This document shows positions 1 to 64,000 of a DNA stretch of 64,000 nt, piece by piece. The notes beneath the pieces are model-generated. The model was not told the origin of the DNA and ran no database searches. It saw only the letters and a program-made list of their open reading frames with translations. Location of the stretch: the NCBI GenBank assembly GCA_022376465.1, contig JACDTU010000002.1, forward strand, positions 2,790,001 through 2,854,000. Direction: 5' to 3'. The position numbers were made by a program, and so were the translations under genes. Source of the DNA: Cubamyces lactineus. Its lineage: Eukaryota > Basidiomycota > Agaricomycetes > Polyporales > Polyporaceae. Every line of letters starts with the position of its first letter. Positions within the stretch are counted from its first letter, which is position 1.

Positions 1-2210
1 GTCGAAAAAGAGGAAGACGCGCGAGGACGACACCGTTCGCACCATCCAGGACTTCGAGAAGCAGCTGACTGCCGCGGTCTCTTCTGGCTCTTCGCTGAAT
101 CCCCTCGCCGACTTGCTCGACATTGCTCTGGAGGCGGAGAGTGCTGCTCAGGTCTCAAAAGCAATCTATGCTTTGTACCGGGTCTTTGTTGTTATAATCA
201 CGCGAGGACTTCTCTCTGGTCCTGATGCCTCTGAAGAAGCCAAGGCCGTCCGGACATGGCTCTTGGACAGACTGCATGCGTTTGTAGACCTTCTGAGTGG
301 TCTGCTCAAAGATGAAGAACCTTCGTTGAAGGTATGTTCTGAAGGTCGCACTGTGACTTCCAATGCACTCACACTGTGTTGTCTATACAGATCTCTGCTC
401 TGGATATCCTTTTCTCCCTCCAGAAGCACCTATCCTCCGCCCTGACGCATACTGGCGATGCCAAGCAGCCCCAGTTCCATGCTTCACATTTTCGCAAAAT
501 TATCACCGCGCTCCTACTGTGCCCACCTTCAAAGCGTGCCGCTCGTTCCAAGAAACGAAAGACGGACGAGGACGAGGGCACTGACCACAACTTGGATACT
601 GATGTCCGGGATCACTTTGTGAACACCTGGTTCAGCGTGCACGACGATATCCGATGGTTCTTCCTCCGAGATTCCGCGTAGGTGCCTCTTAGCGATGGAG
701 TGTTCACGTCGCTGATTCAGGACGTAGAATCCTCATTTCAAAACATCCCCACTCTGAAGCTCCTCAACTGCCAGGGAACCTCCTCTCCATCCTCGAGCGT
801 CTTACCACCTTCCCCACCAAAGCCTCGGAGCTCAATTCATGGTGGGTAGAAGAGCTTGGCACGAAGCCTCCTAAACCCAAGAGGTCCGCGGACGACGATG
901 AGGATGAGGACGAAGCCGCACAAGGCTCAGGCGATGCGGACGAAGAAGACGACTGGCGAAAATTCTTCGACGACCCTCCGGCGAAGCCCGCGGAAGAGAA
1001 GAAGGGCATCACCGCACGCGTGCATACGTTGACGATTCACCAGTCCTTGCATTCGCTGGCGGCACACAAGGCGGTGTTCACCCGAGCGTGGCTCGCTTTG
1101 TTGCCCCAGCTCTCGCTTTATTCGCTAGAGAGGACGAAAGCATACTCGCTTCGTGTACTGAATGTGCTGCACAGAGGCGTCATACCCCATCTTACTCGCC
1201 CTATCCTCATCATGGACTGGGTGAGCTCATCAGTGGACCACGGTATGTCGCTGTTTCGCGTGCGTGTGTAGCATCAGGGCCCTCATACATCAATCAGGGG
1301 GCACTGTTGGTCTTCTGGCGTTGAACGCGCTGTTCACCCTCATGAAGGAGTACAATCTGTACGTTGTTGTCGATTTTTCTGAAATGGGCCTGGCTGACGC
1401 ACACCTCAGTGATTACCCTTCGTTCTATACTCGTCTGTACGCCTTCCTCGATAGGGATGTTCTGCACCTAAAGCATCGAGCACGTTTCTTCCGCCTAACG
1501 GAGCTCTTCCTGAGTTCCACGTAAGCATTTTAGCACTATGGGTCTGACTGCTCGTCACTGACCCTGCTGCTCAGGCACTTGCCTGCAACGATTGTTGCAT
1601 CGTTTGTCAAACGGCTATCAAGACTATCGCTCAATGCGCCTCCGGCAGCTGTCGTAATGTTGATTCCATTCACTTACAACATGCTACGGAGACACCCAGC
1701 CTTGATGGCCATGATCCACCGCAACGAGGAGCTGGCCGGCGCCGACTGCGGTACGTGTTGGGGGTTCTCGTTCTGCTCTGCGCGATCTGTCAGATAGGCT
1801 CGGGACTGTACGGCTGACGTGTTTGGTCCGTGATGGGTATGGTGGCTTGCAGATGGATTCGACGCGCACGAGGCAAATCCGACGCTGACGAACGCGCTGG
1901 AGAGCTCGCTGTGGGAGCTCTACAGCCACCGGCAGCACTACCACGCCGCGGTCTCGACGCTGGCGAAAATTTTCGAGGAGGCGTTCACGCGCCCGAGTTA
2001 CGCGATGGAAGACTTCTTGGACCATACGTATGGCACGGTGCGTACCATATCGCGCGAGCCAAGGGGACGTGGGACGAAGCTAATGAGACGGTGTGTTAGC
2101 TTTTCGAGACGGAGGTGAAACGGAAGATACGGAAGGAGCCTGCGACGGCGCTGGAGCTGTCGCAGGTGCCCGAGAGCGACGGCCTGGAAGAGATGTGGAC
2201 CTTCCGATGA
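1..2210 (+). CDS. NOC4: Nucleolar complex protein 4 (Noc4/CBF-Mak21 family), 5' partial
   Basis: Eight exons are visible: <2-331, 391-677, 728-1242, 1298-1358, 1410-1520, 1575-1750, 1853-2037 and 2100-2210. They give 591 residues in frame with a TGA at 2208-2210. The start lies just left of the window; the first codons are lysine/arginine-rich, as is common at Noc4 N-termini. An acidic linker (about 895-960) precedes a helical CBF domain containing GLLALNALFTLMKEYNL, YPSFYTRLYAFLD and LFLSSTHLPATIVASFVKRL. Noc4 partners with Nop14 in the nucleolus for 40S pre-ribosome maturation and export; this is family knowledge. The end, with an EALKRKIRKEP-like basic stretch and LEEMWTFR, looks complete. 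The intron at 678-727 was placed by frame (tcc gc|gtaggt...gtag|a atc) and is the least certain junction. Confidence 0.88.
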
Positions 2211-4059
2211 TGGGCCGCCGCGTCTGGTGGCGCTCGGTATGTGCTACGTATGGCGCCCGCGCGCTCATGTGGTAGATGCATCTGAGCGTAATGTACGACT
2301 GCTAGAGGATGATAGCAGGCCGGCTGTCCGCCGGCCTACGGGAGCGTGTGTGGCAAGCGTGCTAGCAGCGTTGAAGAGGCGCGCGAGTGGAGAACACACG
2401 GGTTGTGCAGGGACGTATGTTTAATGGTGGTGACTCGGGGGTCAGGGCTGGATGACGAATGAAAGCGGTGCCCGGTGTTCTGAGCAGGAGGGAGCATGGC
2501 CGGTAAAATACCGGGGAGGGAGACGCGTGATGTGGCCGAGGCGAGGCACAGTCGGTGGAGCTGTGCGGTATGTCTAATCCCATCCGGGGTCGGACACCGC
2601 GTAGGCGCCAGAAGCGACGAGTGAGGACAGTTGGAGACGTGTTCGGGCTGCAGCGCAGTTGATGCAGACAGGAGTGTAAACACAGATTCGCACTGTGCAT
2701 GCCACGTTCAGAGGAGTGGTCGGGCGTAGGATGGACATGGGAGATGGGGCGGACGGAGATGAGACGCCTGTGCATGGAGTGATGTGATGGCAGGATAGAA
2801 GAGAGGATGTACGATGGCGGGGGATGGCAAAAGGTGATATCGGGAACGAGATGGAAGGCCGAGGATGTATGGGGAGGGAGGAGAGGAAATAGACGTTGAG
2901 CGAGTGTGGATGGCCGAGGGAGGCTGAATGATTCGAAGGCGGGGGCTGGAGAGATGGGCGGTCTATCGGAGCGCGCGTCAGGCTGGCTATCATTCTTTGC
3001 GTTTTCGGCGTCTGTGGGGCGATGACACCACCCACCCACGGTCCCATCTCGACTATGGAGGAGGAGGGCTGCAGTGTGGAGGGAGCGGTCGGACGGGAGA
3101 CGGTCGGCGGGACGGGAGGGCCGGGGAGCAAAGAATAGGCCGTGGCAGGGGCGTGGAACACCGGACTGGAAGCCGTTAGCCGACAGCCGCCTGGATAAGT
3201 AAACTAATATATTTGCGCGGGGTGGGTTGAAACGGATGTAATGCTCAGAGTGCGCCCACGCCTGTCCACGCCCGCTCGGCATCGCACTCCTTGACGTCGG
3301 CCCAACGCCGTCCGTTCGGTTTCTCTCTCTCACCCGCCCTCTTGCTCCAAGCCACGCCAAGCCCCCCTCAGACGCTCGCTCGCATGCACTGAGCTACGCT
3401 CGTCCGCAATCAGCCCACGCTCACCCCGTGCAGGCCATCGCCCTGGACGATGGCAGAGTCCATTGCACGGCAGATCAAAGAGACAGCGATAGAATGGATG
3501 TGGATGGGCAGGAAGAGCGGGATGCGATTCGAGCGGAAGGGCGGGAGAGAGGGTGCCGTAAGATGTCACCGGACGCGCCGGTGTCTTTCTTGTGCCCAAA
3601 CTGGGAGGATTAGAGAATGAAATTGGCCGAGACGAGGGGCAGAGGTTCACACTCCGCCCGCTGTGATTGGCTGTGCCTTGGCGGGAGAAGTAGCCGGAGA
3701 GCGAAACCGGGGAATAAAGGATAAAGAATAAAGGCGGATATGATAGGAATGGCGATATTGAATACTCTGTGCTGTAATCCTTCGGCCTACTACTACTACT
3801 CTTAGTCGCTCGTCCCCTCCGCCGCTCTCTCCCCCTCCTCCCTCCTCCCTCCTCATCCTCTCCCACTCTCCCCTCCGCCCCCTCCCCTTGCCCTCCTCCT
3901 TCTCTCTCCTCCTCCCCCACCATCTCCCTCCCTCCGCCGTCGCTCTCCCCACCACCTCCCCCGCCCACAACCCCCACAACGCCCCTTCAATCAACCATCA
4001 CCAATCCCACCGCTCTCCTCGCTCTTCACTCTAGTCCCCGTCTGCCCACCTCGGCCAAA
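2211..4059. other. Long intergenic region with opposite base skews
   Basis: No convincing gene lies in these 1.85 kb. From about 2430 to 3180 the plus strand is purine/G-rich (many GGAGA and GGATGG runs). From about 3780 to 4050 it is almost pure pyrimidine. A 332-codon open frame on the minus strand (2362-3360) is proline/serine/arginine-rich without domain-like pattern. It is best explained by the skew. An AT-rich patch (about 3200-3215) and small repeats such as GGATAAAGAATAAAGG (about 3715-3735) are present. Confidence 0.5.
3781..4050 (+). promoter_or_regulatory. Polypyrimidine upstream tract of the Zn2Cys6 factor gene
   Basis: About 270 nt of nearly unbroken C/T (runs of CCTCCC, CTCTCC) end about 10 nt before the ATG at 4060. 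Such CT-rich blocks are typical of highly used promoters and transcription starts in filamentous fungi. No clear TATA box is seen immediately upstream. The role is inferred from position only. Confidence 0.5.
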
Positions 4060-6980
4060 ATGGATCAACATCCCTCTGCTTCCAAACAGCCTCCGTCCGT
4101 CTCCTCTCCCTCCTCAATCGCTGCCCCTCATCTAATCGCCCAACGCCCCTTTGTAAGTGAAAGCGGAAAGCCACCCGTACAACGTGGGGCAAGAGCATGC
4201 ACAGTCTGTAGACAGGCAAAGGTACCGGGCGCTCTCATCACCCCTTCCCACCGCCCTCTCACCTTTCCCTTACCCCTAAGATGAAGTGCGTCGGCGCAGA
4301 AGACGGCACTCAGCGCTGCCAACGCTGCCAGAGAGCAGGCGTAGAGTGAGCGTTTCTCACTCCTCTATCCCTCTCATCGTCCCTCATCCCTACCCCAGAT
4401 GTGTCTTTGAGAAGCATCGCCGCGGACGCAAACCTGGCTCAAAGTTGGTTCACTTTCCACCGCTTCCCCCTCTAGGAGCTAATTACTTCTCAAAGACTAT
4501 CCGAGGCATCCAAGATGCTCCGTCGCCTCGAAAAGAGCCTCAACAACGCAAAGGCAAAGCAACCCTCCAACGCCCAGCCTTCGTCCTCTACTGCACCCGC
4601 CGCACAAGACGACGGCGCCGGTCCGTCCAGCTATTCCCCTTCCGCCCCCCAGCAGTACGATGAGGAAATGGAAGAAGAGGAAGATGACCGCCCGGAGGAA
4701 CCCATCTACCCCGAGAAGGTCATCCGCTCCTCTCGTTCCTCCTTCCTTGACGTCGTCATGAACCCCGTTCCCGCCGCTACCGACCACGACCGTCCCCATT
4801 CTGACACTTCGACCGACCGTCCTCACTCCGCCCCCAAAGCCTCGTCGCAAAGCCCGACCCGCTTGCAAAGCTCGCCCCAGCCCAGGCCATACATTGGCCT
4901 CTTCGGCAGCAACGTCCCCAAGGATCCCATCGCTGCAGGTCTCCTCAGCGAATCTGACGTCGAACCGCTCTTCGACATATTCTTTTTGCGCCTCAACCCC
5001 TTTATCAACCTCTTTGACCCCTCCTTGCACTCGCCAGCTTACGTTCGCCGTCACTCCCCCTTCCTCTTCACCGCTATACTCATGGCGTGCTGCAAGTTCT
5101 TCCTCTCCTCGCAGTATGCTGCAGTCCGCCGTCTCGCCGAAGACTGGTGTGTCTACACATTCGCCGAGGGCACCGAAAGCGTCGAGACCGTCCAGGCGTT
5201 GGCTTGTATGACCTACTGGAAGGAGCCTGCAGACAAGAGGACGTGGTCTTACATCGGCATGGCTTGCCGTATGGCTGTCAACCTCCGGCTCAACAGATAC
5301 GTTGGCCGACGCCAACCTCACGAGTCTAATGTTGCGTTCTTGGAGCGACGCAACCGTGAGCGCACCTATCTTGTCCTGTTCGTCCACGATCGCAGCCTCA
5401 GCATGCAGACGGGTAAGCAATGGATGCTACACGAGGACGAGTTCGTCCGCAACGCCGGCACCTGGCACGAAGACGGTTGTATGGGTGCAAGGAGTGAGGT
5501 TCGCCCAGAGGACGTAGTGGTCGCTGCCTTTGTCCAGTTGCGTCTCATGGGCTCAAAGGCGACGGACGTCTTCTTCTCTCGCACCAACGCCCATTCGTCA
5601 CCCTACTCCTCTGATGCCACTGTCGATCACGACTTGCACACTTTTAACCTGTCACTCGACGAGTGGCTCAAGACGTGGGAGGCTCAAATGCGTTTGTGTA
5701 AGTACAGCACGACGCACTCTCGTTCCCTCGCTAATCATAGCGTAGGCTCGAGTGCGGGCAATTTCCACAGCGCTTTCATTCAGTTCTTCCAGTCCCATGT
5801 TCGTCTCTTCCTCAATACATTCGGGCTCAACACAGCCAGCTTGGAGGTCCGTGTACTAGCATCGCGCATATACCCTTGTCACTCACGCTCTCCTGGCAGG
5901 GTCGTGCGATGCCCAATTCGGAGGCGGTAAGGCAATGCTACCATAGTGCATCCACCAATCTGCGGATTATATCCGAGTTTGCCAAGCTCCACGTCCTCGT
6001 AAGTGAATTGGGAGCTTGCAATGATCAGTCCCTCATCTTGTGATAGCAATACTGCCAGGAAAGCGTCACCGTCATGACAGCGTATGCTGCGCTGGTGCTG
6101 CTCAGGGTAAGCCATTCTCCCTTGCACACATTGGTTTGCGTGTTCATGACTCTGCCAGCTCCTTCGAGGCCCCAGCGTCATCACGCAATTGGCTGACGGC
6201 GCGACAGAGGATATATACCGCATCATCAACGATGCGGCAGATGCTTATCAGCTTGCCGGCCATCTTACGGGCTCTGAAAGCGATTGTGCTGCCTACCACT
6301 CTCGCTTCCTACGTCGTCTCGTCGCCATCGACATGGAGAGGGCGCGGCAGTCATCCGATCGCAATGGCTTCAGGCAGGACGGGATTCCGCCTTTGTTCGC
6401 CCAAGGTCAGGTCCATCCGATCTCGGCCCATGTACGAGGATTTCACTCACGCGTACCACATGTAGGTCTGCCTCCGATCCGGACCGCCCAGGCTTCGACC
6501 GGGCTGCAAGCTCTGCAGCACGAGAGCCTCTCACTCTCGCGGCCTGGCCTTTCGCACACCACGTACTCCGCTCCGTTGCCCTCTCTGTCAATGGCGGGAT
6601 CGTCTGCACACCATTCCATGGCTGGCTTCGCCAGTCACACCAACGGATCGATGGACGTCTCTCGCAACGGCCTTACTCACAACAACAACCGCATGCTTAC
6701 CTCTTACACTGGCCCGCCCACACAATCCGAGGAGTCGTACTACAATTATATTATCGGCGAAGTACGCGAGTTCCCTAGGGGCGATGGCTCGCCCACGGGT
6801 GCAGCTTTCATGGCCAACGCCCCGATGCCCGACTTTACTTATCCATCGCCTACACAATACCGTGACCCGTCGTCCTATGGACATGGCTTTGGCACACTCC
6901 CGCGCGCAGGCCAGTCTTCTCACCAATACTTGCCTCCCGTGCAGGGCTTCGGTCACGCCGCGTACGACGTGTCTCGCTAG
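4060..6980 (+). CDS. Zn2Cys6 fungal transcription factor with middle homology region
   Basis: Eight exons: 4060-4221, 4281-4345, 4399-4443, 4496-5697, 5746-5846, 5900-5998, 6047-6106 and 6159-6980, giving 851 residues. The binuclear cluster is split over exons 1-3 with spacing C-X2-C-X6-C-X9-C-X2-C-X6-C: it starts ACTVCRQAK, continues MKCVGAEDG and CQRCQRAGVEC, and is followed by a basic GRKPGSK linker. The next segment, SEASKMLRRLEK, is a predicted coiled-coil dimerisation helix. Residues of about 230-470 form the fungal-specific regulatory domain (LNPFINLFDPSLHSPAYVR, SPFLFTAILMACCKFF, WSYIGMACRMAVNLRLNR). The C-terminus is rich in S, P, H and G, as in activation regions. It is a nuclear DNA-binding regulator by family; its targets cannot be read from the sequence. 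The intron at 5698-5745 is 48 nt and in frame, so retention would add 16 residues. Confidence 0.88.
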
Positions 6981-7405
6981 ACACGTCCTCGCTTGGAACT
7001 CTTCCCTTAATCTTGGTCGGTCGGATATTGGCCACCCCATGGTGTATGAATGTAATCTGCACGCACGCGCCACCTCGTTGTACCCTAGTCTTATTCGTTA
7101 TGCCGTCACGGTCTCGCTACCGCCGCTATCCGCGTTCTATCCATGCACGCCGTTGTCATTCCATACACTCACATACATATATACGTAAGCCTCGCCCCGA
7201 TCTCCGCCTAGTAGTATTCTTGATACGCGTCGCTTTCCTAGTTCGTTGTGTTGTGCACGTCGGCGTCCCCCTCATGTACTAGTACAGACCCCTGGGCTTC
7301 TAGTCGTTCATCAATCCATCGCCCCTTCGCCTCCTTGCATGTCGATTGGAAGAGTCGAGCACCTGAAAGAGCACGAAGAAATCCAGTGTACATAACAGAT
7401 ACATC
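6981..7405. other. Convergent 3' intergenic region
   Basis: This stretch lies between the stop codons of the convergent transcription factor and NUP37 genes. It is moderately AT-rich (ACATACATATATACG at about 7170) and holds no coding pattern. It is presumably the two 3' UTRs and poly(A) sites. Confidence 0.6.
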
Positions 7406-9020
7406 TCACGAGTCTACACCAATGTAAAACACGATCACTTCCCGCCCGACAGCGGCTACAATCCTGGGGATTCCGCGACAGGCTACAAAATCGAACGATC
7501 GGACGTATAGCGGTCGCGGAGCGATATTGAACACGGTGGGCTGCGCGTAGACGTACGTGACGTTGTGGACGTGGATCACGGCGCCTTTTGCCGGGCTGCT
7601 CGTCGATATCGCAAAGTATTCGGGGTATGTGGGGCACCACCTGTCCGGACACAACAGAAACCCGTCAGTCGCGACGCTGGCTAGCACTCCTGACAAGCAA
7701 CGGCGCAACACGGGTGTGATCGCCAAGCCATGCGCCCGTCCTGTCGTGGTTTCTCCGGCTACAAGACGTGTGGCGCGCGCAAGCCTGGCGACCGCACCCA
7801 GTGCGGGAAAGAAAGGGGGCAAGAAAAATGCGGTAGCACGTACCTGAACTGACTGCCCCCTTCGGCAAAGCTCGTTCCCGTCATGTAAGGTTTCCCGCCG
7901 GCGAGGTTGCTCATGTCCCACAGCGCGAACCGGGAGCCGTACGCTGCACCCACGCTGCATCGCACGCCCGACCAGCACGCAAGCACATGCAAGCACCAAT
8001 GATGGATGGAAGCGATGGCAGGATATGGCAGTTAGCGAGCTTTTCCTCGGAACCGGCGCGCGCGAAGACGCAGAGGAAGGGAAGGGGTGCACTCACAAGT
8101 CAGCAGACGGGTCTCTTCGCCACGCGACCGACCCGGACCACTGTGCGGACGGGCCGACGAGGGAGTCTGCGAGCGCGCGCGGCTCGACGAGCTCCACGAC
8201 GCTCGAGTTGCGCCAGCTGTCTTGCTCGTTCTCGGGCGGGTCGGAGCGCCAGTCGGTGAGGAAGATGGAACCGCGACAGTCAGCGACGAGGAGCTCTTTG
8301 CTCGTGGACGGGTGTGCGTTCACGCTCGTGAGGGGGTATGGGAACTTGACGACGTATGTCGTGGGTTGGGGGCGCGAGGGAGGGCTTGTGCCGGGAAACG
8401 GGGGAGAGGCGATGTCGATCGTCGGGTGGAGGTCCCACACCATGAGCATCTTGTCGTCTAGGGAGATGTGAACGCGAGTATCACGGGAAAAAATATCAGC
8501 GCATACCTGACACGGTCGCTAGGTAGCGTGAACTGTCCTCGCTCCGCCCTCCGCAAAAGGTCATGTCGTTCACCTTGCCGTGGTGTCCGCTCCTGCCGCC
8601 ACCGAACGGGAATATCTCTTCCTCCTCGGACGCGGATTTTGACAGGAGATACAGGCCAAAGTCTGCCCCTGCAGCGGCGAGTCTGTTCATAGGTCAATAC
8701 GCGCAGGCCTGGAGACGAACGATTGGACGCGTACTCTATTGACCACTCGTCTGTGGACGAGGGTGAGCTCACGCGGGATGACCATGCCAGCGCGGTCACG
8801 CGCGTGCCAATGTGAAAGTTTGCAATTGTCTTGCAGGATGATTCTGTCTAGCCAAACTCAGGTCTGGATGCTGCATATTCACTAGAGGCATCCCGCCACT
8901 TACAAGGAGCAAGACTTCAACCGAGTGCGCTCCTCCAACCGCGATCAGGTCCGCAGCGTCGTCTTCATAGCATGCGCGCACAACATGCACTTCTGTTCCG
9001 TGCGAGTGACGGACGTCCAT
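7406..9020 (-). CDS. NUP37: Nucleoporin Nup37, WD40 beta-propeller
   Basis: Six exons on the minus strand: 9020-8904, 8829-8735, 8682-8507, 8457-8097, 7954-7844 and 7640-7406, giving 364 residues. The order of blades parallels Nup37: VHVVRACYEDDAADLIAVGG near the N-terminus, GTRVTALAWSS, ELAAAGADFGLYLL, HGKVNDMTFCGG then YLATVSDDKMLMVWDL, KELLVADCRGSIFLTDW, VGAAYGSRFALWDM and FRWCPTYPEYFAIS. Nup37 is a peripheral member of the Nup107-160 Y complex, binding Nup120/Elys at the nuclear envelope (family knowledge). The start at 9020 (MDVRHSHG) was chosen because it is the first ATG before the first blade; the open frame continues upstream without another ATG. The gene is divergent from the small TM gene, with 173 bp between starts. 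Confidence 0.83.
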
Positions 9021-9193
9021 GATAATCCAGTGCCCCGAGAAGAGGAGGAACGTCCACAAGCGCGAGAGGTTTGGTGAATGAGCTGAGCACGTGCACCTCG
9101 CGATCTTGGGGGCGTATTTGGCCCTGTTAGGATCGCAAGGCGTTGGACAACAAGGCCAAACAGACGCGCGCTTCTTTCTCTCTTTCCTTTTCG

Positions 9194-9370
9194 ATGCCTC
9201 CGCCGCCGAAGAAGCATCCGAATCCGTTTCTCTTTCTGGGCATCACTGCGCTCTCCTTTGTTGCATTCTACGCGACTTTGAAGTACAGGGCAGCCACCTA
9301 TCCTGCGTCTGCGCAACCCCGGCAACACGACAATCCCCTCGTCCCTCCGCGTCACAAGGACTCTTCGTAG
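9194..9370 (+). CDS. Small single-TM hypothetical protein (58 aa)
   Basis: The ORF starts at ATG 9194 (MPPPPKKHPNP) and ends at TAG 9368-9370. It has one hydrophobic helix (FLFLGITALSFVAFYATLK, about residues 12-30), preceded by a proline/lysine segment and followed by a polar tail ending RHKDSS. It looks like a small organelle or ER membrane protein; I do not recognise the family. The stop is only 18 nt before the UMP kinase ATG (9389). It is therefore either a very tightly packed gene, a protein-coding uORF, or the first cistron of a dicistronic mRNA. No splice sites bridge the two frames. Confidence 0.55.
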   Translation: MPPPPKKHPNPFLFLGITALSFVAFYATLKYRAATYPASAQPRQHDNPLVPPRHKDSS

Positions 9371-9388
9371 AGCTAGTGTCCATCCACC

Positions 9389-10403
9389 ATGCCTGCTATT
9401 GTCGACAAGATCGCAGAGGCTCTTCACCTGAAGCACCATGATGGCGCTGCTCCCTCTGCCTCCGCCTCTCAAACCCCTGTGTTTGATCGTGAGAAGGTGA
9501 AGGTCTTCTTCGTACTCGGCGGTCCTGGTGCTGGTAAGGTGTCACTCCGCTGGCTGTATAGAGTTCCACGCTAGAATGCCTGGCAGGGAAGGGCACTCAG
9601 TGCGCGAACCTTGTCAAGGACTTTGGCTTTTGCCACTTGTCAGGTATGTTGCACGACCCATAGCATGTACTTGACCGAGTGGAATTTATCAACGTCGTTC
9701 CATGTAGCTGGCGATCTCCTCCGTGCCGAGCAGAACCGTGAAGGCTCCGAGTATGGAGAACTGATCCGCAAGTACATTCGGGAGGGTCAAATCGTGCCAA
9801 TGGAGATCACGATCAAGCTGCTCGAGAACGCGATGCGTGCTGAACTTGCTAAGCCTCACGATACCGAGGGCTGGGAGGACGGCAGGGGTCGCTTCCTCAT
9901 CGACGGTTTCCCTCGTAAGATGGATCAGGCACTCAAGTTTGACGAGGACGTGAGTATGTTCTCGATTGTATGCATTTGCGGCTTGTTGATTGCATTACGG
10001 CCCTCTAGGTCTGCTTGTCTACGTCGGTTCTCTTCTTCACGACGACCGAAGAGGAGATGCTCAAGCGCTTGCTCGAGCGTGCCAAGACGAGTGGTCGCGA
10101 GGATGACAACGAAGAGAGCATCCGCAAGCGCTTCCGTACGTGTCATTCTTAGATCGGCTATGTTTATGCTTTCTGAGACACCATCCACAGGTGTCTACAA
10201 GGAGCAAACCATGCCTGTGATCGAGCACTACAACAAGGAGGGCAAGGTTGCAACGGTATGGCAACATCACTGTATCAAGCAGGCCGACTACTGAGCTTCT
10301 ACAGATCGACGCGACGGCTACTATTGAGGACGTGCACAAGAAGGCGCAGGAGATCGTAGCAAAGATCCTGGCAGGCGAGGTTGGTCGCAATATTACAGCA
10401 TGA
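9389..10403 (+). CDS. URA6: UMP/CMP kinase (uridylate kinase, adenylate kinase family)
   Basis: Six exons: 9389-9533, 9587-9643, 9708-9949, 10009-10135, 10191-10255 and 10305-10403, giving 244 residues. The P-loop GGPGAGKGTQC is interrupted by intron 1. AGDLLRAEQ and [14 protein letters not shown] match the NMP-binding region, and [18 protein letters not shown] is the signature of UMP/CMP kinases. [32 protein letters not shown] is the short LID with arginines (quoted in parts: it begins [12 protein letters not shown] and ends EESIRKRF). The enzyme transfers phosphate from ATP to UMP/CMP in pyrimidine nucleotide synthesis. An N-terminal extension of about 35 residues ([14 protein letters not shown]) precedes the catalytic fold. 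The gene converges on the DAG-kinase-domain gene. Confidence 0.92.
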
Positions 10404-10597
10404 AGTGTAGGTAGAGGTACGAGAGACGATCTAGATACCCGGCGGACGATGCATATAGAAACAGCGCAGCATTGGTCTTCTTCGACAAGTGTAATATTCC
10501 CTGCAAATGAGAACATGGTACAAAGCAATGGCATTCTCTGCAACCAGCTCTCCAGTATCCAAACAGATGTAGCATCGCACTGAGCCCTGGCAACAAT

Positions 10598-11876
10598 CTA
10601 TGCATACAAAGCGATTCCTGTCTGGTCGTTCATCGGAGTTGCGGCGGTACATGTCACCTTTCCGCCTGTGGGGATTGTGAGGATATCTCCATCGGCACAA
10701 ACAAGGTGCGCCCGCTCGTCAACATCATCCTGCAGCGCTCACGTTAGCTCCGAATCCGCCGGTTGAGACCTTGTCGCTCGATAGGCTAGAGGGACTCACT
10801 GGTTCCCACTCCCATCCTCCGCAACGGACGTATTCAACCACGGTAGGACCGTCTCCCTCAGTCGTGATGCTCCCATCTTCAGCGTACCGTAGGTTCACGT
10901 GTGCGCCGTCCTGATACGCAGCCCCTAGTACGGCACCAACTTTCTCGGCGAACGCCTTGCGTGCTTCCTCCGAGTCCATGACGTACGATGGGTCTTGCAT
11001 CGGACGGATCATTACGAGGTCAAGCGCGGCCGTACCTTCTTCTTGAAGCAACTCCTTTGCCTTGGGCGTGATCCTGAAGGCTGGTTCGAGCCGATCGACG
11101 TTTACGGTCGAGAGGAAGTACGTGAAGGGGCCGATAAGGTCGACAATCGGCTCATCCTCTGTACTTGACTCGTGTGGGACGAACGTGCCCATCGCAGGGT
11201 CGTACACCTCAACGACTTCAGGGCCCTTGCGGGGGAAGAGCTTGACGGTGGCGTAATACCACCGAGTGATGTTCTGGAAGGCGGCGGTCTTGAATCGCTC
11301 GATGGTTGGGTCGGTCTCACGGAAGGCCTCAGAGTCATGTAGGATAGACGCGTGCAAGGAGGTGGAAGCGACGACCGCGGAAATGGAGGACTGTTTCGGA
11401 GCCGCTTTCGCTGGGGGGGCAACATGCGGCGGAGATATCACGCTGACTGCGAGGTTGAGAGGAACGGAGCGATGATTGCCTGAAACGAACGCATGAACGG
11501 ACTTGAGTTTGTACTGCACGGGATCGTCCTCTGGAGTAGTAAGGAAGAGGGACGAGTAGAGAGCATTTGCGGTCCCACAAGGCACGAGCGCGAGATGGAT
11601 ACGCGGAAAGGGCTTAGAGCTTGGGATGTTGTTGAGGACATTGATGAGTTCGTGTAGTGTGCCGTCTCCAGAGCCCAGGATGACGGAGATGGGTTGATCG
11701 GGATGTGAGGTCAAGAAGTCCGCGACGATATTGCCGACATGACCGCTGCTCTCTGTCGCTACGACTTGATCCGGGTTGAGGTTATGTTGAGAGAGGAGAG
11801 GAAGTACGTGGTCGTCGAAAAGAGCTCTGGCTGAGCGGTCGCCGCAGACGGGGTTGTAGACGACGAGGAGAGGCAT
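10598..11876 (-). CDS. Diacylglycerol/sphingosine kinase catalytic-domain protein
   Basis: Two exons on the minus strand: 11876-10800 and 10729-10598, joined by a 70-nt GTGAGT..CAG intron, giving 402 residues. The first methionine begins the lipid-kinase fold directly (MPLLVVYNPVCGDRSA). The diagnostic glycine-rich loop is ILGSGDGTLHELINVL, followed by LALVPCGTANAL. The spliced C-terminus ends with VCADGDILTIPTGG, resembling the DGE/DGD segment that closes the fold in sphingosine kinases. It likely phosphorylates a lipid (DAG, ceramide or a long-chain base); the exact substrate is unknown. Without the last splice the reading frame gives a shorter, less family-like tail ending at 10725. No TM segment is seen. 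Confidence 0.78.
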
Positions 11877-12144
11877 CTAGGATGGAACGTGCCGATCTGT
11901 GTGAGCAATGGGAGGATGAATGAGACGTATTCTCCAAGTAGGCGCAGACACTTACAGAGAGGTGCTATGATGTTGTGCAATGTCTAGGTCAGAGCGGAAG
12001 GAAAGAGCTGTTTGATGAGATATACTGCGTTATATGTGCTGCGATCGGCGATCCCATTGCGTCATTCCCAGCTCAGCCCAGATCAGAGTACAGATCCCTC
12101 TCCCGATCTCAACATATGCTAGGATGGCTATTGACGACGCAGAC

Positions 12145-14267
12145 TCATACAAGCTCTATCACTACTGCTGGGAGCTGTTGTATCATGTCAAGAACTCCAA
12201 CATACCCGACCGAAAGGCCATACACCTTGACGCTGCAAAATCCAACCCTCCGGTAAACTTCTCCCCTCTTACCACTGGTCCCAGAGCGATCATTAAGCCA
12301 GCCAAGCGGCTTTGCCTGAGTGACCACAAAGCCAACTACATAGTTTCCATCGGGATCCTGTATCAGGGGAATAAACCACAGCTCTTGGATGGCGCTATCT
12401 TCATTATAGTCGAGGCAGACATCGCCTACAAGACGATCATCGGGTTCTAGCGATGGGAAATAGTGAGACTCAACTTCAATCCTTGGGCGACCGAACTCGT
12501 GGCAACCAGTCCGTTGGCAGCGTAAGAATCTGGCAGAGAGCAAGAGGGTTCCCCCAACAACGGGGCCGAAACGTAGAGTCTCGTCCTGAAGGGCAGTGCT
12601 GCATCTCACCACCTTTGCCAACGCTTTCACGTCAGTAAGCCAGGTTGTACTGTTCGTGTAGTAGTTGATTCGACCATCGTGAGACGCCCACGACCACGAA
12701 ACGATGAGGAGGTGCGCTGCTTCCCATATCCGATTCCCACAATAGATCCATGAGGAGAGAGTCGCGCCAGAGGCCTGCCAAGTAGTCAGGGCCAAGTACA
12801 GGAGCCAGCATCCCCGCCAGACCAGAGAGTGCGATCAGCTTGTCTGAGGGATTGGAGAGCGACCGGCGAGAATAGTCGCAGACGATATCCCGCCAAACCT
12901 GGCTGATTCGCTTCCATTCGTCGGAGCCGCGAACGACCTCTCGATCGGGACGGAAAGTGGCTTCAGGTAATCGAGGCAAGTCGTATCTGTCGTCATGGGG
13001 AGCGCCCTCGACGTTCTGGGTGAGAGTATGGCATCGCAGCTGCACAATCTCAAACGTGAAGATGAGCGAACGAGTCGACAGCAGCCGCTCTTGCAAGCAC
13101 CAACCCCGCGCCACCGTGTGGCTCGTAGGCTGGAGGTAGAGGAACGACCCAGTGTCAGATACGGTGTGTTCGGCCCGCCACCAAGCTGCGCGGTCTCCGA
13201 CAGCAGCATCCCAGTAGACACGACCGATCGGCGCCTGCATTGGCTCGTGCACCGAACAACCGTCGTGACGACGAGGACAGATAAAGGGCAGCCAATTGTA
13301 GGTGTCGAGGGGCCGCCGATCGTGCAGGAAACCTTCAGTCACGCTCGCAGCGCTCCCAACGTCGATAGTTAGGTATGCATGGCGGTAGACGTCCTGCATT
13401 CGCGCTAGCTCGTGGTTCATGTCCCTCGTCGAATCTTGGGTGATGCACAGACTGTCAACCCACAGGTAATAGATTCCGAGCTCTCGAGTAACGCGGATGG
13501 CGTCTAGAATCGTCTGAGGAAGGATAGCGCCATCGATCCTCTTCATACGGGATGGCAAGTTTGCCTCAGTGGTGCAATGCGTCTGGTCAGAATTTGGGCC
13601 CCAGACGTAGCTGAGAGCGATATACGATCCGCGCATGTTGCCGTCTGTCTCTATAAGACGCAGAGAATCGGGATCGGAGCAATCGATGAGCCGGGTTGGA
13701 AGAGGTGCGGACCCGATGGGATATTGGGTGATTGCGTGGCATTTGTCGTGGCTGCGAATGCACTCCTCAATGTGGGCCCTAGCCATGGTTAATACATGGG
13801 GAGCCTCCGCATGTGGCATGCGGGACCGATCTTTGATCCAAGGCGCAGCAGGATCGTCTAGTGCGTATCGAATTCAATGTCAGGTATGCATGAACCAGTG
13901 AGTCGAACGCACCTTCAGTGGTATGTAGGCGGAAGCGCACATCAACACCGTTGAGTACGACGGAGACGATTTGAACCCAGGTACGCCACCATCCGACTCG
14001 AACGTTTATTTCGTCGGTCCGCTGAGTGAGTTTCTTCAGGAAGATCCTCTCAAGGAATTGACACCAATGACATCCGGAAGACGCGCACTCGAGCCACACA
14101 TTCCACGAGAGGGTGTAGTCGTACCCGCCGGTGAAGTACAAGGATCTCTCACTGTCCGGGCGGCAGCGAACCTCGACGGGCTCATCGTGGAAGAGTCCAA
14201 ATTGTGCAGAAAAGACACCCTCCCAAGCAGTCTGGCAGATTGAGCTCGGCCTGGGTGGGAGCGACAT
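12145..14267 (-). pseudogene. HET-domain (heterokaryon incompatibility) protein, frameshifted
   Basis: Exon 1 (14267-13913) joins exon 2 (13857 downward) through a 55-nt GTGCGT..TAG intron. HET-domain marks are clear: YIALSYVWG, IYYLWVDSLCITQD and RGWCLQERLLSTR. Past this the frame reads DLLWESDM...APPHR, while the expected continuation SWSWASHDGRINYY lies in the next frame. Dropping one T from the TTT at 12698-12700 (AAA on plus) would join the frames. The second frame then runs to a stop at 12145 with an LWFIPLIQDPDGNYVVGF and YRRVGF tail typical of HET proteins. So it is either a real one-base insertion (pseudogene truncated at 12632) or a base-call error in a homopolymer. HET proteins trigger cell death on non-self fusion; partner and specificity are unknown. 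Confidence 0.75.
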
Positions 14268-14467
14268 CGAGCACCCGGTGTTCAACGTTGAGAGACGGTG
14301 AGGTCGAGTGCACCGCGAACGATCCGATCTGCCTGAGCCCATTCCCGATCATTGTCCAGATCCCTGATCATTGGGATCTTATCTTATCTTCCCCGGACAT
14401 CCTATCGATTCCCCTGGCCCGGGGCTCTCAGGTTAACGTTCGCCCGGCTTACAGACTCTACTCACGC
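14268..14467. promoter_or_regulatory. Divergent promoter between HET gene and nitrilase gene
   Basis: These 200 bp separate two divergent start codons. They contain GATCATTGGGATCTTATCTTATCTTCC-like sequence (TTATCTTATCTT at about 14379), with GATA-type motifs (TTATC on plus is GATAA on minus) in tandem. The bidirectional role is inferred from arrangement. Confidence 0.4.
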
Positions 14468-16091
14468 ATGCTTGCACTTCGTCGTCTGCTGTACACCTCC
14501 AGCCCTCGCATAGCCTCTCGTATACGCGCAATGTCCTCGGCTCCCGCTCTCAAGCCGTTCAACCTCGCCCTCATCCAGCTCGGCCAGATCGGCCCTGACA
14601 AGGATGGTCTGTATGGACATCTCGCGCGTCCTCTTCTGTTTCGCGCTAGCTCTGAACCTGCCGTGTAGCCAACCTCAAGCATGCTAGGGAGATGATTAGA
14701 AGGGCAGCCAGCGGCGACAATGGCGCGAAGCCCAAACCAGACCTCGTTGTCTTGCCCGTGCGTCCACAGGCGCGGAAGTTATGACATTTCTTACATGTCT
14801 ATCAAAGGAATGCTTCAATTCTCTCTATGGACACCTACAATTCCCGGTATACGCGGAGACCATCTCCTATACCCCTGGCCAATCCTACGACGTCGCAGCA
14901 TCCGAGAGTCAGTCCGTCAAGATGCTCTCTGCAGCTGCCAGAGAAGAGGGCGTCTGGCTCATCGGAGGTACGTCTTCGTACCAAGCATATGCAGATTGCT
15001 TGTTGTGTTAACTCATCTCAGGATCTATCCCTGAGCGCGAGGCCGGAACTGGAAAACTATACAACACCGCTACAGTCTATTCGCCCAAAGGTGCCGTTCG
15101 TAGGCAGAATGCTTGCCGAGCGCGCGCTGACAAGTTGCAAAGGAGAGCTTGTCGCGATCCACCGCAAAGTCCACCTATTCGATATTGACATCCCAGGAAA
15201 GATCAAGTTCAAGGTAGCCATAGCACGTCAGTATTCGTCCGAACCCGCTTACACGCGCTCGTCCCCAGGAAAGCGAGACCTTGAGCGCGGGGAACACGAT
15301 CAACCACTTCGACACTGGTGAGAGCGCACACTTGGCGGGGAATAGTGGTGCTAACGGGTCGAACAGAGTTTGCGCGGATTGGGCTGGGCATATGCTACGA
15401 TGTCCGCTTTCCTGAACTTGCCATGACGAACGCTCGGCGAGGTACGTGTTGAGCGACACTAGTTCACCGACGAAGCTCATGAAACCCATGAAATAGGCTG
15501 CCAGGTACTCATCTATCCTAGCGCGTTCAATACGACAACGGGACCTTTGCACTGGGAGCTTTTGCAACGCGCTCGGTGTGTACAGCGTGCCAGGCAAAAG
15601 AGCCCGATGCTGACGGCGGATCTAGCGCTGTAGACAACCAGATTTTCTTCGCGATGTGCAGCCCTGCACGAGACCTCAACCAGAGCTACCATGCGGTGAG
15701 TAAGACATGTTCCGTGGTAGCGGAGGTGATGATTGAGCCCGCACGCAGTGGGGCCACTCGATGGTCGTGGATCCTATGTAAGCGGCCTGAGTTGCACCGC
15801 ATACGGAGGACATCTGACACGGGCTTATTCACAGGGGAAAGGTGATTGCTGAGACCGAGCACGACGAGGATATTGTGTACGCGCAGATAGGTAACGGCCG
15901 AGCACGAATAGATTCGAGAAGAGTCGGACGGCGGCTGACAATTGAGTGGCACAGATCCGAAGGCGTTCGAGGAAGCACGTGCGGGGATTCCAGTGACTAC
16001 GCAGCGGCGGTTTGACGTGTACCCGGACGTGAGCAAGGGCCTGCAGTTGTGCAAGGGAGAGCATGTAAGAGTATGTACTGGCCAGAGTTGA
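14468..16091 (+). CDS. NIT3: Nitrilase-superfamily omega-amidase (Nit2/Nit3-like)
   Basis: Twelve exons: 14468-14606, 14669-14757, 14808-14967, 15022-15090, 15143-15213, 15269-15317, 15367-15441, 15497-15575, 15626-15695, 15749-15777, 15835-15890 and 15955-16091, giving 340 residues. The Glu-Lys-Cys triad is visible: E in the [10 protein letters not shown] region, K in [15 protein letters not shown], and C in [20 protein letters not shown] and [13 protein letters not shown] are family-typical. Omega-amidase hydrolyses alpha-ketoglutaramate and alpha-ketosuccinamate. The N-terminus ([20 protein letters not shown]) is arginine-rich and amphipathic, like a mitochondrial presequence. A second ATG at 14531 ([10 protein letters not shown]) would give a cytosolic form. 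The last exon might be trimmed, because GAGCATGTAAGAG resembles a donor. Confidence 0.87.
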
Positions 16092-16343
16092 ATACAAATC
16101 GGAGGGGCCGACTGGGATCGATGGCAGGAGAGAGTTGCCGGATTGGGCGAGGAGATACCGAAACGGGGTGATGGGAGGGGTGAATGTTCGAGGAAGTTCG
16201 ATGCTGTTCGATTCCGGCGGTGGCTTTTATCGCCAGAGTGTGCGCTCGTCTGCCAAAGTCTGCCTCTGTCTCTGTCTCCGTCTCTACATCCCTCCTCCTC
16301 ACCCTCCATCTCTCCCCCATCCTCCATTCCTTCAGACCCAGCC

Positions 16344-17836
16344 ATGGTCAAGGAAACGTGCGTCAGAGCTTTTCACTCGCGCTTTCAATCACCTCATCGT
16401 CTCCTGCAGGAAGTACTACGATCTCCTAGATGTCTCCCCAGATGCCTCTGAAGCAGAACTCAAGAAGGCCTACCGCAAAAAGTGCGTCGCCCTCTCAGCC
16501 CTCTCTCCCGTCTCGATCGCAATTTAACCGTCTCTCCCAGGGCGCTAAGGCTCCATCCAGACAAGGGCGGTGACCCAGAACTCTTCAAAGAAGTGACCCA
16601 CGCGTACGTCATTGCACTCATCATACTTGCCTCGACTTTCTGTCTTATCCAATTTTTTTCGCGACCGACAGATACGAGATCCTCTCCGACCCCCAGAAGC
16701 GTGCTGCCTACGATGCACGAGGAGAAGCAGGTCTCAGCGATGCGGGTGGCATGGGTGGCATGGACCCACAGGTACGTTTCTCGCCTTCATTAGCAATCGC
16801 GAGCATCAATCTCACCTCTGTGCTCGAACCAGGACCTCTTCAGTCAACTATTCGGCGGTGGCGGATTCTTCGGTGGAGGCCCTTCACGCTCCCCTGGGCC
16901 CCGCAAGACAAAAGACCTCGTTCACCGCATTCACGTCACCCTCGAAGACCTCTACAAAGGCAAGACCACAAAACTCGCCCTCACCCGCAACGTCATCTGC
17001 TCCAAGTGCAACGGCAAGGGTGGCAAGGAGGGCGCTGTCCGTCAATGCTCGACTTGCTCCGGTCAAGGTGTCAGAGTCACCCTTCGTCAGATGGGCCCTA
17101 TGATCCAGCAGCTCCGCGAGGCTTGCCCGGATTGCAATGGTTTGGGCGAGATCATCAACCAGAAGGATCGCTGCAAGCAGTGCAATGGCAAGAAGGTTGT
17201 CTCCGAGAAGAAGACGCTCGAGGTCCACATCGACAAGGGTATGCGCGGTGGCCAGACCATCACCTTCCGCGGCGAGAGCGACCAGGCTCCTGGAGTCACC
17301 CCCGGAGATGTTATCATCGTCATCGAGGAGAAGCCGCACGAGCGGTTCAAGCGCCAGGAGAACGACTTGTTCTACGAGCAGGAGGTAGATCTACTCACCG
17401 CACTCGGCGGCGGTCAATTCGCCATCAGGCATCTAGACGACCGTGCGCTTATCGTCAACATTCCTCCTGGTGAGGTCCTCAAGCATGGTAAGTCTCCAGT
17501 CAACTGCTGTCCTTCGATACGCATCCTTAAATTACACCGGCACCAGACGACCTGAAGGTCATTCGTGGCCAGGGTATGCCTTCACAACGACACCACGAGC
17601 CTGGCGACCTGTTCGTCCGGATATCCGTCAAGTTCCCCGATCACATCAACCCCGAGCTCATACCCCTGCTCGAGCAGGTGCTCCCCCCACGGCAGCCGGT
17701 AGACAAGTTCCCGTCAAGTATCGTCCTCGAGGAGGTCGAGATGGACGAGGTCGACCAGCGACAGCGGGAGCGCGCGGCCGAGGAGGCGATGGACGAGGAC
17801 GACGACCAACCGCGCGTACAGTGCGCGAACCAGTAG
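16344..17836 (+). CDS. YDJ1: Class I DnaJ/Hsp40 co-chaperone with C-terminal CaaX box
   Basis: Six exons: 16344-16357 (only 14 nt), 16410-16481, 16541-16603, 16672-16771, 16833-17487 and 17547-17836, giving 397 residues. The J domain begins at once (MVKETKYYDLLDVSPDAS) with HPD in LRLHPDKGGD. A G/F region follows (LFGGGGFFGGG), then four CXXCXGXG zinc motifs (CSKCNGKG, CSTCSGQG, CPDCNGLG, CKQCNGKK) and the substrate-binding barrels (FRGESDQAPGVTPGDVII). The last residues VQCANQ end in a CaaX-type CANQ, predicting farnesylation and association with ER/mitochondrial membranes as for Ydj1. It stimulates Hsp70 ATPase. The gene lies in tandem with the nitrilase gene, 252 bp downstream. Confidence 0.92.
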
Positions 17837-18399
17837 TCGGTCCTGTCGTTGCTGACGTTGCACGCCTACTTGCGGACCTTGTCTGGGTGATAGAGCCGGT
17901 GGGGGGCGGATGGAGGGTGCTGTCGTGTTGTCTGTCGCTCGCTGTTGCATTGATTGTCCACTGCATTCGTTTTACGCTTCATCCGTATTTTATGTCGCTT
18001 AGTAGCAAACATTCGCTAGACTCTGTGACAGTACACTGTTTCTATAGTGCAACACGGTTTTCTTGTATCCACGCAGTTGATTCAGCGCGGCGGGACGCAG
18101 GCGCAGAGGGCGGGGAGAGCGGCGCGGTGGCACGTGAGCGAGGAACCGCGACTTGAACCTGAGGCAAGAAACGGATGAAGCGTACTACACACAGCTTGCC
18201 TCCAGCCTCAGCTCACGCCTCGCATACTACATCTTCGTCTTTGTTTTCGTCTCTTTCTCCTCTCCTGTACTTATAAACGCGCACCGCACGCACGTCTTTG
18301 CTCTGCTCTACCCTGCCACTACACGACCGACCCGGATTAGCCACCGCGCCTGCACTGTTAACCACCACCTGCTAACTGCCCTATACCCGCATCTACACT
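17837..18399. promoter_or_regulatory. Intergenic region and CT-rich promoter of the Rho GTPase gene
   Basis: The first half is the 3' flank of the DnaJ gene. From about 18200 the sequence becomes pyrimidine-rich (CTTCGTCTTTGTTTTCGTCTC) with a TATA-like CTTATAAACGC at about 18270, some 125 bp before the ATG at 18400. No ORF is supported. Confidence 0.5.
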
Positions 18400-19218
18400 A
18401 TGGCTACTCCATACAACCCTGGCGAATCATCTGGCCCTCCCCGTAGGCCCGATGTGAAGCGCAAACTAGTTGTCGTCGGTGACGGTACGCGCGCACATCT
18501 CGTTCAACTAGATGTCTAGAGACTGAATATCCGTTGGCTTGCTCTTCATTCATCAGGTGGTTGTGGGAAGACGTGTCTTCTCATTGTTTACGCCGAGAAC
18601 CGTTTTCCTGAGGTGTGCATTATACCTTATGGCAACATTCAGACTGAACGCTCACGCCGGACTTCGCGTGAAAGGCGTACATTCCAACTGTGTTCGAAAA
18701 CTACGTCACGCTTGTCAACTTTGATGGCAAGCTCGTCGAACTTGCGCTTTGGGATACCGCAGGACAGGAAGAATATGACCGGCTACGACCGCTGAGCTAT
18801 CCAGAAAGCGATGTCATCCTGATAGTATTCTCCGTCGACTTTCCCGTCTCTCTTGCAAACGTCCAAGACAAGGTACGTCCTCCTCTCTATATACATAGTG
18901 ATTATGGTTATCCTAAGTTACATCCAGTGGTATCCCGAAGTGGCACACTTCTGCGAGGGCGTGCCTTTGATTCTAGTCGCGACAAAGACGGACTTGAGGC
19001 GAGACGAGCAGACGCGCCGAATGCTCAGCGCGCAAGGCCAAGTACCTGTGACAACCGAGCAAGGCGCGATGGTCGCGCGAGAAATCGGAGCGAAGTACAT
19101 CGAGTGCTCGGCGAAGACGGGCGACAATGTGCGGGAGGTATTCAATCTTGCGCTCAAGGAGAGCATGCGAGGTCGGTGGGGGAAGATGGTGAAGCAGCGA
19201 CGGTGCGTCATCACATGA
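18400..19218 (+). CDS. Rho-family small GTPase
   Basis: Four exons: 18400-18484, 18557-18612, 18675-18872 and 18928-19218, giving 209 residues. The P-loop [11 protein letters not shown] is split by intron 1. Switch I is [10 protein letters not shown], switch II is [18 protein letters not shown], and the guanine specificity motifs are ATKTDLR and ECSAKTG. The C-terminus KQRRCVIT is a polybasic CaaX box predicting geranylgeranylation. The Rho-specific insert follows [11 protein letters not shown]. By similarity it belongs with the fungal Rho2/Rho3/Rho4 groups that control cell polarity and wall synthesis; I cannot separate these by eye. It converges on PBN1. Confidence 0.9.
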
Positions 19219-19483
19219 TGGCGGCGTGTGCTGGATGGTTGGGGTGAGGGACGAGTTGGACGAGGAGCTGCAATGCGACGCGTCGATACTGCGGAGGCAA
19301 CCCCTTCACGCTTGCCAGTCGACACGGAGAGCGCGTTTCAGCCGCAACGCCCAGGCTCTACGAGTCTCGAGAGGACGACGGTTACGCTCATCATCTGGAC
19401 ATTGGTTTCGATCTACATCAGCATAACAGTAGACCTGTCCGCTGCCATACTGTACTGACATTTGCTGCCTTTTGATTGTTCTT

Positions 19484-20198
19484 TCACTCCGTTTTCGTGG
19501 ATATCTTCCGCGACATTCTCCTTGCCGTTCTGAGGGAAGCGTGGGCGAGATAGAAGAACATGGTGAGCATGACCATAGCCGTGCCTACATCCACCCATGC
19601 CAGATCATTTAATACGCCGACGGGTACGGTCACCTCAAGATTCTCGGTGGAGGTGGTGTCTGGGATCACGGTTGTGATATTGGACGGCCATCCCGCAAGG
19701 GGCATGTACGAGCCCAGCGGCTCTGGGACACTAACAGAGTCTGGGATAATTGCTCAGGGCAGATTTGAAACACGTCAACATGATTCACGCACGATCTAGG
19801 TCAGACGTCAGAAAGCCCAGGGGTCTTTCAAGAATGATGCGGTAGAAGGCATTTGTTGCGCGAGAGGCAACTGGTCTGCCATAGCGTGCATGTAGAGGAA
19901 TGTCCAGGGTGATGTTCGCTGGCACGACCAGGCGGGATGTGTCTGCCGTTAGAAGAAGTACTGAGTTATTAGTCGGCACTGCGGAGACAGGTTTCTCCAG
20001 GTCCGACGTTCCCCATAGCATGGATGAGTAACCAGGCCGCTGCGCGAGCTCGTACAGATCTGCGTAGACATGAGGGTCCAAGTCGTAGACTACATGCAAT
20101 CTGCTGTGGCTGATATTGAGCGTGTCTGGAATGCTGATGGTAGTTGAGACTGTGAAGTGGAAGCCCTGGGACGAGATGGAGGACGAGAGGGTGGCCAT
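19484..20198 (-). CDS. PBN1: PIG-X/Pbn1, subunit of GPI mannosyltransferase I
   Basis: Two exons on the minus strand: 20198-19793 and 19740-19484, joined by a 52-nt GTGCGT..CAG intron, giving 220 residues. The lumenal part has LHVVYDLDPHVYADLYELAQR and the PIG-X signature DIPLHARYGRP. The C-terminus has one hydrophobic helix (VGTAMVMLTMFFYLAHASL) followed by a basic tail (RTARRMSRK). PIG-X/Pbn1 is an ER protein that stabilises the PIG-M/Gpi14 mannosyltransferase (family knowledge). The start is the ATG at 20198 (MATLSSSISS). The open frame extends far upstream but overlaps the divergent gene and lacks family pattern, so it was not used. Confidence 0.75.
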
Positions 20199-20372
20199 GG
20201 CGGTGGACGAGAAAGAGGACGCCGGAAGCAAAACTCCGTTCCGAATCCGAATCCGGGGCACGCGTCGATCAGCCACAGCAGTCGCCACAACCGAGCTCAG
20301 CTCTAGCCGTCCCCAGACTTCCCTCTCCTTTCCTTTCTCCCTCCACCACCACACCAGCGCACGCAGATTGCC
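20199..20372. promoter_or_regulatory. Compact bidirectional promoter (PBN1 / PFK2-FBPase2)
   Basis: Only 174 bp lie between divergent ATGs. The right half is strongly pyrimidine-rich on plus (TTCCCTCTCCTTTCCTTTCTCC at about 20313-20340, quoted within 20-base parts: TTCCCTCTCC, TTTCCTTTCTCC). No TATA box is evident. The shared role is inferred. Confidence 0.5.
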
Positions 20373-22644
<2,272 letters not shown>

Positions 22645-22981
22645 AACATCCTCCGGACTGAACTCACGAGAAAATGATGTGCAATATATTGTACTACATA
22701 TACACTGTAGATAAGTACGCGTGTGGGTGTGGCGAATAAAGGAATGTATCACTAGGTTATACAACTCTAGCTGTCAGTTCAGAGCGACGTAAAGTCGCCG
22801 AGGGGCAATTAACACGGCGTCATGCGTGAGGAAGCCATTCCAGTAGCCGTGGCTCACGCTTGCGATAGTGCGGCGAGGCCGAGACCATGCAGCGGCATCG
22901 GACCTTGACTCGCCTTTTCTTTCCTCTATATAAATCCTGAAAGTGGGTATTAACACTGCGAAGCATGGATATAAACCACCA
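22645..22981. other. Convergent 3' intergenic region
   Basis: This lies between the convergent PFK2-FBPase2 and glycosyltransferase genes. An AATAAA at about 22735 and the AT-rich stretch ATATATTGTACTACATATACA (22682-22702, as ATATATTGTACTACATATAC) suit polyadenylation of the left gene. No ORF is supported. Confidence 0.55.
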
Positions 22982-24680
22982 TCAGGCAGAGTTGTCCGTG
23001 GTGGTGCCTGCACGCTCGAGCGCAAAGATCTCATCCGCGAACTTGACATCGTAGAGTGTTTGAATAGTGAGCGTGGCGTTCGACGCGGGCTGGTTCAACC
23101 AAAGCCACTTGTAGCCGACATGATAACGGACGGCGGGCAGCCAGCGGTGGGCAAGGCCATCGTTCGGATCTGACCAGCCGGGCCAGTCGAAGTATCGGTC
23201 AACACCATCTAAGCAGTTGCTGGTTGCGCCATAAGATGAGATGATGAACGGGCGCCGGTGCATCAGGATGGAGAACTCACAAATGTACCATCTTGGGCAG
23301 GATCGCGCGTCCGGCGTCAGGGGTGTTGTCCGTGTGGACCTGAACGAATCGTTCGTGGGCGTCGTCTGCGTCGTCGTCGCCGAGGCCCTTCATGTACATG
23401 TCCATCAGGCAGCTAGACACTTCCCAGTCGAAACTGAGGTACTCGAAGATATCCGGTCGGTGGTCCACGATGGCCCACCAGTATCCTTGATCGCCGAGTT
23501 TCACACCTTCGTAACGCACCCGGCCGTCGCCCGCCTCAACCGGTTTGCCGAACATGGCCTCGAACGCGGGCGGTGCGAGCGCGGGTACCCGCGCGGCCTG
23601 AGGATCATCACGATAGTAGCTCGAATCCATGAGGCGTAGCTCGCGGAGACGCTCGAGGTTGAGGAGCATGATGCAGGAGCAGATACGGTTCGCGTTGTGC
23701 CAGTCGGGTTCGCTCTGGTCGGGGTGGTAGGGCATAACGATCGCGGTGCCGGGCTGGGTGGCGTCGAAGCGGTCCCAGAGCTCGACGGGGTCAGAGATGA
23801 AGAAGGCGTCGGTGTCGACGAAGATGGCACGTTTGACGGTGGGCGGGAGAATCTCGTGGATGAAGAGTTTCATCAGACCGGCTATGTTTGCGAGTGGAGC
23901 GAGCGTGAGTAACGTTATCGCGCGCGAGACCGGGAAGCGGAGGCGAGGTGGAAGGGTTACTCACGGACGCCTGCGGAATGGTCAGTGTTGATAGCGCCTT
24001 CGCGGTGGATACGCGCAACCATGTCGTCGTGGGGGATGCGATAGAAGCGGACAAGGACGTTGTGCTTTGGGTGGGTGAGGAGGTTAAGGCGCCTCTCGAG
24101 GTAGTCTTGTGCGCTCTGGTCGCAGATGATGTGGAACTCGAGCGGGCTGGAGCTGTAGAGTATTATGGACTACAGTAGGAAGTGAGCGGCGCGATATGCA
24201 GAGAGGAGAGCAAACGTGACGCGCCTTGATGAGAACGGCGCCTTCCGCGGCGGAACCCTCTGAGAACATGATGAGAGAGAAAGTGACGGGGTCAGGATTG
24301 GGCAGTGGAACGGAGCTGGAGGGGAGATTTGAGGGCGCAGGATTTGAAGTAGCTAGGGAGGTTGAGGACTGAGCGGGAGCATGGTGGCCGTGGGGTATAC
24401 GTCCATGGGTGTTGTCAAAGGAGGGACGATATGATACAGGATCGTTGCCGAGGGGAGAGGGGATGTCAATTTGGAGAGTGGCGGAGGGGGAATCGCGGAA
24501 GTGGTAGAATGCAAGAAGGGAGAAGGAGATGGTGAGGGTTGCGACGAGGAAGGCGATTTGGCGAAACTGGAGAGGTCTGCGACGGAGGACGTTCGCGCGG
24601 GATCTCCAGGGAGAAGGAGGAGCGTCGGGGAGGATGGGGGACGCGTCCTGGTAGGGTGGGAAGTAGGACGAGGAGGCCAT
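22982..24680 (-). CDS. Type II membrane glycosyltransferase (GT8/LARGE-like, DXD)
   Basis: Four exons on the minus strand: 24680-24225, 24169-23965, 23881-23281 and 23219-22982, giving 499 residues. A short cytosolic arginine-rich tail precedes one signal-anchor (IAFLVATLTISFSLLAFYHF), then a ser/pro-rich stem. The catalytic part starts VTFSLIMFSEGSAAEGAVLIK, with AGVPGLMKLFIHEILPP and the metal-binding DTD in RAIFVDTDAFF. CSCIMLLNLERLREL and GDQGYWWAIVDHRPD follow. Family knowledge places such proteins in the Golgi, transferring sugars from nucleotide-sugars to glycans. Intron 1 (24224-24170) begins GC rather than GT: AAG|GCGCGT..CTGTAG. The frame and the homology pattern (VLIK|SIILYSSSP) leave no GT alternative that fits. 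Confidence 0.82.
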
Positions 24681-25036
24681 CGCGCGGAGACGGAGAGAAA
24701 GGGAAAGAGAGAGAGACGGAGGAAAGGAAAGGCTAGCTACTGCGCATATCAATAAGGGTGCTCGCGTATATGTTTTGTGTTTTCTGGTATTCGGAGACGG
24801 GGTGTACTGATGATTTGCAACAACGGACAAGAACTAACCACTGACGCTGTGGCGTCTGATCCGGTCGCAATGGCCTTCCCAGATCCCATCTGAGATCGCA
24901 TCGGCCCTCGGTTTCTCCGCTCCGAGTCGTCCACAATCCACCCGACCATTTATTCCTTGGTCCACGACCAGACAAGACCAGCACAATACTCGCTCTCCAA
25001 ACACACCGTACTCCTCTGGCACGCGTCTTGCACGCC
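24681..25036. promoter_or_regulatory. Divergent promoter between glycosyltransferase and PNKP genes
   Basis: 356 bp lie between divergent ATGs. The left part is a purine-rich (plus-strand) GGAGACGGAGAGAAAGGGAA leader of the minus gene, i.e. a pyrimidine-rich 5' region in its sense. ATAAATGG on minus (about 24946) could act as a weak TATA. No ORF is supported. Confidence 0.45.
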
Positions 25037-26862
25037 ATGTCCAGCTCACAAGGTGCCCCACAGCTCATTCGTCGCTACAGCCTCCGTTGACAGCTCAATC
25101 ACCGCCCGCTTATCGTCCACAGCCCCTTCTAGCAACAAACGCGCCCTCGAACACTCCCCAGACCCCGGCCCTTCACGCAAGCTGCAGAAAGGTGACCGTC
25201 TTCATCCCATTCACTCCTCACCGCCTCATCGAATACACGCGTATGTCACCCCCAGTCTTTCCCATATTCGACAAGGCTGGTACCGCCTCGACCGGGTCCT
25301 CTTTCCGTTGGATCACCCCCGCCCTCGGCCCCAAGCGCTCCTGCCTTCACGGTGTCAACCACCATCCAAAGTCCTCTCCCAAAGTCGCCGCTTTCGACCT
25401 CGACGGTTGCCTTATACAGGGCTCCTTTCCCAAGAAGGGCACGCCACCAAAATTCGAATGGTGGCGTCCCATCGTCCCGCAGAAACTCAAGCAGGCCCAC
25501 GAGGAAGGGCAAGCCCCGCCACTAGCTCCCATTCCCGTCTCACGTTTCGCTCATCTCTTTCTCTCCAGCTATTCCATTGTCATCATCACCAACCAGGCCC
25601 TTCGCACCCAGGCACTCATCAACGATTGGAAAAAGAAAATCCCCCTCATAGCCAACGCCGTGCGTCATCTCCTTCACCTCGTCCGCTCGTCATTCGGCCG
25701 TGCCTGACCGCGCCTGTCACAACTTTGGCAGCTCTCGGATGTGCCCTTTCGCTTGTTCGCCGCCACAGAAAAGGATGGCTACCGCAAGCCTATGCCTGGG
25801 ATGTGGTACGAACTTGAGCGAATATTCGCTCAAGACAATGTTCACATAGGTCCGGTTCTTTCTTACCGATCCTTTCATCGTCTGAACCAGCGAAACAGAT
25901 CTATCCACCTCTTTCTTTGTCGGTGACGCCGCCGGTCGCCCCAACGACCACTCGTCTACCGACCGGAAGTTGGCTCTCAACATCGGCATTCCGTTTTACA
26001 CTCCGGAGGTAGGCTACCCCTCGCCGCCCCCATCTGTCAATTCTGACGTCGCGTCCAGGAGTATTTCCTTGGCCTCCCCGGAGCGTCGTATACCCTCCCA
26101 GGCTTCCACGTCTCATCTCTTCCCGCGGATAGTACGTTTGTTTCTTCTCACTCAGGCTATCAATGTTCTGATGTCAACTCTCGCAGTCACACGAATAGAG
26201 CCGTGCGAACCGTCTCTCCTCCCCGCGCCTTCCTCACCAGAAGTCGTGCTTTTCGTGGGCCTTCCCGCGCTTGGCAAGTCTTCTTTCTTCCGTGCACATT
26301 TTGATCCCGCAGGGTATGTGCACGTCAATCAGGACACGCTCAAGACGCGCGATAAATGCGTCAAGGCCACCGAGCAAGCGCTTAAGGAAGGACGCAGTGT
26401 CGTTGTTGGTTCGTGTGTCGTGCCTCCAGACACATGCGGATACTGAGTGCGGATGTGCTAGACAACACCAACCGCGACAAAGCCACGAGGAAACACTATG
26501 TTACCCTTGCCAAGAAACACGAGGTATCAATCAGGTATCGTCCAGTTATCCGTTTGACTTGTGCAGTTCATGACGTGATGATCTCTTTCATATCCCCTAG
26601 ATGTATCTACTTCACCGGCTCCGTGGAGCTAGCGTGGCACAACAACCTCTATCGCGCGTTCAACCTACCACCAGCTCTTGCGGCGGCGGAACCGAAACGC
26701 GGTCTTCTCCCATATAGCGCGTTCACTGGCTTCCGCGCGGATTTTGAGGAGCCAAGTGTGGAGGAGGGCTTTGCAGAGGTGCGAAAGGTGAACTTCATTT
26801 TTGAGGGGGACGAGGAGGCTCGTCGTCGTTGGAGTATGTGGCTACAGATTGATGGCAAGTAG
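25037..26862 (+). CDS. PNKP: Bifunctional polynucleotide 3'-phosphatase / 5'-kinase
   Basis: Ten exons: 25037-25052 (16 nt), 25123-25191, 25256-25508, 25569-25659, 25732-25849, 25899-26008, 26059-26131, 26187-26408, 26462-26534 and 26601-26862, giving 428 residues. The HAD phosphatase motif is VAAFDLDGCLI (DXDG). IVIITNQ is motif II, and FFVGDAAGRPNDHSSTD is motif IV. The kinase P-loop is LFVGLPALGKSSF, then DNTNRDKATR. No FHA domain is present, as in fungal Pnk1. It repairs DNA strand-break ends in the nucleus. Intron 3 (25509-25568) starts GC (GG|GCAAGC..CCAG). It is 60 nt and lacks stops, so retention would insert 20 residues between EEG and YSIVI, which are adjacent in the family. The start was chosen at ATG 25037, since spliced exon 1 gives MSSSQA then PSSNKRALEHS. 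Confidence 0.88.
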
Positions 26863-27810
26863 TTTCAATCCGGTAACATCAACTTGTCTCTTTTCAATAG
26901 TGATTTAGCTCTCCTACGCTTTTGGAACTCAAGACAGCATTTTGTGGGGATTGTGGTCAATCAACCCTTGCTTGCTCTGGCCGTGTTTTGAAACATTGAG
27001 AGCAGACGCTAGTTTACCATAAGCTCCCTCTGTTCATAAAGTCTGACATTGGGTATAAAACCATCTGAAGTTAAGTGGCAATGATAGAAACTCAACAAGT
27101 CATGTTAAGGGGGGGAACACCAATAAAAAATCACCAAACAATCTATTCTTGTTATCAGTATTCCTCAACAAACCCACTGGACAGCTGCATGAAATAATAT
27201 ACCTACGGCACGACAATCCGCTACTGTAGTAGTGTTTTTGAATACCATTTTACTGGGTTGATTTTATATAATCAAACACCACTGCAATTCCATTCCCAAC
27301 AGCACAGCCTGCCACCATTGTTTTTTTGGGCTTGTCAAACAACTATATTCAAGGAACACTAGGCATGTCTCTTCCATTTCTAGCTTCAAGCACACCAGCT
27401 GCAATCCATTTTTAGTCTCTGTACATCACTGCAAACCACTGGCAAGAGCCATTGGAGCTGATTTGTTATTGATCTTAACAATGGGTAGTGTGCACAATAT
27501 GTTTATGAGATTGGTAAAATATGAAATTCCTTACAAAAGCACAATTCTAACTTGACTTTTTTGAATAAAGATCTAGTAGCAGTGGTGCATAAACTAATGG
27601 TAGGCAATAATATATAGAGAAGTCAAATAAACAAAGCTAAACAAGCAACTTTGTGCATCACTGATATTACACTTTTGAGCACAACATTGAAATTGAGGAG
27701 CTATAGGATGTTGAGGTAAATAGAAGAGTTGATTTCATTCCTTTCATAAGCCTTTACTTTATTGAAGCAAAGGAATAGTTAGATTGAATGAAAGTGAGGT
27801 AAATAGACTA
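26863..27810. other. AT-rich gene-free sequence at start of the transposon region
   Basis: Base composition falls sharply right after PNKP. I see no ORF or recognisable element in this stretch, only scattered A/T runs. It is likely decayed repeat sequence. Confidence 0.5.
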
Positions 27811-27819
27811 GCTGTAGTT

Positions 27820-28090
27820 CTCACATTGAAGACTAAAAGCTGAGGATTGCTTTATGGTATTGCCTCTCATTTGTATGTATGAGAGACTTAAGAGGGAATG
27901 TTCAAGTGTAAATGAGGACTTTCTGGTCTGTAATAGTAAGCACTAGATAATTTCACTACCAATAAGGCTATGCTACTGTGTGCTACACAGAAGTGTTATG
28001 CAATCAATCATTTATGGTAAGTGGATATTAAATGCTGAAAAGTCCTAGCTAGTGTGTGAATGTTCTAAGATGCCAGCCATATATGGATAT
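27820..28090 (-). repeat. Strongly decayed gypsy LTR fragment
   Basis: AAAGCTGAGGATTGCTTTATGG, TTGCCTCTCATTTGTATG and GGACTTTCTGGTCTGTAATAG (quoted as short words) align in order with the LTR at 32574-33101. They carry many CG to TG/CA changes and indels. It is the oldest copy of this LTR family in the window. Confidence 0.6.
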
Positions 28091-28352
28091 AACTAAAGTC
28101 CTGGGGTCTGAGACTTTGGTATAGTACAAGAAAGGGATAGAGAGCTTGTATCTATCCAATTACTAGCCCTAGCTTGTCGGAAATAAGCATATAGTAATGT
28201 GTTTAGTGGAAGCAAGTGAACAAGCAACCTATTTTATGATTCACAAAGAGACTGAAAGCTGAGGGTTGCTCTATGGTGTCGCCTCTTATATATACATATG
28301 TATAAGAAGCTAGGGAGGAATGTTCTAGTGTAAACTGGGACTTTCTGGTATG

Positions 28353-28872
28353 TGTTACGAATGTACGATAGGCTGTTTACGAACATTACGATTAGTTATG
28401 GACTTGTGCTACGTTCTCTGTACGATACAGATATGGCGAGCTCTAGGATTGTAGTTACGGTTCTTTAGGACAGGAACGTTCTCATCTCAGCTAGGACTTT
28501 CCAGCACTTACTCTATACTTACCATATAGGGGTGCACAGTCGCTTCTGCGCAGCCACCCACAGTGCACAGCAGCACTGCCACAGTGGTACTAGGTTCAAC
28601 TAGCGCTGACTACGACGTACTAGAAAGTCCTTGAATATGCCAGAACATTCCTCTCTTTGGTCTCTGTACATATATAAGAGGCAACGCCACAGAGCGACCC
28701 TCAGCTTTTAGTCTCTTCGAACTCAGATTGCTTGTTAACTCGCTTTCAACTGAACAAGTTACTATGCGCTTATCTTCGACAAGCTAGGGCTAGTAATCGA
28801 ATAGGAACAAGCTCTCTATTCATTGACGTCTTAAGGCTTGATAGTTTAAGAGTCATGCTCGAAAGTGTAACA
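28353..28872 (+). repeat. Solo gypsy LTR with 5-bp target duplication
   Basis: It runs TGTTACGAATGTACG...GAAAGTGTAACA, the reverse orientation of the LTR at 32574-33101 and about 520 bp long. It is flanked on both sides by GTATG (28348-28352 and 28873-28877). No internal domain accompanies it, so it is a solo LTR left by LTR-LTR recombination. It keeps a TATATAAGAGG promoter word and a CTCAGCTTTTAGTCTCTTCG start region. Confidence 0.85.
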
Positions 28873-28892
28873 GTATGCTGTAGTCAGTGCTA

Positions 28893-29397
28893 TGGTGCGG
28901 GGCGCCTAGTCACCACATAAAATGTACAGTGGCAAAATCGGTCGGCAAGCATCGCGACCATAGGCTAGGGTTAGGTTAAGCGCCTGTCGTAGTATAATAC
29001 TGCTCTGAACCTTGCAGCCACGGAAATGAGAGTCTTCAAATTGCGATGGCGATGACACATCGCTCCCAAATTTTATGCACGTTCAAGGCAACGCCTGCTT
29101 CTATCGACCATCATACCATGTACACTCTAAGACACTCTCGCTCGTGCATTAGACGCCCGAATATATTTCCATATATATCTGTAATTGCCATATCGGGAAG
29201 GTCTTTCTCAGCACTGGCAAAATCAAAGATCCCCACAAAATATATGTCTGCCAGTTTTGGGAATTTGAGAAAACGGCTTGACAGAAGGTATCCTATGCTC
29301 TTTCGACGTTGTTTTGTCAAGCAGATAACGAATACAGTGTGATTTGGTAGTGTTTATTGCTTGTACATTTTATGTGGTGACTAGACGCCCCGCACCA
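28893..29397. mobile_element. 505-bp non-autonomous TIR element with TA target duplication
   Basis: The ends are near-perfect inverted repeats of about 36 bp: TGGTGCGGGGCGCCTAGTCA... at the left and ...TGACTAGACGCCCCGCACCA at the right, with one mismatch in the first 20. TA flanks both sides (28891-28892, 29398-29399). The interior has no transposase. The TA duplication points to Tc1/mariner-type mobilisation, so this is a MITE-like derivative. Confidence 0.85.
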
Positions 29398-29734
29398 TAG
29401 TCAATTCCACTACCACTGTGGCTGTGCTGCTGTGCACTGCAAGTGGCTGCACAGAGGTGACTATGCATTTCTACATGGTACAGTGACTTGCAAAACTATT
29501 GCCATGTTTCACATTTTTTGAATGGGAAGGCTGTATCTCCACCATTTCTGACTCAATGACCATGATTCAACTACCAATAGAAAGGTGTGGTGTGCATCCT
29601 GGCTTTCCTATGGCATGCCAATCATGTGATTTGGAGCTCTGGAAGCAGAGATATTCCCTACTCTTTGAAGCAAGTGCATGGCAATAGTTTTGTTGCTAGC
29701 CCAAATCATGATCAAGATCCATACATTTCAGGCA

Positions 29735-29850
29735 GTCTAATACTTGGTGTACCCCCCTTGGCCTTCAACACAGCTGCAACCCTCCTAGGCATGTTCTCAA
29801 TTAAGTCCCTGCACTCCTTGACTGAAATCTCCTCCCTGTTATGCTCTGTG
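29735..29850 (-). pseudogene. Tc1-like transposase C-terminal remnant
   Basis: The minus strand encodes CRDLIENMPRRVAAVLKAKGG and, after a one-base shift in a G run, GYTKY followed by a stop. This is the typical C-terminus of Tc1-like DD34E transposases. Nothing upstream is recognisable, so it is a frameshifted fragment. Confidence 0.7.
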
Positions 29851-29854
29851 CTGT

Positions 29855-30010
29855 AACCCCGAAGTCCGAGCCCCGAACCCCCATACTCCGTTCCTTACTC
29901 CACATTACGTACTCCGTTCCCCTGTACTCCGCTTTTCCATACCCCGTACCCCTGACTCCGTTCTCTGTGCTCCGCACTTCGTACTCCATACTTCGGACTT
30001 CCCCCGACCC
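29855..30010. repeat. Degenerate TACTCCG-type tandem repeat
   Basis: About 150 nt contain repeated TACTCCG, CATACTCCGTTCC, TACCCCGTACCCC and GCTCCGCACTTCG words at irregular 7-14-nt spacing. It is a decayed simple repeat with no coding sense. Confidence 0.65.
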
Positions 30011-30895
30011 CATGACTTACATGTCTCAGATAACCCCTCATGGCGCTACCTACATGAGGCCTTTGCTTACTAAGCTATCTGCGTTATCTTACCCTTGGCA
30101 AGTTACTTCGTACTTTGGTTCTACTCCTTCCTATCACGTACATCTCTTATTGTTTCTATCAGGTTTCTGACTTAGTATACAGTACAATGCAGACCTGCAG
30201 CTGGTTGCAAGGACCTACTACAGCATGCATGACCAGGGCAAAAGGTGTGCATGTGAGGTCAAAATAGTCGCAGTTGAAGGGGTATCCAGCGGTGTTGTAG
30301 CAGGAGGGATAGAAGTCGGGGTTACAGGGGCCCTGACCAGCTGAGGTGAATGTCTGCAACATTGTCTCCAGAGGTGGTACAGATAAGGATGTAGTGAGAG
30401 AACGTATAGGGAAAAGGATGGATGTGTATGTAGGGGTATACAAGGTTATTGTCGATGGATTGGTACTGTCTGTTACCAGTTTGACCAGCCTAGATGACCT
30501 TCCTTGCAGCAATGACCCATGTGCCAGGGACAGTCAGTTGTATACCATCTGAGCTACTGTATGTTGGTTGCAACACAAATTGCTGAGGTAGAGGCCATCA
30601 TCTTGAGCAGCCTTGCAAGTGATCCTGCAGCCAAGGACAGTGAGGTCATGCCCCAGATGGTGCTTCTTTGAGAACTTAATGCTGTCAATGGGCCATTCAG
30701 GCAAAGAAATGGCAGCAGCAGTCATAGAGCAGTCAGAGACAAAGGATATGGGAAGGTGGAAGAAGAGGGAGATGGAGGGAGGAGAGAGAGAGAGATGGTT
30801 AGCTGGTGTGGCAGGCTTGGTCCTGATGCCACCATTGGATTGTGCTATTAAGATGAAGGCCTAGACTGAGCTATAGGCTGCTTGGAACAAGTATG
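30011..30895. other. Unassigned sequence
   Basis: No gene can be supported. Open frames on both strands are short and lack an ATG-to-stop domain pattern. A cysteine-bearing frame on the minus strand (30159-30512) has no true ATG. Confidence 0.4.
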
Positions 30896-31737
30896 TTAAA
30901 GCAAGCATGCAGAGTGGGTCCAATGTGTGGAGGTTGTGTTCTGCAAGCAGTTATAAGTGCATTCACAGTGTTTGGTTATCAGGATGGAAGAAAAAGAGGC
31001 ATGAGCATCAGATGTTGACATGGCCACAGAGGATGGCTCCAGAGAGCTTACGCAAGATAAATGAGTTGTTGTTGTGCTTCTTGTGTATAACTTATGGGCC
31101 CATGTACATTCATTTGCCTTTTTCACCCTTAATCTCATCAAGGTGAGACTTGCATAGTCAGACGAACATCCCTTCCACATAGTCAGAGAAGTCAAAGCAA
31201 TAGTTGTGACACTTAGCTTGGTCATCTATGGCTTTCTGATGGGAAGCCTAAAGCTTGTCGTAAGCCTGCTGAAGAGAAGCATCCTATTGCTGGATTTAAT
31301 GAGCATGGATGGCAATCAAGTCCTTGTGTGAACAGACTTGATCCCAGTTGAGTGTTTGCTGGGTTGCCTCTTTAACATCAAATGAGAAGACAGGATGTTG
31401 CCCATAGAGAAGATAGAAGGGTAAGAAACCAGTCACTCATGATACTGTTGTACACATGGCAAAGAGGACAGGGTGGATGTACGAGGGCCAGTTACCCTTG
31501 GTGTCACCAGTGAGCCTGAATAGACAGTTTGTGAGCATGTTGTGTGATCGTTCTATGGAGGCATTGCCCTCAGGGCGGTAGGGTGTAGAAAAATTACTGT
31601 ACACCTGTACAGTGCAGTTGTGGTCACTACAAATTGTTAACAACTGGCCATGTAGGTATTCTTGTAGAAGACTTGGTAATATGATATACAAAGATAAATG
31701 GCCCACCTCATTGGGAATCAATAATACCATTGGTTTT
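30896..31737 (-). pseudogene. Ty3/gypsy integrase remnant
   Basis: The minus strand reads ICSDHNCTVQVYSNFSTPYR, PEGNASIERSHNMLTNCLF and RLTGDTKGNWPSYIHPVLFA. These are the second catalytic D, the E (in IERSH) and the following helix of a gypsy integrase. Further on, HPVFSFDVKEATQQTLNWDQ and later segments continue through several stops and frame changes to about 30896. The start is truncated at about 31737. Confidence 0.75.
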
Positions 31738-32309
31738 TAATGAGAGTGGGACTTTTGTAGTAATGTGATGACAAATGTTCCACATTTGTAAATGAAATGC
31801 ATAAATAATGTCCTCATACCTGATGTACAATAGCTGGATTGTAGATGCATGTGGCCACTTTGTAGATGCCACTTTTGTAAGATTAACTCAGCACACAATT
31901 GACCACATCATGTAACTAGGCACTGTCATGCTTACACCCTTGTGAGGGGGAAAAAACTGAACAAAAACTATGTCCTCTCTGTGGATGGCACATTGTCATG
32001 AGTGGGGTCAGTCTACAGTCCTTTACTTGGTGGGGCTGATGGGTGCATATAACACACTCGAAAGTGGAACTATGTATGTAGAAAGCACAAAGGGTTGCAC
32101 TTTATAAAAGTAATGAAAGATCTTTTTACTAACTACTGACAAACTACCTATGGACTACCTTACTCAAAAACAACCAAAAATCTTCGACTGAGGGCAGTGA
32201 GGCCAACATTTTTATGAAGATCAAATGAAAGAAATGAGGGGTGACACAGATTATGGTTCTCAAATTACAAGTCTCAAAATGATTAAACCAAAAGACCCCA
32301 CATTGCCGC
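31738..32309. other. Unassigned AT-rich sequence
   Basis: No ORF, LTR or terminal repeat was recognised here. It is likely decayed transposon sequence. Confidence 0.4.
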
Positions 32310-32566
32310 AAAGCTTGTTGGTTTTCCGCCTTTCCAGACAGTGGCTCTGCCGAGTTTGGGGAATGCCCTTACTTGGTGAAGTATGCTATTAATAGGATCT
32401 ATCGAATGAACTAAGTCTACCAAACCTAATAAGATTGGACCTCTACTTCTCAGGTTGTAATAATCTCAAAACCTCTCAGAAACCTTCAGTAACTACCAGA
32501 AAGCTTCCTTCACCTACTCTAGAACGTACCAATAGAGCTGGTAGAGTTTCCCCTAATTAACCCACC
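32310..32566 (-). repeat. Copia-type LTR-like repeat, copy 1
   Basis: About 257 bp match 63391-63652 closely: GCAAAGCTTGTTGGTTTTCC, GACAGTGG..CTGCCGAGTTTGGGG, CTATTAAT, AACCTC..CAGAAACCT, GAGCTGGTA and AGTTTCCCCTAA.TAACCCA. On minus it starts TGGGTTA and ends CCAACA. Its partner copy abuts a copia RNase H remnant, so it is probably a copia LTR. Confidence 0.6.
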
Positions 32567-32573
32567 TGGCATG

Positions 32574-33101
32574 TGTTACGCTTTCGAGCGTGACTGTCAA
32601 ACTATCAAGCCTTAAGACGTCAATGAATAGAGAGCTTGTATCTATTCGATTACTAGCCCTAGCTTGTCGAAGATAAGCGCGTAGTAATTTGTTCAGTGAA
32701 AGCGAGTTAACGAGCAATCTGAGTTCGTATTTCGCGAAGAGACTGAAAGCTGAGGGTCGCTCTGTGGTGTTGCCTCTTATATACATGTACAGAGACCCAA
32801 AAGAGGAAGGTTCTAGCGTATTCAAGGACTTTCTGGTACGTCGTAGTCAGCGCTAGATGAACCTAGTACCACTGTGGCAGTGCTGCTGTGCACTGCAGGC
32901 GGCTGCGCAGAAGCGACTGTGCACCCCTATATGGTGAGTAGAGTAAGTGCTAGAAAGCCCTAGCTGAGACGAGAACGTTCCTGTCCTAAAGAACCGTAGC
33001 TACAATCCTAGAGCTCGCCATATCCGTATCGTACAGAGAACGTAGCACAAGTCCATAACTAATTGTAACGTTCGTAAACAGCCTATTGTACATTCGTAAC
33101 A
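32574..33101 (-). repeat. 3' LTR of outer gypsy element
   Basis: It is 528 bp, TGTTACGCTTTCG...ATTCGTAACA on plus, with TGTTACG/CGTAACA inverted ends. On minus it carries a TATATAAGAGGC promoter word followed by CTCAGCTTTCAGTCTC. Confidence 0.9.
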
Positions 33102-33135
33102 TCAGCTCCCCCTCCGCTGAAGGTTGTCCTCGACC

Positions 33136-34429
33136 TTAGAGATCCAATATAGCGTTAGGGTTTCTCTCAACAACTTCTGGGCGATAAACGTCCAAAGAGA
33201 TGTTAATGAGATCCGCTTCGTTACCCACCACCTGAATACGGTCCCACAGCGCACACTCCGTTGTCGACATACCTATAGCTTGGCGGTAAGTCGTCGGAAC
33301 GCGTTCTGCTTCGACCTTGAAAGCAGGAAAATTTCCCCTTCGAGCGATGACATCGTCGATGAGAAGGGAAGCCGCCTTGGTAGTCCTAACTGAAGCCTCC
33401 GGCCACCGAAGATGGTAGAAAGCCATGATTTGGGTGACTGAAGTGCCGAAGTATTCGTTAGGGACCATGAAGATGTCGCCATTGTAGTTAATATAACCGA
33501 GTCGATCTTCTCCAGTTCCTTGAAAGAAAATGCATCGTCCATGAGGACCCTCAACGTTCTTGAAGAGAGTCATTGGAGGAGGGGGAGGAGGAGAGGGAGC
33601 CCTAACAGTGACCTTGAGGGCGTCGTGGAACTCCTCTTCCGAAAGTTTGTCGACAGTGCTGAGCTCAAGATGATCAAGCTCCGGGAGTAAGTCGAAAGAC
33701 TCGACCTCAGAGCAGGGCGAGTCGGAATGAGAAGAGATGAGGGAGGGAGTGGACTCCTCGACTGGAGTCAGACCCCACTTGATAGCCTCCTCCTTAGGGT
33801 CAGGAATGGAGACCTTCCAAGGGTCTGTTGAGGGAGTGGACCATCCTCCAGAGTGCTCCTCATCCTTGTCTTCATCCTCATCCAAGGAATCCGCCTTGAA
33901 AGGCTTCTGGTAGTCGTCGAGATGCGTAGGCCAGAAAACATGTCCCCAGTTCTGGATACTATGTTGGTTGCGAAGCGGCATGAGATCCAAGAGAACCCCC
34001 GCGACCTGGGGGTTAGCGAGCATAGACATGACTTTCTCTGCTGCATGGATCACCACTTGGTAGGCCTCGCTTGCGACTTGAACCACCTTCTTCTTCTCCG
34101 ACTTGGGCGCCGGCGTTCTCTTGTTGTATGAGGAGAACAGCATACAAAGGAGTGGCTCTAGCCAGAGCGCGGTAGACGTCGATGAGGTCCTTAACCTCGG
34201 GGAGATGGGAAACCCTAGCCTCGACATGGCTGTAGAGGTCGGGATGGACAATAACCCAGCCAATGCGATCGGCGAGGGTACCTTCGTCGTGAATAGAAAC
34301 CGTGTGTCGGGGAAGATGATTGTAGAATACCGTTCGCCGTTCACGAATGAAGTTAGGAGGGCGAGGGATATGACGTCTCGAGCCCTCAGTGAAGCGACGT
34401 TCAGTGAGACGAGTACGAGTGTAGACCAT
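33136..34429 (-). CDS. Accessory ORF of outer gypsy element, after pol
   Basis: The frame starts at ATG 34429 (MVYTRTRLTERRFTEGSRR) and continues to about 34110. There it must shift by one base into a second frame (NKRTPAPKSEKKKVV) running to a stop at 33136, for about 430 residues in all. The N-terminus is basic. The middle is acidic and S/P-rich (DSLDEDEDKDEEHSGG), with a PPPPPP run. The C-terminal third is folded-looking (RCIFFQGTGEDRLGYINYNG, FMVPNEYFGTSVTQIMAFYH). There is no signal peptide, TM segment or domain I recognise. It occupies the position of env between pol and the 3' LTR, in the sense direction, starting 66 nt after the chromodomain stop. The frame break may be decay or, less likely, programmed. 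Confidence 0.6.
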
Positions 34430-34495
34430 TGTGAAGTTATGAGAATTGTTGAGAAAATTCGAAGAAATATTTGAGAGGGAAGTGCGTTGACTCTT

Positions 34496-36137
34496 TCACC
34501 GCAACTCGTGCCTCTTCTTATAGTTGCGCAGGACCGTCTGCGCATTCTTGAGATGCTTTTCTGGCTCCCTAGAATTTCCCGACGCAGGCCAACCCTTCCA
34601 AGCCACGAGATACTGCTTTTGGGTACCTCTAGTGCAGTGACTTAGGATCGCCTCTACCTCCCATTCCTCCCCTTCAGTCAACTCTGGGGTTGGAACTGGT
34701 GGAGGTTAGATGTAGTCTGGGCCGTGCTCCTTTGTTGTGTGGTATGGGGTGAGTAGCGCTGCATGGAAAACGGGGTGTATCTTCCATGTCTCCGGAAGTT
34801 TTAATTTGAATGTGACCGGCCCTAAGGCCTTAACAATTGTGAATGGTCCCACTCTTTTTGGAATTAACTTCCTGGAGGCATATGGGAGCCTAAGGTTCTT
34901 TGTGTCGAGAAGAACCTTGTCTCCTTGCTTCAGCGGTACTCGAGCAGCAGGGATCCTTTTTAACATTGCTGCGGCCACTTGAGCATGTGCAGCGATTGTA
35001 TTCTCCCTGGCTTCTTGAAGACTTTGAAGCCTCTGCTCCATGCTTGGATGCTTTGGGGTTGTTTTGACTGTCCCAATGGCCTCTGGCTGAAATCCGTAGA
35101 GGAGTTCAAAAGGGGATTTTCCCATGACAGAGTGTGTCCGCTGATTATGCGCGAATTCGAATTGAGGCAGCAGTTTGGCACAGGTGTCCAGATTGTTAGC
35201 ACAGTAGAGTCGAAGTGCTAAATCAAGTTCTTGATTGACTCGTTCTGTTTCCCCATCTGTTTGCGGATGATAGGCCGTACTGAGCGCAGTTTCGATTCCT
35301 AGGCTGTTATGTAATTCTTTGAATGCCTTGGAGACGAATTGCGGTCCTCGATCCGAGATCATCTTTGCAGGTAATCCGAACCTGCGATATACATCTCTTT
35401 GCAGAATATCCATGGCTCCTTCAGCCATAATATTCTTTGTGCAGGGAGAGAATACTGCTGCCTTGGATACATCATGATCGACTACTACTTGGATGGCATT
35501 GAACCCATCCGACTCTGGTAAATCGGTGATATAATCCATGGTGATCGTCCGGAAAGGCCTAGTATCCCCACTGTGTTGTATGGGAATTAAACCTGGTTTG
35601 AGGGGATGTGTATTGACCTTGCATGTTTGACAAGCTGCGCAACCCTTGACATATTGTGTGATGAATTTTCGCATGCCTGGCCACATATATTCCCGTTTAA
35701 CCAAATCGTAGGTCTTCTGGACTCCTGGGTGTCCCATAATTGGCGCATCATGACATAACTTGACTATATCATGGTACAACTGATTATCTGGTGGAACATA
35801 TATTCTGTTCTTGTACAGAAGTATTCCATTATCATCGGACCAATCTTCTGGTTTGCCGAACTCCGGGCGTTTGGTAGCCTTTCCTTTTGGAGTAATGTAC
35901 TTCACTACCGAGGTATCCCGTAGTTTGCTATCCCTAATGCGCTCTTGAAGCTCGACATTGATAGCCTTGACAAACAATTCTGATCCTAGGACAACAACGT
36001 CCTTGTTGTCATTTTCCCCCCCGTCATGCCCTGATCTCCGAGAAAGGGCGTCTGCTTGAGTGAGGGATTTTCCAGGTTGATGCTTGATTGCAATGTTGAA
36101 TTCCGAGAGGAATAAATGCCATCGAGCTTGTCTACGA
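34496..36137 (-). pseudogene. Outer element pol, 3' half: RNase H end, integrase, chromodomain
   Basis: It reads from 36137 after the nested insertion: QARWHLFLSEFNIAIKHQPG and ADALSRR (end of RNase H/connection). The integrase zinc finger is DAPIMGHPGVQKTYD then CAACQTC. The catalytic D, D and E are in TMDYITDLPES, ISDRGPQFVS and DGETERVNQELD. The GPF motif is RVGPFTIVKALG. An in-frame TAA at 34706-34708 follows HGPDYI. Past it, in the same frame, is a chromodomain: EEWEVEAILSHC, QYLVAWKGWPASGN, LKNAQTVLRNYK, ending at 34496. The chromodomain directs integration into H3K9-methylated chromatin in chromoviruses. The stop would detach it from the integrase. Confidence 0.85.
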
Positions 36138-37212
36138 TGATGCGCATGGTGCCATCCCAGGCTCGGAGCAGAGCGCCGGCGCGACTTCGCGATCCCCGCT
36201 TCCTTCTCCTTCAATCCTGCTCCCGCTAGCTGCGACTCCACGCGACGCTTCGCGCCTTCACACCTTCGCGAAACCCTTCGCGCGCGAGCGGAGCAGTTCG
36301 CGCGCACATCCCTGGTCCCGCATTCATCTCCTCGACCTCGCGGACGTGTCACGCCCACCTACGGACCGCATTGTCCGACGGAAACCTCGCGGAATGGCGC
36401 CATATCACGCAAGGGGCAGCACAGAGCCTATAGGAGGTCGCGGAGAGGCTGCATAGTGAGTCAGCCTCGCGGCGAGGCCACGCGGACTTGCCAAGACTTG
36501 ATGGACTGTAGCACAGCGCTCCCCTGTAAAGTACACGCCCCAGAGGGCCAGAGAACTCAGATGCCCTTTCCCCCATACCCTTAGGGTCTCTCAGTTGTGA
36601 TATTTACGACCTGCGAAATCTGCGAAATCTGCGAACTGCGAACTGCGAAACTTGCGAACTGCGAACACTGCGAACTGCGAACCCTTGCGAAACTGCGAGC
36701 TGCAAATCCTTGCGAAACTGCGAACTGCGAATCTCTTGCGACGACCCTTGCGAAAACTGGCGAAAACCGCGTAGTTGCGAAATCACGCGAAGCTGCGAAA
36801 ACGGACTCCGCGAAAGTTTGCGAAATTCTGCGAAATCTGTAAAATCGGCGAAACGGACAGGTGCGGAACGTGTATTGGGAGTGCCACGTCAGGCGAGTTG
36901 CAACAGTCTTCGCGCGGAACCCTGCGCTCCTCTCCCCTTGCCCTTTTCTTTCCTCTCTCCCAGCAGAAGCCGCAAACTCTCCCTCCGCGCTCTCGCGCAG
37001 CTTTACACTCTTCGCAAAGGCCCGCCAACCCTCTCTATCCACCCCCTTTTTGGTCCTAGGCTTCACTACGGCCCGCGCTAGTCACAGGGCACCCGACTCC
37101 AACCTCCCCTCTCCTTTGCGTCCTCTCCCTTCTCCCCTGCTAGCAGGCCTCGACCTACAAAGGCTCTCGGCCTGAGTAGTATCCTTCCCTTACGGGTGGG
37201 TTAGACGCATCA
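36138..37212 (+). repeat. 5' LTR of nested gypsy element
   Basis: It is 1075 bp with 7-bp inverted ends (TGATGCG..CGCATCA). It is long for a fungal gypsy LTR and contains the CTGCGAA array described separately. No ordinary TATA box is obvious. All open frames in it recur identically in the 3' LTR and are not credible genes. Confidence 0.93.
36597..36860. repeat. CTGCGAA tandem-like array within the LTR
   Basis: About 25 copies of TGCGAA, with CTGCGAACTGCGAA, CTTGCGAAACTGCGA and CTGCGAAATCTGCGA spacings (period mostly 7-12 nt), fill 260 nt. The same array is in the 3' LTR (49479-49742). It could be a transcription-factor or silencing platform; the function is unknown. Confidence 0.85.
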
Positions 37213-37784
37213 TTTTGGTGACCACCGCAGGGGGGTGTGTTTAGATCACACAGTCGGTTTCCTCCTGTTGACGGCTCTTCGCGCCGTCTCTGTTCGCAAT
37301 TTCACGAACAACAAGCCCTGACTCAGGACCCTATACCCTCGCTTCTGAGCTACTAGTCGCGCGATTCACCAACCTAGTCAGACAGGCCAGCCAGTACCTC
37401 GACGGCGACTCCCTTACCGCGCTACTCGACCCTGTTTGCCTCCTCCTTGAGAGAGGGATCGAAAGGCTCACCAGCGAACCAGCAAGTGCCCCCTGGATCC
37501 GCGAAACTGCGCTTGCGATCATCGCGAACCCCATCAGCACGTCGCGACCACCCTCCCCGAACATCTCCTTCGCACCAGCGGAGGATTCTCTAGTCCGCTA
37601 CTCGTCGCCGTTCGGGAGCACCCTCACTTCGCTCTCAGACGCTTCGCCAGTCGAGCCTTCGCAAGAGGAGAGTGTTGGAGAAGCTTCTGCGTCCGCTGCG
37701 AGCCTCTTGGTTAACCTTCCTGACTCCTCCCCCGAAATCTCGCAAGTCTTTCACTCCATTCGCGAACCTGACCTGGTGGAAGCG
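37213..37784 (+). other. Leader of nested element with open frame before the first gag ATG
   Basis: A stop (TGA) lies at about 37275. From there the gag frame stays open for about 170 codons to the first in-frame ATG at 37785. It has a protein-like composition (SELLVARFTNLVRQASQYLD, LDPVCLLLERGIERL). Either Gag begins at a non-AUG codon, an exon is spliced on, or this is translated only by reinitiation. Confidence 0.5.
37216..37233 (+). promoter_or_regulatory. Candidate tRNA primer-binding site
   Basis: TGGTGACCACCGCAGGGG starts 3 nt after the 5' LTR. It begins TGG, as expected for pairing with a tRNA 3' CCA end. The tRNA identity was not determined. Confidence 0.5.
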
Positions 37785-40172
37785 ATGGCAGACCACGGCA
37801 CAAAACCTGCAATGCCTCCTCGCGGACACGCTACAGCACCTACCTTTGACCCCGCGAACCCGTGCAACCTCCGCCGCTTCTTCCTAGACGTCGAGGCACT
37901 CTTCGAGCGCAGTGGGGTAGAAGATGAGCAGCAGAAGAAGGTCTGGGTCGTTCGCTACCTTCCTATCGAAGTCGCGGAGCTGTGCGAAAGCCTGCCCGCC
38001 TACAGTGGCAAGGGCCATAGCTACCAGCAGTTCAAGACAGCCGTCATCGCCCTCTACCCGGGAGCAGGAGACGACCGCAAGTTCTCCATGGCGGAAGTCG
38101 AAGCTCTTGTCGCGCAGCGTGCGAAGTCACCCATCACCAACGTTGTCGAGCTCTCCAGCTACTACCGCGACTTCTACACTATGACAACCTACCTCATTGC
38201 GCAAGGACGGTGTTCCAAGTCCGAGCAGTCGCGCCTGTTCATTCGCGGGATCGCGGAGCCCCTTTGGGAGCGAATCCAGAAGAGGCTCGAGCTGAAGGAC
38301 CCAGACCACTACCCTGACGACCCCTACGATGTGGACAAGGTCTACGAGGCCGCGACCTTCATCCTGCATGGTACCATCATCGGCGGGAAGGTACCTTCGC
38401 AAAGCGCGAGCACCGCGGCTCCGCATCCGCCTACTACTGTCAAGATGGAGGACCTAGCTCCGATCCTAGCCCAGTCTGTCGGCGAAGGGTCGGCGAACGC
38501 AACAGCGCATACCGCGAACCGCTTCGCAGGGCCTCCACCTGGTGCCCCTCGCTATCAGCCAAACTTCGCAGCACAAGAGCAGCGTTACCCTCCCCCAGGC
38601 GGAAACTTCTGTCACTACTGCGGGAACCCTGGTTGCCAACTGCGAAGCTGCCCATTCGTGGAGGAGGACGTTCGCGCGGGCCGCTGCATGCGGAATCAAG
38701 AAGGTCGAGTCGTCCTGCCCAATGGAAACTTCATTCCTCGCCAGCTCCCAGGCTTTGACGGCATCACTATGCGCGACCGGCTGTACGAGTGGCATAGGCG
38801 AAACAATGTGAACGCGCCACCGCCAGCAGCACAGATGGTTCTCTCAATCGCGCCAGACAAGCCCAGCGCGAGCACCTTCCAACTCAGTGCAGAAGACAGG
38901 ATCGCGCAACTGGAGTATGAGATCCTCGCACTGCAGCAAGGCAGGCGGATGCGCTTTGACGGTGTAGAGGTCCCCCAACTCCGCAAACCTCGCTCGCGAC
39001 AGTCCTCCCCACCGGCTCCAGCCAGAGGCCGTTCGCAAGAGCCTCGGACGTTTGCTGATCGACAAGCCCCTCCGCACCTCCCTCCTACGTTCCGCCGCGA
39101 CACCAGAAGCCAAGAACCTCGACCGGTGACGCAATCCCAATCGCAAAGTCGCGAGGAGGCTCAGCAAACTCTCCCTAGCGAAGCGAGGAATGGCCAGGAG
39201 GTTGCCACAGGGGCGAAGGCAGACCTCCCTCGCCTGGCGGTCAGGCCACCTACCCCGCGACCAGCAATACAGGAGCAGCCTGCAGACCCTGAGCACCCCT
39301 TTGCGAAGGCGCGCGACGCGACCTATGCCCCGCCTAGAGTCCGTAACTTCGGCGCACCGGCCCCGCAAGGCAAGAGTGGGGACCGTGAACCCGCATACCG
39401 CACTCGCGCTCCGATCCAGCAGGAGGAGGTGGTGAAGAGTCTCTTCCAGCGGTCCATGACCACGCCGTATCTCACCGTCTCTATGGAGGAACTGCTGTCA
39501 ATCTCGCCAGAGCTCCGTTCGCAGTTCCGCGAGAAGATCACCCCAAGGCGTGTCGCAGCGGAGACGCGCACGGTCGCCTTTGCAGAAACTGACGAGGTGG
39601 TGGATGACGCGGCGAGCGAGGTCTGTTGCAGCGGCAAGCCTTTGGAGCCCGATGGTGTCATTGTCCCGGATCCCTACGAGGTCTACCTCCGCGACCTGGC
39701 ACCTTCGCGCGAAGCGATCGAACTCTCGGTGGCCAAGGAGTCGCACGCGCTCCGCTCCATTGTGGGGCTAGTCGACAACAAGGAGTACGTCAAGGCGATT
39801 GTGGATCCAGGGTGCATGATCATCGCGATGTCGGAGCATGTCTGCCACACCCTTTCGCTCGCCTACGACCCTAGCATTCACCTCAACATGGTCTCTGCGA
39901 ATGGCGAGACCGACAAGTCCCTGGGTCTGGTTCGCAATGTCCCCTTTCGTGTCGCCGACATCGTCCTCTACCTCCAAGTCCACGTCATTCGCAATGCAGC
40001 CTATGATATCCTCCTAGGCAGGCCGTTCGATGTGCTGACGAAGAGCGTTGTCAAGAACTTCGAGAATGAGGACCAGACCATCACCATTCGGTGCCCCAAC
40101 ACTGGTCAAGTCGCAACGATTCCTACCGTGCCCTGCGGACGTGCGCGGTTTCGAGCCGAACAGGATGCCTGA
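37785..40172 (+). CDS. Gag-protease polyprotein of nested gypsy element
   Basis: 795 residues from ATG 37785 (MADHGTKPAMPPRG) to TGA 40170-40172. A capsid-like helical region covers about residues 25-200 (LRRFFLDVEALFERSGVEDE, LSSYYRDFYTMTTYLIAQGR, LFIRGIAEPLWERIQKRLEL). A zinc knuckle at about residue 280 reads FCHYCGNPGCQLRSCPF, i.e. C-X2-C-X4-C-X4-C with Cys where retroviral knuckles have His. After a proline/arginine-rich linker, an aspartic protease domain at about 660-790 has AIVDPGCMIIAMS, with DPG where DTG or DSG is usual, and YDILLGRPFDVLTKS near its end. It would form the particle and process the polyproteins. Its stop overlaps the pol ATG. Confidence 0.88.
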   Translation: MADHGTKPAMPPRGHATAPTFDPANPCNLRRFFLDVEALFERSGVEDEQQKKVWVVRYLPIEVAELCESLPAYSGKGHSYQQFKTAVIALYPGAGDDRKFSMAEVEALVAQRAKSPITNVVELSSYYRDFYTMTTYLIAQGRCSKSEQSRLFIRGIAEPLWERIQKRLELKDPDHYPDDPYDVDKVYEAATFILHGTIIGGKVPSQSASTAAPHPPTTVKMEDLAPILAQSVGEGSANATAHTANRFAGPPPGAPRYQPNFAAQEQRYPPPGGNFCHYCGNPGCQLRSCPFVEEDVRAGRCMRNQEGRVVLPNGNFIPRQLPGFDGITMRDRLYEWHRRNNVNAPPPAAQMVLSIAPDKPSASTFQLSAEDRIAQLEYEILALQQGRRMRFDGVEVPQLRKPRSRQSSPPAPARGRSQEPRTFADRQAPPHLPPTFRRDTRSQEPRPVTQSQSQSREEAQQTLPSEARNGQEVATGAKADLPRLAVRPPTPRPAIQEQPADPEHPFAKARDATYAPPRVRNFGAPAPQGKSGDREPAYRTRAPIQQEEVVKSLFQRSMTTPYLTVSMEELLSISPELRSQFREKITPRRVAAETRTVAFAETDEVVDDAASEVCCSGKPLEPDGVIVPDPYEVYLRDLAPSREAIELSVAKESHALRSIVGLVDNKEYVKAIVDPGCMIIAMSEHVCHTLSLAYDPSIHLNMVSANGETDKSLGLVRNVPFRVADIVLYLQVHVIRNAAYDILLGRPFDVLTKSVVKNFENEDQTITIRCPNTGQVATIPTVPCGRARFRAEQDA

Positions 40173-43100
40173 ACCCCAGCTAGACTCTCTCTTTGAAGAC
40201 GATGATGGCGAAGTCGCACTCGTCATCAGCGAAGAGGGAGGCGTTCCGCGCATCTGCGCCTATTCCAAAATTTGCGACAGCTCAGTTCCTGTTCCTGCTC
40301 TCTATCTATCTGCCTGCGATCGACTCCCTGAGATTGTGGATACCTTCTTGCACTCTAAAACCCAACAAAGCGAACCGGTTTCTCCAACTTCCCCTCAGTC
40401 TGCTTCCGCTTTTTTCGCGTCTTCCAGTGTCTCTCACGAATCTATTCCAAGAACCCCAGCGCAGCCCTCGTATTCGCATCCAGCGACAGTTCATGCTAGT
40501 CCTTACGCGACATCGTGTCTGGCTTGCGAAGATACCCCATCGATTGACAAGCCATGTCCGGGTTCAACCCCATCAAACCCTGCCTCTGTTTTTGCTAATG
40601 AGCGAAAACGCGAAGGACCTCTCTCCTTCACCTATCAAGTTGGCGACAGTACCTACACAGTCACTCCCCGCTCGCAAGGCACTCCTGCTGGTGTATTTCT
40701 GCACGCGAAGGCTGCTGGCCCAACTTCGCACTCCGAGACATCCCTACCCAAGCCCCACACGCGCACGCCACGTCCCCATCCTCCAGCCTCCACTCCTCCC
40801 CGCACGCCAAAGCCTTCGCGACCGCAGAAAGGGCTCACCGCGACGTTCCTTCAGACCAAGAAGAAGTATAAGCCGGTCGCGAAGAAGGTCCGCGCCTCGA
40901 AGGGGCCCTGCCCAGAGCAGTTTCGCATCGAGCGGAACATCACTGGGGACCCTCTCGCGAACATGCCTCAGCTCAATCCACGTCCACCAGAGTTCACCCC
41001 CACTGGTCGCTACACTGCGGAGCGCAAAGAGGCAATGGATCGCGCGCATGGCGGAGACTTCCTCTGGCAGGAGGAGCGAAAGCTCCTCCACAACTTCATG
41101 TGCCAGCACAACGACGCCTTCGCATGGAGCGACGCGGAGCGAGGCTGCTTCAAGCCGGAGTTCTTCCCCCCGGTCAAGTTCCCTGTGGTCCAGCATACCC
41201 CTTGGGTCGAGAAGAACATCCCTATTCCCCCTGGGCTCTACAAGGAGGTCTGCGAAATTCTCAAAAAGAAGATCGCGGCCGGCGTGTATGAGCCCTCCAA
41301 CTCCTCCTACCGCTCGCGGTGGTTCTGCGTCCTGAAGAAGGACGGGAAGTCGCTGCGAATTGTCCACAGCCTTGAACCGCTCAACAAAGTTACCATTCAG
41401 CACTCTGGGGTCCCTCCTACTCCAGACTATCTCGCGGAGCAGTTTGCAGGGCGCCCTTGCAGCGCGATCTTCGACCTCTATGTCGGCTACGATGAGCGGT
41501 TGATTTCGGAGGCTTCGCGCGACCTCACCACCTTCCAGACCCCCTTTGGAGCCTTGCGACATTGTACTCTGCCCATGGGCTGGTCTAACTCGGTCCCCAT
41601 CTTCCACGACGACGTCACCTACATCTTGCGACCCGAGATTCCAGACATCACTGTGCCTTACATCGACGACGTACCCTGCAAGGGGCCTGAGTCTGACTAT
41701 CGCGACGAGGGAGGGTCGTACAAGACCATCCCCGCGAATCCAGGCATCCGCCGCTTCGTGTGGGAGCACTTCCAGAACATCAATCGCGTGGTTCAGCGGA
41801 TGAAGTACGCTGGCGGAACCTTCTCTGGCACCAAGTCCCTACTCTGCGCGCGCGAAATCATGGTCGTTGGGCACTGCTGTACACCCGAAGGGAGACTGCC
41901 AGATGAGTCGCGAGTGAAGGCTATCGCGAACTGGGGACCCTGCAAGGATCTGTCTGAGGTTCGCGCATTCCTAGGCACCGTTGGCGTCGCACGAATCTTC
42001 ATTCGCAACTTCGCAAAACGCGCGCACCACCTAGTCAAGCTCACTCGCAAGGACGTCCCCTTCGAGTTTGGCCCCCTCCAGCTCGCCGCGATGGAGGACC
42101 TCAAGAAAGCGCTCCTAGACTCTGAGGCACTGCGAGCTCTTGACTACGAGTCCCCCGCGCCAGTCATCCTTGCCGTGGACACTTCGTATATCGCAGTTGG
42201 ATACCACCTGTGTCAATGCGACGAGAAGAACCCTAAGAAGCGCTACTACAGTCGCTTCGGGTCCATTACCCTCAATGATCGCGAATCGCGTTTCTCGCAG
42301 CCAAAGCTCGAGCTCTACGGCCTCTTTCGCGCCCTGCAGGCGATGAAGCTCTACCTCATTGGAGTTTGCAACCTAGTTGTCGAAGTCGACGCCAGATACA
42401 TCCGCGGAATGCTCAACAACCCAGATCTCGCCCCTAGCGCGAGTATGAACCGCTGGATTGTCGCCATTCTCACCTTCCACTTCCACCTAGTTCATGTTCC
42501 CGGCACTTCGCATGGCCCAGATGGACTCTCGCGACGACCAGTGCAGCCTGGAGACGACCCTCCGGAGAGCCAGGACGACTTTGAGGACTGGATCGACCGC
42601 GTACATGGCTTCATCCACCAAGTCCTGCCCTATCCCGCGAGAGCGAGACATATCCACCCAGACCCTATCCGCCTGTTCGCGCTGTCAGAGGCGACTGAGG
42701 ACAGTCGCGATTTCAGTGAGGGGGAGGATGCGAGTCGAGAGGCAAGCCAGGCGATAGGCGAGGACCCAAAGGCGCAGGAGACCTCGCGCGCGAGTTGCGC
42801 AGCAACAAGAGCTGCTATCCGAGTCGCATCAGAGGAGGAAGCGCAGACCATAGAGGAGCTGGATGGGCCAGAGGAGCTACCCTACTCGGAAGTGACACAG
42901 CGCGCGGAGGAGAGACTTCGCATGGTCGCGAAATGGCTGCAGGACCTTCAGAGGCCTCTAGAGCTCTCAGACACCGCCTATCAGGCATTCATCAAGTACG
43001 CGCAAGGCTTCTTCACAGACGACGCAGGAAGGCTATGGAAGAAGGACTCGCAGGGACGGCACAAGGTCGTAGTCTGGCGCGAGCGAAGACTGGACATCCT

Positions 43101-44325
43101 TCGCGAAGCACACGACCAGCTAGGGCACCGTGGACGCTATGCGACACTACAGCTCATCGCGGAGCGATTCTGGTGGCCCAACCTTGGCGAAGACGCGACG
43201 TGGTATGTCAAGACGTGCCACCTCTGTCAGCTGCGACAGCATCGTCAAGTCCTCATTCCCCCAACCGTCGCGAAGCCTGGAGGTCTCTGCACGCGCTGGC
43301 ATATTGACACCATGAAGATGCCCAACTCGGGTGGATACACTATGATCGTAGTCGCACGATGCTCTGTCTCTGCCTGGGTCGAGTGGCGAATGCTTCGCAC
43401 GGAGAATGAGAAGACTCTAGGCGACTTCATGTTCCAAGACCTGCTCTGTCGCTGGGGTGCGATAGTCGAACTAGTCACCGACAATGGATCTGCATTCATT
43501 AGCGCGGCCCGCGAACTCGAGCGACGATTCAATCTGAACCACATCAAGATCAGCCCCTACAACTCGAAAGCGAATGGCATCGTGGAGCGCTCGCACTTCG
43601 ACACCCGCCAGGTCCTGTTCAAGGCCTGCGGTGGCGATCAGCGGAAATGGTCGCAAGTCGCGCACTACGCCTTCTGGGCAGAGCGAGTCACTGTTCGCAG
43701 GCGCATGGGTTGCTCGCCGTACTTCGCAGTCACAGGTTGCCACCCAGTCCTGCCTATGGATATCGCGGAGGCGACATATCTGCTTCCCCCACCCGAGGGC
43801 ATTATGGCGACTGAAGACCTCATCGCGCGACGGGCGATCAAGTTGCAAAAGCGACAAGACCAGCTAGCGCAACTCAATACTCGTGTCTACGCCGCGAGGA
43901 TCGCTGCAGCAAAGAAGTTCGAGGAGAAGCACGCGACCACTATTCGCAACTACGACTTCGCTACAGGCTCACTGGTTCTTATGCGACACACTCAGATCAA
44001 GAAGAGCCTCAACCGCAAGATGCGACCCCGCTACACAGGACCGCTAGTCGTAGTGTCGCGGAACCGCGGAGGTGCCTACGTACTCTGCGAGTTGGACGGC
44101 TCTGTCTTGCACAGGGCCATCGCGGCTTTCCGACTCATCCCCTATCTCGCGCGAAAGGCTATCCCACTCCCCGCGAACTTTGTCGACATCTCTGAGAAGT
44201 GCCTCTCTGAGCTCATCCACTCGCAAGACAACGGCGAGGACGATCCGGAGCCAGAGGTGATCCGCGAGCCAGATGACAGCCAGACGAGCGATGAGGAGGC
44301 CAGCGAAGCTTCTATGGACGACTAA
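40165..44325 (+). CDS. Pol (RT-RNase H-integrase) of nested gypsy element
   Basis: 1386 residues from ATG 40165, overlapping the gag-pro stop as ATGCCTGA; the frame is open back to 40048. A ser/pro-rich spacer of about 270 residues precedes RT (about 275-640): SRWFCVLKKDGKSLRIVHSL, TPFGALRHCTLPMGWSNSV and the catalytic YIDD at about 499. RNase H (about 665-800) has AVDTSYIAVGYHL, FSQPKLELYGLFRAL and HVPGTSHGPDGLSRRP. The integrase has an HHCC finger (HDQLGHRG, CHLCQLRQH), catalytic residues in WHIDTMK, VTDNGSAF and NGIVERSHFD, and the GPY-type RPRYTGPLVVVSRN at about 1288. The tail is acidic; no chromodomain is seen. No stops or frameshifts break it, so it may be active. Confidence 0.93.
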   Translation: MPEPQLDSLFEDDDGEVALVISEEGGVPRICAYSKICDSSVPVPALYLSACDRLPEIVDTFLHSKTQQSEPVSPTSPQSASAFFASSSVSHESIPRTPAQPSYSHPATVHASPYATSCLACEDTPSIDKPCPGSTPSNPASVFANERKREGPLSFTYQVGDSTYTVTPRSQGTPAGVFLHAKAAGPTSHSETSLPKPHTRTPRPHPPASTPPRTPKPSRPQKGLTATFLQTKKKYKPVAKKVRASKGPCPEQFRIERNITGDPLANMPQLNPRPPEFTPTGRYTAERKEAMDRAHGGDFLWQEERKLLHNFMCQHNDAFAWSDAERGCFKPEFFPPVKFPVVQHTPWVEKNIPIPPGLYKEVCEILKKKIAAGVYEPSNSSYRSRWFCVLKKDGKSLRIVHSLEPLNKVTIQHSGVPPTPDYLAEQFAGRPCSAIFDLYVGYDERLISEASRDLTTFQTPFGALRHCTLPMGWSNSVPIFHDDVTYILRPEIPDITVPYIDDVPCKGPESDYRDEGGSYKTIPANPGIRRFVWEHFQNINRVVQRMKYAGGTFSGTKSLLCAREIMVVGHCCTPEGRLPDESRVKAIANWGPCKDLSEVRAFLGTVGVARIFIRNFAKRAHHLVKLTRKDVPFEFGPLQLAAMEDLKKALLDSEALRALDYESPAPVILAVDTSYIAVGYHLCQCDEKNPKKRYYSRFGSITLNDRESRFSQPKLELYGLFRALQAMKLYLIGVCNLVVEVDARYIRGMLNNPDLAPSASMNRWIVAILTFHFHLVHVPGTSHGPDGLSRRPVQPGDDPPESQDDFEDWIDRVHGFIHQVLPYPARARHIHPDPIRLFALSEATEDSRDFSEGEDASREASQAIGEDPKAQETSRASCAATRAAIRVASEEEAQTIEELDGPEELPYSEVTQRAEERLRMVAKWLQDLQRPLELSDTAYQAFIKYAQGFFTDDAGRLWKKDSQGRHKVVVWRERRLDILREAHDQLGHRGRYATLQLIAERFWWPNLGEDATWYVKTCHLCQLRQHRQVLIPPTVAKPGGLCTRWHIDTMKMPNSGGYTMIVVARCSVSAWVEWRMLRTENEKTLGDFMFQDLLCRWGAIVELVTDNGSAFISAARELERRFNLNHIKISPYNSKANGIVERSHFDTRQVLFKACGGDQRKWSQVAHYAFWAERVTVRRRMGCSPYFAVTGCHPVLPMDIAEATYLLPPPEGIMATEDLIARRAIKLQKRQDQLAQLNTRVYAARIAAAKKFEEKHATTIRNYDFATGSLVLMRHTQIKKSLNRKMRPRYTGPLVVVSRNRGGAYVLCELDGSVLHRAIAAFRLIPYLARKAIPLPANFVDISEKCLSELIHSQDNGEDDPEPEVIREPDDSQTSDEEASEASMDD
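42692..42732 (+). promoter_or_regulatory. Internal copy of hairpin + polypurine tract (candidate cPPT)
   Basis: CGACTGAGGACAGTCG then GATTTCAGTGAGGGGGAG then GATGCG repeats the sequence just upstream of and into the 3' LTR (48984-49026), with one substitution and a 2-nt gap. The first part is a hairpin (GCGACTG/CAGTCGC around AGGA). Here it is translated within pol as TEDSRDFSEGED. Confidence 0.7.
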
Positions 44326-44838
44326 CAACCCTTCTCCCAGTGTTTCGCACATGTATACGTATCTTTCTCAGTTCCAATCCCATCCCCTCTCATTGCATTC
44401 CCTTATCCGCGCGAGTTTAGTGCACACACCAGTCATTCCTTGAGAACTTATGAGTTCACGCGAAAACCACCCACACTCTTTTGTTTTTCCTTCTCGCTGC
44501 TCCACAAGCCTGACGCAGACCACTTCGCGAGCTGTACAATTTTCTTCTATTAAGTTTTCTCTATGTACCTTTGACTCCAGCGACAATACCTACAGGCAGG
44601 ATACGCTAACTATCTACAGGTCCGTATGCGAAGGAGAGGAGGAGGGCGGCGATATCAAGAACCGAACATACAAGTCCGCGACGACTGACCGAGCTGCTTG
44701 CGTACCATGCGGAGACCTGAGGCGACAGCTACCGAACTCGCGAAACACCCCGTTGCGCGCCAGGCGCCATGCGAGAGCCCAAGAAGCCACGTATGCGACT
44801 GCTATCTACAAGTCCGCAATACCAAGACGTCGCACTCA
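44326..44838. other. Gap between pol stop and end of antisense gene A
   Basis: About 510 nt form the convergent junction of the sense pol and antisense gene A. AT is somewhat higher (TTTTGTTTTTCCTTCTC at about 44480). No ORF in either direction is supported. It is presumably 3' UTR. Confidence 0.5.
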
Positions 44839-46998
44839 CTAGTTTCGCGAGCCGGAGCCCGCCGCGGCGCTTGCACTCGCGCCAGCACCACCCTCAGGAC
44901 CGTCCGGGTGTGGCGCACCGTTCGGGTACATCTCCGGGTTGAGGCGAACGAGCTCCGCGATCAACTGCTGGATGCGCTGATGTTGGTCGGAGGCGATAGC
45001 GCCGTAGGCCTGGCAGCGCGCGCTCGCGAAGTCGCGCTCGAGTCGGAGGGCAGTGATGTGGAGCGCCCCGATGTTCGTGACGTTGGGCAGTGCCGCAGAG
45101 TATGCTTCGTGAAGGTCGTTCTGCCAGCGGAGCGCTTGCTGAAGGTACCCGCCCATGAGCTGGCGGAACCGCGCGGTTTCGTCCTCCAGGAAGGCGTCGA
45201 CCATCTGCACGCCCGGCGGGCTCGAGGTGAGGTAGGCCGGAGCAGGGTTCAGCACCAGCGGAGGCGGCAGCGGAGGGAGCAGAGGCAGGGAAGGGTTGTT
45301 CGCGAGGGTAGGCGGCGGAACAGGCGCAGGGTTTGCGACGGCAGGGACCTGCGCGAAGAGTTGCGTGGCAGGGTTGCGAGGACTCGCGCGGACAGCGGGC
45401 GCAGCGGGGAGCGACGCGCGAGGTGCTGCGACGCGAGGAGCGGAGGAGACGACAGCCGGCACACCTACTGCCAGGGAGTCAGCCACCAATGGTCTCGCAG
45501 CACTCACAGGGGGCCTACTCGGAGTCTCTACAGAGTTGCAACCGCGCGACGCCACACTAGCGGCGGGAGTCACCTGGGACTAGGGGAGTCAGTTTAGCGC
45601 TGTACGCAAGAGGGCAACTGTCAGCGACTTACTAGGACGAAGGCGCGATTGGGTCGCGAAGAGGATCCCGCTACGGGGGTAACCACCCGCGGAGTCGCGA
45701 CTGCCTTCCCCTCCGCAACCTTGGCAGCAGGGCGGGGGCGCGGCTTGTTAGCGGACCCAGATGGAGTTGGCTTCGCTGAGGAGGCGGAGGACGCGGCAGG
45801 GCGCACTTCCGGCTCCTTGCTGCCTACCTTCCCCTTGCGAAAGTCCTTCACGTACTGCGGGAGGTCACTCTCGCGAGTGTTGCGCTGCGCCATGATCTCG
45901 GAGGCAGTCTCCGCGGCGACGCGAATGGCTAGACAGAGGAAGCAGGCGAAGTTAGCGCAGTTCGCGAAGGCGCGAGGACACGACTTACCCCGGTCATACC
46001 CCTCCTTGTCGTACCATTCTGCGTACGACTTGTTCCCTTCAATGTAGCAGCCGCCGCGGTCGAAAAAGCACTGGTCGCACTTGGGAAGATTCGCATGGAG
46101 GACGCATGCCTTCTTCTTGCAGCGAACGCACTACAAGACACATCAGCGAGTTCGCGCGAAAAGCCAGCGAGGGGGAAACTTACCCCTTGGTCCGGGACCT
46201 TCGCACCTGGATAGTAGGCCGCAGGGAGCTGCGGTGGTGGGTCGCGACGAGCCTTCTTGGACGCGCGAGCAGGGGCCTTCTTCTTCGCAGACCCCTCAGC
46301 ATCTTCGTCCTCCACCGAAGGGGAACGCTGATGCTTCGCGGTCGCGCGCGAAGGGGGACCCGCCTTCTCCTTGCCCTTACCTTTGCCCTCGCTTGTCGCG
46401 GCTCGTGAGGTGGTGGCCCGGCCTTGGCTGCGAGTAGCTCGATTCGCCGAGGCAGGGGTCGAGATCTCCTCCTGGGTTTCCTCTTCCTGCGGGTCGTCAG
46501 CCCCACTCGCGTCACCTACAAGCTCGTCGCGCTCGTCCTCCTCCACTTCAGGGTCCTCACCCTCCTCCTCCGGCTCTTCAACCCCCGCATTGTATTTGTC
46601 TGCTCACCTATTATGCTCATGGTCTCATCAGACGCGAGGCGGTAAAAGCCCTCGCGGTAGAGAGGGTGGTGCCAAGGGCCATGCGCGCTGGTGAGGTTCT
46701 TCCACACCTCCGCGTCCGCGACCTCCATGGACGCCTTCACGACGCGGTCCACGAGCTCCTCCAGGAGGTCAGGGCTCGCGCCGGCTTCCTTTAGTTCCTC
46801 CTACCCTGGATGTTAGCTGCGCGAAGGACGGGAACAAGCCGCGAAGGAACTTACCAATACCGCGAGGATGTCCGTGGTGGCCCTCTCATAGTCCTCTACC
46901 TCGGCGCTACCCTCTGGGTAGCACTTCCAGAGCTCGTCGAACGTGTTGCGCCCGGCGCGAATGGCCTTCTTGCGGTCAGGGGAGGAGGCGGCAGACAT
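44839..46998 (-). CDS. Antisense gene A of nested element: cysteine-rich, six exons
   Basis: Exons on minus: 46998-46855, 46800-46608, 46575-46184, 46130-45989, 45928-45633 and 45579-44839; all phases agree and give 635 residues. The N-terminus is helical (SPDRKKAIRAGRNTFDELWK, PDLLEELVDRVVKASMEVAD). An acidic block and a basic nuclear-type block follow (EGKGKGKEKAG, KKKAPARASKKARRD). Exon 4 is a cysteine cluster, CVRCKKKACVLHANLPKCDQ then CFFDRGGCY, resembling a zinc-binding module. The C-terminus is proline/alanine-rich and then helical (LMGGYLQQALRWQNDLHEAY). It may be a nucleic-acid-binding protein; I do not recognise the family. Introns start GTAAGT in four of five cases. Intron 2 (46576-46607) is only 32 nt and doubtful. 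The opposite strand also has a long frame, but only minus shows splice sites and domain-like pattern. Confidence 0.68.
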
Positions 46999-47467
46999 GG
47001 GAGCGAGGGGCAAGCCAAGCAAGAAAGGGAGTACTCAAGAAAGTGCGAAAAGAGGGGCGCGACAAGACTCCGCAGACCCCCTCACCTCTTATGTCCCCCC
47101 TTCGCGAGCACCTTCGCACGCCCATATGACCCTGAATCAACTCGGCGAACTCTGCGAGCGCCTTGCGCGAGCTTCTATTTGACATACACTGATCTAGCGA
47201 CGGGCGCTATTCGCGCGAACTCTATTGTCTTCTGGTGGCGGTGCACCTCTCACAATGGGCCATCGCAAGCGGACTCCCTCGGCAGCGCAGACAATGCAGA
47301 CTGGAGGGTTGAGTAGAGTGACAATGGCGGGGCGCTAGCAATGTGATGCTGCCGAGATCCTCCTGCAAGGGCCCATGCGAGCAAAGAGCGGGGATTTTCG
47401 CGCGAAGGGAGGAGGCTCACATTCTCGAACTCTATTCTACGGGCTTCGATTCTAGAGCTCCGCCACT

Positions 47468-48173
47468 CTACTCCACCCTACCGTCCCCTTCTCCTAGTCG
47501 CCCCTGAAGTCTTTGGCGTGCGCGCGAGCCTTCTTCGCCTCCGGCCTCCGTCTCGCAGGCCGCGAGCTCGCAGTCCACTTCGCGCGAGAGGCGATGGGTC
47601 GCGACAATGATGTCTTGGGTTCGCGCGAGAGAGATAAACCGCTCTGGTCCAGCGCGATAGAGCACCTGGTTCATACTCTGGAGTTCGTCGCGATACTTAG
47701 CTAAGCGAGCTCTTGCGCTGCGGTACTGGAGTCGCGCGACATCCTGCTGAGCAAGGAAGGCACCGTCGCGGAACTTGACAAGTAGCTCTGGCGCGAGGCT
47801 CTCATGACGAAGAGCAGTTTCGATGCGTTGCAAGATGGGCTCGACTCCACCCGATCCGTGGCAGATAGACAGGAAGGCGCGCTACAGGACAGGTTTAGCG
47901 GCCTTGGTTCGCGACGAAGACAGAAGGTCGCACCAAGCGAAAGACACATTTCTCCACCGCCGCGACCCAGTCCTTAGGCGCGAAGCCTTCCAATTCGTGC
48001 ATGAACTCCAGCTCGGCGACCTGAGCTTCCAACTGATCGCGCGCGAGCTGTTTGGTCTCCAGGCGGAGGCCTGCGACTGCATCGGCGATGCCAGGGAGGG
48101 TATTCATGTCGCGAAGGTTCGCAAGACTGGGGTACTGGCTTCGCGCATTTATACCGCCAGGTATCACTCGCAT
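47468..48173 (-). CDS. Antisense gene C of nested element: helical protein, two exons
   Basis: Exons 48173-47934 and 47881-47468 are joined by a 52-nt GTGCGA..TAG intron, giving 217 residues. It is almost wholly predicted helix with heptad-like spacing (ETKQLARDQLEAQVAELEFM, LQYRSARARLAKYRDELQSM, RLSREVDCELAACETEAGG). It suggests a coiled-coil assembly or adaptor protein. There is no signal peptide or TM segment. The start ATG at 48173 follows a short spacer after gene B. It could be an independent gene or the second cistron of a longer antisense RNA. Confidence 0.58.
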
Positions 48174-48302
48174 CTCATCGATAATACCCCTCTGGATTTC
48201 GCCGCGGGTCCTGCTTCCCAGTCTAACCTGCCGCGAGGCCTGCCACGCCCCCCCTACACGTGTCCGTCGACTCTTCCTACCGCTCCTGTACCCTTTCCCC
48301 CT

Positions 48303-48904
48303 TTACTCGCGTCGCAGCAACTCCCAGTCTTGATAGGACTCTCTCAGCCACTCCCGCTCCAATCGCGATACCCCCTCCAACACCCCGCGCACCCGTATCA
48401 CATCTTCTGCAGGCGTAGGGTGGAGGCGGAAGACAATGTGTTGGATGGCCTCAGCCCGCTGCGATAACAGATCTAGCCGTGCGCGGAGGAGGTTCGCTCG
48501 GGCAGCGCGAACATCGCGCGCGATCTTGTAGAGGCGCCTGCGTGTCGCGCGAGCGAGAGAAGGGTCAATGACAGGCCCAGCGAGGGCCCTCTCCAGCCGG
48601 TCGATTGCGGACAGTACTTCCTCACTCTCCACGGCGGTCATAGCAAAAGCCTCCTGCGAAGCGAGTATGAGCGAGCCTAGCGCGCAAGCAATAGCAGCGG
48701 GTAGCTTACAAAAGCTGTGAGGAACCGTTCAAGAGTAGCCTCCCATTCTCCCCTCCAGTTTCGCCAGTCCTCGCCATAGCGGAGGAAGTCTTCGCGCATC
48801 AATTCCAGGGCTACTAGGCAGCCAAGGACTCCAGTATGGGCAGGCTCGCGCACCGCGTGCAGGAGTTCTTCGCAGGTTGCTTCTAGAAACCGCAAGGACG
48901 CCAT
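48303..48904 (-). CDS. Antisense gene B of nested element: helical protein, two exons
   Basis: Exons 48904-48710 and 48653-48303 are joined by a 56-nt GTAAGC..GCAG intron, giving 181 residues. It starts MASLRFLEATCEELLHAVRE and later has EVLSAIDRLERALAGPV, RRLYKIARDVRAARANLLRA and EGVSRLEREWLRESYQDWEL. These are long amphipathic helices much like those of gene C, so the two may be diverged duplicates. The ATG is 43 nt downstream (on minus) of a TTATATAA box and 116 nt from the 3' LTR. Its role is unknown. Confidence 0.62.
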
Positions 48905-48946
48905 GGAGTGCGTATCAGTTCCCGGGCTCGCTGGGGATGGGGCCGG

Positions 48947-48954
48947 TTATATAA
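48947..48954 (-). promoter_or_regulatory. Candidate TATA box for antisense transcription
   Basis: TTATATAA is a perfect palindrome 43 nt upstream of the gene B ATG and 65 nt inside the 3' LTR edge. It could in principle fire in either direction. Confidence 0.5.
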
Positions 48955-49006
48955 GCCCGTAAATCCACACCCCGCGGTCGCGCCGACTGAGGACAGTCGA
49001 GATTTC

Positions 49007-49019
49007 AGTGAGGGGGAGA
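49007..49019 (+). promoter_or_regulatory. 3' polypurine tract of nested element
   Basis: GTGAGGGGGAGA (with the following base) directly abuts the 3' LTR start at 49020, as needed for plus-strand priming. It is preceded by the CGACTG AGGA CAGTCG hairpin (48984-48999). Confidence 0.75.
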
Positions 49020-50094
49020 TGATGCGCATGGTGCCATCCCAGGCTCGGAGCAGAGCGCCGGCGCGACTTCGCGATCCCCACTTCCTTCTCCTTCAATCCT
49101 GCTCCCGCTAGCTGCGACTCCACGCGACGCTTCGCGCCTTCACACCTTCGCAAAACCCTTCGCGCGCGAGCGGAGCAGTTCGCGCGCACATCCCTGGTCC
49201 CGCATTCATCTCCTCGACCTCGCGGACGTGTCACGCCCACCTACGGACCGCATTGTCCGACGGAAACCTCGCGGAATGGCGCCATATCACGCAAGGGGCA
49301 GCACAGAGCCTATAGGAGGTCGCGGAGAGGCTGCATAGTGAGTCAGCCTCGCGGCGAGGCCACGCGGACTTGCCAAGACTTGATGGACTGTAGCACAGCG
49401 CTCCCCTGTAAAGTACACGCCCCAGAGGGCCAGAGAACTCAGATGCCCTTTCCCCCATACCCTTAGGGTCTCTCAGTTGTGATATTTACGACCTGCGAAA
49501 TCTGCGAAATCTGCGAACTGCGAACTGCGAAACTTGCGAACTGCGAACACTGCGAACTGCGAACCCTTGCGAAACTGCGAGCTGCAAATCCTTGCGAAAC
49601 TGCGAACTGCGAATCTCTTGCGACGACCCTTGCGAAAACTGGCGAAAACCGCGTAGTTGCGAAATCACGCGAAGCTGCGAAAACGGACTCCGCGAAAGTT
49701 TGCGAAATTCTGCGAAATCTGTAAAATCGGCGAAACGGACAGGTGCGGAACGTGTATTGGGAGTGCCACGTCAGGCGAGTTGCAACAGTCTTCGCGCGGA
49801 ACCCTGCGCTCCTCTCCCCTTGCCCTTTTCTTTCCTCTCTCCCAGCAGAAGCCGCAAACTCTCCCTCCGCGCTCTCGCGCAGCTTTACACTCTTCGCAAA
49901 GGCCCGCCAACCCTCTCTATCCACCCCCTTTTTGGTCCTAGGCTTCACTACGGCCCGCGCTAGTCACAGGGCACCCGACTCCAACCTCCCCTCTCCTTTG
50001 CGTCCTCTCCCTTCTCCCCTGCTAGCAGGCCTCGACCTACAAAGGCTCTCGGCCTGAGTAGTATCCTTCCCTTACGGGTGGGTTAGACGCATCA
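49020..50094 (+). repeat. 3' LTR of nested gypsy element
   Basis: It is 1075 bp, co-linear with 36138-37212 at an offset of 12,882. Two substitutions were noted (A at 49080 and A at 49152, where the 5' LTR has G). It ends CGCATCA followed by the ACGA duplication. Confidence 0.93.
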
Positions 50095-51230
50095 ACGATT
50101 TAACTTCTGCGCCGTACGGAAATACGTCAGATTTTTGTGATCTGAGAGAATTTCCACAGGATGAGGGGATCCCTGTAGAAAATGTTGCCATGCTTCGAGA
50201 GCTCGAACAATGGCTAACAATTCTCTATCATAAATCTGATAGTTTGGTTCCGCAGGAGTGAAAGATTTGGACAAATAGGCACATGGATGCCATCATCCAT
50301 CTTCTCCTTGCTGTCATAGTACAGCACCTGTTGCGACCTTGGATGCATCACACTCTATTTGAAACAGTTTCTCCGGATCCGGGATTTGCAGGATCGGTTC
50401 TTCCGTAAACCGTTTCTTGAGTGTCTCAAATGCTTCTTGACAATCTTGAGACCACACAAAGGGCTTGTCCTTCTTTGTTAATTCTGTGAGGGGTCAAACT
50501 ATCTTGGAATAATTCCGAATGAATCGTCGGTAAAATTCCCGAACCCTAGGAATGCTTGGACTTGCTTGACTGTCTTCGGTGGCTCCCACTCAACAATTGC
50601 CTTGAGCTTAATGGGGTCCATACCGACTACTCCTGGTCAGATGATTGATCCTGCGAATTTGACTTCTTGCCTATCGAATTCACATTTTTCCGCCTTGAGG
50701 AATCAATTGCTGTCTTAGAGCTGTTGTAAGGCTCTCCTTGTCCTTTCGTGATGTTCTTCGACATTGTTCAAAAATATTAGGATGTCATCCATGTAAATGG
50801 CCATCCATCCTTCCTGGAGCATATCTCGAAAGATGTTGTTCATCATGTTTTGGAATGTTGCCGGTGCATTGCACAATCCAAAAAACATGACTGTCGGTTC
50901 GAACAATCCACTTGGTGTAATAAACGCAGCTTTCCACTCATCACCCTCCTTGATGCGAACATTATTGTATCCTGCTCGCACATCAAGTTTGGTGAATATT
51001 GTGGCCCCCTTCAGCCGGTCAATAATGTCACTAATGAGCGGCAAAGGGTATGCGTTTTTCACTGTTCCCTCATTAAGAGCCCGGTAATCTTGAACCGGTC
51101 GAAGACTCCCATCTTTCTTGGTGACAAAGAAAAATGGCGAGGCTAAGGGAGACTTGGATTTTCGAATGTATCCTCTCTCGAGATTTTCCGCAATGAACTT
51201 GTCGAGTTCTTCATGTTCCGTGTAAGTCAA
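50095..51230 (-). pseudogene. Outer element pol, 5' half: RT and RNase H start
   Basis: RT on minus from 51230: MTYTEHEELDKFIAENLERG, FFVTKKDGSLRPVQDYRALN, TPSGLFEPTVMFFGLCNAP and the catalytic YMDDILIF. Stops at about 50714 and in the following 440 nt (thumb/connection) break the frame. RNase H resumes at 50274 with [20 protein letters not shown] and [13 protein letters not shown], then is cut by the nested insertion. Confidence 0.85.
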
Positions 51231-51350
51231 CGGGTAGATCTTCCTCCATGAACCTTTGGTGTTATAATCGAAATCCTTCTTGAATTCGATTGCGTGGTCC
51301 CATGGTCTCGAGGGTGGAAATCTACTTGCTGTCTTCTTCTCAAAGACCTG

Positions 51351-51608
51351 TCAATAGTCCTTTACAAAATCCGGCAGGATTTCATCCAAAGTTCTTTCCT
51401 TCTGGTCCTTCTTCGCTGCTATAGCGATCTCTGTAGACTTATTAATCTTTTGAATTTTCTTCTTGCGATACCATTGTTCAATGGTCCTCGAAGGATTGAA
51501 CGTAAGTCTTTTGGAGTCTGGGTCTTCGTCGTCCTCATCCGGCAGAGCACGCACAAATGAGACGACCAAATCTTGATTTAGAGGCTTGACTGGGAAATTC
51601 CATAGCAT
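51351..51608 (-). pseudogene. Outer element protease-RT linker
   Basis: The frame with RTIEQWYRKKKIQKINKSTE is the charged spacer between protease and RT. It is bounded by stops on both sides. Confidence 0.5.
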
Positions 51609-51686
51609 TCCCTCGGGTGGGTCGTGTTTGCATTGGTATTTATGAATTCGTTGTTCCTTCTTGATAATATCCGGCTTGAAAGTGAC

Positions 51687-52079
51687 TCAGCCACTTTCCC
51701 AGTCGATATTAGGATTATATCTGCAAATCCATGGCATGCCAAATAGGACATCGTCCCATCCAATGTCGGCAACATACCAATTGGTTGGAAGTTTCTTTCC
51801 TTGGAGATTGAAAGTTCCTTCCACCCGATGGGTAATAGTTCCCATACTATTGATGCTATCGTCCGCGTTCCGAAAAGTCAGAGTCTTTGGTAGTCTGACT
51901 GTCGGAAGATTGTACTTGTCTACAATCTTTCTGTTGACAATGACTGCGTCCGCACCCGTGTCGATGAGCCCTTTGATTTCGACAGCTTTGTCCTGAACTT
52001 GCATGTAACTGGGTATAAGCAGAGCACTTCGTCTCCGCTCCGTATTTGTTACAATAGTTACATGCAGTTCCTTTGGCAA
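51687..52079 (-). pseudogene. Outer element aspartic protease
   Basis: KGLIDTGADAVIVNRKIVDK holds the catalytic DTGA, and WDDVLFGMPWICRYNP is the C-terminal fold typical of chromoviral proteases. The frame is closed at both ends by stops, so it is separated from gag and RT. Confidence 0.8.
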
Positions 52080-52105
52080 GTCAGGCGTCGAGTCTGCTTG
52101 CCTGC

Positions 52106-53936
52106 CTAAAAACCCATCTCGAAATCTGTAGCTCTGAGTGCGTTAATAGAAATATTGTCTTCTTCATCGCCACTTTCTTCGTCTGAGACTTCCTCAGTCT
52201 CGTCCTCCAAATCCTCCTCTGTAACCTGTCGTACCTTCCGACTAACAGGTTTACCAGGTTTCTTGGGTTTGGAAGGACAGTCCCTAGAAATATGTCCCGG
52301 CTTCCTGCATTGGAAACATAATCCCTTGTCTTGCAACTCCTGTCTTTCCTTGACAGAGAGTTTGTTAATGTCGAGTGAATCGTCCTCAACATTAACCGTC
52401 TTGACGTTCTTCTTTGTCTTCGAAGTTTTAGCCTTTCTTCCTTTGCGATTGGCCAAAATTGTCTCCGTAAGATGGTAGCTATGGTCGATCTCCTTTGCTC
52501 GAGTCATCCACTCCTCGATGTTCGTCGGTGGAGGAATATGACATGGAAATCTTCCTCAACAAATATCCAGGAAGCGCATTTCTGTAGAGAGCGAGTTGCG
52601 CTGCCGAGTCCAGAATATTTCCTTTGAGGGCCAGATCCATAAATCGCGCATTGAACTCATCGACTGAAGAGTAGTCTTTGAGTTGAATCGTTGTGAGATT
52701 GACCATAGAGTCGTCAACCTCGTCCACTGGAGCAAAAGCGAGCAGGAAATTTCTCTTGAAGACCGCCCAAGAGTTGAATCCTCAGAACTCTCCTGGCCTA
52801 ATTTCTTCTTCAGCTCGCTGGATAGTAATATCCTTCCAGTAGTTTATATTATCCCCTTCCATGAAGGATAAGGCCGTCGCCACCTTCGTGTAGTCATTGA
52901 CAAAGTCGTGGGGTCTTGCTGTGAACAGAAGGAACAATTGATTGAGGAAGGACCTAGTTTTGTTCCGGTCTCCAGTAAAGACCTCTAGGTCCTTGATCTT
53001 GCCTTTTCCTTGTCTCTGTTCCTGTGGCATATTATTCCCTTGGGAATTTCCTGGTTGTCCAGGCGGATCAGGGTCTGGACCTTGTCCCGGTGGTCCTCCT
53101 CCTCCTGGTGGATAAGGACTTTGTGGTCCTCCTCCATCTGAAGGTTCAGGATCAGGTCTGCCTCCTGGCCTACTGGGTCCACCACCTCTGCCTCCGGAAG
53201 GATTAACCATTCCTCCAAAGAATGATGTCGCCCTTGGGGCCGGTCCACTGGATGAAGACCCAAATGTCCCTCCTCCGAAAGTAGTCCTCGGAGTGAAGGC
53301 ATATCTATGGGCTCCAGAAATGGATTCCTCTGTCGCCGTAATTGTTCCAGACATATACGATGGTACTGACTTTCGTATAAATTCTGGGGTCGTACTACGA
53401 CTTGATTCTTCTTCTGCCTTCGGTTCAGGTACTTCGACCTTTGTCCGAATAGTTTCTTCTTCCTCCAGATGAGGTACTTCGACCGTCGTCTGAAAATTGT
53501 CTTCTTCAAAGTCCGAATCCTTCTTCTCAGGTGGTTCAATCTCTCGCCCTTTCTCTTGTAAAGGTGGATCGAGTTCCCTGGGTGATTCAGACTCTTGTAG
53601 TCTCGGGGTTCCTACTCTTGAAGTCAGAAATGATCCTGACACTACTCTTGGACTAATAATCCGACTAGTACTTCCTGCTGGTAGAGGATTCTTTACTAGA
53701 GCGGGTTGTTGTCCGTGACTCTTCTTAATTTCCTTCTCCTGAGAGACTTTGGTTTTAATAAGAGCCGGGGAGTGTGCAATGTTTGGGACCTCCTTGGTAT
53801 TGTATCGAAGTGGGCACCGTGCATGTGTGCAATTAGACCACTTCTCTACTGATTCCCGATAGTAAACGTCCCAAACTTTGTCGGAGTCGTAGAGATGATA
53901 TAGACATGAACAACTGTATGTTTCGGATGAACTCAT
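52106..53936 (-). pseudogene. Outer element gag
   Basis: The frame 53936-52782 has a low-complexity S/P/G/E region (PPGGGGPPGQGPDPDPPGQP) and the start of the capsid (LEVFTGDRNKTRSFLNQLF). A stop at 52782 and further breaks separate the rest of the capsid (52727-52479: DYSSVDEFNARFMDLALKGN). The nucleocapsid frame 52507-52106 has a classical CCHC knuckle (CFQCRKPGHISRDC) and an acidic tail. Confidence 0.82.
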
Positions 53937-54082
53937 ACACGTTGTACTTCTCGAAGGAAAGCTTGATGTAGTTCCCTAGCTCAGAGGCAACTACGCAGTT
54001 TCCCTAGATTATATTCGAGGTCTATATCCGCGTAGTTCTCTGGATTGATCGCCTTTGCAGATTTTCTTCAAGACCAAATTGA

Positions 54083-54316
54083 TTACCTACAAGCAAAGTT
54101 ATGTACCCTCTTTGGAGGTGTAGCAACTTCTCTTGGGAATAATCCAGGTGTCTGGATGACTTGAGAGATGTATCGATGTGCCTGTTCAAGAGCCTCGTGA
54201 TATCTTCCCGTGAAGTCTTCCTGTCCCAACACTTCGAGATTGTTTGCAATCACCTGAAGTGTGTCAACCACATGCACTGGAACTTGTGTCCTTCGGTAGA
54301 ATACTCCTTCTGTCAA
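54083..54316 (-). pseudogene. N-terminal gag frame/exon of outer element
   Basis: ATG 54316 (MTEGVFYRRTQVPVHVVDTL) encodes a helical 77-residue frame directly after the leader. It may have been joined to the later gag frames by splicing (GTACAT at about 54109) or be separated by mutation. Confidence 0.45.
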
Positions 54317-54365
54317 GGATGTTTCTTCAATGACATCCTCTGCACTTTTATAAGTGGAGGGATAA

Positions 54366-54377
54366 AGCTTTCAGTCT
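54366..54377 (-). promoter_or_regulatory. Self-priming-type primer-binding site
   Basis: On minus, AGACTGAAAGCT begins 2 nt after the 5' LTR. It is the exact reverse complement of AGCTTTCAGTCT inside the same LTR (minus 54557-54546), 24 nt downstream of TATATAAG. There is no TGG start as for tRNA primers. Confidence 0.6.
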
Positions 54378-54379
54378 AA

Positions 54380-54908
54380 TGTTACGCTTTCGAGCGTGAC
54401 TCTTAAACTATCAAGCCTTAAGACGTTAATGAATAGAGAGCCTGTATCTATCTGTTTACTAGCCCTAGCTTGTTGAAGATAAGCGCATAGTAATTTGTTC
54501 AGTAAAAGCAAGTTAACAAGCAACCCAGGTTCGTAATTCGCGAAGAGACTGAAAGCTGAGGGTCGCTCTGTGGCATTGCCTCTTATATACATGTACAGAG
54601 ACCCAAAAGAGGAAGGTTCTAGCGTATTCAAGGACTTTCTGGTACGTCGTAGTCAGCGCTAGATGAACCTAGTACCACTGTGGCAGTGCTGCTGTGCACT
54701 GCGGGCGGCTGCGCAGAAGCGACTGTGCACCCCTATATGTTAAGTATAGAGTAAGTGCTAGAAAGTCCTGGCTGAAACAAGAATGTTCCTATCCTAAAGA
54801 ACCATAGCTACAATCCTAGAGCCCACCATACTTGTATCATACGGAGAAAGTAATAAAAACCATCACCTGATTGTAAAGTTTGTAAACACCTATTCTACAT
54901 TTGTAATA
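54380..54908 (-). repeat. 5' LTR of outer gypsy element
   Basis: It is 529 bp and co-linear with 32574-33101. The last 130 bp on plus carry many CG to TG/CA changes (for example CCGTATCGTAC has become TTGTATCATAC), and the end reads TTGTAATA instead of TCGTAACA. Confidence 0.85.
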
Positions 54909-55358
54909 GGGGAAACTTGCTGCTTGTGATTCTGTGGCCCAAGTGAAGGTATGCACCTTTTAAATTTGCATACAGCCTCATGCTCATGATCTGCCAGTGT
55001 CTCATGGCCCCAATCACATCATTGATGCCCACAGCTACAGGTACCCAAGTAATCCTCAACCTCTCCGTCGACACTGAGAGCACACTGATCATACTCTAGC
55101 AGGCCTCAGCATCTTCACCATCAAGGTTGGCAAGAGCGTCCAGGCACTCACAAAGATAATGTGTGTGGCTTACGTGACCAAGGGCCTCCTAAAGGAAGCA
55201 TCAGCGCAAGGTCACTGGACAGTCGCCAAAGCCAGGGTGGCCTACACAGAAGTGCACGATCTTCAATTATGCAATGTACAAATTCCATGCAATGCGCGAC
55301 TACCCTGCCACTATCCATGCCTATGGCACTACTGACAATTACAGTACTCAGATTGTTT
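54909..55358. other. Unassigned sequence
   Basis: No ORF or terminal repeat was recognised. It is likely decayed transposon sequence. Confidence 0.4.
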
Positions 55359-55903
55359 CCTTCATTCTATGGGACTACCACTGCTCATATATATGTATTG
55401 TGGGAAAATGTTAGAACAATAGAACCCCTAACAACAATGAGTGTCTTTGGTTGGGCATAAAAGGGAAACAAAGAGACATGAACAATAACAAGTCACACAA
55501 TAGAACTAGAGAACAATAAACTCTTTTGACCAAAGTGACTGACAAAAGGGAATCAGAACAATAACACCTTCACACAATTAGCCATTATGTGCTTTGTTGT
55601 TCCACCAATTGGTTCCTTAAAAGAGATTTTACATTAACTTCCTACTACATGACATGATCGCTGTGAGTCGTTCCTGGTTCCAACAATTCCAGCAGGTCTT
55701 GAATGCTGTCGCCTTGCTCAATGTTGTCCATCTCGGTCTCTACCATGGATCCTTCATTGGCATCCTCCAAGTCGATCGGATCTGTCTGCGTCCCAACATC
55801 CACCATCACAGCCACGTGCATATCTATCTCCGCCCAGTACTGGAGACTAAGCGGCGTTGACAAGAGGATAGTAAGGTCTTCCTCTGCCCGATTCCTATGA
55901 TGT
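55359..55903. repeat. Left arm of a 545-bp inverted repeat
   Basis: It is the reverse complement of 57019-57563 with mostly transition differences. It contains a likely LTR piece (CATATATATGTATTGTGGG, CTTTGGTTGGGCATAAAAGG) and exon 2 of the accessory ORF. Confidence 0.85.
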
Positions 55904-56460
55904 TGGACATCCACCCCACACTTTAGAATCAACGTCCTCATTGAGAGAAGGAGAACTCACTGATATGCGGCCAGAAAGTAGCGTCTCATACCCACAAAAG
56001 GTAGAGACCGTGCAATCCGCATGAAAAATGGAACTTCCACTTGCCGCACTGGAACCAGGTAGTCCACTGCAAAGAGAGGATATGGTTGAGTATCGGCGAC
56101 AAGAAAGTTGACAGGAATGTTCCACCCAGGGATGAAGAACATGGCACCGTAGAGTTCGTCCATGACAATGTCGACTGGTTCAAAGAGAGCGATCAACCCT
56201 GGGATGTTGTCATCCCTGTAGGTTGGACTATTATAGTACGCGACCATGTTGGGGATGACCGGGTGCCATCGCTCGGGGAGGAGAGTGTACCGGGACAAAG
56301 TGAACAGATAATGAACATTTTCATCCCGCCCAATGCCAATGGCTGCCAACTCCTCCTTCCTCAACTTGCGCCTCTGGATATGGGTCGATTGGTCTGAATC
56401 CAGTCCAAGGGTGGTGACTTGAAGCAGTGTAATAGAAGCAGCGAAGGTGAATGTGTACAT
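55645..56460 (-). CDS. Spliced accessory ORF of a gypsy relic
   Basis: Exons 56460-55961 and 55894-55645 are joined by a 66-nt GTGAGT..ATAG intron, giving 249 residues. It starts MYTFTFAASITLLQ, which could be a weak signal peptide. LFTLSRYTLLPERWHPVIPN, FEPVDIVMDELYGAMFFIPG and NIPVNFLVADTQPYPLFAVD follow. Exon 2 adds an acidic tail (DVGTQTDPIDLEDANEGSMV, ELLEPGTTHSDHVM). The family is not recognised. It follows an integrase C-terminal relic in the same direction, so it sits between pol and the LTR. A second copy of exon 2 lies inverted at 57024-57277. It may still be intact despite the decayed pol. Confidence 0.55.
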
Positions 56461-56659
56461 AGTGTGGTCGACAGAAGACGTAGGTGGTCAGTGTGCGGGG
56501 AGTAATAAGGAGGAAGGAGAAGAAAGGCAAAGTTGTGTCGAGTACTTCCCTTCTTGAGTGTTAATCATCACTACTGCGGTCGTCTATAGAAGTTTCTGAT
56601 TCTTCCTCTGATGACATCTCATCCCGATCGTGACTTTTCCCATTCAGATCTCAGTGAAG

Positions 56660-57010
56660 TCAGGGTTTGTACGGTAGAAGCCTAAATGACGCAAATCCTT
56701 GTCTAAGGAATGTTCCATCAAGCTCACGTAGCACGTACGCTCCACCCTTTGTGATCCGATGAATGATGTATGGTCCGGCATATCGTGGAGTATATTTGTT
56801 GGTTAATCCCGCATCTCGGGCCAAGTTCCGTATCAGCACAAGTGACCCGGGTGATCAGGGAATTTGCTGCAGCCTATGGCTAAAGCGCTTTTCAAATTGG
56901 ACCTTTGATATAAGCCTCAACCCTTTGATGGCATCACTAGCCCTTTAGATATCTTTGGGATGTTTCTCCAGCTGACGAATTCGCAGCGCTAATAGCTCTG
57001 ATGTATCAAT
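56660..57010 (-). pseudogene. Gypsy integrase C-terminal remnant
   Basis: The minus strand encodes PGSLVLIRNLARDAGLTNKY, TPRYAGPYIIHRITKGGAYV and LRELDGTFLRQGFASFRLLP. This is the same GPY-type tail as in the nested element (RPRYTGPLVVVSRNRGGAYV) but clearly diverged. Stops lie upstream. Confidence 0.75.
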
Positions 57011-57018
57011 CCTGGCTT

Positions 57019-57563
57019 ACATCATAGGAATCGGGCAGAGGAAGACCTTACTATCCTCCTGTCGATGCCGCTTAGTCTCTGGTACTGGGCAGAGATAGAT
57101 ATGCACGCAGCTGTGATGGTGGACGTTGAGACGCAGACAGATCCGGTCGACTTGGAGGATGCCAATGAAGGATCCATGGTAGAGACCGAGATGGACAACA
57201 TTGAGCAAGGCGACAGCATTCAAGACCTGCTGGAATTGTTGGAACCAGGAACGACTCACAGCGATCATGTCATGTAGTAGGAAGTTAATGTAAAATCTCT
57301 TTTAAGGAACCAATTGGTGGAACAACGAAGCACATGTTGGCTAATTGTGTGAAGGTGTTATTGTTCTGATTCCCTTTTGTCAGTCACTTTGGCCAAAGAG
57401 TTTATTGTTCTCTAGTTCTATTGTTTGACTTGTTATTGTTCATGTCTCTTTGTTTCCCTTTTATGTCCAACTAAAGACATTCATTGTTGTTAGGGATTCT
57501 ATTGTTCCAACATTTTCCCACGATACATATATATAAGTAGTGGTAGTCCCATAGAATGAAGGG
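57019..57563. repeat. Right arm of the 545-bp inverted repeat
   Basis: It begins 26 bases upstream of the exon-2 sequence, inside the intron (ACATCATAGGAATCGG), and ends at GTCCCATAGAATGAAGG. It carries a plus-strand copy of exon 2 of the accessory ORF (MVDVETQTDPVDLEDANEGS). Confidence 0.85.
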
Positions 57564-59494
57564 AGCTTTTTTCCCACCTGAGCTTTAGCCTCTCATAAGT
57601 GCAGAGGTAGTGAAGTCCTGTGAGAACTTGTCGACATCGTCAATCAAGCCTTAGTCATTGTCATCAGACCTATACCGAGGTCTTCGTAAACTACCTGAGG
57701 ACAATCTGAGTCCTATCCAAGCCACTTTTGTTCTACAAACGAACTCGTGGAGTGTTCTTGATCTAATGTCTGATCCAGTCACTTCAGTTGGAGGTTGGTT
57801 TTATCAGATCAACTTTCGTGCACGTCATGTCGGACACAAGCATGGTTATTGTGGTGCAGCAACACCTGTGGTCCACCATACTGCGGGCATCCTCTATTAA
57901 GGACCACATGCACTTGAACTTAAGTGGCCGCAAAGCAAGCACAGTCACTGTTTCCATACAGAGGCTGAATTATAATGAAGCTGTAGTATTACACCTCTGA
58001 GCGCAATTTCTACATAGTGTATGCACATCTCTGATAGCAAACACAAACACGGACCTCAAACCGTACAATGACACTTGTGTTGATGCAGTAAGTCTGAGGG
58101 GTTGTTGACCTTATTGTCATTGCGAAGGTGACATTGTGGACGAGGAAGAGGAAGAAGTCAGCGAACCAGCTGGCCATGGCTGCCCCAAGGATCATGTCGA
58201 CAGGACTGTACAGGTTCTTGCAGAGGAGATGTCAAACTTTCTTCCCCCAGTCACACAGCTCCGGGTTGATCAGAATCGTGAATCCAGAGCCATATGTAGT
58301 AGGATGGCTGATGATACTGTTGGATTCCGGATAGGTGATCCCTATGCAAATGAGATTGACCAATGACAGACACTTGTTTCCTGCACAAAAGAGTGGTAAA
58401 CACTTGCTGTACAGGAGATGTATGACATCTAGACATCTAAACTCACTATGCTTCTTAGTCCAGGCTGTGCTAATGGACTTGCAAGTCAGAAGCTCGTGTA
58501 CAGAGAAAGACAATGCATGTGTGAAATTTATAATGGCTTTCTCAGCATGAACACAACTGTTTGCTCCTCTTCCCATGGCAATGTTCCTATGGCAACATGT
58601 GCACAAAAGCGATGCCACTTGGTGGTCAGCTAGGTCACACACTGATGCCCAGCTTCAAGGTTTCGCCCCAGGAGATATCAGGAATGAATTTCAAAATGAG
58701 GGAGCCAAGGTCACGAGCAAGATCACAATGCCAATTGCTGAAGTTAGTCTCAAATTGCTCCTTGGCCCCATGTCGGTCCTGGTAGTTGCCTGTGACTGAT
58801 GAGGCAAGATCCCAAGTTGATCCAAGCATGAATGGATGGCTCCATTGACATGCACCTGTTTGGCAGACATACCATGTCAAGAATGAGGCTGATGTGCTCT
58901 TCATTGGTGATTTGTATCTTGTTGCTGACATGCTTTGCAATGAGGGACACCATGTCTTCTGTGAATGAACACCATGTGATCTGAGCCAAGAGGCAGAACT
59001 TCTTGCCCATGAGGGAGTCATCATCTCAAACTGGCTTCTTGCTGCACTGCACCCTCGTTCTATTCGACCAGTCAAAGTGTGCAAGATGGCTCTGCATGTT
59101 GAGCACAGCAAGGAAGGCAGCATGCAAATTGCATTATGAGGCAAGTCATAGGTAATGACTTGGGCGCACTTGGACACTGTGAGCAGGTGTTCATCTTGGG
59201 ATGAACCGGCGAATGCTGAAGCGAGATGGTAAGTGGGTAATGGCGGTTGGTGTTCCAAGTCAGAGAAGGTCATGCAGGCAAAGATTGAGCTGGCGCAACT
59301 CAAGCTCAGAAGCAGGTACAGTGATGAGTAGAGCACTATAGACAGCATACCACAGAGTGTGAAGTGTCGGCAACTTCAAACCCAGAAGAGTCAGATGTTG
59401 AGAGTGAGTAAGATGTCAAGCATACAGTGTCAGCAAGATTCCGGTCTCTAGTGAAAGAGTGAGGCTGTTCTAGCCAACCCCACACTTGATAGAG
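57564..59494. other. Unassigned repeat-like sequence
   Basis: The first part (to about 58000) may continue an LTR. A minus-strand frame at 59348-58635 starts with a hydrophobic stretch (IVLYSSLYLLLSLSCASSIF), but codon choice and the competing frame argue for a decayed gene. I cannot assign it. Confidence 0.35.
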
Positions 59495-59779
59495 TGTGGT
59501 GTCACCCCGTCCTTTCAAAGTTCAAACCGGTGGATGTAAGGAGGGAGCGGAGATTTAGTGTTTCAATGACATTGTGTGTACATATGATATATAATGAACA
59601 ATCATCGCCTATCCTACAGAGTTATTCGAGCTCTAAGCACATTGACAACGCAAGTCAAGACCCTCTGAATCACCAGGAGTGTACTATGCGGGTCAGGTGT
59701 ACCATACTGACAGGGCCACAGGAGGAAAAGCACATTGGGCTGGTCTCCTATTGTACAGTCAAGACTATGGGTTCAGTCA
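59495..59779 (+). repeat. Solo-LTR-like repeat, copy 1
   Basis: It runs TGTGGTGTCACCCCGTCC...GGTTCAGTCA. The inverted partner at 61895-62135 shares CCGTCCTTTCAAAGTTCAAA, GGAGGGAGCGGAGAT, CAAGTCAAGACCCTC.GAATC and ACAGTCAAGACTATGGG. It has TG..CA ends. It includes an extra segment of about 40 nt. Confidence 0.6.
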
Positions 59780-60034
59780 CAATCATCGAAGTCATGAAAC
59801 ATTGCCCCTCCTAGCATTGGCTATCTATCCTTTTGTTAATAATTCCACTACCGACCAGATCATACCACACCATGACTGCAACAACCCCCTCACTCACACC
59901 CCTTCTGGGGCAGATAGAGACTTTGATGCTGATATCAGATGTGTGTAAGACTGCAAATGACTTTGAGCTGCTAAGGGCTACCCAGCAATTGACCCTTGCA
60001 GCCTTCAAGGCTTGTATGCAATGGGGAAGGGAAT
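59780..60034. other. Unassigned sequence between repeats
   Basis: No feature was recognised in this stretch. Confidence 0.35.
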
Positions 60035-60400
60035 GTAAAGCTTCTGAATAAAGAAGGCCACATCCAGGCAATAATACTCCTCCTGTAAAATGGCCCATAG
60101 CTCCTCACAGTTACATGGGAGAGGATCGTGGGCGCGCACACGGTGATCTAGCTCGTTCCAGACCTGCTCGATGATGTCCATGTCAGGAGAGGATGAGGGC
60201 CAGGGGAGAAAGAGGATGTTGTGAGTGGCAAACGACTGCTGCGCGAGCTTGGAGGTGTGTCTGCGGTCATTGTCTTGCTGGAAAATGAAGGTGCATGGGG
60301 AAAGTTGATAGTCTTGAAGGGTGCCCAGGAGGGACTCCCCGAGGATGGCGCAGTACTTCTTGGCATCTATGGTTCTGGTGATCTAATGAAGTTGATGGAG
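60035..60400 (-). pseudogene. Tc1-like transposase remnant (catalytic part)
   Basis: On minus: KYCAILGESLLGTLQDYQLS, TFIFQQDNDRRHTSKLAQQS, LPWPSSSPDMDIIEQVWNEL and RVRAHDPLPCNCEELWAILQ. The D of FQQDND and the E of IIEQVW are the last two DDE residues of a Tc1-family transposase. Stops on both sides leave only this fragment. Confidence 0.8.
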
Positions 60401-60559
60401 TCATTTGGCTGAGGCTGGACAGTGTCACTCAAGCCCATGGCTTCTGAAATCTTGTGAGCTACCATTGTTGCTTCATTAACGTCTTTGCTCCTGTTGCTGG
60501 CCTGCTCTACAACCTCTTGAAGGGAGATCCATGAGAATGAGCACCTGTCGAATGGTTAG

Positions 60560-61520
60560 CTGACTGCAAATGACTCCTGCCTTCAGAAGTGGCAAGGGTA
60601 TACCAAGGGCTCGCCCATCCTCATCTGCACTGGCCATGGATCCTTGAAATATTTCCTGTCACAAAAGCAGCTCAATCACCATCTTGCCTGCTTCGCTGAC
60701 AACATTGCCCACTTTGACATGAAAATTATCTACCAGTTCAGTTGGAACCAGCTTGCTGCAGATGCCTTGTCAAGATGTCCAGGGCACAATTTTGGAGCAA
60801 TGGCTTGCGGATAGCAGTGCGGAGCCATCACAGTGAGGGGACATTCTTCAGAATGCCTTGCTTGGAGACAGGTCAATAGCAGACAAGGCCATGCCATCAT
60901 TGGGGTACACACATCTTCTTTGCAATGCCCAAGCCCTTGTTCGAGAAATTGACATGGACATAGGACATTTGTGGGTGTGCACAGTTGTTGGCACCACTCC
61001 ATACGTGTGCCAGGATCCCCAGCATTACCAAGCTGGCAGAAGATGTCATCTGCCACTGCAATGAGTGTCAATTCAACTGTTGTGAACACCTCCAGCCACA
61101 GCCACTTCACCCGCTACTTCATGCCCATGTCTTCGACTGTTGGGCATTAGACTGCATAAGGCCCTTGTAGAAGACAAAGAAGGGCAATCAGCACATCTTG
61201 ATGGCGATGGACCATGGTACCAACCTCACCTATACAACAGCCCACCCCGCACATGAGGCTGTCCATTCACTCCTCCGGTAAACCTGAGTCAATGAAGCTT
61301 CATCCATGCTGGGACAGACTGTTCATTGTCCATGACCTAACAGATCACAATACCTATCAGCTCTGCGCACCCGGAGCGGCTACATCCTACAAACCTTGTA
61401 CAATGCTGAATGCCTCAAGCCCTACCACAGCTCCATTCCGGAGCTGCTGCTATGGCATGCCTCCACTGACCGCTAGCGACATGATGCCAAGGTTAGCTTC
61501 AAGCAAAGTCTGGAAGCCAG
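60560..61520 (+). pseudogene. Ty3/gypsy RNase H-integrase remnant
   Basis: Plus-strand words are ILICTGHGSLKYFLSQKQLN, AHFDMKIIYQFSWNQLAADA and LSRCP (RNase H/connection). CHCNECQFN (integrase CXXC), FDCWALDCIRPL and MAMDHGTNLTYTTAHP (first catalytic region) follow. KLHPCWDRLFIVHDLTDHNT with a GPF-like core is the C-terminus. Many stops and shifts are present, and a central part of the integrase is missing. Confidence 0.7.
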
Positions 61521-61894
61521 GAGAGGAGCCTAAAGCTTAAGTAAGGCTCTCCATCATGCAGCCAAGGTATTCTAGACACCACAAAAGAGACCGTTCAAAG
61601 CATTCAAAACAAATGTGCCTTGCCGTGCTAGCGCATCCTAACAAAGAGAGTATGTCTGTAAGTCACCAAATGGCCAATGTTCACTTACCTCTTGGCCTTC
61701 CCATTTGCATTCTAGAGCTTCTTGGTGTCATCCATGTCGCCCTGTGTACAGGGCCATACTTGACAGTGCAAGTCCTGGAGGAGGGGATGGTTTTGGTATG
61801 TGCCCAAAACTGTTTTGTTGGTGTTTGTGTCTGCCAGTTAGCTGACCCTGCTATCACCGACTCTATTTCCCCTTTTACTTCGTTTGGCTTATAG
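61521..61894. other. Unassigned sequence
   Basis: No feature was recognised between the pol remnant and the LTR-like repeat. Confidence 0.35.
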
Positions 61895-62135
61895 TGACCA
61901 AGCCCATAGTCTTGACTGTATGATAGCACCACAACACCTGACTTGCATAGTGCGCTCCTGGTGATTCCGAGGGTCTTGACTTGCGTCATTGATGGGCTCA
62001 GAGCTCAGACAACTCCGTAAGATAGGAGATGATTGTTCATGTATATATGTACGTACGATGTTGTTGAAACACTACATCTCCGCTCCCTCCTCACTTCCAC
62101 CGGTTTGAACTTTGAAAGGACGGAGCAACACCACA
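61895..62135 (-). repeat. Solo-LTR-like repeat, copy 2 (inverted)
   Basis: It is the inverted partner of 59495-59779. Its outer end reads GGACGGAGCAACACCACA on plus. Confidence 0.6.
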
Positions 62136-62825
62136 TCCTAAATGATACACATGTCTTACAGACCATCCATACATATGCTGGAAGTACTCCCGCTGGATGC
62201 TTCTACTGCATCCACTCCTGTACTCACAGAGCAAAGCTATTTGTCCCATGCATAGCAGCAGCCATGTGTCCCTGTAAGGCCATGACAAGGGTCACAAAAC
62301 AATTGCAGAAGAAAAGGGTGAATGGAAGCGCCCAGTGGGTGGGCAAAGAGGAATTGTTGAGGAACAACAAAGATTTGTATTCCAGAGAGTGGATGGTCAC
62401 AAGCACACTTTCCCCTCAGAGGAGCACTGAGATATGCTGGATGCATATCTCCTTCCATATTGATACTAGATTTGGAAGAACCATCTCCAGCACTGAACAG
62501 AAGAGCTCCACCTCAGTTTGCGACAAGTTGTTAAGTCATAGAGCGCTTCCACATGATTATTTCTGACAGGAGGCTTGCTCGACCTGCATTTATATGCGTT
62601 GGTACCAACTATACATGTCAGTAGTCGCCAATTATTCATCTATGGTGGTGCACACTCCAGTGCTGAGTAAGGCAGTATGGACAAGGAAGAGATTGCAAGG
62701 TGGCACAAGAGGGTGCACCACGCTCAGCCGCATAGACAGCCCAATACTCCCCCTTCATGCCATGCGTCAGGCGTATAGGCCCATGCGTGAGACAAGAGCC
62801 TTGAAGTGCCGGCAGGGGAGAGCCT
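62136..62825. other. Unassigned sequence
   Basis: Open frames here are short and conflict between strands. It may continue the copia remnant, but no motif is recognisable. Confidence 0.35.
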
Positions 62826-63390
62826 TCATGAGAGTGTCAGCAATGTTGTCCTTGGAGGCGCAGTTGGGTGGCCATCACCTTGCAAGAGGCAACCGGCTTG
62901 TGTACGAAGTGGTAAGATATGCTTTGTATGGGCATGAGAGACTTGCGCATTTGCAGACGCGATGGTGCTCTGGTTGTCAGCAACAAGGTTGGTCAGATTG
63001 CCGGGTTCAAATCCAAGTTTGGTGAGCAAGGCATGCAGCCACGTAATTCTGGATGTTGCAAGGCTGGCTGCTATATACTTGGCTTCTATCGAAGACTTTG
63101 TGATGGTGCATTGCTTGCATGAGGACCAAAAGACAGGGCCACCGGCAAGGAGGAAAACTTGACCAAATATGGAGCATTGGTCATCCGGGTCATTACCCCA
63201 GCCAGTGTCAGCATAGCCAAAAGGCTTGAGTGCCATCATGGAGTCTTTGTGTCGGTAATTGATGCGGAGGTTGCGGGTCTCTTTGAGGTAATGAAGCACG
63301 CACTTGGCTGCAGTGATGTGTTTGGCTGCTGGATTGCTTGAGTACTAACTGAGCTGTTGGACAGTGTGCATAATAATTCGGGCCGTTGCT
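62826..63390 (-). pseudogene. Ty1/copia RNase H remnant
   Basis: On minus: VLHYLKETRNLRINYRHKDS, FGYADTGWGNDPDDQCSIFG, QVFLLAGGPVFWSSCKQCTI, SSIEAKYIAASLATSRITWL and LVADNQSTIASANAQVSHAH. These hold the D, E and D of copia RNase H, then TKHI. The RT end (VQQLS, a stop, YSSNP) is just upstream, before the repeat at 63391 cuts it off. Frameshifts follow TKHI. Confidence 0.82.
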
Positions 63391-63652
63391 GCAAAGCTTG
63401 TTGGTTTTCCTCCTTTCTGGACAGTGGCCCTGCCGAGTTTGGGGTTTGCCCTTACTTGGTGGAGTATGCTATTAATGGAATCTATGGGATTACTGAAGTC
63501 TATTGAACCTACTGAGATCTGACCCCTACTACTCAGGCCGTAACAATCTCAAAACCTCCCAGAAACCTCCGATAACTACCAGAAAACTTCCTCAACGTAC
63601 TCTGGAATGTACTGATAGAGCTGGTATAGTTTCCCCTAACTAACCCACACTA
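63391..63652 (-). repeat. Copia-type LTR-like repeat, copy 2
   Basis: It matches 32310-32566 over its length (GCAAAGCTTGTTGGTTTTCC ... AGTTTCCCCTAACTAACCCA). It directly interrupts or borders the copia RNase H remnant. Confidence 0.6.
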
Positions 63653-64000
63653 GTGTTGCCACAAGTTCAGCTAAGCCAAGGAAAGCTTGTCAGCTTTGGT
63701 CCAACTTGAAAAGTAAGCTCATGCAAGCCAAGTCGGCAAGCTGGCTTGTTCGCAATTGCCTGTTTGGGTGGAAATTCCAACCATTGATGTGCGAGACTTG
63801 GAAAGCTTCGTGACGCCTCCTGCCAGTGAGTCCTGGTTGAACATCTTGGTGTTCGTATCTGTGATATTATGCAAATCCTTTGTGACTAGTAAAGTAGGAT
63901 GTAACAAGCTATTCATTACCGAGTAGATCCTCAAGCTCATTGAATTTCCTGGCTGCCAGCAATTTGTGGGCAATGGCTGTCTATAGAGTAGTCTGCTTCA
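63653..64000. other. Unassigned window end
   Basis: A minus frame (63973-63719) is open to the window edge but gives no recognisable motif. It may be more transposon sequence. Confidence 0.35.

Follow-up and report, generated by a model that had tools for sequence, protein, structure and literature searches.

Antisense genes are already known in plant LTR retrotransposons. In plant gypsy elements of the Retand/Tat lineage, the long region between pol and the 3′ LTR holds antisense ORFs whose predicted products bind DNA; according to the available text, they occur in all elements surveyed (PMC11963269). Bdelloid LTR retrotransposons have an extra ORF3 past pol and enzymatic and envelope-like genes, and the accessible part of that source describes no antisense coding (PMC5408684). 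For the VANDAL/VANC system, the available text reports a dense, element-specific short word standing partly in same-orientation arrays, related elements that differ in target, and intron-containing accessory genes; VANC binding is mainly in non-coding DNA, and the VANC motif spreads by tandem repeats (PMC5735166). For fungal DNA transposons with TET/JBP, a self-encoded way of evading methylation-based silencing has been proposed, and the accessible portion of that paper names no retrotransposon with TET/JBP (PMC12730594). Here we describe a fungal Ty3/gypsy LTR retrotransposon that carries an intron-containing gene set antisense to gag-pol.

Results

Organization of the element

The DNA studied, called the window below, is the 64-kb stretch at positions 2,790,001–2,854,000 of the forward strand of contig JACDTU010000002.1 (Cubamyces lactineus, assembly GCA_022376465.1). 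It contains a Ty3/gypsy element with TG...CA LTRs, a short target duplication and the order RT–RNase H–integrase. The LTR ends read TGATG...CATCA, and an ACGA repeat flanks the element. RT was called from its YIDD motif; Pfam RVT_1 was unmatched in pol at E ≤ 1, and we found no Pfam match to a chromodomain there. The features, in window coordinates, are as follows.

36138–37212, plus strand: 5′ LTR, 1075 bp
36611–36860, plus strand: TGCGAA/GCGAA word array within the 5′ LTR, one orientation predominating (limits by eye)
37272–40172, plus strand: gag (and protease) ORF
40039–44325, plus strand: pol ORF with RT (YIDD by eye), RNase H and integrase
42691–42726, plus strand: candidate central polypurine tract, an internal copy of the 3′ polypurine-tract region
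44839–46998, minus strand: gene A, four introns; exons 46998–46855, 46800–46184, 46130–45989, 45928–45633 and 45579–44842; stop 44841–44839
46047–46130, minus strand: zinc-cluster-like motif CX2CX4CX8CX2CX6C, at the beginning of exon 3 in gene A
47468–48107, minus strand: gene C, one intron, 195 aa; exons 48107–47934 and 47881–47471; stop 47470–47468
48147–48153, minus strand: TATAAAT upstream of gene C, kept in copies (alignment by eye)
48303–48904, minus strand: gene B, one intron, 181 aa; exons 48904–48710 and 48653–48306; stop 48305–48303
48947–48954, minus strand: TTATATAA upstream of gene B (by eye), imperfectly conserved in the other subfamily
49009–49019, plus strand: polypurine tract adjoining the 3′ LTR
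49020–50094, plus strand: 3′ LTR, 1075 bp

The original prediction described three intron-containing genes, of 635, 217 and 181 residues, lying between pol and the 3′ LTR and running against gag-pol. Their number, orientation and position stand, and the revised models encode 647 (A), 195 (C) and 181 (B) residues, the length of B being the same in a Trametes cubensis gene prediction. The eight introns first proposed become six, four in A and one each in B and C, all GT–AG and at identical positions in 5/5 genomic copies; intron sequence differs by 20–53% between subfamilies. Gene A, thought to be intact, is frameshifted in the window copy, where exon 2 lacks 4 bp relative to the C2 copy, near 46,617. 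The four other copies have an open exon 2, and the C2 copy encodes 647 aa. The original prediction probably bridged this frameshift with an extra intron. We place the start of gene C at 48107 on three grounds: in the C12 copy a stop follows the upstream ATG that would yield 217 aa (alignment by eye), the conserved TATAAAT sits between this ATG and the one at 48107, and the T. cubensis gene model has 195 aa. Conservation argues that A, B and C are spliced.

The antisense genes are conserved among copies of the element

In the 36-Mb genome we found five module-bearing copies, every one inside the element and with the same layout. Between two subfamilies, dN/dS was 0.215 for A, 0.218 for B and 0.091 for C, well under the value of 1 that would have spoken against the original prediction, and substitutions in the antisense genes were 3-periodic, which sets these genes far beyond chance open frames. 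These data support the view that this fungal gypsy element has an inherited antisense gene set under purifying selection. Genome searches with A exon 5, B and C gave matches inside the element and nowhere else, and relatives were found in T. cubensis and Cubamyces. Together with the location of 5/5 copies inside the element, this argues against a one-off host capture, the alternative raised at the outset.

In sister gypsy families (49% RT identity; C25, C23; L029–L032), searches for A, B and C gave nothing below E 0.08; the LTRs of these families could not be delimited, the sole long repeat being inverted. Paired LTRs differed at 0/982 positions in C8, 1/985 in C2 and 2/1075 in the window copy, and all introns were kept. 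Retention of every intron in copies with identical or near-identical LTRs fits the earlier argument that antisense splice sites are not removed during replication.

Protein motifs and structure

Zn2Cys6 clusters have the spacing CX2CX6CX5-12CX2CX6-8C, the second Cys spacing usually being 6. The predicted zinc-cluster-like motif of gene A is present and conserved in copies; no Pfam family matches A. With the spacing CX2CX4CX8CX2CX6C and Zn_clus unmatched, we do not assign A to Zn2Cys6. Its second Cys spacing of 4 is atypical of that family, and one cluster cysteine is gone from the T. cubensis homologue (by eye). No family, Zn_clus included, reached the Pfam cut-off for any antisense protein, that of the second element described below among them, and TRP28 (PF04195) was unmatched at E ≤ 1 in A (C2 and C12 copies), B and C. 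Sub-threshold Pfam matches were set aside: KAR9 against A exon 4 (E 0.0012), HTH_53 against C (0.013) and Podoplanin against part of exon 2 (0.57).

Searches for relatives of solved structure returned weak unrelated matches for A and B and none for C. Predicted models were of low confidence (pLDDT 62 for B, 67 for C), and a Foldseek search with the C model found no match below E 0.09. Kinship of the A N-terminus with B and C was rejected, the profile comparison not rising above shuffled controls.

A short word is enriched throughout the element

In the LTR, gag, pol, exons and introns alike, GCGA/TCGC is about three times as frequent as in the surrounding DNA. GCGA density was 31–51 per kb in six element parts, against 0–11.6 per kb in the flanks, the rest of the window and sister elements, and 442 occurrences were observed against 199 in dinucleotide shuffles. 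Longer forms of the word are CGCGAA/TGCGAA. Under synonymous-codon permutation, which keeps codon usage, the excess persisted in pol (144 versus 84, z 9.5; z 9.3 in pol of the C8 copy) and in gag (94 versus 59, z 6.5). There is a shift in codon usage too (GCG, TCG, CGC). GCGA and TCGC number 32 and 12 in the whole LTR, 44 and 50 in gag and 79 and 65 in pol, and the near strand balance in gag and pol points to a DNA rather than an RNA signal.

Between subfamilies, GCGA was conserved at 90/156 sites compared with 113/298 other NCGN sites (p = 7e-5); GCGC in the module was conserved about as well as GCGA (41/75), and GCGC sites can overlap GCGCGA. Among recent changes (n = 127), 22 GCGA losses and 2 gains were recorded where 16.0 and 4.5 were expected, so mutation does not make GCGA. 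We also found a non-autonomous relative with near-identical LTRs and little pol that is without A, B and C (tblastn E ≤ 0.01) and keeps GCGA (181 versus 63). This would be expected of a trans-acting factor and fits a host factor equally well.

A second element with an antisense gene and a different word

The original prediction knew of no described fungal equivalent, yet the layout recurs in a chromodomain gypsy element (chromovirus) of the same genome. Among the literature matches listed (titles and abstract openings, subscription papers being mostly outside), none reported antisense genes in fungal LTR elements. The chromovirus carries a spliced antisense zinc-cluster-like gene whose spacing, CX2CX6CX10CX2CX7C, fits Zn2Cys6, with Pfam Zn_clus unmatched at E ≤ 1. 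A pattern with the last spacing fixed at 6 matched 0/6 further copies; widened to 6–8, it was kept in 5/6, all but L040. In a six-frame scan of the window and eight loci, using a zinc-cluster pattern set after both genes had been seen, matches fell in the two antisense genes only.

The word of the chromovirus is CGGA, enriched element-wide (286 versus 131; pol z 8.4); CGG is the usual Zn2Cys6 half-site. The family reaches tens of copies, antisense gene included. The comparison from L036 to L039 or L042 said little about conservation of CGGA (p 0.88 and 0.30), the reverse comparisons hinted at it weakly (p 0.02 each), and gains and losses were too scarce to weigh. No comparable word was detected in the pols of five other gypsy families, taken without LTR delimitation (top z 4.3 or less). 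Mild excesses were seen in these controls for GCGA in L045 pol (z 3.4) and for CGGA in one family (L046 and L038, z 4.2 and 4.1). Antisense genes in L037, L038/L046 and L045 were judged from ORF lists (≥ 150 or 160 aa) and the cysteine scan. Minus-strand ORFs in control families include L037:7131–8553 and mirror frames in L046.

Discussion

The element-wide GCGA word of the window element and the separate word of the second element favour self-recognition, for anti-silencing or activation. We tentatively propose, at just short of an even chance, that the products of the antisense genes are DNA-binding regulators that recognise their own element, perhaps anti-silencing factors akin to VANC. The module would be three spliced genes inherited as a set and presumably transcribed from internal promoters against gag-pol, and their products would target the element's own DNA in trans. 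At least one product, most likely the zinc-cluster-like A together with the helical B and C, may recognise the element through its many GCGA words, whose density peaks in the LTR array. As with VANC for VANDAL, the element could thus be kept active against host silencing, or its LTR switched on. The link between gene and word is suggested by a correlation of two families in one genome.

The locus resembles Retand/Tat elements in its antisense ORFs between pol and the 3′ LTR. It differs in its fungal host and in giving no match to TRP28, which occurs in 97% of the plant clusters in the available text; introns and an element-wide short word, both present here, do not figure in that text, which never uses the word 'intron' (PMC11963269). 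With VANDAL/VANC it shares a dense element-specific short motif, partly in same-orientation arrays, and intron-containing accessory genes. VANDAL elements are DNA transposons, whereas the carrier here is a gypsy retrotransposon, and unlike the VANC motif the candidate binding word is packed into coding frames too, at synonymous positions. The likeness to TET/JBP elements lies in a putative self-encoded escape from silencing, which in the available text is enzyme-based and on DNA transposons (PMC12730594). Bdelloid ORF3 elements share extra genes downstream of pol.

A host factor such as an MBF/SBF-type cell-cycle regulator might instead read GCGA, with the antisense genes serving an unrelated role such as assembly or nuclear import. 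MBF/SBF-type sites resemble CGCGAA, and so do the longer forms of the word; Pfam recognised no DNA-binding domain in any antisense protein, and the gene-free non-autonomous relative is no obstacle. A host-factor site would be needed near the promoter only, however, and GCGA is equally dense in exons, introns and coding frames; moreover, the different antisense gene of the second element goes with a different word. We regard this reading as unlikely, though well worth keeping in mind. It is less probable again that the antisense proteins or RNAs limit the element through copy-number control or repression, the words being operator sites. Five module-bearing copies in 36 Mb is a low number and any antisense transcripts would extend over the 3′ end of the genomic RNA, but protein-level selection argues against a pure RNA effect and the CGGA family has tens of copies with its antisense gene.

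That mutation bias, codon usage or low complexity accounts for the words without selection seems very improbable: both words contain CpG, codon usage is shifted and GCGC in the module is about as well conserved, but the GCGA excess survives a permutation that preserves codon usage and extends to introns, recent mutations remove the word, and five other families have none like it in pol. We give least credence to captured host genes or random open frames. The genes are short and without known domains, but within this genome the lack of other homologues of A exon 5, B and C, the dN/dS values of 0.09–0.22, the conserved introns and the shared layout of five copies all disfavour this origin.

Self-recognition remains our preferred reading, and its measurable DNA signature would allow antisense genes to be tied to a concrete, testable function. 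A swap test is feasible, since a single genome holds both elements, each with its own word. More boldly, and with somewhat less assurance than for the regulators themselves, at least two separate fungal gypsy lineages may carry a spliced antisense zinc-cluster-like factor for sequence-specific self-recognition, the whole sequence, coding frames included, having been rewritten to hold the factor's private word; by analogy, this would be an independently evolved retrotransposon counterpart of VANC anti-silencing. The findings fit the idea that an RNA-replicating element can retain intron-bearing genes when these are read from the opposite strand. If the proposal is true, the whole length of a retrotransposon, down to its coding frames, can be marked for a regulator that it encodes itself.

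Structure of the host element

The two LTRs of the window element show 2 differences; the element ends in TGATG...CATCA, has the repeat ACGA at its flanks and is nested in a gypsy of a different family, with minus-strand ORFs on either side. Its gag and pol are both open on the plus strand in separate frames, and Pfam recognized protease, RNase H, integrase zinc-binding and integrase core domains. RVT_1 gave no match at E ≤ 1 in the RT region (41185–42522), where YIDD is present; judged by sequence, this RT is of a divergent lineage. A stretch of some 35 bp from the 3′ polypurine-tract region (48983–49017), including GACTGAGGACAGTC, recurs within pol at 42691–42726, a candidate central PPT present in all five copies of the element (window, C2, C8, C12 and C6).

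Features of the window element and related elements (window coordinates unless a locus is named)
36138–37212, gypsy 5′ LTR, 1075 bp
49020–50094, gypsy 3′ LTR, 1075 bp
48904–48303, minus strand, gene B, one intron, 181 aa
48107–47468, minus strand, gene C, one intron, 195 aa
46998–44839, minus strand, gene A, four introns, 647 aa in C2
L036:1951–3344, spliced zinc-cluster-like antisense gene of a chromodomain gypsy, between pol and 3′ LTR, two introns, 426 aa
L038:3918–5276, L046:4565–5920 and window 33136–34641, sense ORF of ~452 aa in the gypsy family into which the window element inserted, directly after pol

Antisense genes under selection at a stable place

Five copies of the A, B and C module were found in the 36.3-Mb assembly, in every case flanked by a pol and an LTR. 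The window and C2 modules are 99% identical, whereas those at C12, C8 and C6 are 97–98.5% identical to one another and 76% to the window. In the C2 copy (L007/L008), identity to the window is 82–85% across gag and the 5′ portion of pol and ~99% over the remainder; it looks like a recombinant between subfamilies.

Gene structures were derived from the alignment of all five copies. The original prediction of three antisense genes (635, 217 and 181 residues) held for their number and for a 181-aa product, that of B, but not for the lengths of C and A; its eight introns gave way to four in A and one each in B and C, every one GT-AG and at the same position in 5/5 copies, with intron sequences diverging by 20–53% between subfamilies. 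Compared with C2, the window copy lacks 4 bp in exon 2 of A, an exon that is open in the other four copies; the resulting frame shift means that the window copy of A is damaged. The dN/dS check proposed earlier gave values not near 1 (Nei–Gojobori, C2 versus C12; bootstrap range in brackets): 0.215 for A (0.171–0.270), 0.218 for B (0.140–0.335) and 0.091 for C (0.051–0.149). TATA-like boxes were seen by eye upstream of B and C, that of B imperfectly conserved.

Named homologues were found in Trametes cubensis and Cubamyces. In the T. cubensis annotation, made independently, B again has 181 aa and C 195 aa; the two gene numbers are consecutive, and each model is listed on a contig of 8499 bp. 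The A homologue there is divergent (397 aa, 55% identity over 42%). No homologue outside the element came up in the genome for A exon 5, B or C; A exons 1–4 were compared at the DNA level only. B and C may be a tandem pair of paralogues: hhalign scored them at 34, with at most 24.8 reached by 60 column-shuffled controls, at a probability of just 59–65%, and their predicted helices follow the same order in low-confidence models. In the first alignment their introns share one column (after residue 65 in B and 58 in C, both phase 0), a match that hinges on gap placement, as the gap shifted when extra relatives were added. The A N-terminus matched B and C no better than controls.

GCGA is enriched and conserved throughout the element

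The 12,882 bp of the element contain 442 GCGA/TCGC, versus 199 after dinucleotide shuffling (z 20; for GCGAA, z 24). Its density is 31–51 per kb in LTR, gag, pol, pol–A spacer, antisense exons and introns alike, compared with 9.9 and 3.8 elsewhere in the window, 0–11.2 in flanks of the other copies and 10.1–11.6 in sister families. When synonymous codons were permuted gene by gene, with protein and codon usage left unchanged, the excess persisted in pol (z 9.5; C8 pol, 9.3), gag (6.5) and B, C and A exons 4+5 (2.4–3.4). In five other gypsy families, the top pol tetramer reached z 3.4 (L037), 4.2 (L046; 4.1 in L038, same family) and 3.4 (L045), or, on partial pols, 4.3 (L029) and 3.3 (L030); three of the five (L037, L045, L046) are chromodomain gypsies. 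The strongest shuffle-test control, GAAG in L037 (z 11), was missing from its top words under codon permutation.

Between subfamilies, 90/156 GCGA sites were kept versus 113/298 for other NCGN words pooled (p = 7e-5), and 90/141 versus 113/286 in the reverse direction (p = 3e-6). Not every other word fares worse, since GCGC was kept at 41/75 sites, some of which may overlap GCGCGA. Non-coding parts kept 31/56 GCGA, against 0.354 for all tetramers. Among 127 polarized recent module changes, GCGA was lost 22 times and gained twice, close to the 16.0 and 4.5 expected at random, so mutation bias is not the explanation of the word. GCGA and TCGC are almost equally frequent in gag and pol but stand at 32:12 in the LTR, which holds an array of the words; a pattern of three TGCGAA separated by ≤ 12 bases gave 601 overlapping genome matches versus 2 for the reversed pattern.

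The word also persists in a non-autonomous relative (L035, C34:1–8300; 181 versus 63 in shuffles), which retains gag and only traces of pol and in which A, B and C had no match at E ≤ 0.01. Its LTR pair is 99.9% identical over 1737 bp of each within the fetched stretch, so that this element was probably recently mobile. A second LTR start beside the polypurine tract points to an LTR length of about 2.0 kb. Another copy, at C2, is 99.3–99.5% identical over the compared parts. A word kept without A, B and C fits a factor supplied in trans, and a host factor equally well.

A second case with a different word

An 8316-bp chromodomain gypsy (Pfam Chromo; LTRs 692 bp, 99.7%) is inserted in that C2 copy. 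Its antisense gene has a TATA box (by eye), and its third exon starts with the cysteine pattern CX2CX6CX10CX2CX7C. Among the match pieces listed in the genome, 37 of 73 span at least 320 of the 323 query residues. In 5/6 fetched copies pol ends beside the gene, which runs in the opposite direction, and 5/6 keep the cysteine pattern. Exon 3 dN/dS against the six was 0.139, 0.173, 0.293, 0.332, 0.352 and 0.477, with a stop in two (L039, L041). No antisense protein of either element had a Pfam match reaching the cut-off.

This element is not GCGA-rich; it carries 286 CGGA/TCCG versus 131 in shuffles and 76 ACTCCG versus 11, with synonymous-permutation z of 4.8 in gag, 8.7 in pol and 4.0 in the antisense open frame, which includes introns. 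Fungal Zn2Cys6 proteins commonly recognize CGG as their half-site. The split of words between families is imperfect, with mild CGGA excess in L046/L038 and mild GCGA excess in L045. A six-frame scan of the window, L029, L030, L035–L038, L045 and L046 for the zinc-cluster-like cysteine pattern, chosen after both genes were known, matched only A and the chromodomain gypsy gene. Control elements were taken without LTR limits and may carry antisense genes. In L037 (7131–8553), minus-strand ORFs that by eye resemble a transposase lie 1.8–3.3 kb downstream of the pol of a chromodomain gypsy. Families with both an antisense gene and a word of their own number two, in a single genome.

Discussion

By analogy, the closest mechanism is that of VANC and the closest anatomy that of plant Retand. 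In the VANC system, a TE-encoded protein has a short motif at high density, in same-orientation arrays, and targets diverge among related elements (PMC5735166). The window element resembles this in its dense short word, mostly one-orientation LTR array and differing words between families, binding here being putative, but it is not a DNA transposon. It shares the anatomy of Retand (PMC11963269), but its antisense genes lack the TRP28 domain. On these counts it falls outside both groups.

The introns would survive retrotransposition because the genomic RNA is the opposite strand. We infer that A, together with B and C, would bind GCGA, and this predicted binding would protect or activate the element, at the LTR array first.
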